This document shows positions 1-64,000 of a DNA stretch of 64,000 nucleotides, piece by piece. The stretch is from the NCBI RefSeq assembly GCF_002252565.1, contig NZ_NPML01000029.1, positions 124,001-188,000 of the forward strand, read 5' to 3'. A model generated the notes under the pieces. That model was not told where the DNA came from and did not search any database. It was given only the letters and a program-made list of their open reading frames with translations. The DNA comes from Petroclostridium xylanilyticum. Its GTDB lineage: Bacteria > Bacillota > Clostridia > SK-Y3. A program made the translations under genes and the position numbers. Within the stretch, counting starts at the first letter, position 1. Each line of letters starts with the position of its first letter.

Positions 1-534
1 CTGAGGGAAACCCTTGAATACCTGGGTAAAAAGCCAGCGATAGTAATTACCGACTCCCAGGCATTCCTTAAAGTTGCAGCTGATACGCCCCGGGATATAC
101 CTCTGACTTCTTTTTCAATATTAATGGCACGTCACAAGGGCGATTTGATTGAACTGACCAAGGGGGCTAAAGCTATACAATCGTTATCTCCAGGTGATAA
201 AGTGCTTATTGCAGAAGCATGTACCCATCACCGCCAATCCGACGATATCGGTACTGTAAAAATTCCCAGGTGGCTGCGGCAGATGATAGGAGGGGAACTG
301 CAATTTGAATGGTTTAGCGGGACGGGATTTCCTAACAATCTTCAGGACTTTAAACTCATTGTGCACTGTGGTGCATGTATGATTAACCGCAGGGAGATGA
401 TGCACCGTCTGGCACTGGCAAAGGAGCAGAATATACCTATTGTAAATTATGGAGTACTGATTGCCTGCGTTCACGGAATATTACCTAGAGCACTGGAACC
501 TTTTCCGGCTGCCAGAATGATATTGGAAGACTGA
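1..534 (+). CDS. hydF: [FeFe]-hydrogenase maturation GTPase HydF, C-terminal part (5' end outside window)
   Basis: The frame is open from the first base, so this is the last 177 residues of a longer protein. The visible part carries the HydF cluster-binding signature: a CTHH motif within EACTHHRQSDDIGTVKIPRW, then HCGACMINRREM with the CxxC pair that ligates the [4Fe-4S] cluster, and the conserved NYGV segment near the end. HydF is the scaffold that assembles the 2Fe subcluster made by HydE and HydG and delivers it to [FeFe]-hydrogenase in the cytoplasm. The N-terminal GTPase domain lies outside the window. A hydrogenase-system regulator of the TM1266 family lies far away at 48814. Family assignment is firm. 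Confidence 0.93.
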   Translation: MRETLEYLGKKPAIVITDSQAFLKVAADTPRDIPLTSFSILMARHKGDLIELTKGAKAIQSLSPGDKVLIAEACTHHRQSDDIGTVKIPRWLRQMIGGELQFEWFSGTGFPNNLQDFKLIVHCGACMINRREMMHRLALAKEQNIPIVNYGVLIACVHGILPRALEPFPAARMILED

Positions 535-619
535 ATTATTTTTAAAAGAGTGATTTAAAATATAAAAGATATGGGCAAAATATAATTAAGGAAAACATAA
601 AAAGGATGAGTTTATTAAA

Positions 620-1153
620 ATGCTGCGTATTAGTAAACATCAACTGTTTTGTCTGATTATGCTTTTTGAAATAGGGAGTACCACTCTGTTTGCACTGGGA
701 ATAGACGCAAAGCAGGACGCTTGGATTGCTATTTTAGTGGCCATGCTTATTGGGTTTGTATTGTTATGGCTCTATACCGGGTTGCAAAAATATTTTCCAG
801 AGAAAAATTTTGCCCAAATTATTATTGCTTTACTTGGAAAAGTTATAGGTATGCCCCTTGTTTTTTTTTATGGACTATATTTTATTTATATATCCACCCG
901 GAATTTTCGTGATTTTGGTGAACTACTTGTCAGCACGTTCCTTGTGGAAACGCCGCAAATATTTATACTCATCATTTTTATGCTGGTTGTACTATACATT
1001 CTTTTTCTAGGTTTGGAAACCATGGGACGTACAAGTGAAATTATGCTGCCTACTATTTTGTTTTTTATTATAGGTACATACATAATGATTTATTTCTCTC
1101 TCTATAACTTTTATTTGTTCTTTTTGTATTTTCTCAAACATTTCGACCTTTGA
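620..1153 (+). pseudogene. Truncated GerAB-type spore germination permease
   Basis: The product has 177 residues, while GerAB permeases usually have about 365. The N-terminal half is normal for the family: ISKHQLFCLIMLFEIGSTTL opens the first membrane helix, and four to five hydrophobic helices follow, with FLGLETMGRTSEI near residue 130-145. Family-like sequence stops around residue 155, near base 1085, and the last 20 residues look like read-through. At the same place the oppositely oriented gerAC-like gene also loses its homology. GerAB is the inner-membrane subunit that recognises germinants; this half-length form is probably dead. The start is ATG with AAAGGATGAG upstream. Confidence 0.75.
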
Positions 1154-2068
1154 AACATCTGTCTTGTCTTGCTGTTCAGCTATATTTCCTTCCTCTTTTA
1201 CCTCGATGGCAAAAGAAATTTTCCCATTATCATCAATTGTGGGCTTTATTTTGCTGTTTGCCCTTTTTATCTCAATAGCAATCAATTTATCTTTTTCAGT
1301 AAGAGCAGGGACATTAATAATCCCACTCTTAACCTTTCCGGTTACCCAGTTAAGGCCTCTTGTTTCGGTATCATCGAGGTATCCCACCAGTTTATCTTTT
1401 TTGAATACAGCTGTACCTGAAAGTCTAACCCCTTTAGTGGCATTACCCTTTTTTTCTTCTGCTGGAAGATTGGTTTGTTCTACAATTTCCATTACCCCGG
1501 TGATAGGATTGATACCGCTGCCCGATACTTTTTTCAAAAATTCCAATAAATTAACAGCAGTTACCTCAGAATTTGTTATTCTTCTCTTAATGATATTGTC
1601 CAGGTAAGTTGCCTGTACATTTTCTATGCCGTGTTTTACACCCAAAATTTGTTTTGCAGTTGTATTTTTTGCCACCATCACCCAAACCAGGCGCCGCATT
1701 TCCTGAGACCTTTCAAAAAAATCGAGAAACGGGTCAAGTCCGCTTTTGGCAAGCTGTTCATCAATAACAAGTACTTTATTATGGGCATAGTAGCCTCTTC
1801 TATCAAACTGTTTTGTAATATTTCTAATTGCTTCAAATACCGTATCACCTTTGGCTGTAACAAGTTCAATGGGAGGCTCTTCACTTCCGCCTTGCTTTTT
1901 TAATGCTCCCGGTCTTACTACCTGGGCAGTTATAGAAATCTTTCCTGTATTGTTATCCTTATCCAAACCGGTTGCAAGCACCAGCCCAAGCTCATTTAGC
2001 TCTTTCCTGTCCCAACAACCTGTTAGAAACAGGATACAAAATATAAAGGTAAGAAGTTTTATTTTCAA
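1007..2068 (-). pseudogene. GerAC-type germination lipoprotein with a replaced C-terminus
   Basis: A TTG start preceded by GGAAGGTGAAG gives a lipoprotein signal with lipobox LTGC and the family motif CWDRKELNELG directly after it. GerAC lipoproteins form the germinant receptor with GerAA and GerAB. Residues 1 to about 325 follow the family, but the C-terminal domain is missing and the last 25-30 residues are the antisense of the gerAB fragment. The two reading frames overlap by 147 bases, tail to tail, so the breakpoint is near 1085. The gerAA remnant lies 6 bases upstream. The gene could still be expressed but is unlikely to make a working receptor subunit. Confidence 0.72.
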
Positions 2069-2074
2069 TTATCT

Positions 2075-2662
2075 TCACCTTCCTTTTAATGCTGTATTGG
2101 TCCGGAGTGTTTCGGTAAATCCCTCACGGGACCCCCGGACAACTGCTTCGGTATCCGGTTCATCGATATTTCTTTCGGCCCAGCCCCTCATGCCTATTAC
2201 AAACACGGTATCATAGCCGTCTATAAATAAAGCAACCCCTCCGGCTAAAATTTCAATTAAAACTTCATCAAAGGATTTTACTTCTCTCACTTCAATCGCG
2301 CTCAATAAATTATCCTTTAGTATGGTCTGAATATCCTGAGACAATGATTTTTCATCATAATCTGTAATATAGATATCAACCATTAAAGTTCTTATAATAT
2401 GCTGATTAACTTTATCTTTATCAATCAGTCCATCTATACAACATATAAATGCTTTTATTTGCTTTTTGGTGCCAATTTTAAATTCCCTAAAAACAACATC
2501 ATTACTTCTTCCCAGGACACTTCTCAGATTTGTTAAATTGTTTTCTATTTTTTTATGGATAATATATTGCTCTCCAAAATACCTTTCTTTTCTGTTTGCA
2601 GATTTTTGTTCTGCTTGCAGGTGATTCAAGTATTTTATGCGTTTTATTATTTTCTTAAACAT
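2075..2662 (-). pseudogene. GerAA-type germination protein, N-terminal domain only
   Basis: The product has 195 residues; GerAA proteins usually have about 480-520. It has the normal cytoplasmic N-terminal domain and ends just after the conserved stretch DTEAVVRGSREGFTETLRTN, where the family would continue into LLRRRIK and the membrane domain. Instead the frame runs through ALKGR into a stop codon formed by the Shine-Dalgarno region of the gerAC-like gene. This looks like an internal deletion that joined codon ~190 of gerAA to the gerAC ribosome site, removing the gerAA membrane domain and whatever lay between. Confidence 0.75.
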
Positions 2663-2746
2663 AAATTTTCACCTTTTGACTTTTGTTTTGGTTATAGTAT
2701 TAGTATTTTGGGAGCTTTTTATGATTTTTATTTTGCAGCACAAATT

Positions 2747-3100
2747 TCATACTATACGGTTATTCTCATCTACAAAGACCACTTTAGGTACATGGTTGGC
2801 CGCTTCTTTTTCATCCATCCACCCATAGGCGATAATGATCACCACATCGCCTGGTTGTACCAGGCGGGCAGCAGCTCCATTCAGGCAGATAATGCCGCTA
2901 TCCCGTTCTCCGGGAATCACGTAGGTTTCAAACCTTGCCCCGTTGTTATTATTTACCACCTGAACCTTTTGATTGGGGAAAATTCCTGCAGCTTCCAACA
3001 GTACGGGGTCAATGGTGATACTGCCCACATAATTGAGATTGGCGTCGGTAACGGTAGCACGGTGAATTTTTCCAGTCATCATTTCAACAAACATTTTCAT
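2747..3100 (-). CDS. panD: Aspartate 1-decarboxylase PanD
   Basis: PanD makes beta-alanine from L-aspartate for pantothenate synthesis. The 117-residue product has the self-processing site YVGSITID near residues 24-31: cleavage between Gly and Ser generates the pyruvoyl cofactor. Conserved segments NGAAARL and GDVVIIIAY follow. The length is slightly short against the usual ~127 residues, with a short C-terminal tail, but all core parts are present. Its ATG overlaps the panC stop codon by 4 bases, so panB-panC-panD form one translationally coupled minus-strand operon. Confidence 0.95.
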
Positions 3101-3942
3101 ACCTCCACAATAATATTATCGATTAATCGGGTGGATCCAAATTTGACAGCTAGTGCAATTAAAACTCTATTTGTAATGTGATGGATATCTTTTAATGTTT
3201 GGGCATCTACAATGGAAACATAATCAATTTTGGCCAATGGTTTTTGAGTAATCTTATCTACTATGGCAGCCTTTATCTTAAAAGCATCTCTTTCGCCTTG
3301 GATGATAAGTTTTTTTGCCAAGGCCAGAGATTCGGAAAGGACCACAGCCTGCTCTCGTTCTTGGGGATTGAGATAGACATTTCGCGAGCTCATGGCCAAT
3401 CCGTCTTTTTCTCTCACAATGGGGCATACCATAATTTCTACATCCATATCCAAATCTTTGGTCATTTGTTGAATTACAATTGCTTGCTGTGCATCCTTTT
3501 GACCAAAATAAGCCCTGTCAGGACGTACAATACTAAATAATTTAGTAACTATGGTGGTAACTCCACGAAAATGGCCGGGCCTTGAAGCACCACAGAGGGT
3601 ATTGGTTATTTCTTGTACCTCCACATAAGTTTTATATCCTTGGGGGTACATCTCGGCAACATCGGGTGTGAATATTACATTAGCTCCGGCTTGCTGTGCA
3701 AGATTAACATCTCTTTGCAAGTCTCTGGGATACCGTTCAAAATCCTCAGCAGGACCAAACTGAGTAGGATTTACAAATATACTAACTATAGCCATATCAT
3801 TTTCGTTTGCAGCTCTTCGAATCAAGGACAGATGGCCCTCATGAAGATATCCCATTGTGGGGACAAAACCGATGATTTTTCCATTTTTCTGCTCCTTTCT
3901 TAAATAGTTTTTTATTTCAGCAATATGGTTAAATATCTGCAT
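3097..3942 (-). CDS. panC: Pantothenate synthetase PanC
   Basis: PanC joins pantoate and beta-alanine using ATP. The 281-residue sequence carries the nucleotidyltransferase signature [14 protein letters not shown] (HIGH-type motif), the pantoate/ATP-binding segment [19 protein letters not shown], and the KMSKS-equivalent AMSSRNVYL near residues 185-193. The start codon ATG overlaps the panB stop (TAATG), and the end overlaps panD by 4 bases. Length is typical for the family. The order panB-panC-panD is the common Firmicutes arrangement. Confidence 0.97.
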
Positions 3943-4787
3943 TAATTTCCGCCTCCATATAATTTTTCTACAATTTCAGCATCCATATGAAAACTTTGGT
4001 TTTCACCGGGGAAAAATCCCTGTTTTACTTCCTGTATATATTGAGATACTGCTTTTTCCATCGTTATTCCTATTTCAGCATACCGCTTGACAAAACTGGG
4101 ACTTTTCCCTTGATAGATACCCAGCAGGTCATGAGTGACCAGAATCTGTCCGTCACAGCCTTTTCCGGCCCCAATACCGATGGTGGGAATGGAAAGTTGA
4201 GAGGAAATAAGGTCGGCCAGCTCTGCCGGGATACATTCCAGCACCAGTGCAAACACACCGGCATCTTCCAGGGCTTTAGCGTCCTGAATAAGCTTTTGGG
4301 CCTGTTCAACCGTTTTACCCTGGATAAAATAGCCTCCTATGTTATGAATAGACTGTGGGGTTAATCCAAGGTGACCCATGACCGGAATCCCTGCTTTGAT
4401 AATGGCTCTGATATCATCTAAAATTTCCTGTCCTCCTTCCAGCTTTACTGCCTGGGCACGTCCTTCCTGGATAATACGTCCTGCATTGCGGACACTTTGC
4501 TCTATTCCCATATGATAGGATAAAAAGGGCATATCTCCTACCACCAGAGCTCTTTCTACGCCACGGCTTACTGCTTTAATATGATGGACCATATCCTCCA
4601 TGGTTACCCGGGTGGTATCCTCATAACCTAATACTACCATACCTAAGGAATCTCCAACCAGAATCCCGTCTACCCCGCTGGCGTCCAGGATTTTTCCAGT
4701 AGGATAGTCATAAGCTGTCAACATGGATATCTTTTGTTTATCCTGCTTCATCTTTCTAAATGCTGCTGTAGTGACTCTTTTATGCAT
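3942..4787 (-). CDS. panB: 3-methyl-2-oxobutanoate hydroxymethyltransferase PanB
   Basis: PanB transfers a one-carbon unit from 5,10-methylene-tetrahydrofolate to alpha-ketoisovalerate, the first step of pantoate synthesis. The open frame extends 31 codons further upstream, but I place the start at base 4787: MHKRVTTAAF matches the family N-terminus and GGAGG lies 7 bases before it. The upstream extension reads through a hairpin and is leader sequence. Motifs include LTAYDYPTGKILD, GDSLGMV (Mg-binding Asp) and GHLGLTPQS. The 281-residue length is typical. Dependence on folate ties this operon to the pab and fol genes in the window. Confidence 0.95.
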   Translation of the reverse strand: MHKRVTTAAFRKMKQDKQKISMLTAYDYPTGKILDASGVDGILVGDSLGMVVLGYEDTTRVTMEDMVHHIKAVSRGVERALVVGDMPFLSYHMGIEQSVRNAGRIIQEGRAQAVKLEGGQEILDDIRAIIKAGIPVMGHLGLTPQSIHNIGGYFIQGKTVEQAQKLIQDAKALEDAGVFALVLECIPAELADLISSQLSIPTIGIGAGKGCDGQILVTHDLLGIYQGKSPSFVKRYAEIGITMEKAVSQYIQEVKQGFFPGENQSFHMDAEIVEKLYGGGN

Positions 4788-4795
4788 ATAAAATA

Positions 4796-4837
4796 CCTCC
4801 AAAAACAAAAATACCTTCCGGACATAAGTCAAGAAGG
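4796..4837 (-). promoter_or_regulatory. panB leader hairpin and U-run, duplicated at 42831-42872
   Basis: On the minus strand, CCTTC pairs with GAAGG across an inner GAC/GTC stem, followed by TATTTTTGTTTTT and then the panB Shine-Dalgarno GGAGG. This looks like a terminator or a ribosome-site-proximal attenuator. A 42-bp copy with one difference occurs at 42831-42872. Similarity resumes further upstream (about 4983-5010 against 42905-42932, sharing ATATCATAAA and TTGCAAT), so a whole leader seems to be shared. I do not know the ligand or factor. Confidence 0.55.
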
Positions 4838-5043
4838 CATAATTATAGTATTCGCTATAGATTTCATGCATCGTCCGCACATTCTTGATTCTGTCCCTGT
4901 CCCCATGGGCTCAAAGCAGAAAATTATTCACATGAAAATATAATACAAGTATGGCTCTTTCGATACCATCTTATGTATTTAAAATATCATAAAAGCAATG
5001 ATATTGCAATTTTTAGCATAAAAATGCAGAGATTTAGCTTCAC

Positions 5044-5072
5044 TTGACGTTTGTAAGCATAAAAATTATAAT
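5044..5072 (+). promoter_or_regulatory. Probable sigma-A promoter for pabB-pabC
   Basis: TTGACG at 5044-5049 and TATAAT at 5067-5072 are separated by 17 bases. The -10 box abuts the palindrome AATTGATATCAATT. The pabB ATG follows about 65 bases downstream, behind a GGAGG. Confidence 0.7.
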
Positions 5073-5137
5073 TGATATCAATTATTATACTGGTCAAAAT
5101 ATCTATACAATGATATATTGGAGGAGATGACATCCAT

Positions 5138-6535
5138 ATGAGTGAGGTTTATATAGAAGAGATTCATACATCTTTATCTGCCTTTGACATCTATAAGCTG
5201 TTTTCCAATAAAGAGTATAGCTTTTTTCTGGATAGCGGTATGGACCCTAATAGATTGGGGCGATACTCCTTTATCGGTGCAAACCCATTTTTACGTATAG
5301 AAGCCAAAAACAGCAGCATTACTGTATGGGAAGAAAATACCCGAGAAATTTATACAGGAAATCCTTTTTTAAAGCTCAAAGAATTGCTTGGCAGATATCA
5401 TATAGAAAACAACACAGAGTTGCCTTTTGTGGGAGGGGCTGTAGGTTTTCTGGCCTATGACTTATGCCATCATATAGAAAAACTGCCACGGACTGCGGTG
5501 GATGACCTTCAGCTGCCGGATATGATTTTAGGCTTTTATGATGGTATTGTAGTCATTGATCATCTAAAGAATAAAATCTATGCCGTTTCTGCAGGGTTAC
5601 CCCAACAGGACAGGAATATGGCTTGGCAGAGAGTGAAGGATATAAGACGGCGCATAGAACAAGGTACAATAATAAACATTGAACATTTAGACCAAAGCTA
5701 TACCCAAAACCATGTGGAATTGGTTTCCAACTTTACAAAAGAGGATTACTGCAAAGCCATAGAGCGTGCCCGTGAATATATACGCTGCGGCGATATTTTT
5801 CAAGTGAATATGACCCAGCGTTTTACTACATATATCAATAGGCATCCGCTTAATATCTATAGTTATCTCAGAACTATCAATCCTGCCCCTTTTGCAGCAT
5901 ATATGGATTACGGCGATATGAAAATAGTGAGCAGTTCTCCCGAACGTTTTATTCAAAAGAGAGGAAACATGTTGGAAACACGGCCTATAAAGGGGACTAT
6001 TTCAAGAAGTAAGAATGAAAAAGAGGATATTTTGAATAAAGAAATATTACAAAACAGTATAAAAGACAGGGCGGAGAATGTAATGATAGTAGATTTAATG
6101 CGTAATGATATTGGACGGGTATGCAGTTTTGGCAGTGTGCAGGTGCCCGAATTATTTTGTGTGGAAACATATGCTACTGTACACCATTTAGTATCTACAG
6201 TAAAAGGCCGGTTGAATCCGGAATATGATGCGGTAGACTGTATTGCAGCTGCTTTTCCGGGAGGATCAATTACGGGGGCGCCTAAGATACGTGCCATGGA
6301 AATTATTGATGAACTGGAACCAACATGCAGGCATATATATACCGGTTGTATAGGATACATAGGTTTTAATGGGGATATGGATTTAAATATTGTCATCCGT
6401 ACTATGCTGGTAAAAGGCAATCGTGCGTATTATCAGGTGGGGGGAGGAATTGTATGGGATTCGGTTCCTGAAAAGGAATACCAAGAAACGCTGGATAAAG
6501 GATTAGCCTTAAGACGGGCTCTTTTGGAAAGGTAG
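5138..6535 (+). CDS. pabB: Aminodeoxychorismate synthase component I PabB
   Basis: PabB adds ammonia to chorismate to form 4-amino-4-deoxychorismate, the precursor of p-aminobenzoate. The 465-residue protein has the N-terminal TrpE/PabB regulatory-type domain and the chorismate-binding domain from about residue 195. It has the motif PIKGT with Lys285, which marks PabB rather than anthranilate synthase (PIAGT). GGSITGAPK and the C-terminal YYQVGGGIVWDS segment are also present. GGAGGAGATGACATCCAT precedes the ATG. pabC follows 9 bases downstream; no pabA glutaminase gene is nearby, so the amidotransferase must be encoded elsewhere, possibly shared with tryptophan synthesis. Confidence 0.93.
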   Translation: MSEVYIEEIHTSLSAFDIYKLFSNKEYSFFLDSGMDPNRLGRYSFIGANPFLRIEAKNSSITVWEENTREIYTGNPFLKLKELLGRYHIENNTELPFVGGAVGFLAYDLCHHIEKLPRTAVDDLQLPDMILGFYDGIVVIDHLKNKIYAVSAGLPQQDRNMAWQRVKDIRRRIEQGTIINIEHLDQSYTQNHVELVSNFTKEDYCKAIERAREYIRCGDIFQVNMTQRFTTYINRHPLNIYSYLRTINPAPFAAYMDYGDMKIVSSSPERFIQKRGNMLETRPIKGTISRSKNEKEDILNKEILQNSIKDRAENVMIVDLMRNDIGRVCSFGSVQVPELFCVETYATVHHLVSTVKGRLNPEYDAVDCIAAAFPGGSITGAPKIRAMEIIDELEPTCRHIYTGCIGYIGFNGDMDLNIVIRTMLVKGNRAYYQVGGGIVWDSVPEKEYQETLDKGLALRRALLER

Positions 6536-6544
6536 GATATTTAG

Positions 6545-7429
6545 ATGTCAGAGAATAATTATATTAACGGTGACCAATATCTATCAAAAAAAAATCTTGT
6601 ATATGTAAACAAGAAGATTATATCGCTTGAGCAGGCCGGAATACCGGCAGCCGACCAAGGACTGTTGTTTGGATGGGGATTATTTGAAACCCTTCGCATC
6701 TATAACGGGATGGCCCATATGCTGGATGAGCACATTACACGTATGATATTTTCGGCTAAAACTTTAAATATATCAATGCCTATGAATAAAGAAGAGATTG
6801 TCGGGCAGGTTGGTCAGTTTATAAAAGCAGCAGAAATAGAAAATAGTGTGTTAAGGATAACGCTTACCAAGGGGGTGAATAATATTTCCAATATTATTTT
6901 TACGCATCGTCCCATAGTGTATACTGCCCAAGATTATAAAAGAGGTTTTACGGCAAAAATTGCATCCATAAGGCGTAATGCCACATCACCATTGGTTTTT
7001 ATGAAAACGCTGAACTATATGGATAATATGCTGGCTAAACAGGAGGCCAATCTTTCGGGATTTGATGAAGCGTTGCTGTTAAATACCCAAGGCAAGCTGT
7101 GTGAAGGCAGCATGAGTAATATATTTTTTGTAAAAAATGGCCGAATCCATACTCCCGCTGTAAAATGCGGTCTTTTACCGGGTATCATCAGGCAGTTGGT
7201 TATAGAAAAAATTGCTCCCTTTATGAACATGGAAGTACTGCAGGATGAATACGGTGAGATGCAGCTTTTTGAAGCTGACGAGGCATTTATTACCAATTCT
7301 GTGATGCAGATTATGCCGCTGGTAGCGGTAAATGGTGTAAATATAGGAAACGGTATGCCGGGATCGGTAACGTTAGCGGTGATGCGTGCCTATGACGATT
7401 ATGTAGAAATGGGATTTTTGTTCAACTAA
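6545..7429 (+). CDS. pabC: Aminodeoxychorismate lyase PabC (PLP fold-type IV)
   Basis: The 294-residue protein belongs to the class IV aminotransferase family. The likely PLP lysine is in FMKTLNYMDN near residue 158, with EGSMSNIFFV and LPGIIRQLV behind it, which are typical of PabC, BCAT and D-amino-acid aminotransferases. Its place directly behind pabB makes aminodeoxychorismate lyase the best call: it removes pyruvate from aminodeoxychorismate to give p-aminobenzoate. The N-terminal 17 residues extend slightly beyond the usual family start at VYVNKKIISLEQA. A D-alanine or branched-chain aminotransferase role cannot be excluded by sequence alone. Confidence 0.85.
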   Translation: MSENNYINGDQYLSKKNLVYVNKKIISLEQAGIPAADQGLLFGWGLFETLRIYNGMAHMLDEHITRMIFSAKTLNISMPMNKEEIVGQVGQFIKAAEIENSVLRITLTKGVNNISNIIFTHRPIVYTAQDYKRGFTAKIASIRRNATSPLVFMKTLNYMDNMLAKQEANLSGFDEALLLNTQGKLCEGSMSNIFFVKNGRIHTPAVKCGLLPGIIRQLVIEKIAPFMNMEVLQDEYGEMQLFEADEAFITNSVMQIMPLVAVNGVNIGNGMPGSVTLAVMRAYDDYVEMGFLFN

Positions 7430-7540
7430 AAAATATACACCCTATTATTACCTTATGTTTTTAAAAATGAATGGGATATAGTATAATTAAATATACAATA
7501 AAAAATCATAAGATAATTTGTGGAGGGAAGATGGTATAGA

Positions 7541-7803
7541 ATGGATACTAGAGTAAAGAACAATATAGAAATAAAACAATTATATAGTTCACAGTTAACA
7601 GTTTTCAGTTCACAGTAGTAAACGATTTAATAGCTTTTACCGTGAACCGTAAACCGTGAACCGTAAACCGTGAACCGTGAACTGTGAACCGTGAACTATA
7701 TAGAAAAGAAATTGTTGAAAAAAATTTCGATATTGACGAATTGAATGCAGCGAAGGAGAGTTTTTATTACAGGCATATTAGTTTTGATGAAATAGAGAAA
7801 TAA
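7541..7803 (+). pseudogene. Small 48-codon gene split by a palindromic repeat
   Basis: The left part encodes MDTRVKNNIEIKQLY and then runs into the repeat at 7588-7696. TATATAG flanks the repeat on both sides (7581-7587 and 7697-7703). Removing the repeat plus one copy of TATATAG restores an unbroken 48-codon frame that continues as RKEIVEKNFDIDEL and ends at TAA 7801-7803. Exact restoration of the frame argues that both halves were one coding sequence and that the insertion is fairly recent. GGAGGG lies 13 bases before the ATG. I do not recognise the family. The region ends 37 bases before the LacI-type regulator. Confidence 0.5.
7588..7696. repeat. GTTCAC/GTGAAC palindromic element, copy 1, with 7-bp target duplication
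   Basis: The 109-bp element begins TTCACAG and ends GTGAAC. It contains tandem heptamers GTGAACC and GTAAACC, so it can fold into a long hairpin. It is flanked by direct repeats of TATATAG. Its middle part (GTAGTAAACGATTTAATAGC) recurs in inverted orientation in copy 2 at 9196-9270. Confidence 0.75.
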
Positions 7804-7839
7804 AAAAGCATTGTAGAAAACAATATAGAGGTGTGAATT

Positions 7840-8859
7840 ATGAGGGTAACCATAAATGATATTGCAAAAGCAGCAAATGTTTCTCCATCTACAGTCTCAA
7901 GAGCAATTGCAAACAATCCCAGAATTAGTAAAAAAACCCGTCAAAAAATATTTCAAATCATGAAAGAAATGAACTATCATCCTAATTTGATAGCCCGTTC
8001 GCTAGTAAACAGGTCAACAAGGATAATTGGTCTAGTGGTCCCGGGTAATACCGAAAAGGCATTTCAGCATCCTTTTTTTCCTGAAATACTGAGGGGGATT
8101 GCTTCAGTTGCACATAAATATAAATATAATATTCTTATTTCAAGTGTAACGAATGTAAGAGATGAAAAACAGATGATTAATGAACTTGTAAAAGGTGGTG
8201 TGGTTGAGGGAGTTGTTTTAATGACTTCCAAGGTTAAGGACCCGTCCATTGCCGAACTTGTCAAAACGGAATTCCCTTTTGTTGTAGTGGGAAGGCCGGT
8301 AAATGATGATGGGATAAACTGGGTTGACAATAATAATTTTGCAATCGGGTATGAGTTAACACAGCATTTTATAAAGCAAGGGCATAAAAAGATAGCTTTT
8401 ATTGGTGTATCACAAGATCTGGTTGCCACACTTGACCGCCTTGAGGGATATAAGAAAGCATTACAGGATAGTAATCTGCCTGTTGATAATAGTTTGATAA
8501 TAGAAAGCAATTATTTGGATGACAATGGATATGATCTGGTACAAAAAATTGATTTTTCTCAAAAAAAACCTACTGGTATAATAGCATGTGACGATTTTCT
8601 TGCATTTGGAATTATTAAATTTTTAAATGAACATGGGTTTAAGGTACCCGAAGACGTAGCTGTAGCAGGTATCAACAATGTGGCGCTGTCAGAACATTCT
8701 GTTCCGCCATTAACTTCTGTGGAAATCAATGCTTTTCAACTGGGTGTGAAAGCGTTTGAATTATTATTTGAAAGTATAAAAAGTGATTTTAAGAGCATTA
8801 ATAGGGCAATAATACCCGCAAAATTAATAATACGGGAGTCTACATCCGTCCATATATAA
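7840..8859 (+). CDS. malR: LacI-family repressor of the maltodextrin locus (MalR-like)
   Basis: The 339-residue protein starts with a LacI helix-turn-helix (INDIAKAANVSPSTVSRAI, residues 4-22) and the hinge helix with PNLIARSL, followed by the periplasmic-binding-protein-like effector domain (VVPGN..., ending with IIPAKLIIRESTS). It probably binds the two GCAAGCGATTGC sites downstream of the malE promoter and a related site before the amylopullulanase gene, and is released by maltose or a maltodextrin; the effector is inferred from the neighbours. It is transcribed in the same direction as the mal genes but is separated from malE by its own 600-base gap. Confidence 0.85.
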   Translation: MRVTINDIAKAANVSPSTVSRAIANNPRISKKTRQKIFQIMKEMNYHPNLIARSLVNRSTRIIGLVVPGNTEKAFQHPFFPEILRGIASVAHKYKYNILISSVTNVRDEKQMINELVKGGVVEGVVLMTSKVKDPSIAELVKTEFPFVVVGRPVNDDGINWVDNNNFAIGYELTQHFIKQGHKKIAFIGVSQDLVATLDRLEGYKKALQDSNLPVDNSLIIESNYLDDNGYDLVQKIDFSQKKPTGIIACDDFLAFGIIKFLNEHGFKVPEDVAVAGINNVALSEHSVPPLTSVEINAFQLGVKAFELLFESIKSDFKSINRAIIPAKLIIRESTSVHI

Positions 8860-8919
8860 TTATATTCAAAGGATTTTTATATAGATAGTTTTTAGACAAA
8901 AATAACAAAAAATCGGTAC

Positions 8920-8949
8920 TTGACAAATCACAAAATTGTGGTATATAAT
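8920..8949 (+). promoter_or_regulatory. malEFG promoter
   Basis: TTGACA at 8920-8925 and TATAAT at 8944-8949 with an 18-base spacer. The first operator begins 10 bases after the -10 box, a position where bound repressor would block transcript initiation. Confidence 0.85.
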
Positions 8950-8956
8950 AAATTAA

Positions 8957-9027
8957 GAGCAAGCGATTGCGCAGTTTTCCTAAATAAAATGTTTTATTTT
9001 TTGCATATTTGAGCAAGCGATTGCGCA
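8957..9027 (+). promoter_or_regulatory. Two LacI-type operators (MalR sites)
   Basis: GCAAGCGATTGC occurs at 8959-8970 and again at 9013-9024, within the shared 15-mer GAGCAAGCGATTGCG. The core fits the LacI-family pattern GCAAnCGnTTGC. The centres are 54 bp apart, about five helical turns, which would suit cooperative binding or looping. A third related site lies at 22525-22539. Confidence 0.8.
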
Positions 9028-9195
9028 ATCCCTATTTGATGTTTTTCGACAAATCAAGGCAATTTCACATAGATTTATTGTAATTTAATTTATGAATGAA
9101 TTATTTCTATAATATATATAAAACCCTAAATATATCGTATACATGATACTATATATTTACTGATAATGATTTTACATGGCAGATAAAGTAAATAA

Positions 9196-9270
9196 GTTCA
9201 CGGTTCACAGTAAAAGCTATTAAATTGTTTGCTACTATGAACCGTGAACCGTGAACTGTGAACTGTGAAC
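9196..9270. repeat. GTTCAC/GTGAAC palindromic element, copy 2
   Basis: It starts GTTCACGGTTCACAG and ends with tandem GTGAACC/GTGAACT heptamers. Its centre (GTAAAAGCTATTAAATTG) is the reverse complement of the centre of copy 1. It lies inside the long malE leader and would form a strong hairpin in the transcript. Confidence 0.75.
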
Positions 9271-9473
9271 TATATAATTATCCAAATACAAAGATTAAAT
9301 GGACTTTATATAGACTCTTAGTATTGCTAATTATCGTATGAAGAGATTATTTGATTTTATTCTAAATAATATAAAAATTTTAGCTTTTATGACAAACGTA
9401 TGCACACTTTAATTTAGATAGAAAGACTTGTGCATAAGTCTTTTTATAAATAAAAATTAGAGGAGGAATCTCA

Positions 9474-10796
9474 ATGAGCAAGAGGTCGAAAAAAGTATTG
9501 ACAATCATGTTAGTTGTTGTGCTAACTACAGTAATGACATTTGGTATGACAGGGTGCGGGAAGAAGGCAGAGGTTGAGGCTCCAAAGGAAAGAGCGGAAC
9601 AAACTCAAGCTGCGGCAACAGCAGAAAAAACTGCTGGTGAAGAAACAGGTCTTAAACCGGAACCTGGTGCAAAACTAAAAGTATGGGATTCAGAAGGTCC
9701 TGAAGGTGAATGGCTGCAAGAAGCCATTAAAAAGTTCACAGAACAATATGGTGTTGAAGTTACATATGAACCTGTCGGACACACAGATTCTACCGGCAAG
9801 TTACAGACCGATGGTCCTGCAAAACTGGGTGCGGATGTTTTCTCAGCTCCACATGACCATGTTGGTAAGCTTGTTGCATCCGGATTAATCTATCCTAACG
9901 ATGTATTAAAAGCAGAAGATTATATGGACGCTGCTGTACAGGGTACTTCCTATCAAGGCAAATGGTACGGCTATCCTATGGCAATTGAAACATATGCACT
10001 TTTCTACAATAAAGACCTTGTAAAGGAACCACCAAAGACTTTTGACGAGTTAATAGCATTTTCAAAACAGTTCAACGACGTTAAAAATAGCAAGTATGGT
10101 TTCATGATGGAAGTAGGAAATTTCTACTTTGTATATTCATTCTTAGCTGGCTATGATGGATATGTATTCGGTAAAAACGGTACCGACGTAAATGATATTG
10201 GACTAAACAGTGCAGGTGCTGTTGAAGGGGCTAAATTCCACCAGAAACTGAAAGAGATACTGCCGTTGAATACAGCCGATATTAACTACGATATCAAGAA
10301 GGGATTATTTAACGAAGGTAAGCTTGCATTCAACATTGACGGTCCGTGGGCAGTCAAAGGACACAAAGATGCAGGTGTTAACTTTGGCGTTGCTCCGCTG
10401 CCATTATTACCTAATGGTAAACATCCGGCATCATTCTCAGGTATCCGTGCATTCTATGTAAACTCTTATACTAATTATCCGAATGCTGCAAAATTACTTG
10501 CTCAGTTCCTTTCGTCAAAGGAAATGCTTACAGACAGGTTTAAATCAACAGGTCAAATACCACCTCGTAAAGATTTGTTGAGCGATACAGCTATAACAAG
10601 CGACCCAATAGCTGCTGCCTTCCTGGAGCAGGCTCAATATGCACAGGCAATGCCTAACGTGCCCGAAATGGCTTCAGTATGGGGACCAATGGGTACAGCA
10701 CTTGAAGAAAACTGGAACAAGGGCGGAGACCCAAAACCTATATTAGACAATGCAGTCAAATCAATAAAAGATGCCTTAGCTACTCAAAGCAAGTAA
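9474..10796 (+). CDS. malE: Maltose/maltodextrin ABC transporter substrate-binding lipoprotein
   Basis: The 440-residue precursor has a lipoprotein signal with lipobox MTGC and Cys28 as the lipid-attached residue, followed by a Glu/Ala-rich linker to about residue 65. The mature part is a family 1 solute-binding protein of the maltodextrin type (KLKVWDSEG, GKWYGYPMAIETYALFYNKDL, KLAFNIDGPWA, PPRKDLLSD). It captures maltose and maltodextrins outside the cell and hands them to MalF/MalG. It is the first gene of the operon, behind the promoter and operators, and is followed by a strong hairpin and a group II intron that separate it from malF. Confidence 0.92.
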   Translation: MSKRSKKVLTIMLVVVLTTVMTFGMTGCGKKAEVEAPKERAEQTQAAATAEKTAGEETGLKPEPGAKLKVWDSEGPEGEWLQEAIKKFTEQYGVEVTYEPVGHTDSTGKLQTDGPAKLGADVFSAPHDHVGKLVASGLIYPNDVLKAEDYMDAAVQGTSYQGKWYGYPMAIETYALFYNKDLVKEPPKTFDELIAFSKQFNDVKNSKYGFMMEVGNFYFVYSFLAGYDGYVFGKNGTDVNDIGLNSAGAVEGAKFHQKLKEILPLNTADINYDIKKGLFNEGKLAFNIDGPWAVKGHKDAGVNFGVAPLPLLPNGKHPASFSGIRAFYVNSYTNYPNAAKLLAQFLSSKEMLTDRFKSTGQIPPRKDLLSDTAITSDPIAAAFLEQAQYAQAMPNVPEMASVWGPMGTALEENWNKGGDPKPILDNAVKSIKDALATQSK

Positions 10797-10812
10797 ATCT
10801 TTTACAACTTGG

Positions 10813-10846
10813 ATATAGACAATGGCAGACCCGCCATTGTCTATAT
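10813..10846 (+). terminator. Hairpin behind malE; intron insertion target
   Basis: ATATAGACAATGGC (10813-10826) pairs perfectly with GCCATTGTCTATAT (10833-10846) over 14 bp with a 6-base loop. Such a hairpin after the binding-protein gene usually limits read-through to the permease genes. The intron starts 2 bases after the stem, as expected for bacterial class C introns. Confidence 0.75.
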
Positions 10847-11269
10847 TAGTGCGCCCGGCATGGGCGATAACTAGGCGGTGAAAGTCCGCTGTGGGCTTGG
10901 TAGTGGGAACCACTAGCTGAACCGCAAGGGTGTCCATCGCGAGGTGGAATCTGAAGGAAGTGGTAGGCAAAATCTCGGTCTGATGAACAAAAACCAGATA
11001 AGAGGCTGAATTGGGGCGGACGAGTTTGCTAAACAAAACGAAGTCCAACACTACCCGAACTCCATACAGTAAATCTGGCAGATAGACGAGATGAAGGTTA
11101 TCGTTCTTACCCGGGGAGGTCTCAAGGACGAGTCATTAAAGTGAACTCCGAAATGACAACCCATACAGTGATGTATGGCTGAACCTTGAGAAGTCAGCAG
11201 AGGTCATAGTACTTATCTAGTCATGAATAGATAAGGAAGGACCGAACATTAGGAGGTTTTGGAAATCTT

Positions 11270-12676
11270 ATGAACTCGAAAGATATGCAAAGACTGCAGA
11301 CAACTCAACAAAGAGGCTATCCGCTCAATCAAGAAATGGAATTTCAAGAGACAGCGGAAGTGCATAGTATATCATCGGCGTCAAAAGATAGAAGAAACAA
11401 TGTACAAAGATACACCAGTAATCTGCTTGAAATGATACTAGACCGAGAAAACATGAAAGAAGCATACAAGCGAGTAGTTGCAAATAAAGGAAGCCATGGA
11501 GTCGATGGGATGGAAGTAGATGAACTTCTACCGTATCTCAAAGAAAACTGGCCGACCATAAAGCAACAATTACTGGAAGGAAAGTATAAACCACAACCAG
11601 TGCTGAGAGTAGAAATACCAAAACCAGATGGAGGAACAAGACTACTAGGAATACCTACAGTACTAGACAGACTAATACAACAAGCAATAGCCCAAATACT
11701 AAGTGGAATATACGACCATACATTCTCGGAAAATAGCTATGGATTCAGACCAGGACGCAGTGCAAAAGATGCAGTAACAGCCGCAGAAGTATATATAAAC
11801 GAAGGATGCACATGGGTAGTAGATATAGACTTAGAAAAGTTCTTTGACAGAGTAAACCACGACATACTGATGACTAAATTAGAAAAGCGGATAGGAGACA
11901 AAAGAGTACTGAAGCTGATACGAAGATACTTAGAATCAGGAGTAATGATAAATGGAATCAAAGTAGCAACAGAAGAAGGGACACCACAAGGAGGGCCATT
12001 AAGTCCGCTATTAGCAAACATAATGTTAGATGAACTAGACAAAGAACTAGAAAGAAGAGGGCATAAATTCTGTCGGTATGCAGATGATTGCAACATATAC
12101 GTAAAAAGCAGGTCAGCAGGAAACAGAGTAATGAAAAGCATAAAGAAATTCATAGAAACCAAATTAAAACTAAAAGTCAATGAAGCAAAAAGTGCTGTAG
12201 ATAGACCATGGAAAAGAAAGTTCTTAGGATTCTCGTTTTACACAAAAGAAAACGAAGTAAGAATAAGAATCCATGAAAAATCCATCAAAAGGCTTAAGGA
12301 AAAAGTAAGAGAAATAACCAATCGAAACAAGGGAATAAGTATGGAATATAGAATACGTAGATTGAATCAGATAACGACAGGATGGGTTAACTACTTTGGA
12401 TTAGCAGATGCGAAAAGAATAATGAAAGCCCTTGACGAATGGATAAGGCGTAGACTAAGAGCATGTATATGGAAACAATGGAAGAAGATAAAAACAAAAT
12501 ACGATAATCTAGTAAAATTAGGATTAGAAAAACAGAAAGCCTGGATATACGCTAATACGAGAAAAGGCTACTGGAGAATATCCAATAGCCAAATACTCAA
12601 TATGACTCTTACAAATAAATACTTCGAAGACATAGGTTACAAGAGTTTATCAAAGAGGTATCTAATTGTACATTAA
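11270..12676 (+). CDS. ltrA: Group II intron reverse transcriptase/maturase
   Basis: The 468-residue protein has the retroviral-type reverse transcriptase domain (about 80-310) with YGFRPGRSA, TPQGGPLSPLL and the catalytic YADD at residues 270-273. A maturase (GIIM) domain follows (about 325-430, with GWVNYFGLA and RRLRACIWKQWKKIKT). No HNH endonuclease is visible at the C-terminus, which ends about 10 residues after SLSKRYLI. It splices the host intron and drives its mobility. The reading frame is intact, so the intron may be active. GGAGG lies 13 bases before the ATG. Confidence 0.95.
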   Translation: MNSKDMQRLQTTQQRGYPLNQEMEFQETAEVHSISSASKDRRNNVQRYTSNLLEMILDRENMKEAYKRVVANKGSHGVDGMEVDELLPYLKENWPTIKQQLLEGKYKPQPVLRVEIPKPDGGTRLLGIPTVLDRLIQQAIAQILSGIYDHTFSENSYGFRPGRSAKDAVTAAEVYINEGCTWVVDIDLEKFFDRVNHDILMTKLEKRIGDKRVLKLIRRYLESGVMINGIKVATEEGTPQGGPLSPLLANIMLDELDKELERRGHKFCRYADDCNIYVKSRSAGNRVMKSIKKFIETKLKLKVNEAKSAVDRPWKRKFLGFSFYTKENEVRIRIHEKSIKRLKEKVREITNRNKGISMEYRIRRLNQITTGWVNYFGLADAKRIMKALDEWIRRRLRACIWKQWKKIKTKYDNLVKLGLEKQKAWIYANTRKGYWRISNSQILNMTLTNKYFEDIGYKSLSKRYLIVH

Positions 12677-12683
12677 ATCTTAA

Positions 12684-12762
12684 TGAACCGCCGTATACCG
12701 AACGGTACGTACGGTGGTGTGAGAGGACGCTGAATAAAATAATTATTCAGCTTCTACTCGAT
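12684..12762 (+). ncRNA. Intron domains V and VI
   Basis: Domain V is GAACCGCCGTATACCG and its complement ending GTGTGAGAGG. Domain VI is a stem made by CTGAATAA and TTATTCAG (12730-12750), followed by the 3' splice boundary CTACTCGAT. Confidence 0.8.
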
Positions 12763-12893
12763 TATATGACTGATACAGAACTATACATCTTCTATCTTAA
12801 TCAAAAGTATATATGAATAAATATTTAACAATACAAAAATTAGATATGCAGAAATTAAATTAAAACGCTACTTTTAGAAGGGTGTGAATAAGC

Positions 12894-14195
12894 GTGAACA
12901 ATCATTCAGAAAAAGCAGGAGTCTTGTCCATCCTGTTCATGGGGTTGGGACAGTTATATAATAAGCAGTATTTTAAGGGGTTTTTCTTTGCACTGATAGA
13001 GATATTCTTCATTATATTGATGTTACCATTTACAGTAAAAAGTTTAAGAGGGCTTATTACCCTGGGAGATACACCTCAAAAAATGGTAAATGGTAAAATC
13101 ATACAAGGTGACCATTCTATTTTTTTAATGGTTTTTGGTATAATTTCTTTACTGGTCCTTTTTATATTTGCAGTAATCTATGTCATTAATGTAAAAGACG
13201 CGTTCAGAGTGGGCATGTTAAGGGATGAGGGCAAAAAGCCGAATAATATCAGGGATTCCCTGCATGTTTTATATGATAGAGGGTTTCCTTATCTTTTACT
13301 AACACCTGCAGCTATCTTTACCCTCTTTTTAACGGTATTGCCTTTAATATTCGGAATAATGATAGCTTTTACAAATTATTCTAGCCCCAATCATCTTCCG
13401 CCAAGGTCTCTTGTTGATTGGGTAGGTTTTGAAAATTTTATTAATTTATTCAAATTGCCATCTCTTAGCCGTACTTTTTTTGGTGTGGCATTGTGGACAG
13501 TTACATGGGCAGTACTCGCAACGGTAACAACATTTTTTGTGGGATTGTTCTTTGCTGTACTTATTAACTCAAATGGCATAGTCTTAAAAAAATTCTGGCG
13601 TACCATATATATACTTCCCTGGGCTGTACCGGGATTTATATCTATTCTCATCATGCGTAACATGTTTAATGGACAGTTCGGTCCCATAAACAAATACCTG
13701 CAGGCAATAGGTATTAATCCTATTCCCTGGTTTGCAGACCCTACATGGGCTAAAATTACCTGTATATTGGTAAATTTATGGTTTGGCTTTCCCTATTATA
13801 TGGCATTAATGTCCGGGGTTATAACAGGCATATCAAAGGACCTTTATGAAGCAGCATCAATCGAAGGTGCCAGTGCTAGGCAGCAGTTCTGGAAAATAAC
13901 CTTGCCTATGGTTCTGTTTGCTACAGCTCCTTTGCTTATTATGGGTTTCGCATATAATTTTAACAACTTTACACTTATTTATCTGTTAACAAGTGGAAAT
14001 CCCACAAATGCTACCTATAATTTTGCCGGACATACTGATATACTTTTGTCATGGCTATACAAGCTGACTCTTGAACAGAACCAATTCCATATGGCATCAG
14101 TAGTTTCAATTTTAATCTTTATAGTAATAGCAATTATCTCAGTCATAAACTTTAGAAATACAAGGTCTTTCAAAGAGGAGGATATGATACAATGA
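12894..14195 (+). CDS. malF: Maltodextrin ABC transporter permease MalF
   Basis: The 433-residue membrane protein starts with GTG behind AGAAGGGTG. It has two N-terminal membrane helices and a loop (residues 1-130) in front of the six-helix transporter core. The EAA loop, which contacts the ATPase, is EAASIEGASARQQFWKITLP near residues 320-340. It forms the membrane channel with MalG. The gene lies 131 bases behind the group II intron; without splicing it would be about 2.1 kb from malE. No ATPase gene is in the operon. Confidence 0.93.
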   Translation: MNNHSEKAGVLSILFMGLGQLYNKQYFKGFFFALIEIFFIILMLPFTVKSLRGLITLGDTPQKMVNGKIIQGDHSIFLMVFGIISLLVLFIFAVIYVINVKDAFRVGMLRDEGKKPNNIRDSLHVLYDRGFPYLLLTPAAIFTLFLTVLPLIFGIMIAFTNYSSPNHLPPRSLVDWVGFENFINLFKLPSLSRTFFGVALWTVTWAVLATVTTFFVGLFFAVLINSNGIVLKKFWRTIYILPWAVPGFISILIMRNMFNGQFGPINKYLQAIGINPIPWFADPTWAKITCILVNLWFGFPYYMALMSGVITGISKDLYEAASIEGASARQQFWKITLPMVLFATAPLLIMGFAYNFNNFTLIYLLTSGNPTNATYNFAGHTDILLSWLYKLTLEQNQFHMASVVSILIFIVIAIISVINFRNTRSFKEEDMIQ

Positions 14196-15031
14196 GTGCT
14201 AAAGGATTTAAAGGCAGGTTTGTAAGAGTGTTTATTTATATTCTGCTGACTTTGACAGCTATAACATCTATTTATCCCATTATCTGGATTATTATGTCAT
14301 CCTTTAATCCTGGTACGGCATTGTATTCTACAACACTTATACCCAAGAAATTCACTCTTGCCCATTATACCGAGCTTTTTGTCAAGAAGCAGTTTGGATT
14401 ATGGTATATGAACACTTTGAAAATTGCCTTTTTTACCATGCTTTTATCTGTTATTCTGGTTGTTGCAACTGCTTATGCGTTGTCACAGTTCAGGTTTAAA
14501 GGACGCCGTTTTGGACTTATGACCATGCTTGTACTCCAAGCATTTCCGGGATTTATGACAATGATTGCAGTTTACCTGCTGCTTCTTCAGCTCAATTTGC
14601 TTGATACTCATTTAGGATTGATTCTTGTCTATTCAGGAGGTGCCATACCAGGAGGTGCCTGGCTGGTAAAGGGATATTTTGACGGTATCCCCCGTTCGCT
14701 GCCCGAAGCGGCTAAGATTGACGGTGCCGGCAATATGACCATATTTCTGAAAGTGATGATGCCATTGTCTATGCCTATCCTTACCTTTATTGCATTATCG
14801 AATTTCATAGCTCCCTGGATGGATTTTATACTGGCACGTCTTGTGCTGCGTTCTGCTGATAAGAAGACGCTTGCTATCGGACTTTATGAAATGGTTACGG
14901 GCAGGATGAATACAGAGTTTACAATGTTTGCCGCAGGTGCGGTTATGGTTGCAATACCGATAACTATACTGTTTATGTTCCTGCAGAAGTACATTATCCA
15001 GGGTCTTACCGAAGGTGCGTCAAAAAGTTGA
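14192..15031 (+). CDS. malG: Maltodextrin ABC transporter permease MalG
   Basis: The 279-residue product has six membrane helices and the EAA motif EAAKIDGAGNMTIFLKVMMP near residues 171-190, ending with the family tail QKYIIQGLTEGA. It pairs with MalF. Its ATG overlaps the malF stop by 4 bases, so translation is coupled. The transport ATPase must come from elsewhere, as in Bacillus and many Clostridia where one MsmX-type ATPase serves several sugar importers. Confidence 0.94.
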   Translation: MSAKGFKGRFVRVFIYILLTLTAITSIYPIIWIIMSSFNPGTALYSTTLIPKKFTLAHYTELFVKKQFGLWYMNTLKIAFFTMLLSVILVVATAYALSQFRFKGRRFGLMTMLVLQAFPGFMTMIAVYLLLLQLNLLDTHLGLILVYSGGAIPGGAWLVKGYFDGIPRSLPEAAKIDGAGNMTIFLKVMMPLSMPILTFIALSNFIAPWMDFILARLVLRSADKKTLAIGLYEMVTGRMNTEFTMFAAGAVMVAIPITILFMFLQKYIIQGLTEGASKS

Positions 15032-15103
15032 TGCAGCTCACCCCCCAATATAATGTATTAAATGCGATATATAACAGTAGATTATTTTAAGGAGTGTATT
15101 TTA

Positions 15104-16852
15104 ATGATAAAAGAAGCAATTTTCCATAGATCTGACATACCTTATGCCTTTGCGGTAGGTCCCAATCAGCTTAAGGTACGAATAAGAGCAAAAATTAACG
15201 ATCTAGTACAATGTTTTATACTTTATGATGACCGTTATGAGCCTGCAGGAACTGAAGAGATGATACCTATGCGCAAGGTAGCTTCAGATGAGCTGTTTGA
15301 TTATTTTGAAGCAATTATTGAGATATCTACAAGGCGTCCTCGGTATCAATTTTATCTAAGAGATAAAGAGGGGTTTGATGTCTGGTATGGAGAAAAGGGG
15401 TTTGCTTCTGAAGCAAAGGATGCAGGAGTTTTCCAATTCCCTTACATTTGCGATAAGGATATTTACACAATTCCCGATTGGGTCACAGATGCTGTTGTAT
15501 ACCAGATATTTCCCGAACGCTTTTATAATGGGGATAAAAAGAACGACCCTGAGAAAGTCCATAAGTGGGGTGAACCTCCAAAGGCCGATACCTTTTTTGG
15601 GGGGGACTTAAAAGGCATTATTGAAAAGTTACCTTATTTAAGTGAGCTTGGAATCAATACAATATACCTGACACCTGTTTTTCAGTCTCCATCTACCCAC
15701 AAATATGATACTACCGATTATTATATGATTGATCCCCATTTTGGAGATATTGAAACATGTAAGGAATTAGTAAACGAATGCCATAAAATAGGAATTCGTG
15801 TAATTTTGGATGCTGTTTTTAATCACTGTGGATATGATTTCTTTGCTTTTCAGGATGTGATTAAAAACGGGAAAAAATCAAAATATGTAGATTGGTTCAA
15901 TGTTTATAGTTTTCCGGTGAAGAAGAGCCCTAAACCCAATTACGAAACCTTTGCCAAAGATGTCTGGAGCATGCCGAAATTAATGACACGGAATCCTGAA
16001 GTCAGGGAATATTTGCTGGGTGTGGCAAGGTACTGGATAGAAGAAGTCGGAATAGACGGCTGGAGGCTTGATGTATCTAATGAGATAGACCATGACTTCT
16101 GGAGGGCATTTCGTAAGGTGGTGAAACAGGCTAACCCTGAAGCACTAATCATAGGAGAGATCTGGCATGATGCTGGTCCATGGCTTCGTGGAGATGAATA
16201 TGATTCAGTGATGAATTACCTATTCCGGGATGCAGTAATAGATTTCTTTGCTAAAAAGTCAATTGGCATTAGTACCTTTGATGCACGTTTAGCCAAAACA
16301 CGAATGATATACCCGGACCAGGCAACTTATGCAATGTTTAATTTACTTGACAGTCATGACACAGAACGTTTTCTTACTACATGTGAAGAAAAAGAAGAAC
16401 AACTTCGCCTTGCAGTCCTTTTTCAGATGACCTATATTGGAATGCCAATGATTTACTATGGGGATGAAATAGGAATGGTAGGTGAAAATGACCCTGACTG
16501 CCGACGTACTATGATCTGGGATGAGAAAAAGCAAAACAAGGAACTATTACAGTTTTATAAGAAACTGTTGCAAATTCGAAACAAGTTCACAGCTCTCCGT
16601 AAAGGGGAGTTCTATACCTGGGTGAAAGACCCTTTAACCAATGTATATGGATATTTACGTAAACATGAAGATGAAACTGTGGCAATTCTTATAAATAATG
16701 GATTGAAAGAGAGGACTGTGGAAGTAGACGTAGATTGGCTGCCTGAAAACGTAGTTAACTTGAAGGACCAACTTAGTGGAGAGAGTTATCCGATAAAGGG
16801 GAAAAAGTTGTCGCTTGTATTACCTGCGTATGGAGCCGTGATATTGGCGTAA
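15104..16852 (+). CDS. Intracellular neopullulanase/cyclomaltodextrinase (GH13_20 type)
   Basis: The 582-residue enzyme has an N-terminal starch-binding-like domain (about 1-120, CBM34 type), then the GH13 barrel with catalytic Asp323 (GWRLDVSN), Glu352 (IIGEIW) and Asp419 (DSHDTER), and a C-terminal beta domain. There is no signal peptide, so it acts in the cytoplasm on imported maltodextrins or cyclodextrins, giving mainly maltose and glucose. The frame is open from 15062, but the ATG at 15104 is chosen because AAGGAG lies 9 bases upstream. Neopullulanase, cyclomaltodextrinase and maltogenic amylase cannot be told apart by sequence. Confidence 0.87.
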   Translation: MIKEAIFHRSDIPYAFAVGPNQLKVRIRAKINDLVQCFILYDDRYEPAGTEEMIPMRKVASDELFDYFEAIIEISTRRPRYQFYLRDKEGFDVWYGEKGFASEAKDAGVFQFPYICDKDIYTIPDWVTDAVVYQIFPERFYNGDKKNDPEKVHKWGEPPKADTFFGGDLKGIIEKLPYLSELGINTIYLTPVFQSPSTHKYDTTDYYMIDPHFGDIETCKELVNECHKIGIRVILDAVFNHCGYDFFAFQDVIKNGKKSKYVDWFNVYSFPVKKSPKPNYETFAKDVWSMPKLMTRNPEVREYLLGVARYWIEEVGIDGWRLDVSNEIDHDFWRAFRKVVKQANPEALIIGEIWHDAGPWLRGDEYDSVMNYLFRDAVIDFFAKKSIGISTFDARLAKTRMIYPDQATYAMFNLLDSHDTERFLTTCEEKEEQLRLAVLFQMTYIGMPMIYYGDEIGMVGENDPDCRRTMIWDEKKQNKELLQFYKKLLQIRNKFTALRKGEFYTWVKDPLTNVYGYLRKHEDETVAILINNGLKERTVEVDVDWLPENVVNLKDQLSGESYPIKGKKLSLVLPAYGAVILA

Positions 16853-16890
16853 GAATGTTCATTATAAATTTTTTAATGGAGGGAATTGTT

Positions 16891-19203
16891 TTGATTGATA
16901 AATTTATAGCTGACGAATGGAAGATTATAGAAGAAGGATTTGATCCAAAGACAAATAGATTTTCCGAAAGTATATTCAGTCTTGGCAATGAACATATGGG
17001 TTTAAGAGGAAACTTTGAAGAAGGCTATTCCGGAGATAGCCTGCAGGGAACCTATGTAGCAGGAATTTATTATCCTGACAAGACAAGAGTAGGCTGGTGG
17101 AAAATTGGGTATCCGGAATTTTTTGCCAAGGTCATTAATTCAACCAATTGGATTGGAATAGATGTTGAAATTGATGGAAATAAGCTTGATTTGGCCCATT
17201 GTAATGTAAAAGACTTTAAAAGAGTATTGGATATGAAAGAAGGGACGTTAACCCGTACATTTACCTGGATAGGTGATGAAGGTAAAGAAACTTCTTTTGT
17301 AATTAAACGATTTTTAAGTATGGCAGAAAACAATATTGCTTGTATCTCAATTGCTGCCACACCATTAAATTACAGCGGGACATTCTCTTTTACTCCTTAC
17401 CTTGATGGTGACGTATCCAATGAAGATTCCAATTATGGGGAAAAATTCTGGGAAGAAGTAAACCGAAATGTAAATAGCAATGAAGCATTATTAACCATGA
17501 AGACTAAAAAAACCGGGTTTATACTTTCAACAGCTATGGATACAAAATTGATACTGGATCCAGAAGAGATAACTGTAGAAAAAAAATTAATGTCGGAAAA
17601 ATTAGCCTCAAAAGAAAAATATGTAGGTTATAAGTTGGAAATTCCGGTTGAACAAGGTTGCAGGATTGAAATTCAAAAATTTGTCTCTGTATGTACATCT
17701 AGGGACTATGAGGAAGATATTTTGGAAAAAATAACACTGGATAAACTTAGATCAGCCACTCAAAAGGGGTATGAAGAACTATTCAAAGAACACTGCGAGG
17801 TAATGGAAAGAAAATGGGAAGATAGCGATGTAGTAATAGAAGGGGATGTCAAAGCACAGCAGGGGATTCGATATAATATTTTTCAACTCAATCAGACCTA
17901 TACGGGAAAAGACCCAAGACTCAATATCGGTCCTAAGGGTTTTACAGGCGAGAAATATGGTGGAAGTACCTACTGGGATACCGAAGCATTTTGTTTCCCG
18001 TTTTACTTGTATACCAATGAAAATGTTGCAAGAAACCTTCTGTACTATAGATATTTGCATTTAGAGAGGGCAAAGGAAAATGCAAGAAAGTTAGGGTTTA
18101 AGGGTGCACTCTATCCAATGGTGACTATGGATGGACAGGAATGCCATAATGAATGGGAAATTACATTTGAAGAGATACACAGAAATGCAGCCATTGCTTA
18201 TGCAATTTACAATTATACCAATTATACCGGAGACAGGTCATATCTCTTCCAGTATGGAATAGAAGTCTTGGTTGAAACCAGCAGGTTCTGGGCCGACAGA
18301 GTAAATTATAATCCTCGTAAAGATAAATACATGATTTTAGGAGTAACCGGTCCAAACGAATATGAGAATAATGTCAATAACAACTGGTATACCAACACCA
18401 TGGCAGCATGGAACCTTGAATATACATTGGCATCTCTGGATGAAATAAAAAAGAATGATGAAAAGAGATATCATGAATTAATGACAAAATTACAGTTGAA
18501 GCAAGATGAATTATCGAAGTGGCAGGATATTATTGAAAAGATGTACTATCCCTATGTAGAAGAACTCGGGATATTTGAGCAGAATGATTTATATATGGAT
18601 AAGGAACAAATGCTTGTAAAAGATTTACCACCGGAGGTGCTTCCTCTTAACAAGCACTGGTCATGGGATAGAATATTGCGCTCATGCTTTATTAAGCAGG
18701 CCGATGTCATCCAGGGAATTTATTTTTTACCGGAACGGTTTGATGTAGAATGTACAAAAAGAAATTTTGATTTTTATGAACCAAGGACGGTACACGAATC
18801 ATCCCTTTCACCAAGTATTTATTCCATTGTTGCAAGCCGAATCGGGTATGAAGAAAAAGCATATGAACTGTATTTGAGAACAGCGAGGCTGGACCTTGAC
18901 AACTATAATGACGATACCGATGATGGTGTCCATCTTACCAGTATGGCAGGGACCTGGGCTGCTATTGTACAAGGGTTTGCCGGAGTGAATGTAATAAATG
19001 GAAAACTTTGCTTAAATCCGTATGTACCGGAGCAGTGGGAGTCTTACTCTTTTAAAATAACTTTCCGAGGAAGAAAGCTAAAAATATATGTTCACAAAAA
19101 ACAAGTTATAGTTGAACAACTCTCAGGAGAGCCTGTGTCAATAAATGTATTTGATAAAGAATATCTGTCTCAAACAGGTAATGATATATCGGTGAAAATA
19201 TAA
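16891..19203 (+). CDS. GH65 glycoside phosphorylase, probably maltose phosphorylase
   Basis: I place the start at the TTG at 16891, behind GGAGGG; the frame is open from 16855. The 770-residue product has the GH65 N-terminal beta-sandwich (FSLGNEHMGLRGNFEEGYSG), the helical barrel with QECHNEWEIT near residues 416-425 carrying the catalytic Glu (about 421), KHWSWDRILR, and VHESSLSPS for phosphate binding. It would convert maltose and phosphate to beta-glucose 1-phosphate and glucose. The enzyme needs a beta-phosphoglucomutase partner, which is not in this window. The mal context favours maltose over trehalose or kojibiose, but that is inference. Confidence 0.82.
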   Translation: MIDKFIADEWKIIEEGFDPKTNRFSESIFSLGNEHMGLRGNFEEGYSGDSLQGTYVAGIYYPDKTRVGWWKIGYPEFFAKVINSTNWIGIDVEIDGNKLDLAHCNVKDFKRVLDMKEGTLTRTFTWIGDEGKETSFVIKRFLSMAENNIACISIAATPLNYSGTFSFTPYLDGDVSNEDSNYGEKFWEEVNRNVNSNEALLTMKTKKTGFILSTAMDTKLILDPEEITVEKKLMSEKLASKEKYVGYKLEIPVEQGCRIEIQKFVSVCTSRDYEEDILEKITLDKLRSATQKGYEELFKEHCEVMERKWEDSDVVIEGDVKAQQGIRYNIFQLNQTYTGKDPRLNIGPKGFTGEKYGGSTYWDTEAFCFPFYLYTNENVARNLLYYRYLHLERAKENARKLGFKGALYPMVTMDGQECHNEWEITFEEIHRNAAIAYAIYNYTNYTGDRSYLFQYGIEVLVETSRFWADRVNYNPRKDKYMILGVTGPNEYENNVNNNWYTNTMAAWNLEYTLASLDEIKKNDEKRYHELMTKLQLKQDELSKWQDIIEKMYYPYVEELGIFEQNDLYMDKEQMLVKDLPPEVLPLNKHWSWDRILRSCFIKQADVIQGIYFLPERFDVECTKRNFDFYEPRTVHESSLSPSIYSIVASRIGYEEKAYELYLRTARLDLDNYNDDTDDGVHLTSMAGTWAAIVQGFAGVNVINGKLCLNPYVPEQWESYSFKITFRGRKLKIYVHKKQVIVEQLSGEPVSINVFDKEYLSQTGNDISVKI

Positions 19204-19309
19204 CTAAAAGGAAGAAGTGAAATGGGATTACAAGTGGAAGAAGTATTAATTACTGTCATATTGCTATTTGACACAAATATTGTTGAATAGCCAATAGGAG
19301 GTAAAACAT

Positions 19310-19905
19310 ATGTATGCATGGATTAAAAGAGTGCTGTGCCTGGTTGTGATTGCAGGGCTTTTGACAGGATGTAATGTACAAAACCGGACCTGAACTATGA
19401 TAATCCGAAGGTAAGAGAAGAGATTAAAAAGATTGCAAAATTCTGGCTGAATAAAGGAGTTGACGGCTTCAGGCTAGATGCTGCCCTGCATATTTACGGT
19501 GCCTTTGAAAATCCGTTGGGGACAAATCTGGGAGAGAAAAACCAGCAGTGGTGGAAGGAGTTTGGGGCTGCGGTTGAAGAAGTTAATCCCAATGCATACC
19601 TTGTAGGTGAAGTATGGGAAAAATCATCTGTTATTGCACCATTTTACAAGGGCCTGGATACTTTGTTTAACTTTGATGTGGGTGAAGGCATCATAAGAAT
19701 TGTAAATCAAGGGACAGATATTACAGTGAGCAGCAATGGATTTGCTTCAAGGCTCGAAGAGGTATACAAGATTTTTGCGAAGGTTGAACCGAATTTCCTG
19801 GATGCTCCGTTTTTGACCAACCATGACCAGAATCGAGTTATGGATAGATTGAGTAGGGACATAAACAAGGCAAAACTGGCAGTGTCAAAAAATTTATCAA
19901 AATAG
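19310..19905 (+). pseudogene. Extracellular alpha-amylase remnant (lipoprotein signal plus half a GH13 domain)
   Basis: Behind AGGAGG an ATG opens a lipoprotein signal peptide (VLCLVVIAGLLTGC) that runs into a TGA at 19391. In another frame from about 19384 the sequence continues as the middle of a GH13 alpha-amylase: [30 protein letters not shown] with the nucleophile Asp, LVGEVWE with the acid Glu, and FLTNHDQNR with the third Asp. It stops early after [13 protein letters not shown], where the barrel and C-domain should continue. So the first half of the barrel was deleted with a frameshift, and the 3' part was lost. A 22-codon ORF of unknown meaning (19222-19290) lies just upstream. Confidence 0.8.
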
Positions 19906-19951
19906 TAACGAATAATAACAAAGATAAATGAAAAGATAGGGAGAAGAAGTA

Positions 19952-22423
19952 ATGAACAGCGAAGTTATTATGGATAGAGGCAGAGCTATTGAAAATGATT
20001 ATATCTATTTAGGGAATGTAGCAGAGTACGTGCAAAATGAAAATCTTTTTCGATTTCGTTGTGGAAAAACAGAAGTTTTGATAAAAGTATTAGCTGAAGA
20101 TATCATTAGAATTTTAATGAAACCAAATGAAGTTCCTTCGCTGGATACAACACAGGGAGTTATTTTTAAGGATAACAAAGAAGTTGAAATTAACGCAACT
20201 GAATTTGAGGATAAAGTAATCATCAATACTAATAAGCTGAAAATGCAGGTGAATAAAATTCCTTTTGGAGTGGAGATTTACGACTATGAAGGTGACCTCA
20301 TTTATAAAAGTTATGACAAATGTTTTTTAGGATGGAAAGGAAAAAATATTGCCTGCTTTAGCGAGATTAGAGAAGAAGAACGTTTCTATGGATTTGGTGA
20401 AAAGGCCGGTACATTAGATAAAAGAGGAGAAAGTTTAAGCATGTGGAATACCGACATTTTTGATCCGCATAATCCACATACAAAGGAACTATATGTATCC
20501 ATACCATTCTTTATTGGATTGGCAAAGGGAAAAAGCTATGGTATTTTCCTGGATAATCCTTCAAGGACCCACTTTAATATGGGGGAAGGCCAGGATAAAT
20601 ATTATAGTTTTGAAGCAGAAGCAGGGAAATTAGATTATTATTTTATCTATGGACCGGAAATGAAACGAGTAGTTTCACGCTATACTGATATTACAGGAAA
20701 AATGCCTTTGCCGCCAAAATGGGCATTAGGATATCATCAGTCAAAATATAGCTATAGTACGGAAGAGGAAGTGAAAGAGTTAGCAAATAATTTTAGAAAA
20801 AAAGAGATACCATGTGATGTTATTCATTTAGATATTCACTATATGGATGAATACAGGGTTTTTACATGGAATTTGCACCGTTTTCCCGATCCTGAAAAAA
20901 TGATTCAAGATTTAAAAGAAATGGGCTTTCATATTGTAAATATTGTGAATCCAGGAGTAAAAAAAGACCCAGAGTACAAATATTATGTGGAAGGTATGCT
21001 GAATAATTATTTCTGTAAAAAGATTGATGGAAGTGCTTATATAGGAAGGGTTTGGCCGGGAGAAAGTGCGTTTCCTGATTTTACAAAACAAGAAACCCGA
21101 AAATGGTGGGGGAAAAACCACAAAGCATTTACCGATATAGGCATAGAAGGAATATGGAATGACATGAATGAACCAGCTGTTTTCAGAGATGAACAAAATG
21201 GTGGGCTGGAAGATAAAACAATGGATTTGGATGTAATTCATGATAATGATGGGAAACCTGCTACCCATAGAGAGCTTCATAATCTTTATGGGATGCTTGT
21301 GAGCAGATCTACTTACGAAGGATTAAAAGGACTGCTTAAGGGAAAAAGACCGTTTGTTTTAACCCGTGCAGGATATTCTGGTATACAGAGGTACGCAGCC
21401 GTATGGACAGGGGATAATAGAAGCTTTTGGGAGCATCTTTCAATGACTATGCCAATGGTAATGAATATGGGGCTTTCAGGGATACCATTTGCAGGCCCTG
21501 ATGCAGGCGGTTTTATGGGAAACAGCAATGGCGAACTGCTGACCAGATGGATACAGTTGGGCGTATTTACACCTTTTTTCAGAAATCATAATTCTATTAA
21601 TCAACTATCTCAGGAACCATGGGCTTTTGGAGAAAAATATGAAAAAATTATTAAAGAATATATCAGATTAAGATATAAATTAATGCCACACCTGTACAGT
21701 ATTTTTTATGAGGCCTCTATAACAGGTATTCCGGTGATGAGACCATTGGTATTAGAGTATCAGGATGACCCGGAGGTATATAATCTGAATGATGAATTTC
21801 TGGTTGGTGACTCTATTTTAGTAGCACCGATATGTAAACCGGATACAAAATTTAGAGTGGTATATCTACCAAAAGGAATCTGGTATGATTATTGGACAAA
21901 AGAAAAATATGTCGGCGGAAAATATATTATGATATATGCACCACTAGATAGATTGCCGATTTTTATTAAACGTGGAGCAATTATTCCTATGGCACCAGCT
22001 TTGAATTACATGGGAGAAAAAGAAATAAAAGAATTAACTTTTGAGATTTATGCAGATACTGAAAGTAGATATACTTTATACGAAGATGATGGAGAAACCT
22101 TTGAATATGAAGAAGGGAAATATTCACTAACCTACTTTGAATGTAAAAACAATGAAAAGCAAATTATTTTTAAAATTTCTTCCCAAAAGACGGATTTTGA
22201 TACGGGCCGAGAAAGATATATATTAAAATTCAATGATATGGAGAAAAAACCTGAAGAAGTAAAGTGCAATGAGAAAATGCTAGAGGAAGTAGAAGAAAAT
22301 CAGATGCTAAATGGTAAGAACTATTGGTATTTTAATGGCAAAGAAAGGGTGCTTTATGTAATCATTAAAGATAGCAAGCCAGAAGCAGATACTATTATAG
22401 TTAATGATACCTGTGCCTATTGA
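19952..22423 (+). CDS. GH31 alpha-glucosidase
   Basis: The 823-residue enzyme has the GH31 N-terminal beta-sandwich (FYGFGEKAGTLDKRG), the barrel with the nucleophile Asp404 in GIWNDMNEP and the acid/base Asp488 in WTGDNRS, and C-terminal beta domains from about residue 600. It removes terminal alpha-glucose units from maltodextrins or isomaltose-type ends. There is no signal peptide, so it is intracellular. It lies 47 bases behind the amylase remnant and is the last gene before a 380-base gap. GGGAGAAG is the ribosome site. Substrate preference (alpha-1,4 or alpha-1,6) is not readable. Confidence 0.9.
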   Translation: MNSEVIMDRGRAIENDYIYLGNVAEYVQNENLFRFRCGKTEVLIKVLAEDIIRILMKPNEVPSLDTTQGVIFKDNKEVEINATEFEDKVIINTNKLKMQVNKIPFGVEIYDYEGDLIYKSYDKCFLGWKGKNIACFSEIREEERFYGFGEKAGTLDKRGESLSMWNTDIFDPHNPHTKELYVSIPFFIGLAKGKSYGIFLDNPSRTHFNMGEGQDKYYSFEAEAGKLDYYFIYGPEMKRVVSRYTDITGKMPLPPKWALGYHQSKYSYSTEEEVKELANNFRKKEIPCDVIHLDIHYMDEYRVFTWNLHRFPDPEKMIQDLKEMGFHIVNIVNPGVKKDPEYKYYVEGMLNNYFCKKIDGSAYIGRVWPGESAFPDFTKQETRKWWGKNHKAFTDIGIEGIWNDMNEPAVFRDEQNGGLEDKTMDLDVIHDNDGKPATHRELHNLYGMLVSRSTYEGLKGLLKGKRPFVLTRAGYSGIQRYAAVWTGDNRSFWEHLSMTMPMVMNMGLSGIPFAGPDAGGFMGNSNGELLTRWIQLGVFTPFFRNHNSINQLSQEPWAFGEKYEKIIKEYIRLRYKLMPHLYSIFYEASITGIPVMRPLVLEYQDDPEVYNLNDEFLVGDSILVAPICKPDTKFRVVYLPKGIWYDYWTKEKYVGGKYIMIYAPLDRLPIFIKRGAIIPMAPALNYMGEKEIKELTFEIYADTESRYTLYEDDGETFEYEEGKYSLTYFECKNNEKQIIFKISSQKTDFDTGRERYILKFNDMEKKPEEVKCNEKMLEEVEENQMLNGKNYWYFNGKERVLYVIIKDSKPEADTIIVNDTCAY

Positions 22424-22803
22424 ATGATAATTAATGGTAAATAACTTCAGTATAGGGGTAAAAAAGGCGATAAATGCCGCAAAAGTTTCAAGAGAATCTA
22501 CCATAGTATAATTTTTTACATATTTGCGCATTCGTTTGCATAAATTTCAAAACTAATTTTATCAAGATTATAGTTTAGTATAAATAAATTAAAAGAAAAA
22601 ATTTTAGTGCTTGCTAAAAAGTATGAAAATGCTGAAGTAACAGTTTTTTTGCCATTAGGATTTAGATTAAAGCTCCTTTATTTTAGAATATTTCCAAACA
22701 TTGAAGTGTTTTTTGGAGAAATATAATGAAACTTGTCTCCAAAATTCAATTATATAGGAAACTAAGGTTTCCATAAAATTATATTAAAAAGGAGGAACAA
22801 TGT
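22424..22803 (+). other. Intergenic region before the amylopullulanase gene
   Basis: It holds a -10 box with a LacI-type operator (separate entry) and, at about 22587-22725, a 40-codon stretch without a start codon (KKYENAEVTVFLPLGFRLKL...) that looks coding but that I cannot assign. The ribosome site GGAGG is at 22791-22795. Confidence 0.4.
22507..22539 (+). promoter_or_regulatory. Amylopullulanase promoter -10 box and MalR-type operator
   Basis: TATAAT at 22507-22512 is followed 12 bases later by TGCGCATTCGTTTGC (22525-22539), which matches the reverse complement of the malE operators (TGCGCAATCGCTTGC) at 13 of 15 positions. The layout copies the malE promoter. No clear -35 box is present. 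Confidence 0.6.
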
Positions 22804-25800
22804 ATGGTCATCAAGAACAAAAAAGTAATTTCGTGGCTGCTGATGTTGGCAGTGGTATTTAGTATGTTTAGTGGAATGCTGCAAAATACAGCAGTTTATG
22901 CCCAAGACACACAATTAAAAGTTGTCCTTGTTGGAAATTTGCAGGATGAACTGGGTCATTCAAGTGAGTGGGACCCTGCTGCAGAGACAACCGCAATGAC
23001 GAATTTAGGCAATGGATTTTACAGTTTTACAGGTACATTGCCGGCAGGTAATTATGAATATAAGATTGCACTGGGCAGTTGGGCAGAAAATTACGGTGCA
23101 GGAGGGGTGCGTGACGGCGCTAATATAGGATTGGCACTAGAAGCAGAAACAGAAGTTACCTTCTATTACAACCATAATACTCATAAGATTGCAGATTCCA
23201 CCTGGTATACTCCCATAGAAACCTCTAGACTTCCGCGGGTGGTAGGAAATTTACAACAAGTAATCGGTGATGTGAGCAATTGGGCACCGGACAAAGCCAA
23301 TGCAATAATGTATGATGATAACTTTGATGGAGTATATTCTGTTACAGTTTCAATACCCAAGGGGAATTATGAATATAAAATCACTTTAGGCTCAACTTGG
23401 GAAGAAAATTATGGTCTAAACGGACAAAGAGACGGAGCGAATATACCTTTAAATGTAAAATACGATACCGAAATTACATTCTTTTATAATAGTGAAACTC
23501 ATGAAATTTATACCGATTATAATCCGATTGGTACAGATGGTTTGGTAGATAAATCCGCTTTATACCATAATTCAAGGGATTCATTGTATCGCAGCCCTTT
23601 TGGTGCCATCACGGCAGGTACAGAAGTTGCATTAAGATTACGTACAAAATATGGTGATTTAAGCAGGGCGAAATTATATGTAACAAACAATACGACAGGA
23701 AGCTTAAAAACCTATACAATGCAAAAGGCAGGATATACTGAGGATGGAAAGTATGATATCTGGGAAGCAAAATTTATACCCGAAACAAAGGGAGTTTACG
23801 GATACAAATTTGTTGCAGGTGACGGTCCTGCAAGTGCAGAGTATGGTGATGATGACGGATTAAACGGGACAGGTACATCTTTTGATGAGGGGGCAAAGGA
23901 ATTCCAGTTAACTGTCTATGACCCGAATTATAAAACACCGGATTGGATGAAGGCAGCAATTGTTTATCAAATTTTCCCGGATAGATTTTTTAACGGGAAT
24001 TTGAATAACGATAATGCAAAACAATATGCTCGAGGATATGAACCAATTGAACACAAACAATGGAACGAAATTCCCGATAATCCGCGTAAAAATGATCAAC
24101 CCGGATATGATGGAGATGGTATTTGGAGTAACGATTTTTTTGGTGGAGATATTGAAGGTATCAGACAAAAATTAGATTATTTGCAAGAAATGGGAGTGAA
24201 TACAATCTATTTAAATCCCATTGCAAAAGCTGCCTCCAATCATAAATATGATGCAACCGATTATAAAGAATTAGATCCCATGTTCGGCACACTGGAAGAA
24301 TTCCAGGCATTTACACAGGAATTGAAAGAACGGGGTATGCACCTCATTATTGATGGAGTATTCAACCATGTTGGCGATGATTCGGTTTATTTTGACCGAT
24401 ACGGTAAATATCCAACAGTGGGGGCCTACGAGTATTGGTCAAGAGTATATGATAAAATGAATGCCCATTCAAGCCTTACCGAGGAACAAGCCAAGGCACA
24501 GGTAGAGCAAGAACTGATTGCTGAAGGTCAGAAATTTAGTGCAGAAGGTTGGCATAATTGGTTTAATATCGAAAACAATAAAGTGCCATCCCAGGAATAT
24601 TATAAGTATCAGGCGTGGTGGGGATTTGACAGCTTACCGGAATTCAAATCATTAATGCCGGAGGAGAAAATCGGCTGGCAGGAAGCAAAAGTAAACTATG
24701 CAAGTGAATTAAACAATAAAGCACTGGCAGATTATATTATGTATGCTGATGATTCTGTATCAAAGACCTGGCTCAAGAGAGGAGCCTCTGGTTGGAGATT
24801 GGATGTTGCAAATGAAGTAGATACGGAATTTTGGAGAGAATTTAGAAAAGAACTCAAAGATTCAGGTTTTGTAAGTGAAATAGGTACTGACCCGGTAATT
24901 TTAGGAGAAATCTGGGATGATGCGTCCAAATATTTTCTGGGAGACCAGTATGACTCGGTCATGAACTATCGCTTTAGAGGTGCTGTATTAAATTTCTTAA
25001 AAAATGGAAATGCAGAACAATATATGAATGAACTGGAGGCAATAAGAGAAGATTATCCGCAAGAGGCGTTTTATGCATTGATGAATTTAGTTGGTTCTCA
25101 CGATACTGAAAGAGCTTTATTCATATTGGGGGGAGATGCACCGGCAGAAACTGCTAATTCGCCGTCTGAAATGGCAATTCAGAGATTAAAGTTGGCTGCT
25201 GTTTTCCAGATGGGTTACCCGGGTGCACCTACGATTTATTATGGCGATGAGGCAGGTTTAACCGGTTCAAAAGACCCTGACTGCCGCAGACCGTATCCAT
25301 GGGGAAGTGAAAATGCAGACTTGTTGGCACACTATAAAAAAGTGGGGAAAATCAGAGAAAATAATAAAGTACTACAATCGGGTGATGTAATACCTGTTTA
25401 TGCAAAAGGTAATGTAATGGCAATTGCAAGGAAATTGGGCGATAGTGCAGCGATTGTTGTTGTCAACCGTGGAGATACAGATGAAAACATTGATGCAAAC
25501 GTTGCAGGATACTTAAGAGATGGTGTAACATTTATTGATGTATTAAGCGGTGAACCAACAGAATATACTTCTTCGGATGGAGTAGTAAATATTACTGTAC
25601 CTAAAATGTCAGGTAGGATTTTAATTACGAAAGAGGGGCAGGACCTTACACCTCCTGAAAAGATAACCGGTTTAACAGTAAAAAATGTTGGAGATAAAAC
25701 AGTATCCATTGAGTGGAATGCAGTACCAGGTACTAAATACAATATATACAGGACGACTTTTAGCGGTGGAGATTATGTATTGTTGAATGACCACCCAATT

Positions 25801-28800
25801 ACTGCAGCAACTTATACCGATACTACTGCCAATAATGCAACTATTTATTATTATGCAGTAGCAGCAGTAGACGATGCCGGCAATGAATCTGAAAAAGTAG
25901 AAACAGGCCAAGTTATTCCCTATAAAGAGATTGGATGGGTTGGAAATCTTGATGTTGATAATTTAATTCCGGATGAAACAGTTATAGGAGCAGTTTATCA
26001 ATTGGATGATGTGACTGCTGAAATCTGGGTTGAAGGTATAACGGACGGAACGGGTGCAGGAGAAGGCATTATTGCCCGATTATGTGTAAAACATGAAAAT
26101 GATGCTGATTGGACATGGTATGAAGCAGAATATAAAGGTGACCGCGGCAACAATGATGTATATGGTGCAAGCTTTATTCCAATGCTGACGGGAGTATTTA
26201 CATATAAGATAGAATTTTCCAGTGACCTGGGAACTAACTGGCGTAGTACTGAAGAAAAGCAGATTTCAGTGAAACCGTCCAGTGACCTAATACCACCTCC
26301 ACCGGCCGTTTTAGCACAACCGGAACAGGAATCGTCTAGAGTGACGTTAAACTGGACTGTAGCAGATGATGTTTATACCGTTCAGGATGCTGTATATCAT
26401 GTTGATGTAGAGGATGTATATGGTTTCGAAATTTATAGAGATGGAAAGTTACTTGATAGAATATGGGATTCGGAAGTAAGGACATATACAGACTACGATG
26501 TTGAAAATGGTACAACTTACACGTATACGGTTGTAAGCTTTGATGACTCCTTTAACAGGGCAGAAGGAAATACGGTGACGGTAACACCGGATTTAGTAAT
26601 GATTGATGTAACGTTTAAATTACATGCACCGGATTATACGCCTTTGGGAGATACTATTACCATACCGGGGAGTTTTCCGGATACACAATGGAATACCAAT
26701 TCTCATGAAATGACCCGCGGTGGTGCTGTAACGCCTGATTACACCTTTACCATAAAGCTAAAAGCCGGTACAGAGGTATATTATAAATATGTGCGCAACA
26801 ATTCATGGGATAGAGAAGGATTGGCTTTGCATAGAGGAGAAACAGAAGATGTCAGCTATTATGGTTATGGAGCACCGGGTACAGATCTTCATATAATTGT
26901 TCAGAACCAGGGCGGAAATAAAATGGTTGTTGAAGATGAAGTTGTCCGTTGGATTGATATGCCGGTAGTAATTTATAACAATCCTGACGGGACGATAGTT
27001 AATACAGATACAATCATGTTGAGAGGCAGTGTTATCAAGGATCCTGTATTGATTATTAACGGTGAGCAAGTAACCAATATTGAATATAATGCAAACAATA
27101 AACAATACGAGTTTAGTCATGAAGTAAAATTGAACTATGGTAAAAATACAATCAACATACATGTTGAGCCGAATGAACAGAGCAAATCAAACATCTTTAA
27201 GGGTGATAGTGGAGCGATTGGAAAAGCTACAAAAGACTATACAATTGTTGTGACCACAACCGCAGGTAAATTACCATCTAGTTCCGGTGGTAGTTCATCA
27301 AGTGGTTCATCAGGAAATATTTTTAGCAATGCTCCAGATGATAATGATGTAAACCAAATGATAGATAATTTGGATGACACATTAAATTCCGATGATGCAT
27401 CAGATATATTGGATCAAATCGGAGATAAGGATATTTCTTCAGAAATGGCTGAAAAAGCATTGACTAAGGTTCTTGAAAAATTAGAAGATGTAAATGATAA
27501 GGCAGCTCAAGCTATTGCAAAAGTTCTTAACAAAGTTGGACAGATAGATAGTGTAAAAGCAGAGACAAAAGATGGTAAGAAAGTAGTAAAAGTAGAAGAA
27601 AAAGACCTGGAAACAGCATTGGAAAAATTTGAAAAAGCAATTAATAATGTAATAGAAAATATAAAGGCAAAAGGTAATGAGAACGCAGTTGCAAAAGTAA
27701 AAGAAAATGCTGCTGTCACTATTTCAGTAAAGGATGCTGTTTCAAACGAAGCTTTAGAAGTATTTGTATCAGCAGAATTTATAAAGAAGCTTCGAGGAAA
27801 AGGCATTGGTATTCAGGTTGCAGCAAGTGATGGAGTAGTGAAACTTCCTGCAGCAGCCATTAGTGCAGAATTTATGAATGGCGCGAAAGAAGTTAGAATT
27901 AAAAAAGAATTGGTTAAACCTGAAGCTGCAAAAGAAATTAAAGACAATGCAACAGCAAAAGATAGCGCATTGAAGCCTATAGGAGCAGTATATAACTTTG
28001 AAGTATCTGTAATAGACAGCAAAGGAATGGACAAAAAAGTTGACAGGTTCAATGCTAAGGCAAAAGTAGAAATCAAAATGGACAGTAACGATTTGGCTTC
28101 CATCAAAGATAAGAGAAAAGCTGGCGCTTACTATGTAGCAGAAGATGGTAGCATAGAATTCAAAGGCGGTAAGTTCAGCGATACGGGAGTTGAATTTGAG
28201 ACCGACCATTTTAGCAGTTATGTAGTAATGGAATACAATAAAACATTCCAGGATATTCAAGCACACTGGGCCAAAGATTACATCGAAGTATTGGCAGCAA
28301 GACATATAACTAAAGGAATAGATGGAATCAACTTTAATCCTTCAGGAAAAGTAACCAGAGCCCAATTTGCAACTTTCCTGGGAAGAGCCTTAGGCCTTGA
28401 AGAGGCAGCCTACAATAACACATTCTCTGATGTATCAAGAGATGCATACTATACAGGCTATGTGCTTACTATGAAAAAAGCCGGATTAATCAACGGTTAT
28501 GAAGATGGAACATTCAGACCGGATGCTGAGATAACAAGAGAGCAAATGGTTACAATGATTATGAGAGCTTATGCATATGTAACCGGAGAAGACTTAACTT
28601 CTGTAAAAGGTTACAGTAGTGCAACTTTTGCAGATATAAATGAAGTATCCGGCTATGCAGTAAATAGCTTGAAAGCAGCTAAAGCACTAGGGTTGGCAAA
28701 TGGGGTTGGAGGAAATAAATTCAATCCGTCAGGGTCAGCTGAGCGTGCAGCAGTTGCTAAAATGATTATAGAATTGCTGGAGAAAACAAACCGATTTTAA
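22804..28800 (+). CDS. Cell-surface amylopullulanase with S-layer anchor
   Basis: The 1998-residue secreted protein has a signal peptide (1-34, ending AVYA) and two related starch-binding X25-type modules (about 37-125 and 140-230), each with GNYEYKI and ENYG. An N-domain (245-375) and the GH13 catalytic domain (379-~940) follow, with Asp667 (GWRLDVAN), Glu702 (LGEIWDD) and Asp767 (GSHDTERA). Then come a fibronectin III-like module (~948-1040), further beta modules including a second FnIII-like and a CBM20-like module (~1262-1370), a Ser/Gly linker (~1492-1505), a helical Lys/Glu/Asp-rich region (~1515-1640), an unknown domain and three SLH repeats (~1814-1998). It should hydrolyse alpha-1,4 and alpha-1,6 bonds of starch and pullulan at the cell surface. 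A related signature in the neopullulanase suggests the catalytic domains share ancestry. Confidence 0.9.
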   Translation: MVIKNKKVISWLLMLAVVFSMFSGMLQNTAVYAQDTQLKVVLVGNLQDELGHSSEWDPAAETTAMTNLGNGFYSFTGTLPAGNYEYKIALGSWAENYGAGGVRDGANIGLALEAETEVTFYYNHNTHKIADSTWYTPIETSRLPRVVGNLQQVIGDVSNWAPDKANAIMYDDNFDGVYSVTVSIPKGNYEYKITLGSTWEENYGLNGQRDGANIPLNVKYDTEITFFYNSETHEIYTDYNPIGTDGLVDKSALYHNSRDSLYRSPFGAITAGTEVALRLRTKYGDLSRAKLYVTNNTTGSLKTYTMQKAGYTEDGKYDIWEAKFIPETKGVYGYKFVAGDGPASAEYGDDDGLNGTGTSFDEGAKEFQLTVYDPNYKTPDWMKAAIVYQIFPDRFFNGNLNNDNAKQYARGYEPIEHKQWNEIPDNPRKNDQPGYDGDGIWSNDFFGGDIEGIRQKLDYLQEMGVNTIYLNPIAKAASNHKYDATDYKELDPMFGTLEEFQAFTQELKERGMHLIIDGVFNHVGDDSVYFDRYGKYPTVGAYEYWSRVYDKMNAHSSLTEEQAKAQVEQELIAEGQKFSAEGWHNWFNIENNKVPSQEYYKYQAWWGFDSLPEFKSLMPEEKIGWQEAKVNYASELNNKALADYIMYADDSVSKTWLKRGASGWRLDVANEVDTEFWREFRKELKDSGFVSEIGTDPVILGEIWDDASKYFLGDQYDSVMNYRFRGAVLNFLKNGNAEQYMNELEAIREDYPQEAFYALMNLVGSHDTERALFILGGDAPAETANSPSEMAIQRLKLAAVFQMGYPGAPTIYYGDEAGLTGSKDPDCRRPYPWGSENADLLAHYKKVGKIRENNKVLQSGDVIPVYAKGNVMAIARKLGDSAAIVVVNRGDTDENIDANVAGYLRDGVTFIDVLSGEPTEYTSSDGVVNITVPKMSGRILITKEGQDLTPPEKITGLTVKNVGDKTVSIEWNAVPGTKYNIYRTTFSGGDYVLLNDHPITAATYTDTTANNATIYYYAVAAVDDAGNESEKVETGQVIPYKEIGWVGNLDVDNLIPDETVIGAVYQLDDVTAEIWVEGITDGTGAGEGIIARLCVKHENDADWTWYEAEYKGDRGNNDVYGASFIPMLTGVFTYKIEFSSDLGTNWRSTEEKQISVKPSSDLIPPPPAVLAQPEQESSRVTLNWTVADDVYTVQDAVYHVDVEDVYGFEIYRDGKLLDRIWDSEVRTYTDYDVENGTTYTYTVVSFDDSFNRAEGNTVTVTPDLVMIDVTFKLHAPDYTPLGDTITIPGSFPDTQWNTNSHEMTRGGAVTPDYTFTIKLKAGTEVYYKYVRNNSWDREGLALHRGETEDVSYYGYGAPGTDLHIIVQNQGGNKMVVEDEVVRWIDMPVVIYNNPDGTIVNTDTIMLRGSVIKDPVLIINGEQVTNIEYNANNKQYEFSHEVKLNYGKNTINIHVEPNEQSKSNIFKGDSGAIGKATKDYTIVVTTTAGKLPSSSGGSSSSGSSGNIFSNAPDDNDVNQMIDNLDDTLNSDDASDILDQIGDKDISSEMAEKALTKVLEKLEDVNDKAAQAIAKVLNKVGQIDSVKAETKDGKKVVKVEEKDLETALEKFEKAINNVIENIKAKGNENAVAKVKENAAVTISVKDAVSNEALEVFVSAEFIKKLRGKGIGIQVAASDGVVKLPAAAISAEFMNGAKEVRIKKELVKPEAAKEIKDNATAKDSALKPIGAVYNFEVSVIDSKGMDKKVDRFNAKAKVEIKMDSNDLASIKDKRKAGAYYVAEDGSIEFKGGKFSDTGVEFETDHFSSYVVMEYNKTFQDIQAHWAKDYIEVLAARHITKGIDGINFNPSGKVTRAQFATFLGRALGLEEAAYNNTFSDVSRDAYYTGYVLTMKKAGLINGYEDGTFRPDAEITREQMVTMIMRAYAYVTGEDLTSVKGYSSATFADINEVSGYAVNSLKAAKALGLANGVGGNKFNPSGSAERAAVAKMIIELLEKTNRF

Positions 28801-28827
28801 ATATTAGAGGAACTGTAAAGTTGCTAA

Positions 28828-28860
28828 AGGCTGGCAAAGAGCATACATCTTTACCAGCCT
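28828..28860 (+). terminator. Terminator of the amylopullulanase gene
   Basis: AGGCTGGCAAAGA pairs with TCTTTACCAGCCT (13 positions, one mismatch) with a 7-base loop, followed by CATTTTTATG. It lies 28 bases after the stop codon. Confidence 0.8.
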
Positions 28861-28996
28861 CATTTTTATGTTAAGTAAATTATGAATTGCTGAAGCCAAC
28901 CTAATACACGCCCATTAGATATCGGGGCATGATTATCAAGAGATAAACATGTTAAAATCACAAACCATATATCAAGATTATCTCATTCTCATTTTT

Positions 28997-29144
28997 TATA
29001 TAAATAACACTAAGTATGTTACATTATTGTTATTTTGTTCACGGTTCACAGTTCTCAGTTCACAGAAATTAGCCAAGAAAATCCTGTGAACCGTGAATTG
29101 TGAACTAAAATAGACAATGTAAAGTACTTAGTAATACTTATATA
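28997..29144. repeat. Long palindromic element with a GTTCAC/GTGAAC element nested in its loop
   Basis: The left arm TATATAAATAACACTAAGTA... (about 40 bp) is matched by an inverted right arm ending ACTTAGTAATACTTATATA. Between the arms, 29037-29105 is copy 3 of the GTTCAC/GTGAAC element. The outer arms are related to the palindrome at 39257-39328 (TATATAAATAACACTAA shared exactly). Confidence 0.7.
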
Positions 29145-29182
29145 GTTTATGATGAAGAAAAAGCGAAAGAGATTAATTAAAT

Positions 29183-29234
29183 AAGAAAACAATTGTTAAC
29201 CAAAATTAAAATTTGGTTGACAATTGTTTTCTTA
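29183..29234 (+). promoter_or_regulatory. BirA-type operator palindrome for the biotin operon
   Basis: TTGTTAAC and GTTGACAA face each other across a 15-base spacer inside a near-perfect ~50-bp palindrome (AAGAAAACAATTGTTAACC... and its complement). This fits the known Firmicutes BirA operator pattern (TTGTTAAC-N14/15-GTTAACAA) and lies 75 bases before bioD. Biotinyl-AMP-bound BirA would repress here. A related palindrome lies behind the operon at 34506-34552. Confidence 0.72.
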
Positions 29235-29308
29235 TCATGTAATCTATATCTATAAAAGAAATGATATGCAATACATATCAATTAAAGAAAATTTGGAGGT
29301 GTAAATAA

Positions 29309-30034
29309 GTGGCAAAAGGTATATTTATTGTTGGTACAGATACTGATGTAGGTAAAACGGTTATAACCGGAGGACTTATGTACTTATTGCGGTCGGGAGG
29401 ATACAATGCCTGTTATTTTAAACCGGTGTTGAGTGGAGCGATGGTTGAAAAGGAACAGCTTGTCCCGGGAGATACCCGATTTATCAAGGGAATATCGGGA
29501 TTGGAAGAAGAATACCGCCATATTACACCTTATAGCTTTAAAACTCCCGTATCACCCCATCTGGCGTCCAGAATTGAAAAAAAACCTATTGATATCAATG
29601 TCATTAAAGAAAAGTTTAAATACATAAAAAATAAATACAAATATATAATAGCGGAAGGCAGTGGAGGACTCTGCGTCCCTTTGAATGATGAAGGATATAT
29701 GCTGTACCACCTTGTTCAAGAACTGGGCATGACTGTTATAGTAGTAGCCCGGGCGGGCTTAGGTACAATTAATCATACTGTTCTTACCGTCAGGTATGCT
29801 CAAAGTATTGGTATAGAAGTGAAAGGTATTATTATAAACGGCTACACTCAATCAAGCTTATGTGCGGATGATAATATTGAAACAGTAAAAAAGCTAACCA
29901 AAGTTCCTATAATTGGTGTTATACCGAGGTTAGATGGTGTAGATGTAGAAAAGTTACAATTTGGCAATTTAAAAGAAGAATTTGAAAAAAGAATCAAGAC
30001 ACAAGACCTAATAGAATTGATGGATGAAATTTAA
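29309..30034 (+). CDS. bioD: Dethiobiotin synthetase BioD
   Basis: The 241-residue protein starts with GTG behind GGAGGTG and has the ATP-binding loop GTDTDVGKTV at residues 8-17 and EGSGGLCVPL near residue 115. It carboxylates 7,8-diaminopelargonate to dethiobiotin with ATP. It is the first gene of a five-gene biotin operon (bioD-bioF-bioH-bioC-bioA) and sits directly behind the BirA-type operator. Confidence 0.95.
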   Translation: MAKGIFIVGTDTDVGKTVITGGLMYLLRSGGYNACYFKPVLSGAMVEKEQLVPGDTRFIKGISGLEEEYRHITPYSFKTPVSPHLASRIEKKPIDINVIKEKFKYIKNKYKYIIAEGSGGLCVPLNDEGYMLYHLVQELGMTVIVVARAGLGTINHTVLTVRYAQSIGIEVKGIIINGYTQSSLCADDNIETVKKLTKVPIIGVIPRLDGVDVEKLQFGNLKEEFEKRIKTQDLIELMDEI

Positions 30035-30075
30035 CTAAATAATAGAAGAGAATAACAACAATAGGAGAATTAGAT

Positions 30076-31239
30076 ATGAAGCACATCATGGCAGATTTGC
30101 AAAAAATCAAAGAACGGGGATTATACAGAGAACTGACATATCTGGATGCTGCCCAAGGGCCACGTACTGTTATTGAAGGTAAAAGTGTCCTGCTATTGTC
30201 TTCTAATAATTATTTGGGGCTTTGTAATGATGAGCGGTTAAAAAAGGCGGCTATCAGTGCTATCGAAAATTATGGTGTTGGTTCGGGTGGTTCCAGACTG
30301 ACTACAGGCAGTTATAAATTACACAAAGAATTAGAAGAGAGACTGGCACAATTTAAGCAGACCGAAGCCAGTTTGGTTTTTAATACAGGATATATGGCAA
30401 ATTTGGGGACTATAGCTGCTTTAGCAGATAGAAACTGGGTTGTTTTTTGTGATAGATTGAATCATGCCAGTATTATTGACGGCTGCAGGTTGAGCGGTGC
30501 AAAATTAATTGTTTATAAACACTGTGACATGGAAGATTTGCTTAAGAAGGTAAAAAAATATCAAGGCATTCCGGGTTTGATAGTAACAGACGGTGTATTT
30601 AGCATGGACGGCGATATTGCACCACTAGAAGATATTGTGGAAATAGCTGAAAGATACCAACTTATTACAATGGTTGATGACGCCCATGCCACAGGTGTTT
30701 TGGGACCTAACGGGGCCGGGACGGCAGATTATTTTGGCTTAAAAGACAGGATTGATATTCAAATGGGGACATTGAGTAAAGCCTTAGCCAGTGAAGGTGG
30801 TTACGTAGCAGGGAAACAGTGCCTTATTGACTACCTGAGACACCGTGCCAAAAGTTTTATTTACTCTACTGCATTAGCCCCGCAGACTATTGCAGTTTCC
30901 TTAAAGGCCTTGGAGATAGTAAAAGAACAACCTGAATTAAGAAAAGTACTATTGGAAAATGCAAAGTGGTTTCAGGAACAACTTATCTTAGCAGGATTTA
31001 AAATCAGAGAAACTAAGACACCAATTATACCTATTATAATAGGCGAAGCTGATGCTGCAGTCCAATTTAGCAGAAGATTGTTGGAGGAAGGTATATATAT
31101 TCCGGCTATCCGTCCGCCTACCGTACCTGAAGGCACCAGCCGTTTAAGAGTCAGTTTAATGGCGACACATACCAGAGAAGATTTGAGCTATTCATTGGAA
31201 AAGATAAAAGAAGTAGGACAAAAATTGGATATCATATAG
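30076..31239 (+). CDS. bioF: 8-amino-7-oxononanoate synthase BioF
   Basis: The 387-residue PLP enzyme of the alpha-oxoamine synthase family has SSNNYLGLCNDERL, GSGGSRLTTGS, the aspartate motif VDDAHATGVLG and the PLP lysine in GTLSKALASEGGY near residue 237. It condenses pimeloyl-ACP (or -CoA) with alanine. Related 2-amino-3-ketobutyrate CoA ligases look similar, but the operon context settles the call. Spacing to bioD is 41 bases; GGAGAAT precedes the ATG. Confidence 0.92.
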   Translation: MKHIMADLQKIKERGLYRELTYLDAAQGPRTVIEGKSVLLLSSNNYLGLCNDERLKKAAISAIENYGVGSGGSRLTTGSYKLHKELEERLAQFKQTEASLVFNTGYMANLGTIAALADRNWVVFCDRLNHASIIDGCRLSGAKLIVYKHCDMEDLLKKVKKYQGIPGLIVTDGVFSMDGDIAPLEDIVEIAERYQLITMVDDAHATGVLGPNGAGTADYFGLKDRIDIQMGTLSKALASEGGYVAGKQCLIDYLRHRAKSFIYSTALAPQTIAVSLKALEIVKEQPELRKVLLENAKWFQEQLILAGFKIRETKTPIIPIIIGEADAAVQFSRRLLEEGIYIPAIRPPTVPEGTSRLRVSLMATHTREDLSYSLEKIKEVGQKLDII

Positions 31240-31257
31240 AAAATCAGGTGATATTTT

Positions 31258-32013
31258 ATGGAAAAACCACATTTAATTATGCTTCCAGGCTGGGGGATGG
31301 CATCCTGTGTCTGGATGCCTATACGGGAAGAATTGGCTAAGCATTTTCAATTATTATTTGTCGAATGGGATGGAGTCCATTCTATTGACGGCTTTAAAGA
31401 GAAAGTGCTACAGCTTATTACGACAAAACAAATACTATCTTTCTCTTTATTAGGATGGTCATTAGGATCTTTAGTTGCTTTAGATATTGCGAGTGAATAT
31501 CAGGCACAAATTAGAGATGTCATTTTGATAGGAGGGACCAGTCGTTTTACCAATCATAAAAGTGATGACTATCATGCAGGGTGGCCACGGTATATCGTAG
31601 AAAGAATGAAGTGCCAGCTTCAAAAAGATAAAGAACAAACATTATTGACTTTCTATGATTCAATGTTTTCGTCAATCGAAAAAAAACGAGGAGATAATGG
31701 ACGGTTTCTTCAACTCATCAATAAAAATTTTTGTAACAGTGAGACCTTGTCTTTATTAACAGGACTGGATTATCTTATTCAAACGGATTTCAGGGAGAAA
31801 CTTAAATTTATTAAAACTCCACTCCTCCTTATCCATGGAGAAAAGGATCAAATCTGTCCCGTGACTGCTTCAGAACTTATTGCAAGCAAAGCATCGTCAG
31901 ACGTGACGCTGAAGGTATTGCCGGACGTTGGCCACCTGCCTTTTTTTACAAATCCGGACCAATGCATGGTTTACATAAAACAATTTATAAAGGATGGGAG
32001 TTTATATGATTAA
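31258..32013 (+). CDS. bioH: Pimeloyl-ACP methyl ester esterase BioH-like alpha/beta hydrolase
   Basis: The 251-residue alpha/beta hydrolase opens with LIMLPGWGMASCVWMP, has the nucleophile elbow GWSLGS (Ser near residue 70), an acid in GEKDQICPV and the catalytic His in DVGHLPFF near residue 223. Its position next to bioC indicates it removes the methyl group from pimeloyl-ACP methyl ester, closing the BioC-BioH route. Sequence alone only gives the hydrolase fold; the bio call is from context and the BioH-like N-terminus. It overlaps bioC by 8 bases. Confidence 0.82.
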   Translation: MEKPHLIMLPGWGMASCVWMPIREELAKHFQLLFVEWDGVHSIDGFKEKVLQLITTKQILSFSLLGWSLGSLVALDIASEYQAQIRDVILIGGTSRFTNHKSDDYHAGWPRYIVERMKCQLQKDKEQTLLTFYDSMFSSIEKKRGDNGRFLQLINKNFCNSETLSLLTGLDYLIQTDFREKLKFIKTPLLLIHGEKDQICPVTASELIASKASSDVTLKVLPDVGHLPFFTNPDQCMVYIKQFIKDGSLYD

Positions 32014-32833
32014 CAAACAGTTATTACGAAAACATTTCAGTAGAAATGCTGTAAATTATGATAAATACGCCGCTGTCCAGAAAAAAATGGCTCATGAATT
32101 GGTGGATTTTATAAAACCCAAAAGAAGCAAATTTTCTAAAAATATCCGTATTCTTGATATTGGCTGCGGGACCGGTTACTTGACAAAGCAATTAACCGAC
32201 CTTTTTCCACTGGCACATATTACAGCAGTTGATATAGCACCCGGAATGATAGAACTGGCCAGAGAAAATTTTAAGCAAAAAAATGTAACATTTTTATGTG
32301 GGGATATCGAGGAGATGGAAATAGGTGAGAAATATGACTTGATTGTCTCTAATGCTACTTTTCAATGGTTTAACCATCTTGATAAAACCATCCAAAAGCT
32401 TTATGGAATGCTAAATGGAAAAGGTATTATCTGCTTTTCGACTTTTGGCAATCAGACTTTTACTGAGCTGCACCAATCATATCAGAAAGCTAAACAGTAT
32501 CTTGGACTTGATACAGATATTCTACCGGGACAGTCGTTTTACAGTTTTGACCATCTATACAATTTATGTCAATGTACTTTGAATTCTCAAGAATTTCCAC
32601 CGTTTTTGATAACAGGAAAAGAATGTTTTGAATATGAATATTTTATTTCTGTAAAAGCATTTTTAGAATCGGTTAAAAAAGTCGGAGCCAACAATAGCAA
32701 TCAGGAGCGTCATGACAAGAGCTTATCCCTTTTAAAAGAGATGATAAGAATATATGATACCGACTTTCGAGAAAAAAATAAAATCAAAGCAACATATCAT
32801 TGCTTGTTTTTTAGTATAGAGATTTTGAACTAA
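32006..32833 (+). CDS. bioC: Malonyl-ACP O-methyltransferase BioC
   Basis: The SAM-dependent methyltransferase (275 residues from the ATG at 32006, which I prefer over 31994) has RKHFSRNAVNYDKYA typical of BioC, SAM motif I LDIGCGTGYLT (near residue 46) and SNATFQWF. It methylates malonyl-ACP so that the fatty acid machinery can build pimeloyl-ACP methyl ester. GGGAG is 5 bases upstream of the chosen start, inside the end of bioH. The BioC-BioH pair implies the fatty-acid-synthesis route to pimelate rather than BioW or BioI. Confidence 0.9.
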   Translation: MINKQLLRKHFSRNAVNYDKYAAVQKKMAHELVDFIKPKRSKFSKNIRILDIGCGTGYLTKQLTDLFPLAHITAVDIAPGMIELARENFKQKNVTFLCGDIEEMEIGEKYDLIVSNATFQWFNHLDKTIQKLYGMLNGKGIICFSTFGNQTFTELHQSYQKAKQYLGLDTDILPGQSFYSFDHLYNLCQCTLNSQEFPPFLITGKECFEYEYFISVKAFLESVKKVGANNSNQERHDKSLSLLKEMIRIYDTDFREKNKIKATYHCLFFSIEILN

Positions 32834-32864
32834 AGATATTATTAGGATTAGCAGGTGATGAAGT

Positions 32865-34211
32865 ATGAATCATTTACAAAAAAAAGATTTGCAGTATATC
32901 TGGCATCCATGTTCCCAGATGAAAGACTATGAAGACTTTCCGCCTATTATCATTGAAAGAGGAGAAGGGGCATACCTGTATGATATAAATGGAAAGGCGT
33001 ATCTGGATGCCGTATCTTCCTGGTGGGTGAACCTGTTCGGGCATAGTAATAAAAGGATTAACAAGGCGGTTCAAAAGCAAGTGGAAAATTTAGAACACGT
33101 AATATTTGCAAATTTTTCACACCAGCCGGCCATAGGACTTGCAGAAAGGATTGTAAACATCACTCCGGCGGGGCTTAATAAAGTTTTCTTTGCAGATAAT
33201 GGTTCTTCGGCGATAGAAGTGGCACTCAAGCTCAGTTTTCAGTACCATCAACAAACAGGGAAAACCCAAAAGACAAAATTTGCAGCCATTTCTGATGCCT
33301 ATCATGGGGAAACGTTGGGTGCACTTTCGGTAGGAGACTTGGACTTGTATAGTAAAATATTTAAACCTATCATGCTCAACACTTATAAGGCAGCGGGGCC
33401 CGATTGTTACCGCTGTCCCTATGGCAAATGCAGGCAGGACTGCAACGCAGAATGCTTTGAGCACATGGAAAAATTAATAAGCCAAAAACACAAAGAAATC
33501 TGTGCTGTGATTATCGAGCCTCTTATCCAAGGGGCGGCGGGTATGAAAATATATCCACCTATTTATTTGAAAAAGTTAAAAGAGATGTGCAGCCAATACC
33601 ATGTCCATTTTATTGCCGATGAAATTGCAGTGGGGTTTGGAAGGACGGGTAAAATGTTTGCCTGTGAATATGCGGGCATTAGTCCTGATATTATGTGTTT
33701 ATCCAAAGGATTAACTGCCGGATATATGCCATTATCTCTTACCCTTGTTACTGATGAAATATATAAAGCTTTTTACTGTGAATACACTGAGTTAAAGGCT
33801 TTCATGCATAGCCACAGCTATACGGGAAACCCTATAGCTTGCGCTATTGCCTGTGAATCCCTTAATATTTTTGAAGAAGATAATGTATTGGAAAAAAATA
33901 AACAAAAATCTAAATTGATTGGCGACATGGCAGTAAAATTTGCAGAAAAGCACCCTTATGTAGGTGAGTTTCGTCAATTGGGAATGGTAGGAGCATTAGA
34001 GCTGGTTGAAGATAAAAAAACAAAGAAAGCGTTCGATTGGACTAAAAGAATTGGATATAATATATATAAAATAGCACTGGAGAAAGGTGTATTGCTTCGC
34101 CCTTTGGGAAATGTAATTTATTTCATGCCTCCTTATATTGTAGAAGAGAAAGATATAGAGTTCATGGTGAGTATAGCTTTTGAATCTATTAATCAATATT
34201 TTGGCAGATAG
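32865..34211 (+). CDS. bioA: Adenosylmethionine-8-amino-7-oxononanoate aminotransferase BioA
   Basis: The 448-residue class III aminotransferase has [11 protein letters not shown] at the N-terminus, [25 protein letters not shown], the aspartate motif [12 protein letters not shown] and the PLP lysine in [13 protein letters not shown] (near residue 283). It converts 8-amino-7-oxononanoate to 7,8-diaminopelargonate. It is the last gene of the operon. The final enzyme, biotin synthase BioB, is not encoded in this window. Confidence 0.94.
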
Positions 34212-34235
34212 TTCTAAAAAATTATATATTTAATC

Positions 34236-34322
34236 TGTTGTGCTAGTTCACCTATACGGAAAGAATATAGTGGAAAGGCTTGGAGCCTGTTAATATATTT
34301 AAGTATTATTAATAAGTGAAAT
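34236..34322. repeat. Degenerate TGTTGTGCTAGTT element, copy 1
   Basis: It shares TGTTGTGCTAGTTCA and the following GAAAGA/GGAAAGGCTTGGAG block with the better-preserved copy at 51992-52077. The right terminal repeat is no longer recognisable. Confidence 0.5.
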
Positions 34323-34505
34323 AGCCACAAAGTATATGACTGACTGCTATACAAAGAAATTTTTTTATTTTTTTATTTTTTTGGGATATGTGGGATATAA
34401 AATTAGATTTACCCAGAGATAAAAAAGTAATAATAAAAAGGTATATAGAAACACTCTAAATATTTTATATAACTGGTCAGTGCTTCGACGTTTTGATTTG
34501 TATTA

Positions 34506-34552
34506 AAGACAATTGTCAACAAAATTTTAAATTTGATTGATAATTGTCTTTT
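34506..34552. promoter_or_regulatory. Palindrome related to the bio operator; possible terminator
   Basis: AAAGACAATTGTCAAC faces GATTGATAATTGTCTTTT across an AT-rich spacer, giving a ~20-bp stem followed by TTTTATTATTT. It resembles the operator in front of bioD in both sequence and architecture but is more degenerate. It could end the bio transcript or be a second BirA site. Confidence 0.45.
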
Positions 34553-34703
34553 TTATTATTTCAACACCAATATATGTGATCCAGAGGGACATAAGAGGGT
34601 AAATCAGAGGATAAAAAAGGTGAGTGACGTACCTAAAGCTTTCATAAAACAAATAGTAAAATAAGTAAAATATGTATCAGATATTTTTTACACACAACCG
34701 TTT

Positions 34704-34976
34704 TTGGGGCTATACTTGAAAAATAGTTCTACATCTATTACAATTAAAGATGTAGAATATCTTTATATAAAATTATTAAGGATGCATTCATTTTTGCTAA
34801 TCCATGAACTGGTGACAAAGGGTGCAATTGATGCTGAACCCTGCGGGCTTCATATATGTTTGACCAGATTAAAGCGCTATTGTAAATATATGTATAGAAA
34901 GAATAAAGTACGTATGCTCATTATTCTATATGGAATTTTATGGTTTCTAATTTGCTCATTTATAGTTAATTATTAA
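34704..34976 (+). CDS. Hypothetical 90-residue protein with a C-terminal membrane segment
   Basis: A TTG-initiated frame encodes 90 residues, with one hydrophobic segment near residues 70-88 (LIILYGILWFLICSFIV). No ribosome site is convincing, and I find no family resemblance. The stop codon lies 8 bases before the IS4-type element, within a base of its target duplication. It may be a chance frame or the remains of a gene. Confidence 0.25.
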   Translation: MGLYLKNSSTSITIKDVEYLYIKLLRMHSFLLIHELVTKGAIDAEPCGLHICLTRLKRYCKYMYRKNKVRMLIILYGILWFLICSFIVNY

Positions 34977-34983
34977 AAATATT

Positions 34984-36449
34984 CAGTATTGTTGCAAATA
35001 AAAGTTTAGCAAAAATCAATAGTAATAATTTACAGGTATAACCTGCACCCATAAGAAAATTATGGTTAACGTTAGAGAAAAGGGGAGTGACCACCTAAGC
35101 CTAACAATATTAAATTTAAAAACTTAATATGACGAAACCTTACCAAACATACACTGGATGTAGAAATCAACGTACTCTCTCTTCCAATTAAACCGCTTTC
35201 GTTTGCGACCTGGAGGTTTTACAGTGGATAGAGACTTTTTAAGGTAGGCAATGGTATTCCACAGTCCGCCTGCAATGAGTCTTACCATCTCCAAGAAGTT
35301 ATGATTGGTACCCACCAGAATATGCATGAGTTTTAACAAGCAAAACAGAATCAATGCCGTGTAAATCTGGTTTAAGACTGCATTAAAACTGGTACCATAA
35401 AACTTCTTGATTTTAAGATGCTGCTTTATCCACTTAAAGAATAGCTCTATCTGCCATCTTAGACGGTAGATTTCAGCTATTTCCTCACCTGTAAGGTCAA
35501 AGCGGTTTGTGGCTATATAAAAGGGCTCACCTGTAGAAGAGTCGATTACTTCCACAACTCTCAAGGAGTGCTGCATCTTTGTATAAAAGCCACCGAGAAT
35601 TACTTCTTTATCAGATAGTACAGGGCCTCCCTGGGATATTGAGTTTATACTAACTAACTCCATTACAGCATTCTTTTTAAGCCTTGTGATAAAGAATATA
35701 TCCTCCTTGCAGTACCTGTCAAACTCTTTGTAGTCTAAATAGCCGCGGTCAAATATATATGTGATGTTGGGTTTGGTAATAAGGGAATCCATCTTCTCTT
35801 TGTCATGTATAATACCCTCTGTCACTATAATCTGATCCGGGTAACCTAAAAGAACATCGTACAGGGTATGCACCTTGACTGCAGCTTTAGTTTCCCGATA
35901 GTCAGCCCAGGGAAAGAGAGAGATACAAAGCCTTATTATAGTAGCGTCCAGTATCTTTAGCGTGCCCCAGCTACCAGGTATGATACGTATACCGTGATGC
36001 TTTTTAAGTTTAGCAAGAACAGCTTCAAATATCCTTCTAAAAACATCCGGATCACGGTCGCTGTTTTTGCGGGATAGCTGTGAAAAACTTATTGTGCCAG
36101 TATATTTCTGGAGTTTCTGGTCAGCCATAATACCTGTAACAATATCCCTAAGGCTGTCTTTCTGGACCAAGTGTGCATACATCATAGTATTCAGTTGCCG
36201 AAGAACAGTAAATTTCTTGGTTCCGTGGTCTGCATCGGTTTCGTCAACGGCTTTTTCCAGTAAGTTCATTGGTAAAAAGCCTTTTAAAGTTTCAAAAACT
36301 GTAGTACAATCATTCATGTTTGTTAACTCCTTCGTTAATAGAATGTGGTTGGTTGGGTACTACCACTAATATTAACAAGGAGTTTTCATTTTACCAACAG
36401 GTATTTATTACCGTTGATTTTTGCTAAAAAATTTTATGCAACAATACTG
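34984..36449 (-). mobile_element. IS4-family insertion sequence, 1466 bp with 9-bp target duplication
   Basis: The ends are CAGTATTGTTGCA... at the left and its complement ...TGCAACAATACTG at the right; the imperfect inverted repeats run about 40 bp and share TTTAGCAAAAATCAA. AAAAATATT occurs directly outside both ends (34975-34983 and 36450-36458), giving a 9-bp target duplication. The element carries one transposase gene on the minus strand. It landed 25 bases before the start codon of the sucrose-locus regulator. Confidence 0.92.
35124..36317 (-). CDS. IS4-family DDE transposase
   Basis: The 397-residue transposase has the DDE residues in LKILDATIIRL, YIFDRGYLDY and the IS4 signature segment YRLRWQIELFFKWIKQHL (Y-(2)R-(3)E-(6)K pattern). 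The C-terminal tail is basic (PPGRKRKRF). The frame is intact from an ATG behind GAAGGAGTTAAC to a stop 140 bases inside the left end, so the element could be active. Confidence 0.93.
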   Translation of the reverse strand: MNDCTTVFETLKGFLPMNLLEKAVDETDADHGTKKFTVLRQLNTMMYAHLVQKDSLRDIVTGIMADQKLQKYTGTISFSQLSRKNSDRDPDVFRRIFEAVLAKLKKHHGIRIIPGSWGTLKILDATIIRLCISLFPWADYRETKAAVKVHTLYDVLLGYPDQIIVTEGIIHDKEKMDSLITKPNITYIFDRGYLDYKEFDRYCKEDIFFITRLKKNAVMELVSINSISQGGPVLSDKEVILGGFYTKMQHSLRVVEVIDSSTGEPFYIATNRFDLTGEEIAEIYRLRWQIELFFKWIKQHLKIKKFYGTSFNAVLNQIYTALILFCLLKLMHILVGTNHNFLEMVRLIAGGLWNTIAYLKKSLSTVKPPGRKRKRFNWKREYVDFYIQCMFGKVSSY

Positions 36450-36474
36450 AAAAATATTACAAAAGAGGGATGAT

Positions 36475-37452
36475 ATGGCCACAATAAAAGATGTAGCACA
36501 AAAGGCGGGGGTAACCGTAACAACTGTTTCTCGCGTTTTAAATAATAGAGGTTATATAAGTGACGCTACGAGACAAAAGGTATATAAGGCAATGGAAGAG
36601 TTAGACTATCAACCAAATGAAATCGCCCGTTCGTTATACAGAAGAAAATCCAACATCATTGGACTTATTATACCTACTGTCTCACATCCGTTTTTTGGAG
36701 AATTATCTAATTATATAGAATACTATGCCTATAATTACGGTTATAAAATATTATTATGCAATTCCCAGCTTGACAGGACAAAAGAAAGAGAATATATAGA
36801 TATGCTGAAAAGACATCAAGTTGATGGCATAATAATGGGGAGCCATACTTTAGAAGTAGATGAGTATATAAACTTAAATTTGCCTATAGTAACATTTGAT
36901 AGATGTATTTCAGACAACATCCCTTATATTTCATCAGATAACTATCAAGGGGGTAAATTAGCAACAAACCTGTTAATAGATAAGGGATGTAAAAAAATAG
37001 CACATATTTGCGGTAATTTAAAATTAAACCTGTTAGCAAACAAAAGATATAAAGCTTTTATTGATATGGCTGTTGACAGAAACATAGAGCACATAACCGT
37101 TCAAACAGATATAAAAGTATTTGATATTAATCAATACGAAAAACTGATTTATAATTTATTTAAAGACCATCCGGATATAGATGGAATATTTGCAAGTAGT
37201 GATATAATGGCCGCATATGCCATTAAAGTCTGTTCCCAATTCAATAAAAATATACCTGACGATATAAAGATTGTAGGTTATGACGACGTTAAAATAGCAT
37301 CTTTAGTTATTCCGCAAATCACAACAATAAGGCAGCCAATAGAAGAGATGGGCAAATTAGCTATAGAATTAATTATCAAGCAAATAAATGACGAAAAAGT
37401 TTTGATGGAAAATATTTTTCCTGTTACCTTGGTGGAAAGGTATACAGCATAG
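36475..37452 (+). CDS. LacI-family repressor of the sucrose locus
   Basis: The 325-residue protein has the LacI helix-turn-helix (IKDVAQKAGVTVTTVSRVLN, residues 3-22), the hinge with PNEIARSLYRRKS and a sugar-binding-type effector domain. Candidate operators with core CGGTTGA follow at 37463-37531 and at 39174-39191, each overlapping the -35 box of a promoter for the sucrose phosphorylase and transporter genes. The effector (sucrose, fructose or a phosphate ester) is not readable. The IS insertion directly upstream has displaced whatever promoter it had; GAGGGATGAT is the ribosome site. Confidence 0.85.
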   Translation: MATIKDVAQKAGVTVTTVSRVLNNRGYISDATRQKVYKAMEELDYQPNEIARSLYRRKSNIIGLIIPTVSHPFFGELSNYIEYYAYNYGYKILLCNSQLDRTKEREYIDMLKRHQVDGIIMGSHTLEVDEYINLNLPIVTFDRCISDNIPYISSDNYQGGKLATNLLIDKGCKKIAHICGNLKLNLLANKRYKAFIDMAVDRNIEHITVQTDIKVFDINQYEKLIYNLFKDHPDIDGIFASSDIMAAYAIKVCSQFNKNIPDDIKIVGYDDVKIASLVIPQITTIRQPIEEMGKLAIELIIKQINDEKVLMENIFPVTLVERYTA

Positions 37453-37462
37453 ATTTTCACTT

Positions 37463-37512
37463 AATATCAACCGGTTAATATATTTTTTTTAACCGGTTGA
37501 TATATTTTTTAA
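37463..37512 (+). terminator. Terminator of the regulator gene built from operator-like half sites
   Basis: ATATCAACCGGTTAA (37463-37477) pairs with TTAACCGGTTGATAT (37489-37503), followed by ATTTTTTAAAA. Each arm is itself an operator-like palindrome (TCAACCGGTTAA), so the element may serve both as terminator and as auxiliary repressor sites. Confidence 0.65.
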
Positions 37513-37516
37513 AATG

Positions 37517-37554
37517 TTAATCGGTTGACATATATTATGTATAGGGTATATAAT
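37517..37554 (+). promoter_or_regulatory. Sucrose phosphorylase promoter with overlapping operator
   Basis: TTGACA at 37525-37530 and TATAAT at 37549-37554, 18-base spacer. The operator TTAATCGGTTGACAT (37517-37531) covers the -35 box. Confidence 0.8.
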
Positions 37555-37579
37555 TAAATAAGTTCAATAGATGATTTCT

Positions 37580-37595
37580 AAAAGCGGCCGTCAAA
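37580..37595 (+). promoter_or_regulatory. CGGCCGTC motif, copy 1
   Basis: AAAAGCGGCCGTCAAA lies 29 bases after the -10 box. The same sequence, with one extra base (AAAAGACGGCCGTCAAA), is found at the same distance behind the promoter at 39209. GACGGCCGTC is a perfect palindrome in that copy. Confidence 0.55.
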
Positions 37596-37613
37596 AGAAA
37601 GGAGTAAATAAAC

Positions 37614-39068
37614 ATGTCAATTAAAAATGAAATAATGCTTATTACTTATGCTGACAGCATGGGAAAAAATTTAAATGAACTTGGAAGCCTTTTAAAAACA
37701 CATTTTAAGGATGTTGTCAGCGGTGTTCACATTCTCCCCTTTTTTCCGTCATCTGCTGACAGGGGTTTTGCACCGCTTACGTATGAAGAAGTGGATGAAA
37801 GTTTCGGGACATGGCATGATATTGAAGACTTGAGCAAAGATTTCTATTTGATGTTTGATTTCATGATCAATCATATATCCCGAAGTTCAAAATACTATAA
37901 GGATTTCGTAAAAAACAAGGATAATTCACCTTATGCCGACTTTTTTATCCGGTATAAGGACTTCTGGCCCAATGGAGAGCCAACTCAGGAAGACATTGAC
38001 ATTATTTACAAGAGAAAACCCAGGGCTCCATATATTGAAGTAGAATTTGAAGATGGGACAACTGAAAAAATATGGTGTACCTTCGATAGTGAGCAGGTTG
38101 ACCTGAATCTATCTGCCGAAGTCACCAGGAAGTTTGTAAGGGACTCTTTGGTACATCTGGCTAAAAAAGGTGCATCCATTATTAGACTTGATGCTTTCGC
38201 ATATGCGACCAAAAAGATTGGGACAAATTGTTTCTTCATAGAACCTGATGTTTGGGAACTGCTTGACTATGCAAAATCAATATTAGAACCTTATGGCGTT
38301 GAAATACTGCCCGAGATACATGAGCATTACTCAATACAGTTAAAGCTTGCTGAAAAAGGATACTGGGTATACGATTTTGCTCTGCCCATGCTGTTGCTTT
38401 ACACCCTTTACAGTGGCTCTAACAAGAGGCTTGTAAACTGGCTCAAGCAGTGTCCAAGGAAGCAGTTTACCACCCTTGATACACATGATGGAATAGGAGT
38501 GGTGGACGTAAGAGACCTTTTAAGCGATGATGAAATTGAGCAAACAAAAGAATACCTGTTTTCAAGGGGCGCAAACGTAAAAAGGATATACAATACAACA
38601 GCTTATAATAATCTTGATATCTACCAGATTAACTGCACTTATTATTCAGCTTTGGGAAATAATGATGACGCATACCTTTTGGCAAGGGCAATCCAGTTTT
38701 TTGCGCCTGGAATTCCCCAGGTGTATTATGTTGGGCTGCTGGCCGGAGAAAATGACATTGAGCTTCTTGAAAAGACCAAGGTGGGGAGAAACATAAACCG
38801 TCACTACTATACTAAGGAGGAGGTTGAGGAAAATCTCAAGAGGCCAGTTATAAAAAGGCTGTTCAACCTGATGAGGTTCCGCAACTCTTACCCCGCTTTC
38901 AATGGTGACTACAAGATTCTCGATACAAACGATGAGCAGTCATTGGAGATTTCATGGAAAAAAGACGAGTTTGAGGCAATACTGAAAGCTGATCTAAAGA
39001 CTCACAAGTATACAATAAGCTACTTTGATCCTCAAGATAGAACTTATAGAAATTTAACTGACTGCTAA
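37614..39068 (+). CDS. Sucrose phosphorylase (GH13_18)
   Basis: The 484-residue cytoplasmic enzyme matches sucrose phosphorylases throughout: LITYADSMG at the start, GVHILPFFPSSADRGF, the nucleophile Asp193 (IIRLDAFAY), the acid/base Glu234 (LPEIHEHY) and Asp292 in LDTHDGIGVVD, then PGIPQVYYVGLLAGEND. It converts sucrose and phosphate to alpha-glucose 1-phosphate and fructose. Close relatives act on sucrose 6'-phosphate or glucosylglycerate; the ABC transporter next door delivers unphosphorylated sugar, which favours sucrose. AAAGGAG precedes the ATG. Confidence 0.88.
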   Translation: MSIKNEIMLITYADSMGKNLNELGSLLKTHFKDVVSGVHILPFFPSSADRGFAPLTYEEVDESFGTWHDIEDLSKDFYLMFDFMINHISRSSKYYKDFVKNKDNSPYADFFIRYKDFWPNGEPTQEDIDIIYKRKPRAPYIEVEFEDGTTEKIWCTFDSEQVDLNLSAEVTRKFVRDSLVHLAKKGASIIRLDAFAYATKKIGTNCFFIEPDVWELLDYAKSILEPYGVEILPEIHEHYSIQLKLAEKGYWVYDFALPMLLLYTLYSGSNKRLVNWLKQCPRKQFTTLDTHDGIGVVDVRDLLSDDEIEQTKEYLFSRGANVKRIYNTTAYNNLDIYQINCTYYSALGNNDDAYLLARAIQFFAPGIPQVYYVGLLAGENDIELLEKTKVGRNINRHYYTKEEVEENLKRPVIKRLFNLMRFRNSYPAFNGDYKILDTNDEQSLEISWKKDEFEAILKADLKTHKYTISYFDPQDRTYRNLTDC

Positions 39069-39173
39069 TGAAATTTAATATGCAATATATATTTTTTGGT
39101 ATTTATGTACAAAATAATTAATGCAATATATTGATTTAATTGTTTGTTAAGTAAAAAAAATATTACAAAACAT

Positions 39174-39214
39174 ATGTCAAACGGTTGACATATGATGTAG
39201 ATTAGTTGTATAAT
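39174..39214 (+). promoter_or_regulatory. Sucrose transporter promoter with overlapping operator
   Basis: The 18-bp palindrome ATGTCAAACGGTTGACAT (39174-39191) contains the -35 box TTGACA (39185-39190); TATAAT is at 39209-39214 after 18 bases. The architecture copies the promoter at 37525. Confidence 0.82.
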
Positions 39215-39238
39215 AAAGTTAGACCATATAGTGGTTTG

Positions 39239-39255
39239 AAAAGACGGCCGTCAAA
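39239..39255 (+). promoter_or_regulatory. GACGGCCGTC motif, copy 2
   Basis: AAAAGACGGCCGTCAAA with the perfect 10-bp palindrome at 39243-39252, which begins 29 bases after the -10 box. It abuts the palindromic element at 39257. Confidence 0.55.
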
Positions 39256-39256
39256 C

Positions 39257-39328
39257 TATATAAATAACACTAAATACATTACATGATGCTCCTTACCCTA
39301 ATGTAGCGTATCAAGTGTAATTTATAAA
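39257..39328. repeat. MITE-like palindromic element
   Basis: TATATAAATAACACTAAATA... (left, ~27 bp) is answered by an inverted right arm ending GTGTAATTTATAAA around a 16-base loop. The left arm is shared with the element at 28997. It sits in the leader of the sucrose-binding-protein gene. Confidence 0.65.
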
Positions 39329-39372
39329 ATTCAACACCTGAATTCTAAAAATTGTTAGGAGGATAAATAAAT

Positions 39373-40695
39373 ATGTCAAAGATTAAACTGTTATCCTTAA
39401 TGATTTCGTTTATGCTGGTAATTTCTATGTTAGCTGGCTGTGGAACTGCTAATAAAAACCAATCTACAAACCAATCTGCAGAACCAGCAGGAAAAGAAGT
39501 TAAAATAACTTTACTTAACTCAAAAGGTGAAGTTCAGGCCCAATTAGAAGAAGCTGCAAAGGTATTTTCCAATGAAAATCCTGGCATAGTGTTGGAAGTT
39601 ATCCCTTGTCCTGCAGGAGGTTCTCCTTTTGAAAAGGTTACATCCATGTATGCTTCAGGGAATGCGCCGTCTCTTGCTATGCTAGACCCGGGCGATATTG
39701 TTAAATTTAAAGATAAGTTTGTAGATTTTACTTCTGAAAAGTGGGTTGAAGATACTATTCCGGGTGTTGCTGACGCAGCTACCATCGATGGTAAATTGTA
39801 CGGTTTTCCGTCTACAATTGAAGGTTTTGCATTAATATACAATAAGAAGGTATTGGATAAGGCTGGCGTTGATCCTGCTTCCATCAAGACAAGAAAGAGT
39901 CTAGAGGACGCATTCAAAAAGGTGGAGGCTTCAGGTGTAGCTCCTGTCGTCATTTCACCTATGGATTGGTCCTTGGGTGCACATTTTCTTTCAATTGCTT
40001 ACGTAGATCAGGCTAAAGACGGTGATTCACTCAAGAAATTCATGCAGTCTTTAAAAGAAGGCAAAGCTGATTTGAAAAACAACAAGATATTTACCGGCTT
40101 AATGGAAACTTTTGATGTTTTGAAGAAATACAATATTGACAAAAATGATCCATTAGCAGGCACTTATGAAAGAGGTCCCGAATTATTAGGAAAAGGCACT
40201 GTAGGATTCTGGTTCATGGGCAACTGGGCTTGGCCGCAGATCAAGAGTTTTGACACTGCGGATGGACAATACGGATTTGTACCGGTGCCAATCAGCGATA
40301 ATGCAGATGACTACGGTAACTCACAGATTATAAAAGGGACATCTAAGTTTATAGGTGTAGATAAAGAACAGAACTCACCGGAGCAACAGGCAGCAGCTAA
40401 GAAATTCCTAAACTGGATAGTATATGAAAAGAGCGGTCAGGATTTCTTGGTAAACAAAGCAAATTTCATTCCTGCTTTCAAAAATATTACATTGGAAATC
40501 CAGGATCCTTTGGGTAAATCCATCAAGGATTATATGACCCAAAATAAAGCAATGAATAGTATTGACACTTATTTTGCAATGCCGGCAGACCACTGGAAAC
40601 AAGTAGGTGCCAGCATGCAGAAATATCTTGCAGGACAAAGTGACGTAGAAACTTTGGCAAAAGAAATAGAAGAGTACTGGAAACAAGCAAAATAA
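39373..40695 (+). CDS. Sugar ABC transporter substrate-binding lipoprotein (sucrose locus)
   Basis: The 440-residue precursor has a lipoprotein signal with lipobox LAGC and Cys23, then a Ser/Asn-rich linker and a family 1 solute-binding domain (KITLLNSKGEVQAQ, GKLYGFPSTIEGFALIYNKK, GTVGFWFMGNWAWPQ). It presumably binds sucrose, judged by the adjacent sucrose phosphorylase and shared promoter design; sequence gives only the family. GGAGGATAAATAAAT precedes the ATG. A strong hairpin separates it from the permease genes. Confidence 0.88.
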   Translation: MSKIKLLSLMISFMLVISMLAGCGTANKNQSTNQSAEPAGKEVKITLLNSKGEVQAQLEEAAKVFSNENPGIVLEVIPCPAGGSPFEKVTSMYASGNAPSLAMLDPGDIVKFKDKFVDFTSEKWVEDTIPGVADAATIDGKLYGFPSTIEGFALIYNKKVLDKAGVDPASIKTRKSLEDAFKKVEASGVAPVVISPMDWSLGAHFLSIAYVDQAKDGDSLKKFMQSLKEGKADLKNNKIFTGLMETFDVLKKYNIDKNDPLAGTYERGPELLGKGTVGFWFMGNWAWPQIKSFDTADGQYGFVPVPISDNADDYGNSQIIKGTSKFIGVDKEQNSPEQQAAAKKFLNWIVYEKSGQDFLVNKANFIPAFKNITLEIQDPLGKSIKDYMTQNKAMNSIDTYFAMPADHWKQVGASMQKYLAGQSDVETLAKEIEEYWKQAK

Positions 40696-40725
40696 GAAAA
40701 TTTAAAACTCAATAATAATAAATGA

Positions 40726-40771
40726 CAATAAATAACGGATATGCGTAATTAAACCTATCCGTTATTTATTG
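40726..40771 (+). terminator. Attenuating hairpin between binding protein and permease genes
   Basis: CAATAAATAACGGATA (40726-40741) pairs perfectly with TATCCGTTATTTATTG (40756-40771), 16 bp around a 14-base loop, with no T-run behind it. It probably stabilises the binding-protein mRNA and reduces permease expression. Confidence 0.7.
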
Positions 40772-40802
40772 TAAGGATTATGTTAATCTAAGGAGCATGG
40801 TC

Positions 40803-41687
40803 ATGAATAAAAAAAATCGTATTCTAGATAATATTAAAACCTACTTGGTTTTTGCGGGGCCAACGACTTTTATATTCTTTACCGTTATGATACTTCCGTT
40901 TTTGTTTGGTATTTACTTGACATTTACCAACTGGGATGGAGTATCAAAGACCCTTAACTTTATAGGCTTGAAAAATTATGCGGTAGTTTTTGCCGATAAA
41001 GTTTTCTGGACATCATTCTTACTGACGTTAAAATATGTCTTTTTTACTGTGATTTTTATCAATGTAATCGCTTTCCTTTTAGCATTCATTTTAACCAGCG
41101 GGGTTAGAGGTCAAAACTTCTTTAGAGCAGGTTTTTTTGTACCTAATCTGATCGGGGGCATAGTATTAGGACTTATGTGGAGATTTATATTCTCAAATGC
41201 ACTTGTGTATATTGGGAAAAAGTACGGCATCCAGATTTTTGAAGCTTCCTGGTTGGGAAACCCGAATAAAGCCTTCTGGGCTTTGGTAATTGGTACTGTG
41301 TGGCAGTATTCCGGCTATATGATGGTAATCTATATATCAGGATTTATGAATATACCCAAGGAACTTTTGGAGGCCTGCAGTATTGATGGTGCAAATGGTT
41401 TTGTAAGGCTGAAAACAATTATACTTCCCTTAATGGTCCCGTCTTTTATAGTATGTGTATTCCTAACGCTGCAAAGAGGGTTTATGGTATATGATATCAA
41501 CCTTTCATTAACACAGGGAGGACCGTTTAAAAGTACTCAGTTGGTATCCATGCATGTCTATGAGAAGGCATTCCTGTCCCAACAGTACGGCATCGGCCAA
41601 GCTGAAGCGTTTTTCCTGTTCTTGATGGTGGCTGCTGTAACAATTACACAGGTATATTTTAGCAAAAAGCTGGAGGTGGAAGCATAA
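40803..41687 (+). CDS. Sugar ABC transporter permease, MalF-type (sucrose locus)
   Basis: From the ATG at 40803, which sits 7 bases after AAGGAG (the ATG at 40797 is too close), the product has 294 residues and six membrane helices. The EAA loop is EACSIDGANGFVRLKTIILP near residues 194-213. It forms the channel with the following permease. Family: binding-protein-dependent sugar permease; substrate inferred from the neighbours. Confidence 0.9.
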   Translation: MNKKNRILDNIKTYLVFAGPTTFIFFTVMILPFLFGIYLTFTNWDGVSKTLNFIGLKNYAVVFADKVFWTSFLLTLKYVFFTVIFINVIAFLLAFILTSGVRGQNFFRAGFFVPNLIGGIVLGLMWRFIFSNALVYIGKKYGIQIFEASWLGNPNKAFWALVIGTVWQYSGYMMVIYISGFMNIPKELLEACSIDGANGFVRLKTIILPLMVPSFIVCVFLTLQRGFMVYDINLSLTQGGPFKSTQLVSMHVYEKAFLSQQYGIGQAEAFFLFLMVAAVTITQVYFSKKLEVEA

Positions 41688-42535
41688 TGCGGACTGCTAA
41701 TGTATTAATGGGGAAAAAGAATAAATTAGTCAGTGCGGCTCAAATCGGGTTGCTTAGTGTTTTGTTTTTATTATATTTTTTTCCGTTCATGTTTGTAGTT
41801 GTTAATTCTTTTAAATCGACCAAAGAGTTTCTAACCAACCCGATTGCAATTCCATTAAAACTGGAATTTTCTAACTATATTACTGCTTTTGAAAAAATGC
41901 GCTATACCTATGCCTTTGTCAATTCACTCATTATTACGGTCCTAAGTGTAGCTTTGATAGCAATTTGTTCTGCCATGACAGCGCATGTATTTGTTAGAAA
42001 AAAATGGAAGATAAATACGTATATGTTTTTCATCATGGTGGCTTCCATGATTATTCCGTTTCAGGCCATTATGATTCCTCTTGTAAAGATATACGGTTCT
42101 ATCGGAATGTTAAACAACAAATGGGCATTGATTTATATGTACATTGGTTTTGGAGCTCCTCTAGCAGTGTTCATATACCATGGATTCCTTAAAAGCATCC
42201 CTTTAGAACTGGAAGAAGCGGCAATGATAGACGGATGCAGTAAACTACAGATATTTTTCAAAATAGTATTTCCATTGCTAAAACCTACAACAATGACAAT
42301 TGTTATCCTGGATATGTTATGGATATGGAACGATTTCCTTTTGCCTAGTCTTGTATTAATTAATCCGATTAATAGGACGCTGCCTTTGTCAACCTTCTAC
42401 TTTTTCGGTACCTATACTGTAGATTATGGTTTATTGATGGCTGGTTTGATGATGACAATGATTCCGGTAATCGTGGTGTATCTGTTCTTACAGAAGCACA
42501 TTATAAAAGGCGTAATGCAGGGTTCTATCAAATAA
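41687..42535 (+). CDS. Sugar ABC transporter permease, MalG-type (sucrose locus)
   Basis: The 282-residue six-helix protein has the EAA motif EEAAMIDGCSKLQIFFKIVF near residues 176-195 and the common tail QKHIIKGVMQGSIK. Its ATG shares one base with the stop codon of the preceding permease (TAATG), so translation is coupled. As in the mal operon, no ATPase gene follows. Confidence 0.91.
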   Translation: MRTANVLMGKKNKLVSAAQIGLLSVLFLLYFFPFMFVVVNSFKSTKEFLTNPIAIPLKLEFSNYITAFEKMRYTYAFVNSLIITVLSVALIAICSAMTAHVFVRKKWKINTYMFFIMVASMIIPFQAIMIPLVKIYGSIGMLNNKWALIYMYIGFGAPLAVFIYHGFLKSIPLELEEAAMIDGCSKLQIFFKIVFPLLKPTTMTIVILDMLWIWNDFLLPSLVLINPINRTLPLSTFYFFGTYTVDYGLLMAGLMMTMIPVIVVYLFLQKHIIKGVMQGSIK

Positions 42536-42607
42536 TGATTGAAGGGTATGATTGATTATAATTAGCAGAATAAATAAAGCAACTATTTATGCAAAGGCAT
42601 TTCATCA

Positions 42608-42640
42608 AGCCTCACCACAATGTCCTGTAGTGGTGAGGCT
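42608..42640 (+). terminator. Terminator of the sucrose operon
   Basis: AGCCTCACCAC (42608-42618) pairs perfectly with GTGGTGAGGCT (42630-42640) around an 11-base loop; the downstream sequence is AT-rich but lacks a clean T-run. Confidence 0.7.
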
Positions 42641-42645
42641 GAAAA

Positions 42646-42813
42646 TTATACTTTTAATATCTCTTTGATTTTTGTTGCAGATATCTCATTGATTCTTCTT
42701 TCTCGTCTTGCCAGCTCCACGGTCTGAATACCCATCGCTTTATAGACTTCTAACCATGGTTTATAGTATTCTTGAAGTTTTATAATATGCTTCTCTATCT
42801 CCAATGAATCCAA
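42646..42813 (-). pseudogene. C-terminal fragment resembling a cytidylyltransferase-fold protein
   Basis: A 55-codon frame without an ATG encodes YYKPWLEVYKAMGI, ELARRERR and EISATKIKEIL. The end resembles the C-terminus of nucleotidyltransferase-fold proteins such as citrate lyase ligase, where an ISAS-x-VR segment near the end binds nucleotide. Upstream, an ATG behind GGAGGTATAGATTAG opens another frame (MKVGFIGDREAYY...) that ends after 19 codons, suggesting that a gene lost its middle with a frame change. The duplicated panB-type leader lies directly upstream. The assignment is weak. Confidence 0.35.
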
Positions 42814-42830
42814 CCTTCATCTAATCTATA

Positions 42831-42872
42831 CCTCCAAAAACAAAAATATCTTCCGGACATAAGTCAAGAAGG
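42831..42872 (-). repeat. Second copy of the panB leader hairpin
   Basis: 41 of 42 bases match 4796-4837, including the GGAGG ribosome site, U-run and hairpin. On the minus strand it precedes the nucleotidyltransferase-like fragment. Confidence 0.8.
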
Positions 42873-43053
42873 AATCATCAGGTTATTTACCTATAGGCTA
42901 AAGATATCATAAATGTGATCGTGTTGCAATCAAAATTGGATAAGAAGGTGCATTTAATTTGAGAATATTATTTCAGTAACTGAAAAATTAGTTGTATTAT
43001 ATTATTGCTAAAGGTATAATAAATATATGATTCAGTCATCGGGGGTGTAAACG
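42873..43053. other. Intergenic region with promoter for the coiled-coil gene
   Basis: TTGTAT at 42992-42997 and TATAAT at 43015-43020 (17-base spacer) form a plausible plus-strand promoter. 42905-42932 resembles 4983-5010 upstream of panB. GGGGGTG is the ribosome site of the next gene. Confidence 0.55.
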
Positions 43054-43353
43054 GTGGAAGAAAAAATACTGGAAATATTAAAAAAAATGGATGCAAGGTT
43101 TGACAAAATGGACGCAAGACTTGACAGAATGGACGCAAGATTTGAAAAAGTCGAAGAGGAAATCGGAGAAATCAAGACAGAAGTTGTTGCAATCAAAACA
43201 CAGCAGGAAGAAAATACTCTAATATTGAGAGCACTGGAGCATAAAGCTGATGTGAATAAGGCAGAACATGACAAGATGATACTGGAAATATCAGGGATAA
43301 GCGGTGACGTAAAAAGTCTGAGAAAGGATGTATCAAAAGTAGAAGTTGTATGA
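43054..43353 (+). CDS. Small coiled-coil protein with three tandem MDAR heptads
   Basis: A GTG start behind GGGGGTGTAAAC gives a 99-residue, highly charged protein. Residues 12-32 are three seven-residue repeats (MDARFDK, MDARLDR, MDARFEK) and most of the rest continues a heptad pattern, so it should form a long coiled coil. No catalytic or binding motif is visible and the function is unknown. It has its own promoter and ends 32 bases before the preQ1 riboswitch; it is not obviously part of the queuosine operon. Confidence 0.7.
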   Translation: MEEKILEILKKMDARFDKMDARLDRMDARFEKVEEEIGEIKTEVVAIKTQQEENTLILRALEHKADVNKAEHDKMILEISGISGDVKSLRKDVSKVEVV

Positions 43354-43385
43354 TTTTATGCTATACTGAACAAAATAACTGAATA

Positions 43386-43422
43386 AGACAGTTCGAAACC
43401 ATCCTGTCTATAAACAAAACTA
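43386..43422 (+). promoter_or_regulatory. PreQ1-I riboswitch aptamer
   Basis: AGACAG and CTGTCT form P1 around the loop TTCGAAACCATC, followed by the A-rich tail ATAAACAAAACTA that makes the pseudoknot. This fits the preQ1-I consensus (stem, UUC...ACC loop, AAACUA tail), and queC-queD-queE follow. PreQ1 binding should switch off the genes below. Confidence 0.85.
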
Positions 43423-43423
43423 C

Positions 43424-43485
43424 GGGACAACTACCGGCAAAGGTAGTAAATTTGTATGCATAGGGACAGGTTTGTCCCTTTTTTG
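43424..43485 (+). terminator. Riboswitch expression platform (terminator/antiterminator)
   Basis: GGGACA (43463-43468) and TGTCCC (43473-43478) form a terminator stem followed by TTTTTT. GGGACAA at 43424-43430, directly behind the aptamer tail, can instead pair with TTGTCCC (43472-43478), giving the antiterminator. A small ACTACC/GGTAGT hairpin lies between. Confidence 0.75.
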
Positions 43486-43597
43486 TTGCAAAAATTCGAT
43501 GACAGGTATAATAAATGGATGAGGTAATTTACCTGGAGAATCCGCAGTTTAATGGAGTAGCAGGGTGGTGTTATTCTGGAGAAAGGGTGAGTGAAAT

Positions 43598-44299
43598 TTG
43601 AAAAAGGCTGTAGTCCTATTATCAGGCGGTTTAGATTCAGCAACAGCTTTATATTTAGCGAAAGCAGAGGGTTATGAGGTTTACGCCATATCCTTTGATT
43701 ATGGGCAAAGGCATAATAAAGAGCTTTTATGTGCGGCAAAGCTGGCAGAAAAAGCGGGAGTAAAACAGCATATTACTATTAAAACAAACATGGAGGCCTG
43801 GGGAGGGTCTGCGTTAACAGATAGAAGTATAGATATTCCCAAAGGAGATGAAAATAGAAAGGATATACCCGTAACATATGTCCCGGCAAGAAACATGATA
43901 TTCCTTTCCTATGCAGCATCTTACGCCGAGACAATCGGTTCACAGGATATCTTTATTGGGGTAAGCCAGGTTGATTACTCAGGTTATGTTGACTGCAGAC
44001 AGGAATTTATTAATGCAATGGAACATGCTATTAATATGGGAACGGTATGTGCAGTGGAGCATGGAAAAAAGATAAAGATACACGCACCTTTTATTCATAT
44101 GAAAAAGTCGGAAGAAATACAGCTTGGGATGAAGCTTGGAGTAGATTACAGCTTTACCTGGTCGTGTTACAGGGGGGAAGATTTGGCATGTGGCGTGTGT
44201 GACAGTTGTGTATTAAGATTAAAGGCTTTCCATGAGGCAGGATATGGTGATCCTATAAAATATAAGGGGAATGGCAATGGTAAACGTATCAATCACTAA
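43598..44299 (+). CDS. queC: 7-cyano-7-deazaguanine synthase QueC
   Basis: A TTG start behind AAAGGGTGAG gives a 233-residue ATPase of the PP-loop type ([15 protein letters not shown], residues 7-21). The zinc-binding cysteines are in the C-terminal part ([15 protein letters not shown]). It converts 7-carboxy-7-deazaguanine to preQ0 with ammonia and ATP. It is the first gene of the queuosine operon behind the preQ1 riboswitch and is followed by queD, which starts within its last codons. Confidence 0.95.
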
Positions 44300-44765
44300 A
44301 GAATTTACATGGGATATGGCACATATGCTGGCAGGTCATGAAGGATTGTGTAAAAATATACATGGCCATACTTATAAGATGCAAGTTGAAGTAACAAGAA
44401 AGACAGGGGATTTAATAACTACTCCGGGAAATTCACAAGAGGGCATGGTTATAGATTTTAATCATTTAAAAAACATAGTCAAAGACAAGATCATCGACCC
44501 TCTCGATCATGCTTTTATGTATTGGTGCCAATCCCCCGATTCTTTGGAACATGAAATAGCAGAATTATTAAAAAAACATGGCAGGAAAATTGCTGTAGTG
44601 ACATATAAGCCTACGGCTGAAGAGATGGCAAGAAATTTCCTGAAAATCTTAAGCCGGGAATTTGATAAACATGATATAATAATACAAAGTGTTAAGGTTT
44701 GGGAGACACCCACAAGCTTTGCAACGGCAAGGCAGGAGGGAAAATATGACAGTGAACAAATTTAA
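44277..44765 (+). CDS. queD: 6-carboxytetrahydropterin synthase QueD
   Basis: I choose the ATG at 44277, 7 bases behind AAGGGG, over the ATG at 44271; the product has 162 residues. Zinc ligands are His in [10 protein letters not shown] and the HGHTYKM pair, and the catalytic Cys lies between them (LCKNIHGH). It converts dihydroneopterin triphosphate, the FolE product, to 6-carboxytetrahydropterin. It overlaps queC by 23 bases and queE by 20. Confidence 0.92.
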
Positions 44766-45492
44766 AAATGCTATCATACCGGTAGTTGAAATATTTAACA
44801 GTGTGTCTGGAGAAGGAATCTCTGCAGGGAGTATTGCAACCTTTGTTAGAGTGGCAGGGTGCAACCTAAGATGTAGTTATTGTGACACTACTTACAGTTA
44901 TGACGAGTATAATGAAGACAATCAAATGATGACTCCTGATGAGATTGTTGACAGAGTAGCAGCTTTAGGATGTAAAGATATCATATGTACCGGAGGAGAA
45001 CCATTAGAACTTCAAAAGCCTAAGAGATATTTACCACTTTATTTGGCTTCTAAAGGATTTAGAGTGAGAATAGAAACCAACGGCAGTTGTCCGGTGTATA
45101 GCAGTGAAGAGCTGGAGTGTTTTTTGAGAGGGGAGCGTTTGCCGGTACTATATTACGCCTTAGATATCAAGTGTCCCGGTTCTGGGATGTCTAAATATAA
45201 TCTCTTTGAGCAGAATCTGGAGAAACTATATGAAGGTGATGAGCTTAAGTTTGTGGTAAGCCATCGGCAAGATATAGACTACGCCGTGAAAATAATAGAA
45301 AAGTATAAAGATATTTTAGCCTTAAATAAAGTAATCATTAATTTCTCTCCGGTATTTGGCCGGATAGAGCCTAGAGAACTGGTGGAAGTGCTAAAAGAAA
45401 AACATCAATATTTTTCAAATTATTCATTGCAGGTAAGGCTAAGTTTGCAGATTCATAAAATCATATGGCCGGCAGATACAAAAGGCGTATAA
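44746..45492 (+). CDS. queE: 7-carboxy-7-deazaguanine synthase QueE (radical SAM)
   Basis: The ATG at 44746 behind AGGAGGG gives 248 residues. The radical-SAM cluster motif is CNLRCSYC (CxxxCxxC) near residues 33-40, preceded by FNSVSGEGISAG, the typical QueE N-terminus, and followed by CTGGEPLELQ. It rearranges 6-carboxytetrahydropterin to 7-carboxy-7-deazaguanine. A YSYDEYNEDNQMM insertion behind the cluster lies where QueE proteins vary. The start overlaps queD by 20 bases. Confidence 0.93.
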   Translation: MTVNKFKNAIIPVVEIFNSVSGEGISAGSIATFVRVAGCNLRCSYCDTTYSYDEYNEDNQMMTPDEIVDRVAALGCKDIICTGGEPLELQKPKRYLPLYLASKGFRVRIETNGSCPVYSSEELECFLRGERLPVLYYALDIKCPGSGMSKYNLFEQNLEKLYEGDELKFVVSHRQDIDYAVKIIEKYKDILALNKVIINFSPVFGRIEPRELVEVLKEKHQYFSNYSLQVRLSLQIHKIIWPADTKGV

Positions 45493-45547
45493 GTTGGACA
45501 AGTAAAGAATTTATAGAGATATAAAAATTTAAAAGGAGAAAGATTCA

Positions 45548-46108
45548 ATGATAGATCAAGAAAAGATTCGAAAAGCCATGCGGATGATGATAGAAGCTAT
45601 AGGAGAAGACCCTGATAGAGAAGGACTTAAAGATACGCCCGACCGCGTGGCCCGAATGTATGCAGAAATATTTAGCGGATTATGGGAAGACCCAAAGGAA
45701 TATCTTCAGGTGTGCTTCAGTGAAGACCATGAAGAAATGGTACTGGTCAAAGATATTCCATTTTATTCTATGTGTGAGCATCATTTTCTTCCGTTTATAG
45801 GTAAGGCCCATGTTGCATATATACCGGCAAAAGGTAAAATAACCGGCCTGAGCAAGCTGGCCCGAGTGGTGGATAGTATTGCCAAGAGGCCGCAGTTGCA
45901 GGAACGTTTGACGGGTGAGATTGCCGATGTATTGATGGAGTGTCTGGAACCGCAAGGTGTAGCAGTTGTGATAGAGGCAGAGCATTTGTGCATGAGTATG
46001 AGAGGTATAAAAAAGCCCGGCTCTAAGACTGTTACATCGGCAGTCCGAGGTATCTTTAGGAGTAATGCCAAAACACGGGCAGAGGCTTTTGCATTAATAA
46101 AGGGGTAG
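45548..46108 (+). CDS. folE: GTP cyclohydrolase I FolE
   Basis: The 186-residue enzyme has [16 protein letters not shown], the zinc ligands in [14 protein letters not shown] and CLSKLARVV-type [10 protein letters not shown], and [13 protein letters not shown] with the second zinc Cys. It converts GTP to dihydroneopterin triphosphate, the shared precursor of folate and queuosine. Its place between queE and the HD gene, and the folP-B-K genes just downstream, fit both uses. AAAGGAG precedes the ATG. Confidence 0.97.
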
Positions 46109-46119
46109 GAGAGGTTTTA

Positions 46120-46599
46120 GTGAAAAGGATTGCCAAAATACTTGAGAATCCTCAATATATTGATTATTTAAATCGGAATGCCGAGGCTGAAAAGGACAGG
46201 GTGTTTTGTCATCATGACCTTTGTCATGCGGTTGACGTCGCAAGAGTAGCCTATATAATGGTATTGGAAAATAGGCTTATGATAAAAAAAGATATAATCT
46301 ATGCTGCAGCTTTACTGCATGACATAGGGCGGTGGAAAGAGTATGCCCAAGGGCTTGACCATGCAGAAGTAAGTGCCCAACTGGCGGTGGATATATTGAT
46401 AGATAGCGGGTTTAACAGTGAGGAAAGAGATTTTATATTGAGGGCCATACGGGATCACCGTAAGGATGGCAATCAAAGTACATTTTTTAGTTCGGTACTG
46501 TATAAAAGCGACAAAATGTCTCGACTGTGCAATGAATGCCTTGCAAGAGAACAGTGTAAACGCTTTTCGGATGGAAGACAGCCGGAGTTATATTATTGA
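46120..46599 (+). CDS. HD-domain phosphohydrolase in the folate/queuosine cluster
   Basis: A GTG start behind GGAGAGG, 11 bases after folE, gives a 159-residue HD-superfamily protein. The metal-binding residues are visible: His in CHHDLCHAVDVARVA, the HD pair in ALLHDIGRW (near residues 68-69), and a downstream RDHR. The C-terminus has a small cysteine cluster (LCNECLAREQC). HD proteins hydrolyse phosphate esters of nucleotides and related molecules. Its position between folE and folP suggests that it may dephosphorylate dihydroneopterin triphosphate or monophosphate, a step with no dedicated gene in this cluster; that is inference. Confidence 0.8.
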   Translation: MKRIAKILENPQYIDYLNRNAEAEKDRVFCHHDLCHAVDVARVAYIMVLENRLMIKKDIIYAAALLHDIGRWKEYAQGLDHAEVSAQLAVDILIDSGFNSEERDFILRAIRDHRKDGNQSTFFSSVLYKSDKMSRLCNECLAREQCKRFSDGRQPELYY

Positions 46600-46840
46600 T
46601 AACAGAGTGGACTTCTCCAAGTTCCTAGCTATTTTTATATTAACGTCCATGCCGGGCGCACCCGGCAGGCTTCGACATGGGGACGGTTCCTCAGTCGCAT
46701 GAAAAGCGCATTCGACAGACGAACCGTCCCCAAGTCGCATCCCCTGCTAAACCGGACTTTTTCTGTGGTTTCGGTTTTACTCCCCACTCCCCACTGTTCA
46801 CTCCCCACTATTTTCATATTACAAAGGAGGATAAAACTGT
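46600..46840. other. Intergenic region between the HD gene and folP
   Basis: It holds a short CG-rich hairpin (TGCCGGGCGCACCCGGCA, 46650-46667), the 71-bp repeat and a run of CTCCCCACT-type units (46781-46808). No promoter is clear. AAAGGAGG is the folP ribosome site. Confidence 0.5.
46669..46739. repeat. 71-bp palindromic repeat, copy 1
   Basis: GGGGACGGTTC and GAACCGTCCCC form a stem in a 71-bp unit that begins GCTTCGACATG and ends AAGTCGCA. A copy with a single difference lies at 48615-48685; the two flank folP-folB-folK. Confidence 0.85.
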
Positions 46841-47656
46841 ATGACTAGGCAATTACACATAGGTAACAAAACATGGTGCTGGGGCCAGCGTACATATATC
46901 ATGGGTATATTGAATGTTACACCCGATTCTTTTTCGGACGGCGGCCGTTTTTTTGGCCATGATGCTGCTATAGAGCGTGCCCGGCAGATGGTAGACCAGG
47001 GAGCTGATATCATAGATGTAGGAGGAGAGTCCACACGGCCGGGTTTTGAGCCGGTATCGGCTGAGCAGGAGATGGAAAGGATTGTGCCTGTGATAGAGAA
47101 GTTGGCCCGGGATATGGATATACCTATATCTGTGGATACATACAAAGCCAGGACGGCTGAGGCGGCTATACAGGCCGGTGCACACATGCTTAATGATATA
47201 TGGGGTCTAAAGGCCGACCTTGAAATGGGGAGTGTTGCAGCCCAATACCAAGTACCAGTATGCATCATGCACAATAAAGTTAATGCTGAATACGACAATA
47301 TTATAGAGGATATGATTAGGGAGTTATCCGAAAGCATTGAGATAGCACTAAAGGCCGGCGTGAAGGATGAGAATATTATCATAGATCCCGGCATAGGATT
47401 TGGAAAGACTTGGGAGCATAACTTACAAGTTATGCGAAATCTGGAACAATTTAAACGGTTGGGTTATCCTGTGCTTTTGGGGACATCCCGCAAATCGTTT
47501 ATAGGCAAGGTGCTTGACCTCCCGGTGGAAGAACGGTTGGAAGGAACCATAGCTACTACGGTGGCAGGTATTATGAAAGGTGTAGATATAGTGCGTGTAC
47601 ATGACGTACTGCAGAATAAACGTGCAGCTATTATGACTGATGAGATGGTGAGATAG
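46841..47656 (+). CDS. folP: Dihydropteroate synthase FolP
   Basis: The 271-residue enzyme has MGILNVTPDSFSDGG (residues 20-34), VGGESTRPG, IDPGIGFGK and GTSRKSFIG, all standard for dihydropteroate synthase. It joins p-aminobenzoate (from pabB-pabC) with the pterin pyrophosphate made by FolK. It is followed by folB with a 2-base gap. The length and motifs are normal; it is the usual target of sulfonamides. Confidence 0.96.
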   Translation: MTRQLHIGNKTWCWGQRTYIMGILNVTPDSFSDGGRFFGHDAAIERARQMVDQGADIIDVGGESTRPGFEPVSAEQEMERIVPVIEKLARDMDIPISVDTYKARTAEAAIQAGAHMLNDIWGLKADLEMGSVAAQYQVPVCIMHNKVNAEYDNIIEDMIRELSESIEIALKAGVKDENIIIDPGIGFGKTWEHNLQVMRNLEQFKRLGYPVLLGTSRKSFIGKVLDLPVEERLEGTIATTVAGIMKGVDIVRVHDVLQNKRAAIMTDEMVR

Positions 47657-47658
47657 AT

Positions 47659-48024
47659 ATGGATAAAATAATTATTGAAGAATTGGAGGTATATGCTTAT
47701 CATGGCGTGGCACCCGAAGAAAAAGCCCTGGGGCAGATGTTTATTATATCGGTGGAAGTAACTGCTGACCTTAAAGCGGCAGCCTGTGCTGATGAACTGT
47801 CATATACCATCAACTATGGCAATTTATGTGCTGATATAGAGAAAGTGCTGACATCCCGCAAGTATGAACTAATAGAGGCCGCTGCTATGGCGGTGATTGA
47901 GCGGATACTTGATAACTATCCGGCTGTGATGTCTGTTAAAGTCTTACTAAAGAAGCCGTGGGCCCCTCTAGGGCGCCACTTGAAATATGTTGCAGTGGAA
48001 ATGGAGCGCCGGCGTGGCAGTTAA
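47659..48024 (+). CDS. folB: Dihydroneopterin aldolase FolB
   Basis: The 121-residue protein has the family pattern VYAYHGVAPEEKALGQMF at the N-terminus, TINYGNLCADIEKVL and LIEAAAMAVIERIL, and the C-terminal VKVLLKKPWAPLG. It cleaves dihydroneopterin to 6-hydroxymethyl-dihydropterin and glycolaldehyde. It lies 2 bases behind folP and 17 before folK in one operon. Confidence 0.94.
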   Translation: MDKIIIEELEVYAYHGVAPEEKALGQMFIISVEVTADLKAAACADELSYTINYGNLCADIEKVLTSRKYELIEAAAMAVIERILDNYPAVMSVKVLLKKPWAPLGRHLKYVAVEMERRRGS

Positions 48025-48041
48025 TAAGAAGAGAGGTAAAT

Positions 48042-48518
48042 ATGTATAAAGATAAAATAAAAGCTTATTTAGGCATAGGGTCTAACATAGGAGACAGGCA
48101 GTCCAATCTGGACGCAGCTGTCGGTATGCTGCGGCATACCAGGGGCATAGAAATAAGGAATGTTTCTTCATTTTATAATACGGCTCCAGTAGGATATACA
48201 GCTCAACCCGACTTTCTAAACGGAGTTGTCGAGATAGAAACCATTCTTACCCCACATGAGCTTCTAAAAATATGTCAAACAATAGAGGACAAATTAAAAC
48301 GGGTGCGTACCATACGATGGGGACCCCGTACTATAGATATAGATATACTGCTGTATGATGAATTAATTATACAGGATGAAAATCTTATTATTCCCCATCC
48401 GCATATGCACCAAAGGGAATTTGTATTACAGCCGCTTAATGATATAGCTCCAGAAGTCATCCACCCGGTTTTTAAAATGACGGTATGCAAGCTGTATGAA
48501 CGTTTGAAATCTAAATAA
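48042..48518 (+). CDS. folK: Hydroxymethyl-dihydropterin pyrophosphokinase FolK
   Basis: The ATG at 48042 behind AGAGAGG gives a normal 158-residue enzyme: AYLGIGSNIGDR, YNTAPVGYTAQPDFLNGV, and RWGPRTIDIDILLYD with the Mg-binding aspartates, then PHPHMHQREFVLQPL. It transfers pyrophosphate from ATP to hydroxymethyl-dihydropterin. The frame is open from 47958, within folB, but the first 28 codons do not resemble the family. Confidence 0.95.
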   Translation: MYKDKIKAYLGIGSNIGDRQSNLDAAVGMLRHTRGIEIRNVSSFYNTAPVGYTAQPDFLNGVVEIETILTPHELLKICQTIEDKLKRVRTIRWGPRTIDIDILLYDELIIQDENLIIPHPHMHQREFVLQPLNDIAPEVIHPVFKMTVCKLYERLKSK

Positions 48519-48813
48519 ATCCGGTATAAGCCGACGGCAAGACATGGGATATATGATGGTACTCAGCCGTGAGGAACCGTCCGAAACTGCTGAAAAAGTG
48601 CTTGAGTGCTCAGGGCTTCGACATGGGGACAGTTCCTCAGTCGCATGAAAAGCGCATTCGACAGACGAACCGTCCCCAAGTCGCAGCCCTTCTTCCTGCT
48701 GAACCGGACTTTTTCAGTGATTTTGAACCGTTTCGTTTACATGTCGAAGCCTTGACCAATTAAGTATACTTTCATCATTTTTGTGCCGGTTAGTTAGAAT
48801 AGAGGTGAAAAAG
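48519..48813. other. Intergenic region between folK and the hydrogenase-system regulator
   Basis: Most of it is repeat-derived: GAGGAACCGTCCGAAACTG (48571-48589), the 71-bp unit, and CTGAACCGGACTTTTTCAG-type segments that also occur near 46745-46765. It carries no gene. Confidence 0.55.
48615..48685. repeat. 71-bp palindromic repeat, copy 2
   Basis: Matches 46669-46739 at 70 of 71 positions, in the same orientation. Sequence on both sides (CTGCTGAACCGGACTTTTTC) is also shared in part with the first copy's surroundings, so the full repeat may be longer. Confidence 0.85.
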
Positions 48814-49059
48814 ATGGACACAAGAATAGCTGTTGTGGGAATTGTAGTGAGCAACAGAGAAGAAGAAGCAAAAAAAGTAAATGACATATTATCGAGTTAC
48901 GGCCATCTTGTTGTAGGACGGATGGGCATACCCTATAAAGATAGAGGCGTTTCGGTTATTTCTCTAATTGTAGATGGGACTACCGATGACATCGGAGCAC
49001 TGACCGGAAAACTGGGCAATATCAAAGGTGTAAAAGTGAAGTCGGTAGTAGCGTATTGA
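48814..49059 (+). CDS. Iron-only hydrogenase system regulator, TM1266 family
   Basis: The 81-residue protein from the ATG at 48814 (MDTRIAVVGIVV) has the family's typical GRMGIPYKDRGVSVISL and LTGKLGNIKGVKVKS segments. This small ACT-like fold family is named for its frequent linkage to [FeFe]-hydrogenase maturation genes; its exact role is not established. The window's hydF is far away, so linkage is not local here. AGAGGTGAAAAAG precedes the start. Confidence 0.85.
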   Translation: MDTRIAVVGIVVSNREEEAKKVNDILSSYGHLVVGRMGIPYKDRGVSVISLIVDGTTDDIGALTGKLGNIKGVKVKSVVAY

Positions 49060-49125
49060 ATTGACTTTTATTTGTTTAATGTTATAATATAAATGCGCAA
49101 AATATATCAGTAGGGAGGGATTGTC

Positions 49126-49959
49126 TTGAAATTCACGAAAATGCAAGGCATTGGTAATGATTATGTATATGTAAATTGTTTTGAAGAAAAAGTTGAAAAT
49201 CCATCAGGGGTTGCAGTTAAGATAAGTGATAGACATTTTGGTATAGGCTCAGACGGCTTGGTGTTAATTATGCCTTCAGATACAGAGGACTTCAAAATGA
49301 GAATGTTTAATTCTGACGGGTCAGAAGCCGAGATGTGTGGAAATGCTATTCGATGTGTGGGTAAGTACGTATATGATAACGGCCTGACTGATAAAGATAC
49401 TATTTCAATAGAAACCCTTGCCGGGACTAAGATCCTTAAGATGGAAATTGAAGATGGCAAGGTAAAGATGGTAAGAGTAGATATGGGAGAGCCTATTCTT
49501 GAGCCGGAAAAAATACCCGTGATACATGCTAAAGAAAGATTTGTTAATGAAGAAGTTGAAGTGGATGGAGAAAAATACAAGGTTACCTGTGTATCTATGG
49601 GTAATCCACATGCAATAATTTATATGAAAGATATAGATAATCTAAAAATAGAAGAGATTGGTCCCAAATTTGAACATCACAAAATTTTCCCAAGAAGGAC
49701 TAATACTGAATTTGTAGAAGTGATTGACCGGCAAACATTAAAGATGAGAGTATGGGAAAGGGGAGCCGGGGAAACCTTAGCTTGCGGTACAGGGGCTTGT
49801 GCTGTATTAGTAGCATCAGTACTGAACGGAGTAAGTGAAAGAAAAGCAACTGTCAAGTTAAAAGGCGGAGACCTTTTAATTGAGTGGAGCCAAGAAGACA
49901 ATCATGTATACATGACAGGACCTGCGGTAAAAGTATTTGATGGGGAAATAGAGATTTAG
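49126..49959 (+). CDS. dapF: Diaminopimelate epimerase DapF
   Basis: A TTG start behind GGGAGGG gives a 277-residue enzyme with the two catalytic cysteines in [13 protein letters not shown] (near residue 73) and [10 protein letters not shown] (near residue 220), and [14 protein letters not shown] at the N-terminus. It converts LL- to meso-diaminopimelate for lysine and peptidoglycan. It lies just before dapL, whose product supplies its substrate. Confidence 0.96.
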
Positions 49960-50073
49960 ATACAGATATAGATAAAGAGACTTGATGAGAATAAGATATT
50001 AATATTTATCTATATATAATGTGATAATGATTTTACATGTGTTTAATATAGAATAAAGAGAGGATGAATGATA

Positions 50074-51309
50074 ATGGCTTTAGTAAATGAAAATTACCTG
50101 AAACTACCCGGCAGCTACCTATTTGCTGAAATTGCAAGAAGGGTAAGCAGCTTCCAGAAGGAAAACCCAAATGCAAAGATTATAAGATTGGGAATAGGTG
50201 ACGTTACCAGACCACTTCCGCCTGCTGTTATTGAAAACCTGCATAAAGCAGTGGATGAAATGGCTCATGCAGAAACCTTCAGAGGATACGGCCCGGAGCA
50301 GGGCTATGCTTTTCTTATTGAAAAAATCATCCAATTTGATTATGCACCACGGGGAATCAAACTGGATGTAGATGAGGTATTTGTAAGCGATGGTTCCAAG
50401 AGCGATACAGGAAATATTCAGGAGATATTTGGTGTAGATAATGTTGTTGCTGTAACTGACCCTGTTTATCCCGTGTATGTAGATACCAATGTAATGGCCG
50501 GGAGAGCAGGCGAACTAACTGAACAGGGGAAATGGAGCAAAATTGTTTACATCCCATGTACTGCCGAAAATAATTTTGTACCTGCCCTGCCTGACCAAAA
50601 GGTTGATTTGATTTATTTGTGTTTCCCCAATAACCCTACAGGTATGACCATAACAAAAGAAGAGTTAAAGAAATGGGTAGACTATGCAAAAGCTAATAAA
50701 GCCATTATTCTCTATGATGCAGCTTATGAAGCTTACATACAGGAAGCAGATGTGCCTCACAGCATCTATGAAGTAGAAGGTGCAAAAGAAGTTGCCATCG
50801 AGTTTAGAAGCTTTTCAAAAAATGCCGGATTTACCGGGACAAGATGTGCATTCACTGTTGTACCTAAAGAAGTAGTTGCATACACAAGTACAGGCGAAGT
50901 AGTGCAGTTAAACAAATTATGGAATAGAAGACAAACAACCAAGTTTAACGGAGTTCCATATATTATTCAAAAGGGTGCTGCGGCTGTTTATACTGAAGAA
51001 GGACAGAAGCAGATCAAAGCTTTAATAGATTATTATATGACAAATGCAAAAATTATCAGAGAAGGTTTATTGAGCCTGGGCCTTCAAGTATTTGGCGGCG
51101 TAAATGCCCCCTATATCTGGTTAAAGACTCCTAACGGATTGGATTCCTGGGCATTCTTTGACAAGCTGTTAAACGAAGCCAATATTGTAGGTACTCCAGG
51201 TGTAGGCTTTGGACCAAGCGGACAGGGATATTTCCGGCTAACTGCTTTTGGAAACAAAGAAAATACAGAAGAAGCTGTAGAAAGGTTTAAGACAAGGTTA
51301 AAACTGTGA
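50074..51309 (+). CDS. dapL: LL-diaminopimelate aminotransferase DapL
   Basis: The class I aminotransferase (411 residues from the ATG at 50074; an in-frame ATG at 50068 is the alternative) starts [17 protein letters not shown], as DapL proteins do. It has [21 protein letters not shown], and the PLP lysine in [15 protein letters not shown]. It converts tetrahydrodipicolinate directly to LL-diaminopimelate with glutamate as donor, so no succinylase or acetylase branch is needed. The glutamate link suits the adjacent glutamate synthase loci. Confidence 0.95.
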
Positions 51310-51428
51310 AATAGTTCATCGTTAATAGTTCACAGTTGATGGATTTATGAAAACACTGAAAAAGTTACGTTTTTTAATGTTAATTGCAATTTTATAAATA
51401 GTATATTGCAAAAACAGCAATAAAGGTC

Positions 51429-51553
51429 TTGAAATTTATTTAAATATATATTATAATTAAGACACGAAATTAAATATTGGTTAGTAGGACAATGGCGTTC
51501 TCAGCAATCACTATTCAGGTGGTTTGTTTGAGTGCGCTTTTTTGTTATTTTGT
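51429..51553 (+). promoter_or_regulatory. glt leader 1: promoter, ANTAR-type hairpin and terminator
   Basis: TTGAAA (51429-51434) and TATAAT (51452-51457), 17-base spacer. The leader then has AGGAC-AATGGC-GTTCT (51486-51501), a stem with a hexaloop that has A at position 1 and G at position 4, the ANTAR target signature. Its 3' arm is also the 5' arm of the terminator GCGTTCTCA...TGAGTGCGC-TTTTTT (51495-51553). The two structures exclude each other. A close copy is at 59799-59913. The first hairpin of the usual ANTAR pair is not clear. Confidence 0.65.
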
Positions 51554-51633
51554 TATTTTAATCTTTTATATTACGTTGTGCAGGAAACACAAATTAATAT
51601 TTCATGTATTTTGTCATGTATTTTGTTGGTTTT

Positions 51634-51815
51634 GATGCGGTTTCCCCGGCTCCGCATCATGACATATACTTAATTTTAGATTTAAGACAATTAATTTACT
51701 CCCTAAAAGAAGCAATTATTTACAAAAACCCGTTTTTGTAAAAATTGCCGTTGTTTATAATTCCCCAGCAATTACACCGGACATAGCCAGAGCCGGGGCC
51801 GGCGTAATTGTATAA
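51634..51815 (+). pseudogene. Decayed fragment of a split-type glutamate synthase gene
   Basis: This stretch aligns with 61903-62085 inside the FMN-binding glutamate synthase gene at roughly 85% by eye. It shares TTTCCCCGGCTCCGCATCAT and CCCGTTTTTGTAAA and has small deletions and in-frame stops. With the copied leader before it, it is the leftover of a duplicate or moved copy of that locus. Confidence 0.85.
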
Positions 51816-51991
51816 ATGCATTGATAACTGGTTCTCTTGCACCAGTTTGTAATATGATAATAGATTATAATTTTGCAGTAAAATGCTGTGTTGTTTTGTT
51901 CAATAATAGCAATGATGTTATTATTTTTTAATTTCTGAATAATTGAAGTAAAATATTTATTGTTTTACAAGGATTAAGGAAGAAATTAACT

Positions 51992-52077
51992 TGTTGTGCT
52001 AGTTCATGTAGAAAGATTTGCGGAAGGGCTTAGAGATTATTAATGTAGTTTTCCTTTTGAAATAAACTAGTACAACA
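51992..52077. repeat. MITE-like element with TGTTGTGCTAGTT terminal repeats, copy 2
   Basis: TGTTGTGCTAGTT (51992-52004) and AACTAGTACAACA (52065-52077) are inverted terminal repeats around an 60-bp middle that lacks coding capacity. A degenerate relative lies at 34236. Confidence 0.65.
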
Positions 52078-52293
52078 GGCTAAATTAAAATATTTGCATC
52101 ATGGCTGTTATGGAACTTGAGTTTCATAGCAGCTTTAGTTTTATAATTAACCAACTTTAAAACTAAAAATTGCTGTATTAAAGTTGGTTAATTTCATCGA
52201 TAACTACATTAATTTATTTTTAACTTAAATATTGGTTATCGATATATTCAAAGTACCAGACTTATATAAATAAGAATAGAAAGGTTGGCCAGT

Positions 52294-55200
52294 ATGCAGT
52301 ATCTTGGAATACCAAAAAAACAGGGACTTTATGACCCGAGATTTGAACACGATGCCTGTGGAATTGGTTTTGTGACAAATATTAAAGGTAAGAAGTCACA
52401 TGAAATCATACGTCAGGCTATTACAATTTTATTAAATCTTACACATCGTGGCGGATGTGGGTGTGAGATCAATACCGGTGATGGTGCCGGCATATTGATG
52501 CAAATTCCGCATGATTTTTTTGTAAAAGTGTGCAGGCAAAGCGGTTTTAGCCTGCCTGAAGAAGGAGAATACGGGGTAGGAATGCTTTTTTTATCCCCAG
52601 ACCCGCAAGAACGTGAAGAAAATGAAAAATGCCTTGAGAAAATTATTGAAGAAGAGGGCCAAAGTGTCCTGGGGTGGAGGACTGTACCTGTAAATGATAT
52701 TTCCCTGGGAAAAGTTGCAAAAGCCGGTATGCCGTTTATCCGCCAGGTTTTTGTTAAAAAGAATGAGCAGATTACAGACCAACTTGCCTTTGAAAGGAAA
52801 TTGTATGTAATCCGCAAGCGGGCGGAAAAAGCCATTCGTTATTCGGGAATGAAAGGCGGTCAATACTTTTATTTTGCAAGCTTTTCTTCTAGGACCATCG
52901 TCTATAAAGGGATGCTGACTCCCCAACAGGTAGAAGAGTTTTATCCCGACTTGCTGGATAGTGATATGAAAACAGCCATTGCCCTTGTACATTCACGGTT
53001 CAGTACCAATACATTCCCAAGCTGGGAGCGTGCACATCCTAACCGGTATATTATACACAATGGTGAAATTAACACCTTGCGGGGAAATGTAAACTGGATG
53101 CATGCCCGGGAGGCAATGTTTGAATCCGAATTGTTCGGTGATGATATCAAAAAGGTCCTTCCGGTAATTAATCCGGATGGCAGCGATTCAGCCATGCTGG
53201 ATAATTGCCTGGAGATTCTTACACTTGCAGGGAGATCGCTTCCACATGCAGTTATGATGGCTATTCCCGAACCGTGGGAAAATCACGAGAGTATGAGTGA
53301 TGAAAAGAGAGCTTTTTATGAATACCACAGCTGCATGATGGAACCATGGGATGGTCCGGCAGCCATTGCCTTTACCGATGGCACATATGTTGGTGCAGTA
53401 CTGGATAGAAACGGTTTAAGGCCTTCACGTTACTATGTTACAAAAGACGACCTGGTAATTTTAGCTTCAGAGGTAGGGGTATTGGACATTCCGCCCGAAA
53501 ATGTTTTGAAAAAAGAAAGGCTTCATCCGGGGAGGATGTTCTTAATTGATACAAAAGAAGGCAGGATCATTGAAGATGAAGAATTAAAGCAAAGCATTGC
53601 AGCCCAGCATCCTTACCGCAAATGGTTAAATGAGCATCTTATTGAGTTGAAAGATTTACCGGATGTGGAGCATGTACCGGCAAAAGAACACCAGTCGGTG
53701 CTTAAAAGGCAGAGGGCATTTGGTTATACTTCCGAAGAGCTCAAACTTATTATTGGACCTATGGCAAAAGACGGTATCGATCCGATTGGGGCAATGGGTA
53801 CCGATACGCCGCTGGCGGTTTTATCTGACAAGCCTCAGCTGCTTTACAATTATTTTAAACAGCTTTTTGCCCAGGTAACCAACCCGCCTATCGATGCACT
53901 TCGTGAGGAATTAATTACTTCCACCATTACAATGATTGGTTCGGAAGGAAATTTATTAAATCCTGAAGCGAAGAGCTGCAGGCAGATTAAATTAAAGACA
54001 CCTGTTTTGAACAATGAAGAACTGGAAAAACTAAGGGTTATCCAAAAAGATGGGTTTAAAGCCATTACCCTTCCTATACTCTTTAAAGTTGATGAAGATG
54101 GCAAGGCACTTGAAAATGCAATGGATGAGTTGTGCAGTGCAGCCAGTGCTGCGATAAAAGACGGATATAACCTGTTAATTTTGTCCGATAGAGGGGTTGA
54201 TAATGAAAAAGCTCCCATTCCTGCACTTTTAGCTGTTGCAGGACTGCACCACCACTTAATCCGTGAAGGGACCCGTACAAAAGTAAGCATTCTGCTGGAA
54301 TCCGGGGAACCTCGCGAAGTACATCACTTTGCCCTCCTTTTAGGATATGGAGTAAGTGCTGTGAACCCGTACCTGGCGTTTGAAACGATTGAAGATATGA
54401 TTGGACAGGGATTGCTTACAGATATAACCTATGAAACTGCTGTCAACAAATACATCAAGGCTGTTACCAAAGGCGTGGTAAAGGTTATGTCCAAGATGGG
54501 TATCTCTACCATACAGAGTTACCAGGGAGCACAGATTTTTGAAGCACTTGGCCTTAATGAGGCAGTAATCAATAAATATTTTACATGGACGCCGTCCAGG
54601 ATTGGCGGTATTGGCATCAAGGAAATCGCCAAGGAAGTAAAAATGCGTCATGACAGTGCCTTTGCAGAGAGACAGACAGATGTGAAAACCCTTGAAACGG
54701 GTGGAAATTACCAGTGGAGAAAAGATGGAGAATATCACCTGTTTAATCCTGAGACAGTCCACAAGTTACAGCAGGCATGCAGGACCGGTAATTATAACCT
54801 GTATAAGGAATATGCGTCGTTGATTAATGAACAATCACAAAGCCTTTGCACCATCAGAGGACTGCTGGATATGAAACTGGAACAAGAGCCTGTACCAATT
54901 GAAGAAGTGGAATCGGTAGAATCCATCTGCAAGAGGTTTAAGACCGGGGCTATGTCCTACGGTTCCATCAGCCAGGAAGCACATGAGAGTCTTGCTATTG
55001 CCATGAACCGTATTGGGGGTAAGAGCAATACCGGTGAAGGGGGAGAAAATCCTGAGCGCTTTAAACCTGATGCAAACGGAGACTCGAGATGTAGTGCCAT
55101 CAAGCAGGTGGCATCGGGACGATTTGGTGTTACCATTGAATATCTGGTAAATTCCAAAGAGATACAGATTAAAATGGCACAAGGTGCAAAACCGGGAGAA

Positions 55201-56892
55201 GGCGGCCAGCTGCCTGGACGAAAAGTTTATCCATGGGTTGCTAAGGCAAGATATTCTACGCCTGGTGTAGGATTAATTTCACCGCCACCGCACCATGATA
55301 TTTACTCCATTGAGGACCTTGCACAGCTTATTCACGATCTTAAAAATGCAAATAAGGATGCAAGGATAAGCGTAAAACTTGTGTCAGAAGTTGGTGTAGG
55401 GACCATTGCTGCAGGAGTGGCAAAAGGGCGTGCTGATGTCGTATTAATCAGCGGTTATGATGGTGGTACCGGAGCATCTCCAAGGACTAGTATCCGCCAT
55501 GCAGGACTTCCATGGGAACTTGGTGTTGCCGAAACTCATCAGACACTTCTTATGAATGATTTAAGAAGCCGAATTGTGATAGAAACAGATGGCAAACTTC
55601 TTACCGGACGGGATGTAGCTATTGCCGCATTGTTAGGTGCTGAAGAATTCGGTTTTGCAACTGCACCTCTTATTGTGCTTGGCTGTGTAATGATGAGAGT
55701 ATGCCACCTGGATACCTGCCCGGTGGGAGTTGCAACACAAAACCCTGAATTAAGGAAGAAATTTATGGGAAGTCCGGACCATGTGGTAAACTTTATGAGA
55801 TTTATCGCACAGGATTTACGGGAGTGGATGGCAAAACTGGGCTTTAGGACAGTAGATGAAATGGTTGGTCGTGTCGATAAACTATTGCCCAAAAAGGCTG
55901 TTGAACATTGGAAGGCAAAAGGTGTTGACTTGTCCGCCCTCCTGTATCAGCCTGAGGTGGATGAAAAGGTAGGCAGATATTGTACAATCAAACAGAACCA
56001 CGAACTGGAAAAATCTCTTGATCAACAGATGTTACTAGCTATATGCGAACCGGCACTTAAATATGGTAAGCGGGTTGAAGCAACCCTGCCAATTAAAAAC
56101 ACGAACCGTGTCGTAGGCACAATTCTGGGAAGTGAAATCGCAAAACAATACGGTTTGAAAGGACTTCCGGAAGATACTATCAATTTATATTTTAAAGGTT
56201 CGGCCGGGCAGAGTTTTGGTGCATTTGTACCTAAGGGCGTTACTATGAAGCTGGAAGGCGATTCCAATGACTATATTGGAAAAGGACTTTCCGGCGGAAA
56301 AATTGTTGTTGTACCGCCAAAAGAAAGTACATTTGTGCCTGAAGAAAATGTCATTATCGGAAATGTTGCATTTTATGGTGCTACATCCGGTGAAGCGTAT
56401 ATCCGTGGAAGTGCCGGAGAACGCTTCTGTGTAAGAAACAGCGGTGTATATGCGGTAGTTGAAGCGGTAGGAGACCACGGATGTGAATATATGACCGGAG
56501 GACGCGTTGCGGTACTGGGTCCGACGGGACGTAACTTTGCAGCAGGGATGTCCGGTGGTATAGCATACGTTCTGGACGAAAAAGGTGACTTTAAGAAACG
56601 GTGCAATCAGGAAATGGTCCTTCTTGAAACGATGGAAAACGAAGAGGACATACAGGAATTAAAAGGCATGATCGAGCGGCATGTACTTTATACCGGAAGT
56701 GAATTGGGTGAAAAAGTTCTGGCAAATTGGGATGAGATGGTTAAAAAATTTGTAAAGGTTATTCCAAAGGATTATAAAGTAGTGCTTGAGGCATTGAAGA
56801 GAGTTCAGAAGGCTGGATTAAGCGGTGAAGAGGCGCTGATGGCAGCGTTTGAAGAAAATAATCGTGATGTGGCCCGTGTAAGTGGAAACTAA
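52294..56892 (+). CDS. gltB: Glutamate synthase large subunit GltB
   Basis: From the ATG at 52294 (a TTG at 52285 has no room for a ribosome site) the product has 1532 residues. The N-terminal Ntn-glutaminase domain follows a short propeptide, with the catalytic Cys in HDACGIGFV (near residue 22). The central domain, the FMN-binding synthase domain with the [3Fe-4S] cysteines in [11 protein letters not shown], and the C-terminal GXGXG beta-helix come next. It moves the glutamine amide to 2-oxoglutarate using electrons from GltD. gltD follows 29 bases downstream. Length and domain order are standard for the bacterial alpha subunit. Confidence 0.96.
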
Positions 56893-56921
56893 GCTGCAAT
56901 CACAAGGATGGAGGACATGAG

Positions 56922-58406
56922 ATGGGTAAACCAACAGGATTTATGGAATATTCACGTGAACTGCCTGTAGATCGTGCACCTTCCGAGAGGATTGGTGATT
57001 GGCAGGAGTTTCACGAGCATTTTGATGAAGAAAAGCTTAAAATACAGGGGGCGCGGTGTATGGATTGTGGTATACCGTTTTGTCACAGCGGTATACTCTT
57101 AAACGGTATGGCATCAGGCTGCCCTATCAACAACCTGATTCCTGAATGGAATGACTTGGTGTATAGAGGACTGTGGAAGGAAGCTATTGACAGGTTACAC
57201 AAGACAAATAACTTTCCCGAATTTACAGGCAGGGTTTGCCCTGCTCCCTGTGAAGGTTCATGCACATTAGGAATGCTTGAGCCGGCAGTAACTATTAAAA
57301 ATATTGAATGCCATATCGTTGATAGGGCTTTTGAAGAAGGATGGGTAGTACCTGAGCCGCCGCAGGTACGGACCGATAAAAAAGTTGCGGTTGTAGGCTC
57401 GGGACCTTCAGGACTTGCCTGTGCAGCACAGCTTAATAAAGCCGGACATTGGGTAACGGTATTTGAAAGGGCAGACCGCATCGGGGGATTGTTGATGTAT
57501 GGTATTCCAAACATGAAGCTGGATAAAAAGATTGTACAGCGGAGAGTTGATTTACTGGCAGCGGAAGGTGTAAAATTTGTTACAAATACGGAAGTGGGTA
57601 AAGACTATCCGGCGGAAAAGCTGCTGTCAGATTTTGATGCCGTAGTGTTATGCTGTGGTGCTACAAAACCAAGAGACCTTGTGGTGGAAGGGAGAAATCT
57701 GGCAGGTGTGCATTTTGCAATGGAATTTCTCCATGCAAACACCAAAAGCCTTCTCGATTCCAATCACCAGGACGGCAATTACATCAGTGCAAAAGACAAA
57801 GATGTAATAGTTATTGGTGGTGGAGATACCGGGACTGACTGTGTAGCAACTTCCATACGGCATGGCTGCAGAAGTGTTGTACAGCTTGAAATTCTGCCAA
57901 AACCGCCGGCACAGCGTACTGCCGATAATCCATGGCCACAGTGGCCTAAGATTCACCGTACCGATTACGGGCAGGAAGAAGCTGCGTCAATATTTGGAGA
58001 AGACCCCCGTAAATACTGTATTATGACCAAGAAGATTGTTGGAGATGAAAAAGGTGCGGTTAAAGAAGTCCATACGGTTAGTATCGAATGGACAAAAGAT
58101 GAACAGGGAAGATTTATTCCAAAAGAAATCCCGGGTACCGAAAAAGTATGGCCGGCACAGCTTGTACTGCTTGCCATGGGCTTTACAGGTCCGGAAGACG
58201 CTATTCTAGAACAGCTTGGTATAGAACGTGACGCCCGTACCAATGTAAATGCTCCTTATGGGAAATTTACAACCAATATAAAAGGTGTATTTGCTGCAGG
58301 GGATATGCGCCGCGGCCAGAGCCTTGTGGTTTGGGCAATCAACGAGGGACGCGCTGCAGCCCGGGAGTGTGACCGGTACCTGATGGGGTCTACAAATTTG
58401 AAATAA
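56922..58406 (+). CDS. gltD: Glutamate synthase small subunit GltD
   Basis: The 494-residue flavoprotein has two N-terminal [4Fe-4S] cysteine sets (CMDCGIPFC near residue 47 and [12 protein letters not shown] near residue 108), the FAD loop [11 protein letters not shown] near residue 158 and the NADPH loop [10 protein letters not shown] near residue 302, ending with [16 protein letters not shown]. It passes electrons from NAD(P)H to GltB. GGAGG lies before the ATG; the gene closes the operon and is followed by a terminator. Confidence 0.96.
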
Positions 58407-58464
58407 TTGAATTATTAAGACACGGATAATTAACTTTTTATACATTTTAAAAATTAATTTCTAT

Positions 58465-58506
58465 AACCACAGAAGTATTAGCATGAATACTCTGTGGTTT
58501 TTTATT
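58465..58506. terminator. Terminator behind gltD
   Basis: AACCACAGA-AGTATT pairs with AATAC-TCTGTGGTT around a short loop, followed by TTTTTTATTA. It could also serve the minus-strand spo0E-like gene. Confidence 0.85.
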
Positions 58507-58563
58507 ATATAGCAACGTCCAGTTTCGTAAGGGTAAATTTAATATATGTAGGCATTTAAAAGT

Positions 58564-58734
58564 TCATTTTTGTTTTGAAATTTTTATATATGAAGTTAAT
58601 ATGCGATCCAGTTTTCTACTTATTTCTAATATTTCTTCCTTGTTAGTGTCGGTATTATTTTTTTCCAGGTCCCAAACTAACTTTTTTAGCTCTTGTATTT
58701 CATTATTTATGTATTGTAAATTTTTATTTCTCAT
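58564..58734 (-). CDS. Spo0E-like aspartyl-phosphate phosphatase
   Basis: A 56-residue minus-strand gene starts with ATG 8 bases after AGAGG. The sequence has IQELKKLVWDLEKN, then EEILEISRKLDRILTSYIK, which fits the Spo0E family pattern (S-x-x-LD-x-(L/I)-x-x-Y) where the SxxLD motif contacts phosphorylated Spo0A. These small proteins dephosphorylate Spo0A~P and delay sporulation. The regulator gene at 58773-58991 lies just upstream on the same strand. Confidence 0.72.
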   Translation of the reverse strand: MRNKNLQYINNEIQELKKLVWDLEKNNTDTNKEEILEISRKLDRILTSYIKISKQK

Positions 58735-58772
58735 CTCAAAAACCTCTTTATAAATATTATGATTTACTATAA

Positions 58773-58991
58773 TTAATAATACATATTGTTTTCTATTTCT
58801 TCCTTGTCAATATTTAAAACTTTTATGATATTATCCAGATATTTTTCACCGGAACGTTTTCCGCGAAGAATCATGCTTAAATATGCTTCTGAAGTTCCCA
58901 CTTTCTCTGCTAACTTTTTTTGTGTCATATTTAATTCAATTAAACGGTTATTCACTAATTTGCCAAAGGGCGTTAGCTTTCTTTTTTTCAT
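58773..58991 (-). CDS. Small XRE-family DNA-binding protein
   Basis: The 72-residue protein is nearly all helix-turn-helix: NRLIELNMTQKKLAEKVGTSEAYLSMILRGKRS covers residues 15-47. There is no room for a separate effector domain. It diverges from the XRE gene at 59194 and lies upstream of the spo0E-like gene, 38 bases away on the same strand, so it may share a transcript with it. Targets are unknown; the palindromes at 59061 and 59664 are candidates. Confidence 0.8.
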   Translation of the reverse strand: MKKRKLTPFGKLVNNRLIELNMTQKKLAEKVGTSEAYLSMILRGKRSGEKYLDNIIKVLNIDKEEIENNMYY

Positions 58992-59193
58992 AACAGCTTC
59001 ACCTTTCTTTTATAAAAAATACTGTTCTCGTTTGTTCAAAAAATATGATACAATAAAGCCGATTAAAAATTAATCATACTATATGCATACTTTAATAATA
59101 TATCGGATTTCAGAGAATGTCAACCTTTTTTTCAATTTATTAACATAATTTTGCATATTTTCTCTATTAAAAGAGAAAAATGGAGGTGGTTCC
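58992..59193. promoter_or_regulatory. Divergent control region of two XRE regulators
   Basis: GATTAAAAATTAATCAT (59061-59077) is a palindrome that recurs as its complement at 59664-59682 (ATGATTAATTTTTAATCAT). TTTTCTCT and AGAGAAAA (59158-59179) form another inverted repeat next to the 59194 start. Both are candidate operators. Confidence 0.5.
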
Positions 59194-59649
59194 TTGACTT
59201 CAATAGGAGAAAGAATTCGACTTGCCAGAAAAAAGAAAAAATTGACTTTAACAGATATAAAAAATTTAACAGGATTATCTACGGGAAATTTAAGTGAACT
59301 CGAAAATGATAAATTTATGCCTTCCGCCAGTGCATTAATTGCTTTGAAAAAAACATTGGATGTGTCTATCGATTGGATTTTGACGGGTGAGGAATCCACA
59401 GAGGGTCATTTGCCGGGAATACAAAAGGCTGAAAATGATGAAGAAAGCACTCATTATTTTATAAAAGAAGCCGAAAGTACAACCTATTTACTCAATGAAG
59501 ATGAAAAAGAACTAATCAATGGCTATAGAAAATTGGATGAAGAAAAACGAAGGGATATTAAAGGATTTATCCATGTATGTTTGCAAAATACATATTCTTC
59601 TGCTCATGAGGAGCAGGAGGACAGTTTAAATGTTGATAGAGGCATTTAA
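59194..59649 (+). CDS. XRE-family regulator, SinR-like N-terminal domain
   Basis: A TTG start behind GGAGGTGG gives 151 residues. The N-terminal helix-turn-helix (IGERIRLARKKKKLTLTDIK, residues 4-23, and GLSTGNLSELENDK) is followed by an acidic linker and a second helical part (LNEDEKELINGYRKLDEEK, residues 105-123) seen in many Clostridia XRE regulators with a C-terminal oligomer-forming helix. It probably regulates itself and the neighbouring small genes. The region between it and the split glutamate synthase is the second glt leader. Confidence 0.85.
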   Translation: MTSIGERIRLARKKKKLTLTDIKNLTGLSTGNLSELENDKFMPSASALIALKKTLDVSIDWILTGEESTEGHLPGIQKAENDEESTHYFIKEAESTTYLLNEDEKELINGYRKLDEEKRRDIKGFIHVCLQNTYSSAHEEQEDSLNVDRGI

Positions 59650-59992
59650 TTTTTTATGTATGTATGATTAATTTTTAATCATTTCCCATGTCGCGCTCCT
59701 GATCAGTTACATCAGGCATCCTTTGGTTAAGTATGACAAATAATTAATTATTTTTGCAATATTTTAGCTTATAAATTGCAAAACTATCAAAAAAGGTCTT
59801 GCGTTTTTTATAAACATATATTATAATTAAGCTACGTTAAATGAATAGATAATGCAGAACAACGGCGTTCTCAATATTTACCACAAATGTGGTTTGTTTG
59901 AGTACGCTTTTTTGTTATTTTTATAATATATTTTCACTTTTAAGTAATGCAAGATTAAATCATAAATATTTCATGGCCAAGGGGGGTTATAA
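59650..59992 (+). other. Intergenic region before the split glutamate synthase operon
   Basis: It contains ATGATTAATTTTTAATCAT at 59664-59682 and the second glt leader at 59799-59913. The operon ribosome site is AAGGGGGG just before 59993. Nothing else is seen. Confidence 0.6.
59799..59913 (+). promoter_or_regulatory. glt leader 2: promoter, ANTAR-type hairpin and terminator
   Basis: TTGCGT (59799-59804) and TATAAT (59822-59827), 17-base spacer. AGAAC-AACGGC-GTTCT (59856-59871) is a perfect 5-bp stem with the A1/G4 hexaloop. Its 3' arm is shared with the terminator GCGTTCTCA...TGAGTACGC-TTTTTT (59865-59913); the loop holds a small CCACA/TGTGG hairpin. An ANTAR protein binding the hexaloop would prevent termination. 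Confidence 0.7.
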
Positions 59993-61087
59993 ATGTTAAA
60001 GAGAGAGGGTCAGGTTAGAATACCTTCAGGGTGTGCTATAAGCGGAATTATGAATAAAAAAGGAAAGGTATTCTCCGGGGAAGCAATTATCAAGTCTATC
60101 GCGCTGATGCACGAACGTTCAAACGGTTTGGGTGGCGGTTTTGCTGCCTATGGAATATATCCCCAATATAAAGAGCTATTTGCGCTTCATGTCTTTTATG
60201 ACAATATTCAAGCTAAAATCAATACCGAAGATTTCCTTAACCAACATTTTGATATTGAGAGTTCCGGTAAAATTCCTACCAGAAAAGTTGCAAGTATAAC
60301 CGATAATCCGATTATCTGGAGATATTTCGTAAAGCCAAGAAATTTTAAACTTATTGAATCAGAACTGAATGAAGAGGAATTTACTGCACGTTGTGTAATT
60401 AAAATTAATACTCATTTTGACGGTGCCTTTATATTTTCCAGCGGAAAAAACATGGGGGCTTTTAAAGCGGTCGGATATCCTGAAGACGTAGGGGAATTCT
60501 ACATGCTGGATACCTACAAGGGCTATTTATGGACTGCACATGGAAGATTTCCTACCAATACGCCGGGCTGGTGGGGTGGAGCCCACCCCTTCACGTTGCT
60601 GGATTGGTCGATTGTCCACAATGGTGAGATTTCATCCTATGATACCAATAGAAGGTATGTAGAGATGTTTGGATATAAATGCAATCTTATGACCGATACA
60701 GAAGTTATTACCTATTTATTTGATTTATTGCTTAGAAAGCATAAGATGCCGTTGGAGCTTGCAGTGAAAGTACTTGCTGCTCCAATATGGAGTGATATAG
60801 AAAGAGAAAGCCCTGAAGAGGCGCAAAAATTAAAGAACTTAAGAGCAGTTTACTCCAGTGCCCTTGTAAACGGCCCATTTTCAATTATTCTGGGATTCAA
60901 GAATGGGATGGTAGCGTTAAATGACAGAATTAAATTACGTTCTCTAGTCGCTGCTGAAAAGGACGATATGCTGTATGTAGCCAGTGAAGAATCGGCTATC
61001 CGGGTAATATGTGAACATCCGGATAAGGTTTGGGCGCCAAAAGGTGGAGAACCTGTAATTGGTTTGCTGGAGGAGGTTAGCGCATGA
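59993..61087 (+). CDS. Split glutamate synthase, glutamine amidotransferase subunit
   Basis: The 364-residue protein is a stand-alone class II (Ntn) glutaminase domain. The probable nucleophile Cys lies in IPSGCAISGIM near residue 14, after a short propeptide, followed by MHERSNGLGGGFAAYG and HGRFPTNTPGWWGGAHPF. It supplies ammonia from glutamine to the FMN subunit encoded next. The last codons overlap the next gene by 4 bases. In this archaeal-type enzyme the domains of GltB are separate proteins. The GXGXG subunit is presumably encoded past the window end. Confidence 0.88.
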   Translation: MLKREGQVRIPSGCAISGIMNKKGKVFSGEAIIKSIALMHERSNGLGGGFAAYGIYPQYKELFALHVFYDNIQAKINTEDFLNQHFDIESSGKIPTRKVASITDNPIIWRYFVKPRNFKLIESELNEEEFTARCVIKINTHFDGAFIFSSGKNMGAFKAVGYPEDVGEFYMLDTYKGYLWTAHGRFPTNTPGWWGGAHPFTLLDWSIVHNGEISSYDTNRRYVEMFGYKCNLMTDTEVITYLFDLLLRKHKMPLELAVKVLAAPIWSDIERESPEEAQKLKNLRAVYSSALVNGPFSIILGFKNGMVALNDRIKLRSLVAAEKDDMLYVASEESAIRVICEHPDKVWAPKGGEPVIGLLEEVSA

Positions 61088-62589
61088 GTTTAAGTTATAA
61101 TATGCCCGAATTTATTCTTGAAAGAAACGAAAGGAAATGTATTCAATGCCAGGTATGTGTCCGCCAGTGTGCAAATGAAGTGCATACCTACGATGCAGAA
61201 GAGAATATAGTAAATGCCGATGATATAAAATGTGTAAATTGTCACAGATGTGTCTTAATGTGTCCTACCAGGGCACTGACCATCCGGAAATATCCTCTTG
61301 AATTTAAGGAAAATGCCAACTGGACTGCCAGTGCGATTAATGAAATCTACAGGCAGGCCGAAAGCGGAGGAGTACTGCTGTCCGGGATGGGTAATCCAAA
61401 GCCTTACCCTATCTATTGGGATAAAATTTTATTAAACGCCAGCCAGGTAACCAATCCTTCCATAGACCCTTTAAGAGAACCTATGGAAACGAAAGTAATT
61501 TTAGGCAGGAAACCTGAAAAACTGGAATTTGATAAAGATGGCAATTTGATTACAGAAATGCCTCCTCAAATAGAGCTCTCTGCACCCATCATGTTTTCTG
61601 CAATGTCTTTTGGATCCATCAGCAAAAATGCTCATGAATCCCTGGCAAGGGCTGCAGAAGAAGCTGGAATCCTCTATAATACAGGAGAAGGCGGTTTGAA
61701 CAGAGAATTTTATAAATATGGTAAGAATACCATTGTACAGGTGGCTTCCGGCCGTTTTGGCGTTCATAATGAATACCTGAATGCAGGGGCCGCTATTGAA
61801 ATCAAAATAGGGCAGGGGGCAAAACCGGGTATTGGCGGCCACCTTCCCGGAGAAAAGGTTGGAGAAGAAGTTTCTGCAACCCGAATGATTCCTGTGGGCT
61901 CTGATGCGATTTCCCCGGCTCCGCATCATGACATATACTCCATTGAAGATTTAAGACAATTGATTTACTCCCTAAAAGAGGCAACCGACTACAAAAAACC
62001 CGTTTTTGTAAAGATTGCCGCTGTTCACAATTCCCCAGCAATAGCATCGGGTATAGCCAGGGCCGGGGCCGATGTTATTGTGATGGATGGTTACAGGGGA
62101 GGTACGGGAGCTGCACCTACGAGAGTTAGGGATAATGTAGGTATTCCGATAGAGCTGGCTCTCGCATCAGTAGACCAGAGATTAAGAGATGAAGGAATAA
62201 GAAATCAGGTATCTCTTGTTATTGCAGGTAGTGTAAGAAACAGTGCCGATGTGGTGAAGGCTATTGCATTGGGGGCAGATGCAGTTTATATTGCCAGTGC
62301 TGCCGTTATTGCAATGGGATGCCATATGTGCCAGAAATGTTATACCGGCAAATGCAACTGGGGTATCGCAACGCAAAGACCTGATTTGGTGAAAAGATTA
62401 AATCCTGAAATTGCTTATAAAAGACTTGTCAACCTTGTACATGCCTGGGATCACGAGATAAAAGAGATGCTGGGTGGAATGGGTATCAACTCGATAGATA
62501 GTTTGAGAGGCAACCGTTTAATGTTAAGAGGTATCGGGTTAAATGAAAAAGAGCTTGAAATTCTGGGCATTAAGCACGCCGGAGAGTAA
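61084..62589 (+). CDS. Split glutamate synthase, ferredoxin plus FMN-binding synthase subunit
   Basis: The 501-residue protein has two [4Fe-4S] motifs at the N-terminus (CIQCQVCVRQC near residue 19, CVNCHRCVLMCP near residue 50), a linker and the glutamate synthase FMN domain ([50 protein letters not shown]). The cluster cysteines for [3Fe-4S] are in CHMCQKCYTGKCNWG. It makes glutamate from 2-oxoglutarate and ammonia using electrons fed through its ferredoxin domain. A decayed copy of its middle occurs at 51634-51815. Confidence 0.92.
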   Translation: MSLSYNMPEFILERNERKCIQCQVCVRQCANEVHTYDAEENIVNADDIKCVNCHRCVLMCPTRALTIRKYPLEFKENANWTASAINEIYRQAESGGVLLSGMGNPKPYPIYWDKILLNASQVTNPSIDPLREPMETKVILGRKPEKLEFDKDGNLITEMPPQIELSAPIMFSAMSFGSISKNAHESLARAAEEAGILYNTGEGGLNREFYKYGKNTIVQVASGRFGVHNEYLNAGAAIEIKIGQGAKPGIGGHLPGEKVGEEVSATRMIPVGSDAISPAPHHDIYSIEDLRQLIYSLKEATDYKKPVFVKIAAVHNSPAIASGIARAGADVIVMDGYRGGTGAAPTRVRDNVGIPIELALASVDQRLRDEGIRNQVSLVIAGSVRNSADVVKAIALGADAVYIASAAVIAMGCHMCQKCYTGKCNWGIATQRPDLVKRLNPEIAYKRLVNLVHAWDHEIKEMLGGMGINSIDSLRGNRLMLRGIGLNEKELEILGIKHAGE

Positions 62590-62606
62590 GGAGGGGGTTG
62601 ACAGTT

Positions 62607-63056
62607 ATGAAAAAGGTTTATGCAGTGGAAGAATATTGTGTAGGATGCAAATTATGTGAGGTGCATTGTGTTGTAGCTCACTCGAAATCAAAAGATATCA
62701 TAAAAGCCTATAAAAAAGAAAATCCAAGGCCGCTGCCAAGGGTAATCGTAGAAGAAGATATGCCTGTATCCTTTGCATTGCAGTGCAGGCATTGTGAGGA
62801 TGCTCCATGTACAAAAGCGTGTATTACCGGGGCAATGCATAAGGATGAAGTGACGGGAGTTGTTACAAATCGAGAAGAACGTTGCGTGGGCTGCTGGACC
62901 TGTATACTGGTCTGTCCCTACGGGGCCATTGTTAGAAATGAGCAGGACAAAAAGGTTGCTACAAAATGCGACCTTTGTTCTGAATCCGGTGACATTCCGG
63001 CTTGTGTAAAAAATTGTCCTAATGAAGCATTAAAGTTTGAGGAGAGGGGTGAGTGA
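62607..63056 (+). CDS. Four-cluster ferredoxin-type subunit
   Basis: The ATG at 62607, behind AAGGAGGGGG, gives 149 residues with four cysteine groups: CVGCKLCEVHC, CRHCEDAPCTKAC, CVGCWTCILVCP and CDLC with CVKNCP. This is the pattern of HycB/CooF-type electron carriers with up to four [4Fe-4S] clusters. It probably shuttles electrons between the following flavin oxidoreductase and the synthase subunit. The gene lies 17 bases behind the synthase gene and two bases before the next gene. Confidence 0.88.
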   Translation: MKKVYAVEEYCVGCKLCEVHCVVAHSKSKDIIKAYKKENPRPLPRVIVEEDMPVSFALQCRHCEDAPCTKACITGAMHKDEVTGVVTNREERCVGCWTCILVCPYGAIVRNEQDKKVATKCDLCSESGDIPACVKNCPNEALKFEERGE

Positions 63057-63058
63057 GT

Positions 63059-64000
63059 ATGGAATATGTTATCATTGGAAATTCTGCAGCAGCTGTTGCA
63101 GCAGTAGAAGGCATCCGAAAAAATGACAAGGATGGCAATATCACCCTCATTTCTGATGAAAGGCACCATACCTATTCACGGCCATTGATCTCCTATTACC
63201 TTGGAGATAAGGTGAAAACCGAAGGTATGTACTACCGGGACCAGGATTTTTATATTAAAAATAATGTAAAAGCTATTCTTGGGAAGAAAGCGGTTGAAAT
63301 AAAACAGGAGCAGAAGAAAGTAGTTCTTGAGAATGGAGAGCAGGTAGCTTATGACAAGCTGCTTATCGCTACCGGCAGCGTTCCTTTTGTACCGCCTATG
63401 GAAGGTTTGGAGAATAAAGAAAATATATTTACCTTTCTTAAATGGGACGATTCTATCACTTTAAAGGATAAGGTGAATAAAGATTCCAAAGTGGTTATCA
63501 TAGGTGCAGGCTTGATCGGCTTAAAAGCAGCTGAAGGGCTAAATAAGCTGTGTGACGATGTCACTGTGGTAGAACTTGCCGACAGGGTATTGAGCACAAT
63601 TCTTGATAATCAGGCGGCAGGCATTGTACAAAGACACATGGAGCACAAGGGAACTAAATTTATTTTGAATAATACAGTATCAAAGATATGCGGTGAAGGT
63701 AAGGTTGAAAAGGTAGTCCTTAAAGATGGCACTGAGCTGCCTTGTGATATCCTTGTAGTTGCCATCGGCGTTAGGCCTAATGTAGCTTTGGCTCAAACTG
63801 CAGGAGTGCAGGTACACCGTGGTATTATGGTAGATAGCAGGATGGAAACAAGTGTAGAGGATATCTATGCTGCCGGAGATGTTACCGAAAGTATGGATAT
63901 CACAGTAAATACCAATCGGATACTTGCTTTATGGCCTAATGCGTATTACCAGGGGGAAATAGCCGGCTGCAACATGTCCGGCGGAACAATGCAGTTCAAT
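63059..64000 (+). CDS. FAD-dependent NAD(P)H oxidoreductase (3' end outside window)
   Basis: The frame is open to the last base, giving 314 residues. It has the FAD loop IIGNSAAAVAAVEGI at residues 5-19, the NAD(P)H loop IIGAGLIGLKAAEG near residue 143 and the second FAD segment EDIYAAGDVTES near residue 268. It resembles NADH-dependent rubredoxin/nitrite-reductase-type flavoproteins. In this cluster it likely passes electrons from NAD(P)H to the ferredoxin subunits of the split glutamate synthase. The start ATG lies behind GAGAGGGGTGAGTGAGT. Confidence 0.88.
   Translation, partial: MEYVIIGNSAAAVAAVEGIRKNDKDGNITLISDERHHTYSRPLISYYLGDKVKTEGMYYRDQDFYIKNNVKAILGKKAVEIKQEQKKVVLENGEQVAYDKLLIATGSVPFVPPMEGLENKENIFTFLKWDDSITLKDKVNKDSKVVIIGAGLIGLKAAEGLNKLCDDVTVVELADRVLSTILDNQAAGIVQRHMEHKGTKFILNNTVSKICGEGKVEKVVLKDGTELPCDILVVAIGVRPNVALAQTAGVQVHRGIMVDSRMETSVEDIYAAGDVTESMDITVNTNRILALWPNAYYQGEIAGCNMSGGTMQFN

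Follow-up and report, generated by a model that had tools for sequence, protein, structure and literature searches.

An HD-domain protein encoded between folE and folP as a candidate for the dephosphorylation step of folate synthesis

Introduction

The idea that an HD-domain protein has a FolQ2-type function in folate synthesis is not new, having been published in 2007 as a prediction (PMC1971073). When the pathway was surveyed in that work by de Crecy-Lagard et al., most genomes had no gene assigned to the dephosphorylation of dihydroneopterin triphosphate, and an HDIG-family protein, 'FolQ2', was proposed for this step. CPE1020 of Clostridium perfringens is one example, the legend of Figure 5B gives fhs and dhfr as neighbours in FolQ2 clusters, and the table of the same paper marks FolQ2 as not experimentally verified. 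FolQ2 is also among the accepted variants in gut-genome reconstructions (PMC6593275). These two papers are the only ones in the open-licence literature in which we found the term, and no experimental test of the prediction was found there; a test in a subscription journal is possible.

According to a review of the HD superfamily (PMC8177086), a six-residue H...HD...H...H...D signature, of which YqeK is an example, is diagnostic of a dinuclear site, and HD phosphatases conserve an arginine, typically at position -3 relative to the first histidine that binds metal. Here, an HD gene in a folate cluster of Petroclostridium xylanilyticum is compared with these systems by its genomic linkage, co-occurrence, conserved residues, and predicted fold.

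The HD gene and its neighbours

The window, a stretch of 64,000 nucleotides, contains the HD gene in a run of genes for folate synthesis (Table 1). As originally noted, the gene starts 11 bases after folE, the stop codon of which occupies positions 46106-46108, and AGGAGAGG reads as a good ribosome-binding sequence ahead of the GTG start. The encoded protein matches the HD domain PF01966 (Pfam) with 42.7 bits (cut-off 22) and the HDIG model TIGR00277 with 30.3 bits (cut-off 27.6). HD is its sole Pfam match at E 0.001, with no Nudix domain present, and a search of its own genome with the protein gave one match at E 0.001. The calls of folE, folP, folB, and folK were made with NCBIfam equivalog cut-offs; of the genes just upstream, QueC exceeds its cut-off, and QueD (85.7 vs. 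89.25 bits) and QueE (200.8 vs. 260.1 bits) fall below theirs.

Table 1. Features of the folate gene cluster and of the HD gene in the window
Feature	Position	Strand	Evidence
queC-queD-queE	43598..45492	+	just upstream; QueC over its cut-off
folE, GTP cyclohydrolase I	45548..46108	+	TIGR00063 256 bits, cut-off 181.6
Shine-Dalgarno-like AGGAGAGG	46107..46114	+	read from sequence; overlaps folE stop codon, precedes HD start
HD-domain hydrolase gene (folQ2-type)	46120..46599	+	159 aa ORF, GTG start, PF01966, AlphaFold2 model
Cys30 codon	46207..46209	+	invariant in 26 and 81 sequences
His36 codon, first ligand of H...HD...H...H...D motif	46225..46227	+	alignment; motif meaning from PMC8177086
His67-Asp68 codons, HD pair	46318..46323	+	alignment
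His81 codon, extra ligand expected for dimetal site	46360..46362	+	alignment, invariant
His113 codon, extra ligand expected for dimetal site	46456..46458	+	alignment, invariant
Asp131 codon, last motif ligand	46510..46512	+	alignment, invariant
CxxCx5C: Cys137, Cys140, Cys146	46528..46557	+	invariant in 26 and 81 sequences
folP, dihydropteroate synthase	46841..47656	+	TIGR01496 345 bits, cut-off 162.6
folB, dihydroneopterin aldolase	47659..48024	+	TIGR00525 113 bits, cut-off 72.15
folK, HPPK	48048..48518	+	TIGR01498 158 bits, cut-off 54.1

The order originally noted, with the HD gene ahead of folP-folB-folK, was confirmed, but folP is not directly next: the two genes are separated by a spacer of 241 bases, which contains a dispersed palindromic repeat. 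In the relative at L002 (79% identical), the same spacer has only ~40 bases. The repeat, ~73 bases long, lies at window positions 46668-46740, between the HD gene and folP, and again at 48614-48685; it folds as a strong hairpin and is dispersed over at least 40 places in the genome (40 of 87 candidates scored).

The product of FolE is also used by QueD. A PTPS-III bypass of the dephosphorylation step was considered and set aside; folB is present in the window cluster, and by eye the window QueD has the motif C-x3-HGH.

Linkage to folate genes

A survey of gene neighbourhoods, named beforehand as a test that could refute the assignment, spoke for it and placed the HD gene in folate clusters in 25/26 carriers of the class sample, 62/63 carriers of the phylum sample, and 80/80 named loci, and the 26th class member stands beside a pabB-type gene. 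The class carriers were found among 147 genomes and have folP within 1.5 kb of the HD gene, mostly together with folB and folK. In the exception, G135 (L128), the HD gene is flanked by a pabB-type gene for chorismate binding on one side and by a gene for DAHP synthase-chorismate mutase on the other. In this genome, folE, folP, folB, and folK are found together on another contig, without the HD gene.

The phylum carriers, found among 249 genomes, have the HD gene beside folP. In 48 of the 63, folP follows downstream on the same contig and strand, within 0.7 kb (n = 47) or 3.5 kb (n = 1), and in a further 14 folP, folB, and folK all adjoin the HD gene. In the one unlinked carrier, G337, the contig ends ~180 bases past the HD gene. 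In each of the 80 named loci, pre-selected as close relatives, a fol gene shares the strand of the HD gene, at a distance of at most 611 bases in 78 of them and of 3.0-3.1 kb in L031 and L033. The space in L031 is filled by pabA-, pabB-, and pabC-type genes, giving the order HD-pabA-pabB-pabC-folE-folP-folB-folK, with pabC below its cut-offs.

A consistent link to folE itself had been named as a result that would support the assignment. Linkage to the folate cluster is consistent, but folE is part of it in only 16 of the 26 class carriers: 13 have it inside the 1.5-kb flank, and G141, G101, and G055 have it slightly further away on the same contig. In the other 10, it lies elsewhere. The HD gene tracks folP-folB-folK more than folE.

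Further ties to folate metabolism come from single loci. A formate-THF ligase (fhs) gene is found just upstream of the subfamily member in L044. In L014, which belongs to the 26 class members, and in L052 and L092, from the 80 named loci, a Mur-ligase domain and the HD domain are encoded in a single reading frame; read from the sequence, the ligase part appears to be of the FolC type.

In Syntrophomonas-type clusters, an apparent extra gene behind the HD gene and ahead of folP was rejected, as the gap corresponds to a longer folP N-terminus. In L113, L121, L123, and genomes of the phylum sample, the folP frames comprise ~390-450 aa, with an N-terminal extension of more than 100 residues before the pterin-binding domain.

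Co-occurrence with folP

The HD gene is present in 26 of the 40 class genomes with folP over its cut-off and in none of the remaining 107 (folP-like matches below the cut-off occur in seven of these), and in 63 of 189 phylum genomes with folP and none of 60 without it (Fisher 4e-19 and 2e-9, respectively; the p-values ignore shared ancestry, and the two samples have three carriers and at least six non-carriers in common). Thus, every carrier in either sample has folP. Being a hydrolase from a superfamily of metal-dependent phosphohydrolases, and present only in genomes with the folate pathway, the HD protein fits the gap at the dephosphorylation step.

The other steps of the pterin branch are covered by FolE, FolB, FolK, and FolP, so the dephosphorylation of dihydroneopterin tri- and/or monophosphate is left as the step to which the cluster offers no other assigned enzyme. 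Together with the linkage and co-occurrence, this supports the original proposal of the protein as a candidate for the step. In our view, the protein is probably an HD hydrolase that depends on metal ions and is devoted to the synthesis of folate, and from the sequence data we predict that it dephosphorylates 7,8-dihydroneopterin triphosphate. In the proposed route, FolE would make 7,8-dihydroneopterin triphosphate, the HD protein would remove phosphate from it, most likely yielding the monophosphate and pyrophosphate as in the FolQ reaction, and possibly continue to free dihydroneopterin, which FolB would then cleave. Both the substrate and the bond cut are what we infer for the HD protein. 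The monophosphate and pyrophosphate are the likelier products because YqeK and YpgQ, characterised HD diphosphatases that are near to it in motif or fold, cut phosphoanhydrides (PMC8177086).

The HD gene is not generally required, since 14/40 class and 126/189 phylum genomes with folP lack it, and these genomes must solve the dephosphorylation step otherwise. Its absence there would also suit a housekeeping or regulatory hydrolase of the folate pathway, acting for instance on a pterin phosphate that has been damaged or on a signalling nucleotide and not in the main step, and the FolC-type fusions and the pabB linkage are as compatible with a general folate role as with a pterin role. We regard such a role as highly unlikely: the linkage to folate genes is near absolute, and a cluster that encodes FolE, FolB, FolK, and FolP still leaves the dephosphorylation step to be filled.

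Nudix proteins and the number of phosphates removed

The absence of a Nudix-type gene from the window folate cluster was confirmed, and the genome encodes two PF00293 (Nudix) proteins, both outside the cluster. Against the E. coli-type NudB model NF006961, one of these had no match at E 0.01 and the other scored 16.3 vs. the required 103 bits. The same model was over its cut-off in 0/147 class genomes and in one of 14 control genomes, so that these counts do not show whether HD and NudB exclude each other. For the 14 class genomes that have folP and lack the HD gene, a home-made Nudix pattern, run on ORFs of at least 90 aa in the fol regions, had no match; three of these regions (L113, L118, and L126) are truncated by the end of a contig, and the ORFs were chosen crudely, with some known fol genes overlooked, such as folP in L126. 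In the 80 named loci, the pattern had a single match, an ORF two genes past folK in L090; for 62 of these loci, the view covered five ORFs before the HD gene and seven behind it.

The two Nudix proteins of the genome are one of the points against a FolQ-type role, along with the unlinked HD gene of G337 and the absence of the arginine at position -3 (see below). They would also leave room for a division of labour, in which a Nudix or other enzyme removes pyrophosphate and the HD protein takes only the last phosphate as a dihydroneopterin monophosphatase. HD monophosphatases such as YfbR are known (PMC8177086), and neither phosphate-removal step has another assigned enzyme. This reading is unlikely in our judgement, as YfbR and YGK1 are mononuclear (PMC8177086), in contrast to the HD subfamily, in which both additional histidines of a dinuclear site are retained, and as NudB was not over its cut-off in any of the class genomes.

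The opposite extension of the preferred triphosphate reading is that a single enzyme leads from the triphosphate to dihydroneopterin, replacing FolQ and the unspecific phosphatase in anaerobes. The protein would then be a new kind of HD hydrolase with a dimetal centre and a four-cysteine metal cluster, perhaps [4Fe-4S]. The HD enzyme OxsA, which removes three phosphates in turn (PMC8177086), offers a precedent for the stepwise removal of all phosphates by one HD enzyme; still, we put this forward as a speculative proposal with a low chance of being correct.

Conserved residues of the subfamily

Judged from sequence, the window HD protein belongs to a distinct subfamily: in the class sample (147 genomes), the E value went from 1.5e-23 for the 26th carrier to 1.6e-11 for the HD protein ranked behind it. 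Two overlapping sets were aligned, the 26 class-sample members and 81 sequences comprising the window protein and the named loci, which are the best 80 of at least 265 relatives and are hence biased toward close relatives. PF01966 matches all 81 at E 0.01. Thirteen residues are invariant in both sets (C30, H32, H36, R42, H67, D68, H81, H113, D131, R135, C137, C140, and C146). The C-terminal cysteine group had been described as CxxCx4C, which needs correction: the spacing is CxxCx5C, in all 81 aligned members, and C30 adds a fourth invariant cysteine. Residues C30, C137, C140, and C146 may bind Zn or an Fe-S cluster. The copy in G337 of the phylum sample is without the third cysteine.

The dinuclear HD signature is complete and invariant in both sets (H36, H67, D68, H81, H113, and D131), and two metal ions would be expected at these residues. 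The phosphatase-type arginine at position -3 is absent: D, G, or N occupies position 33 in 25/26 and 71/81 sequences (letters seen for 79 of the 81; Asp in the window protein). Other arginines are conserved, R42 and R135 invariantly and R27 in 26/26 and 78/81 sequences, all of them away from the -3 position.

MptB, the archaeal HD enzyme of methanopterin synthesis, has a cyclic pterin phosphate as its substrate and is like the window protein in its HD domain. As a known HD enzyme on a pterin phosphate, it could serve as a model for the window protein, which would then be a phosphodiesterase with a cyclic pterin phosphate as its target. An HD motif of the dimetal kind is characteristic of phosphodiesterases (PMC8177086), but the partner here is the bacterial FolE, the product of which is a triphosphate (PMC1971073) and contains no cyclic phosphate, making an MptB-like reaction exceedingly improbable.

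For four weaker HD proteins (L027-L030), flanks that extended up to 1.5 kb showed no fol gene. The HD proteins of G389 and G390, which were seen in full, lack the cysteines of FCxH and CxxCx5C, and the 10-kb regions surrounding them yielded no fol gene. In L158 and L159, representing at least two genomes of one genus, an HD protein of ~165 aa without the subfamily cysteines is encoded beside a gene for ~800 aa, presumably SpoIIE-like as judged by eye.

A phosphoesterase near folP in a family without the HD gene

A different phosphatase is found in family f47, where an orthologue-level HD match was obtained in 0/14 sampled genomes (best E 3e-14 vs. 1e-31 or better in the phylum carriers). The two best of these HD proteins seen in full are devoid of the subfamily cysteines, and the regions around them contained no fol gene. 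In 8/8 close homologues (L144-L151, in genomes G097, G397, G398, G395, G394, G387, G075, and G388), the gene for a calcineurin-like phosphoesterase precedes folP by 14-118 bases and shares its strand, and the copy in G097 matches PF12850. A phosphoesterase match was not found in G396 of this family, and the third genus (five genomes) has distant phosphoesterases only, with no fol genes beside them. The calcineurin-like protein is put forward as a candidate, possibly a second replacement for the dephosphorylation of dihydroneopterin triphosphate; a second phosphatase in the same slot upstream of folP accords with this slot representing the dephosphorylation step.

Predicted structure and comparison with known systems

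The AlphaFold2 model of the window HD protein is confident (mean pLDDT 95.7, pTM 0.91). A Foldseek search against the PDB gave one match with E under 0.001, 2pq7, and the top fold matches by Z were 2pq7 (14.1), PPX/GppA helical domains, Ddi2, an archaeal tRNA-processing enzyme, SAMHD1, and YpgQ. Several HD enzymes of differing function match. The modelled fold identifies an HD protein and not a substrate.

The closest solved structure by both sequence (E 5.6e-14) and fold is 2pq7, a predicted HD hydrolase of an uncultured Thermotogales bacterium. It has the HDxxH, HD, H, H, and D residues in common with the window protein in the alignment. In contrast to the window protein, it has no counterpart of Cys30, and the match ends before CxxCx5C; its annotation goes no further than a predicted hydrolase. 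YpgQ (5dqw) is an HD nucleotide pyrophosphohydrolase, a diphosphatase on (d)NTPs (PMC8177086), and aligns with the model at Z 10.8, TM 0.54, and rmsd 3.5 over 134 residues (Foldseek E 0.06), although helical folds can reach such Z values by arrangement alone. In both proteins, an active-site histidine is found at position -4 relative to the first histidine that binds metal (H25/H29 in YpgQ, H32/H36 in the window protein; PMC8177086). YpgQ differs in its mononuclear motif, and a cysteine cluster is not described for it in the relevant parts of PMC8177086; the word 'cysteine' is absent from the text of this superfamily review as available. YqeK, an HD diphosphatase with a diiron site, has the six-residue motif in common with the window protein (PMC8177086), which scores 14.1 bits against the YqeK model TIGR00488, below the cut-off of 70.15. 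FolQ/NudB of Lactococcus and E. coli, which are Nudix dihydroneopterin triphosphate pyrophosphatases, have the reaction proposed for the HD protein and the same position of the pathway, with a Nudix instead of an HD domain.

The linkage and co-occurrence counts make the short 2007 prediction a sharply testable assignment, and if it is confirmed, a gap in metabolic reconstructions will be closed. As far as the content of PMC1971073, PMC6593275, and PMC8177086 could be compared, the sampled statistics, the Cys4-dimetal signature, the fusions, and the possible phosphoesterase replacement are new here. The nearest described system is FolQ2 itself, which is likewise an HD-domain phosphohydrolase in a folate gene cluster, known from Clostridium and with the same proposed step (PMC1971073); like FolQ2, the window protein is of the HDIG type and encoded among folate genes. 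Cysteines, a dimetal motif, and fusions are not described for FolQ2 in the corresponding parts of PMC1971073. CPE1020 is a presumed orthologue of the window protein, and the subfamily includes members from other Clostridium species.
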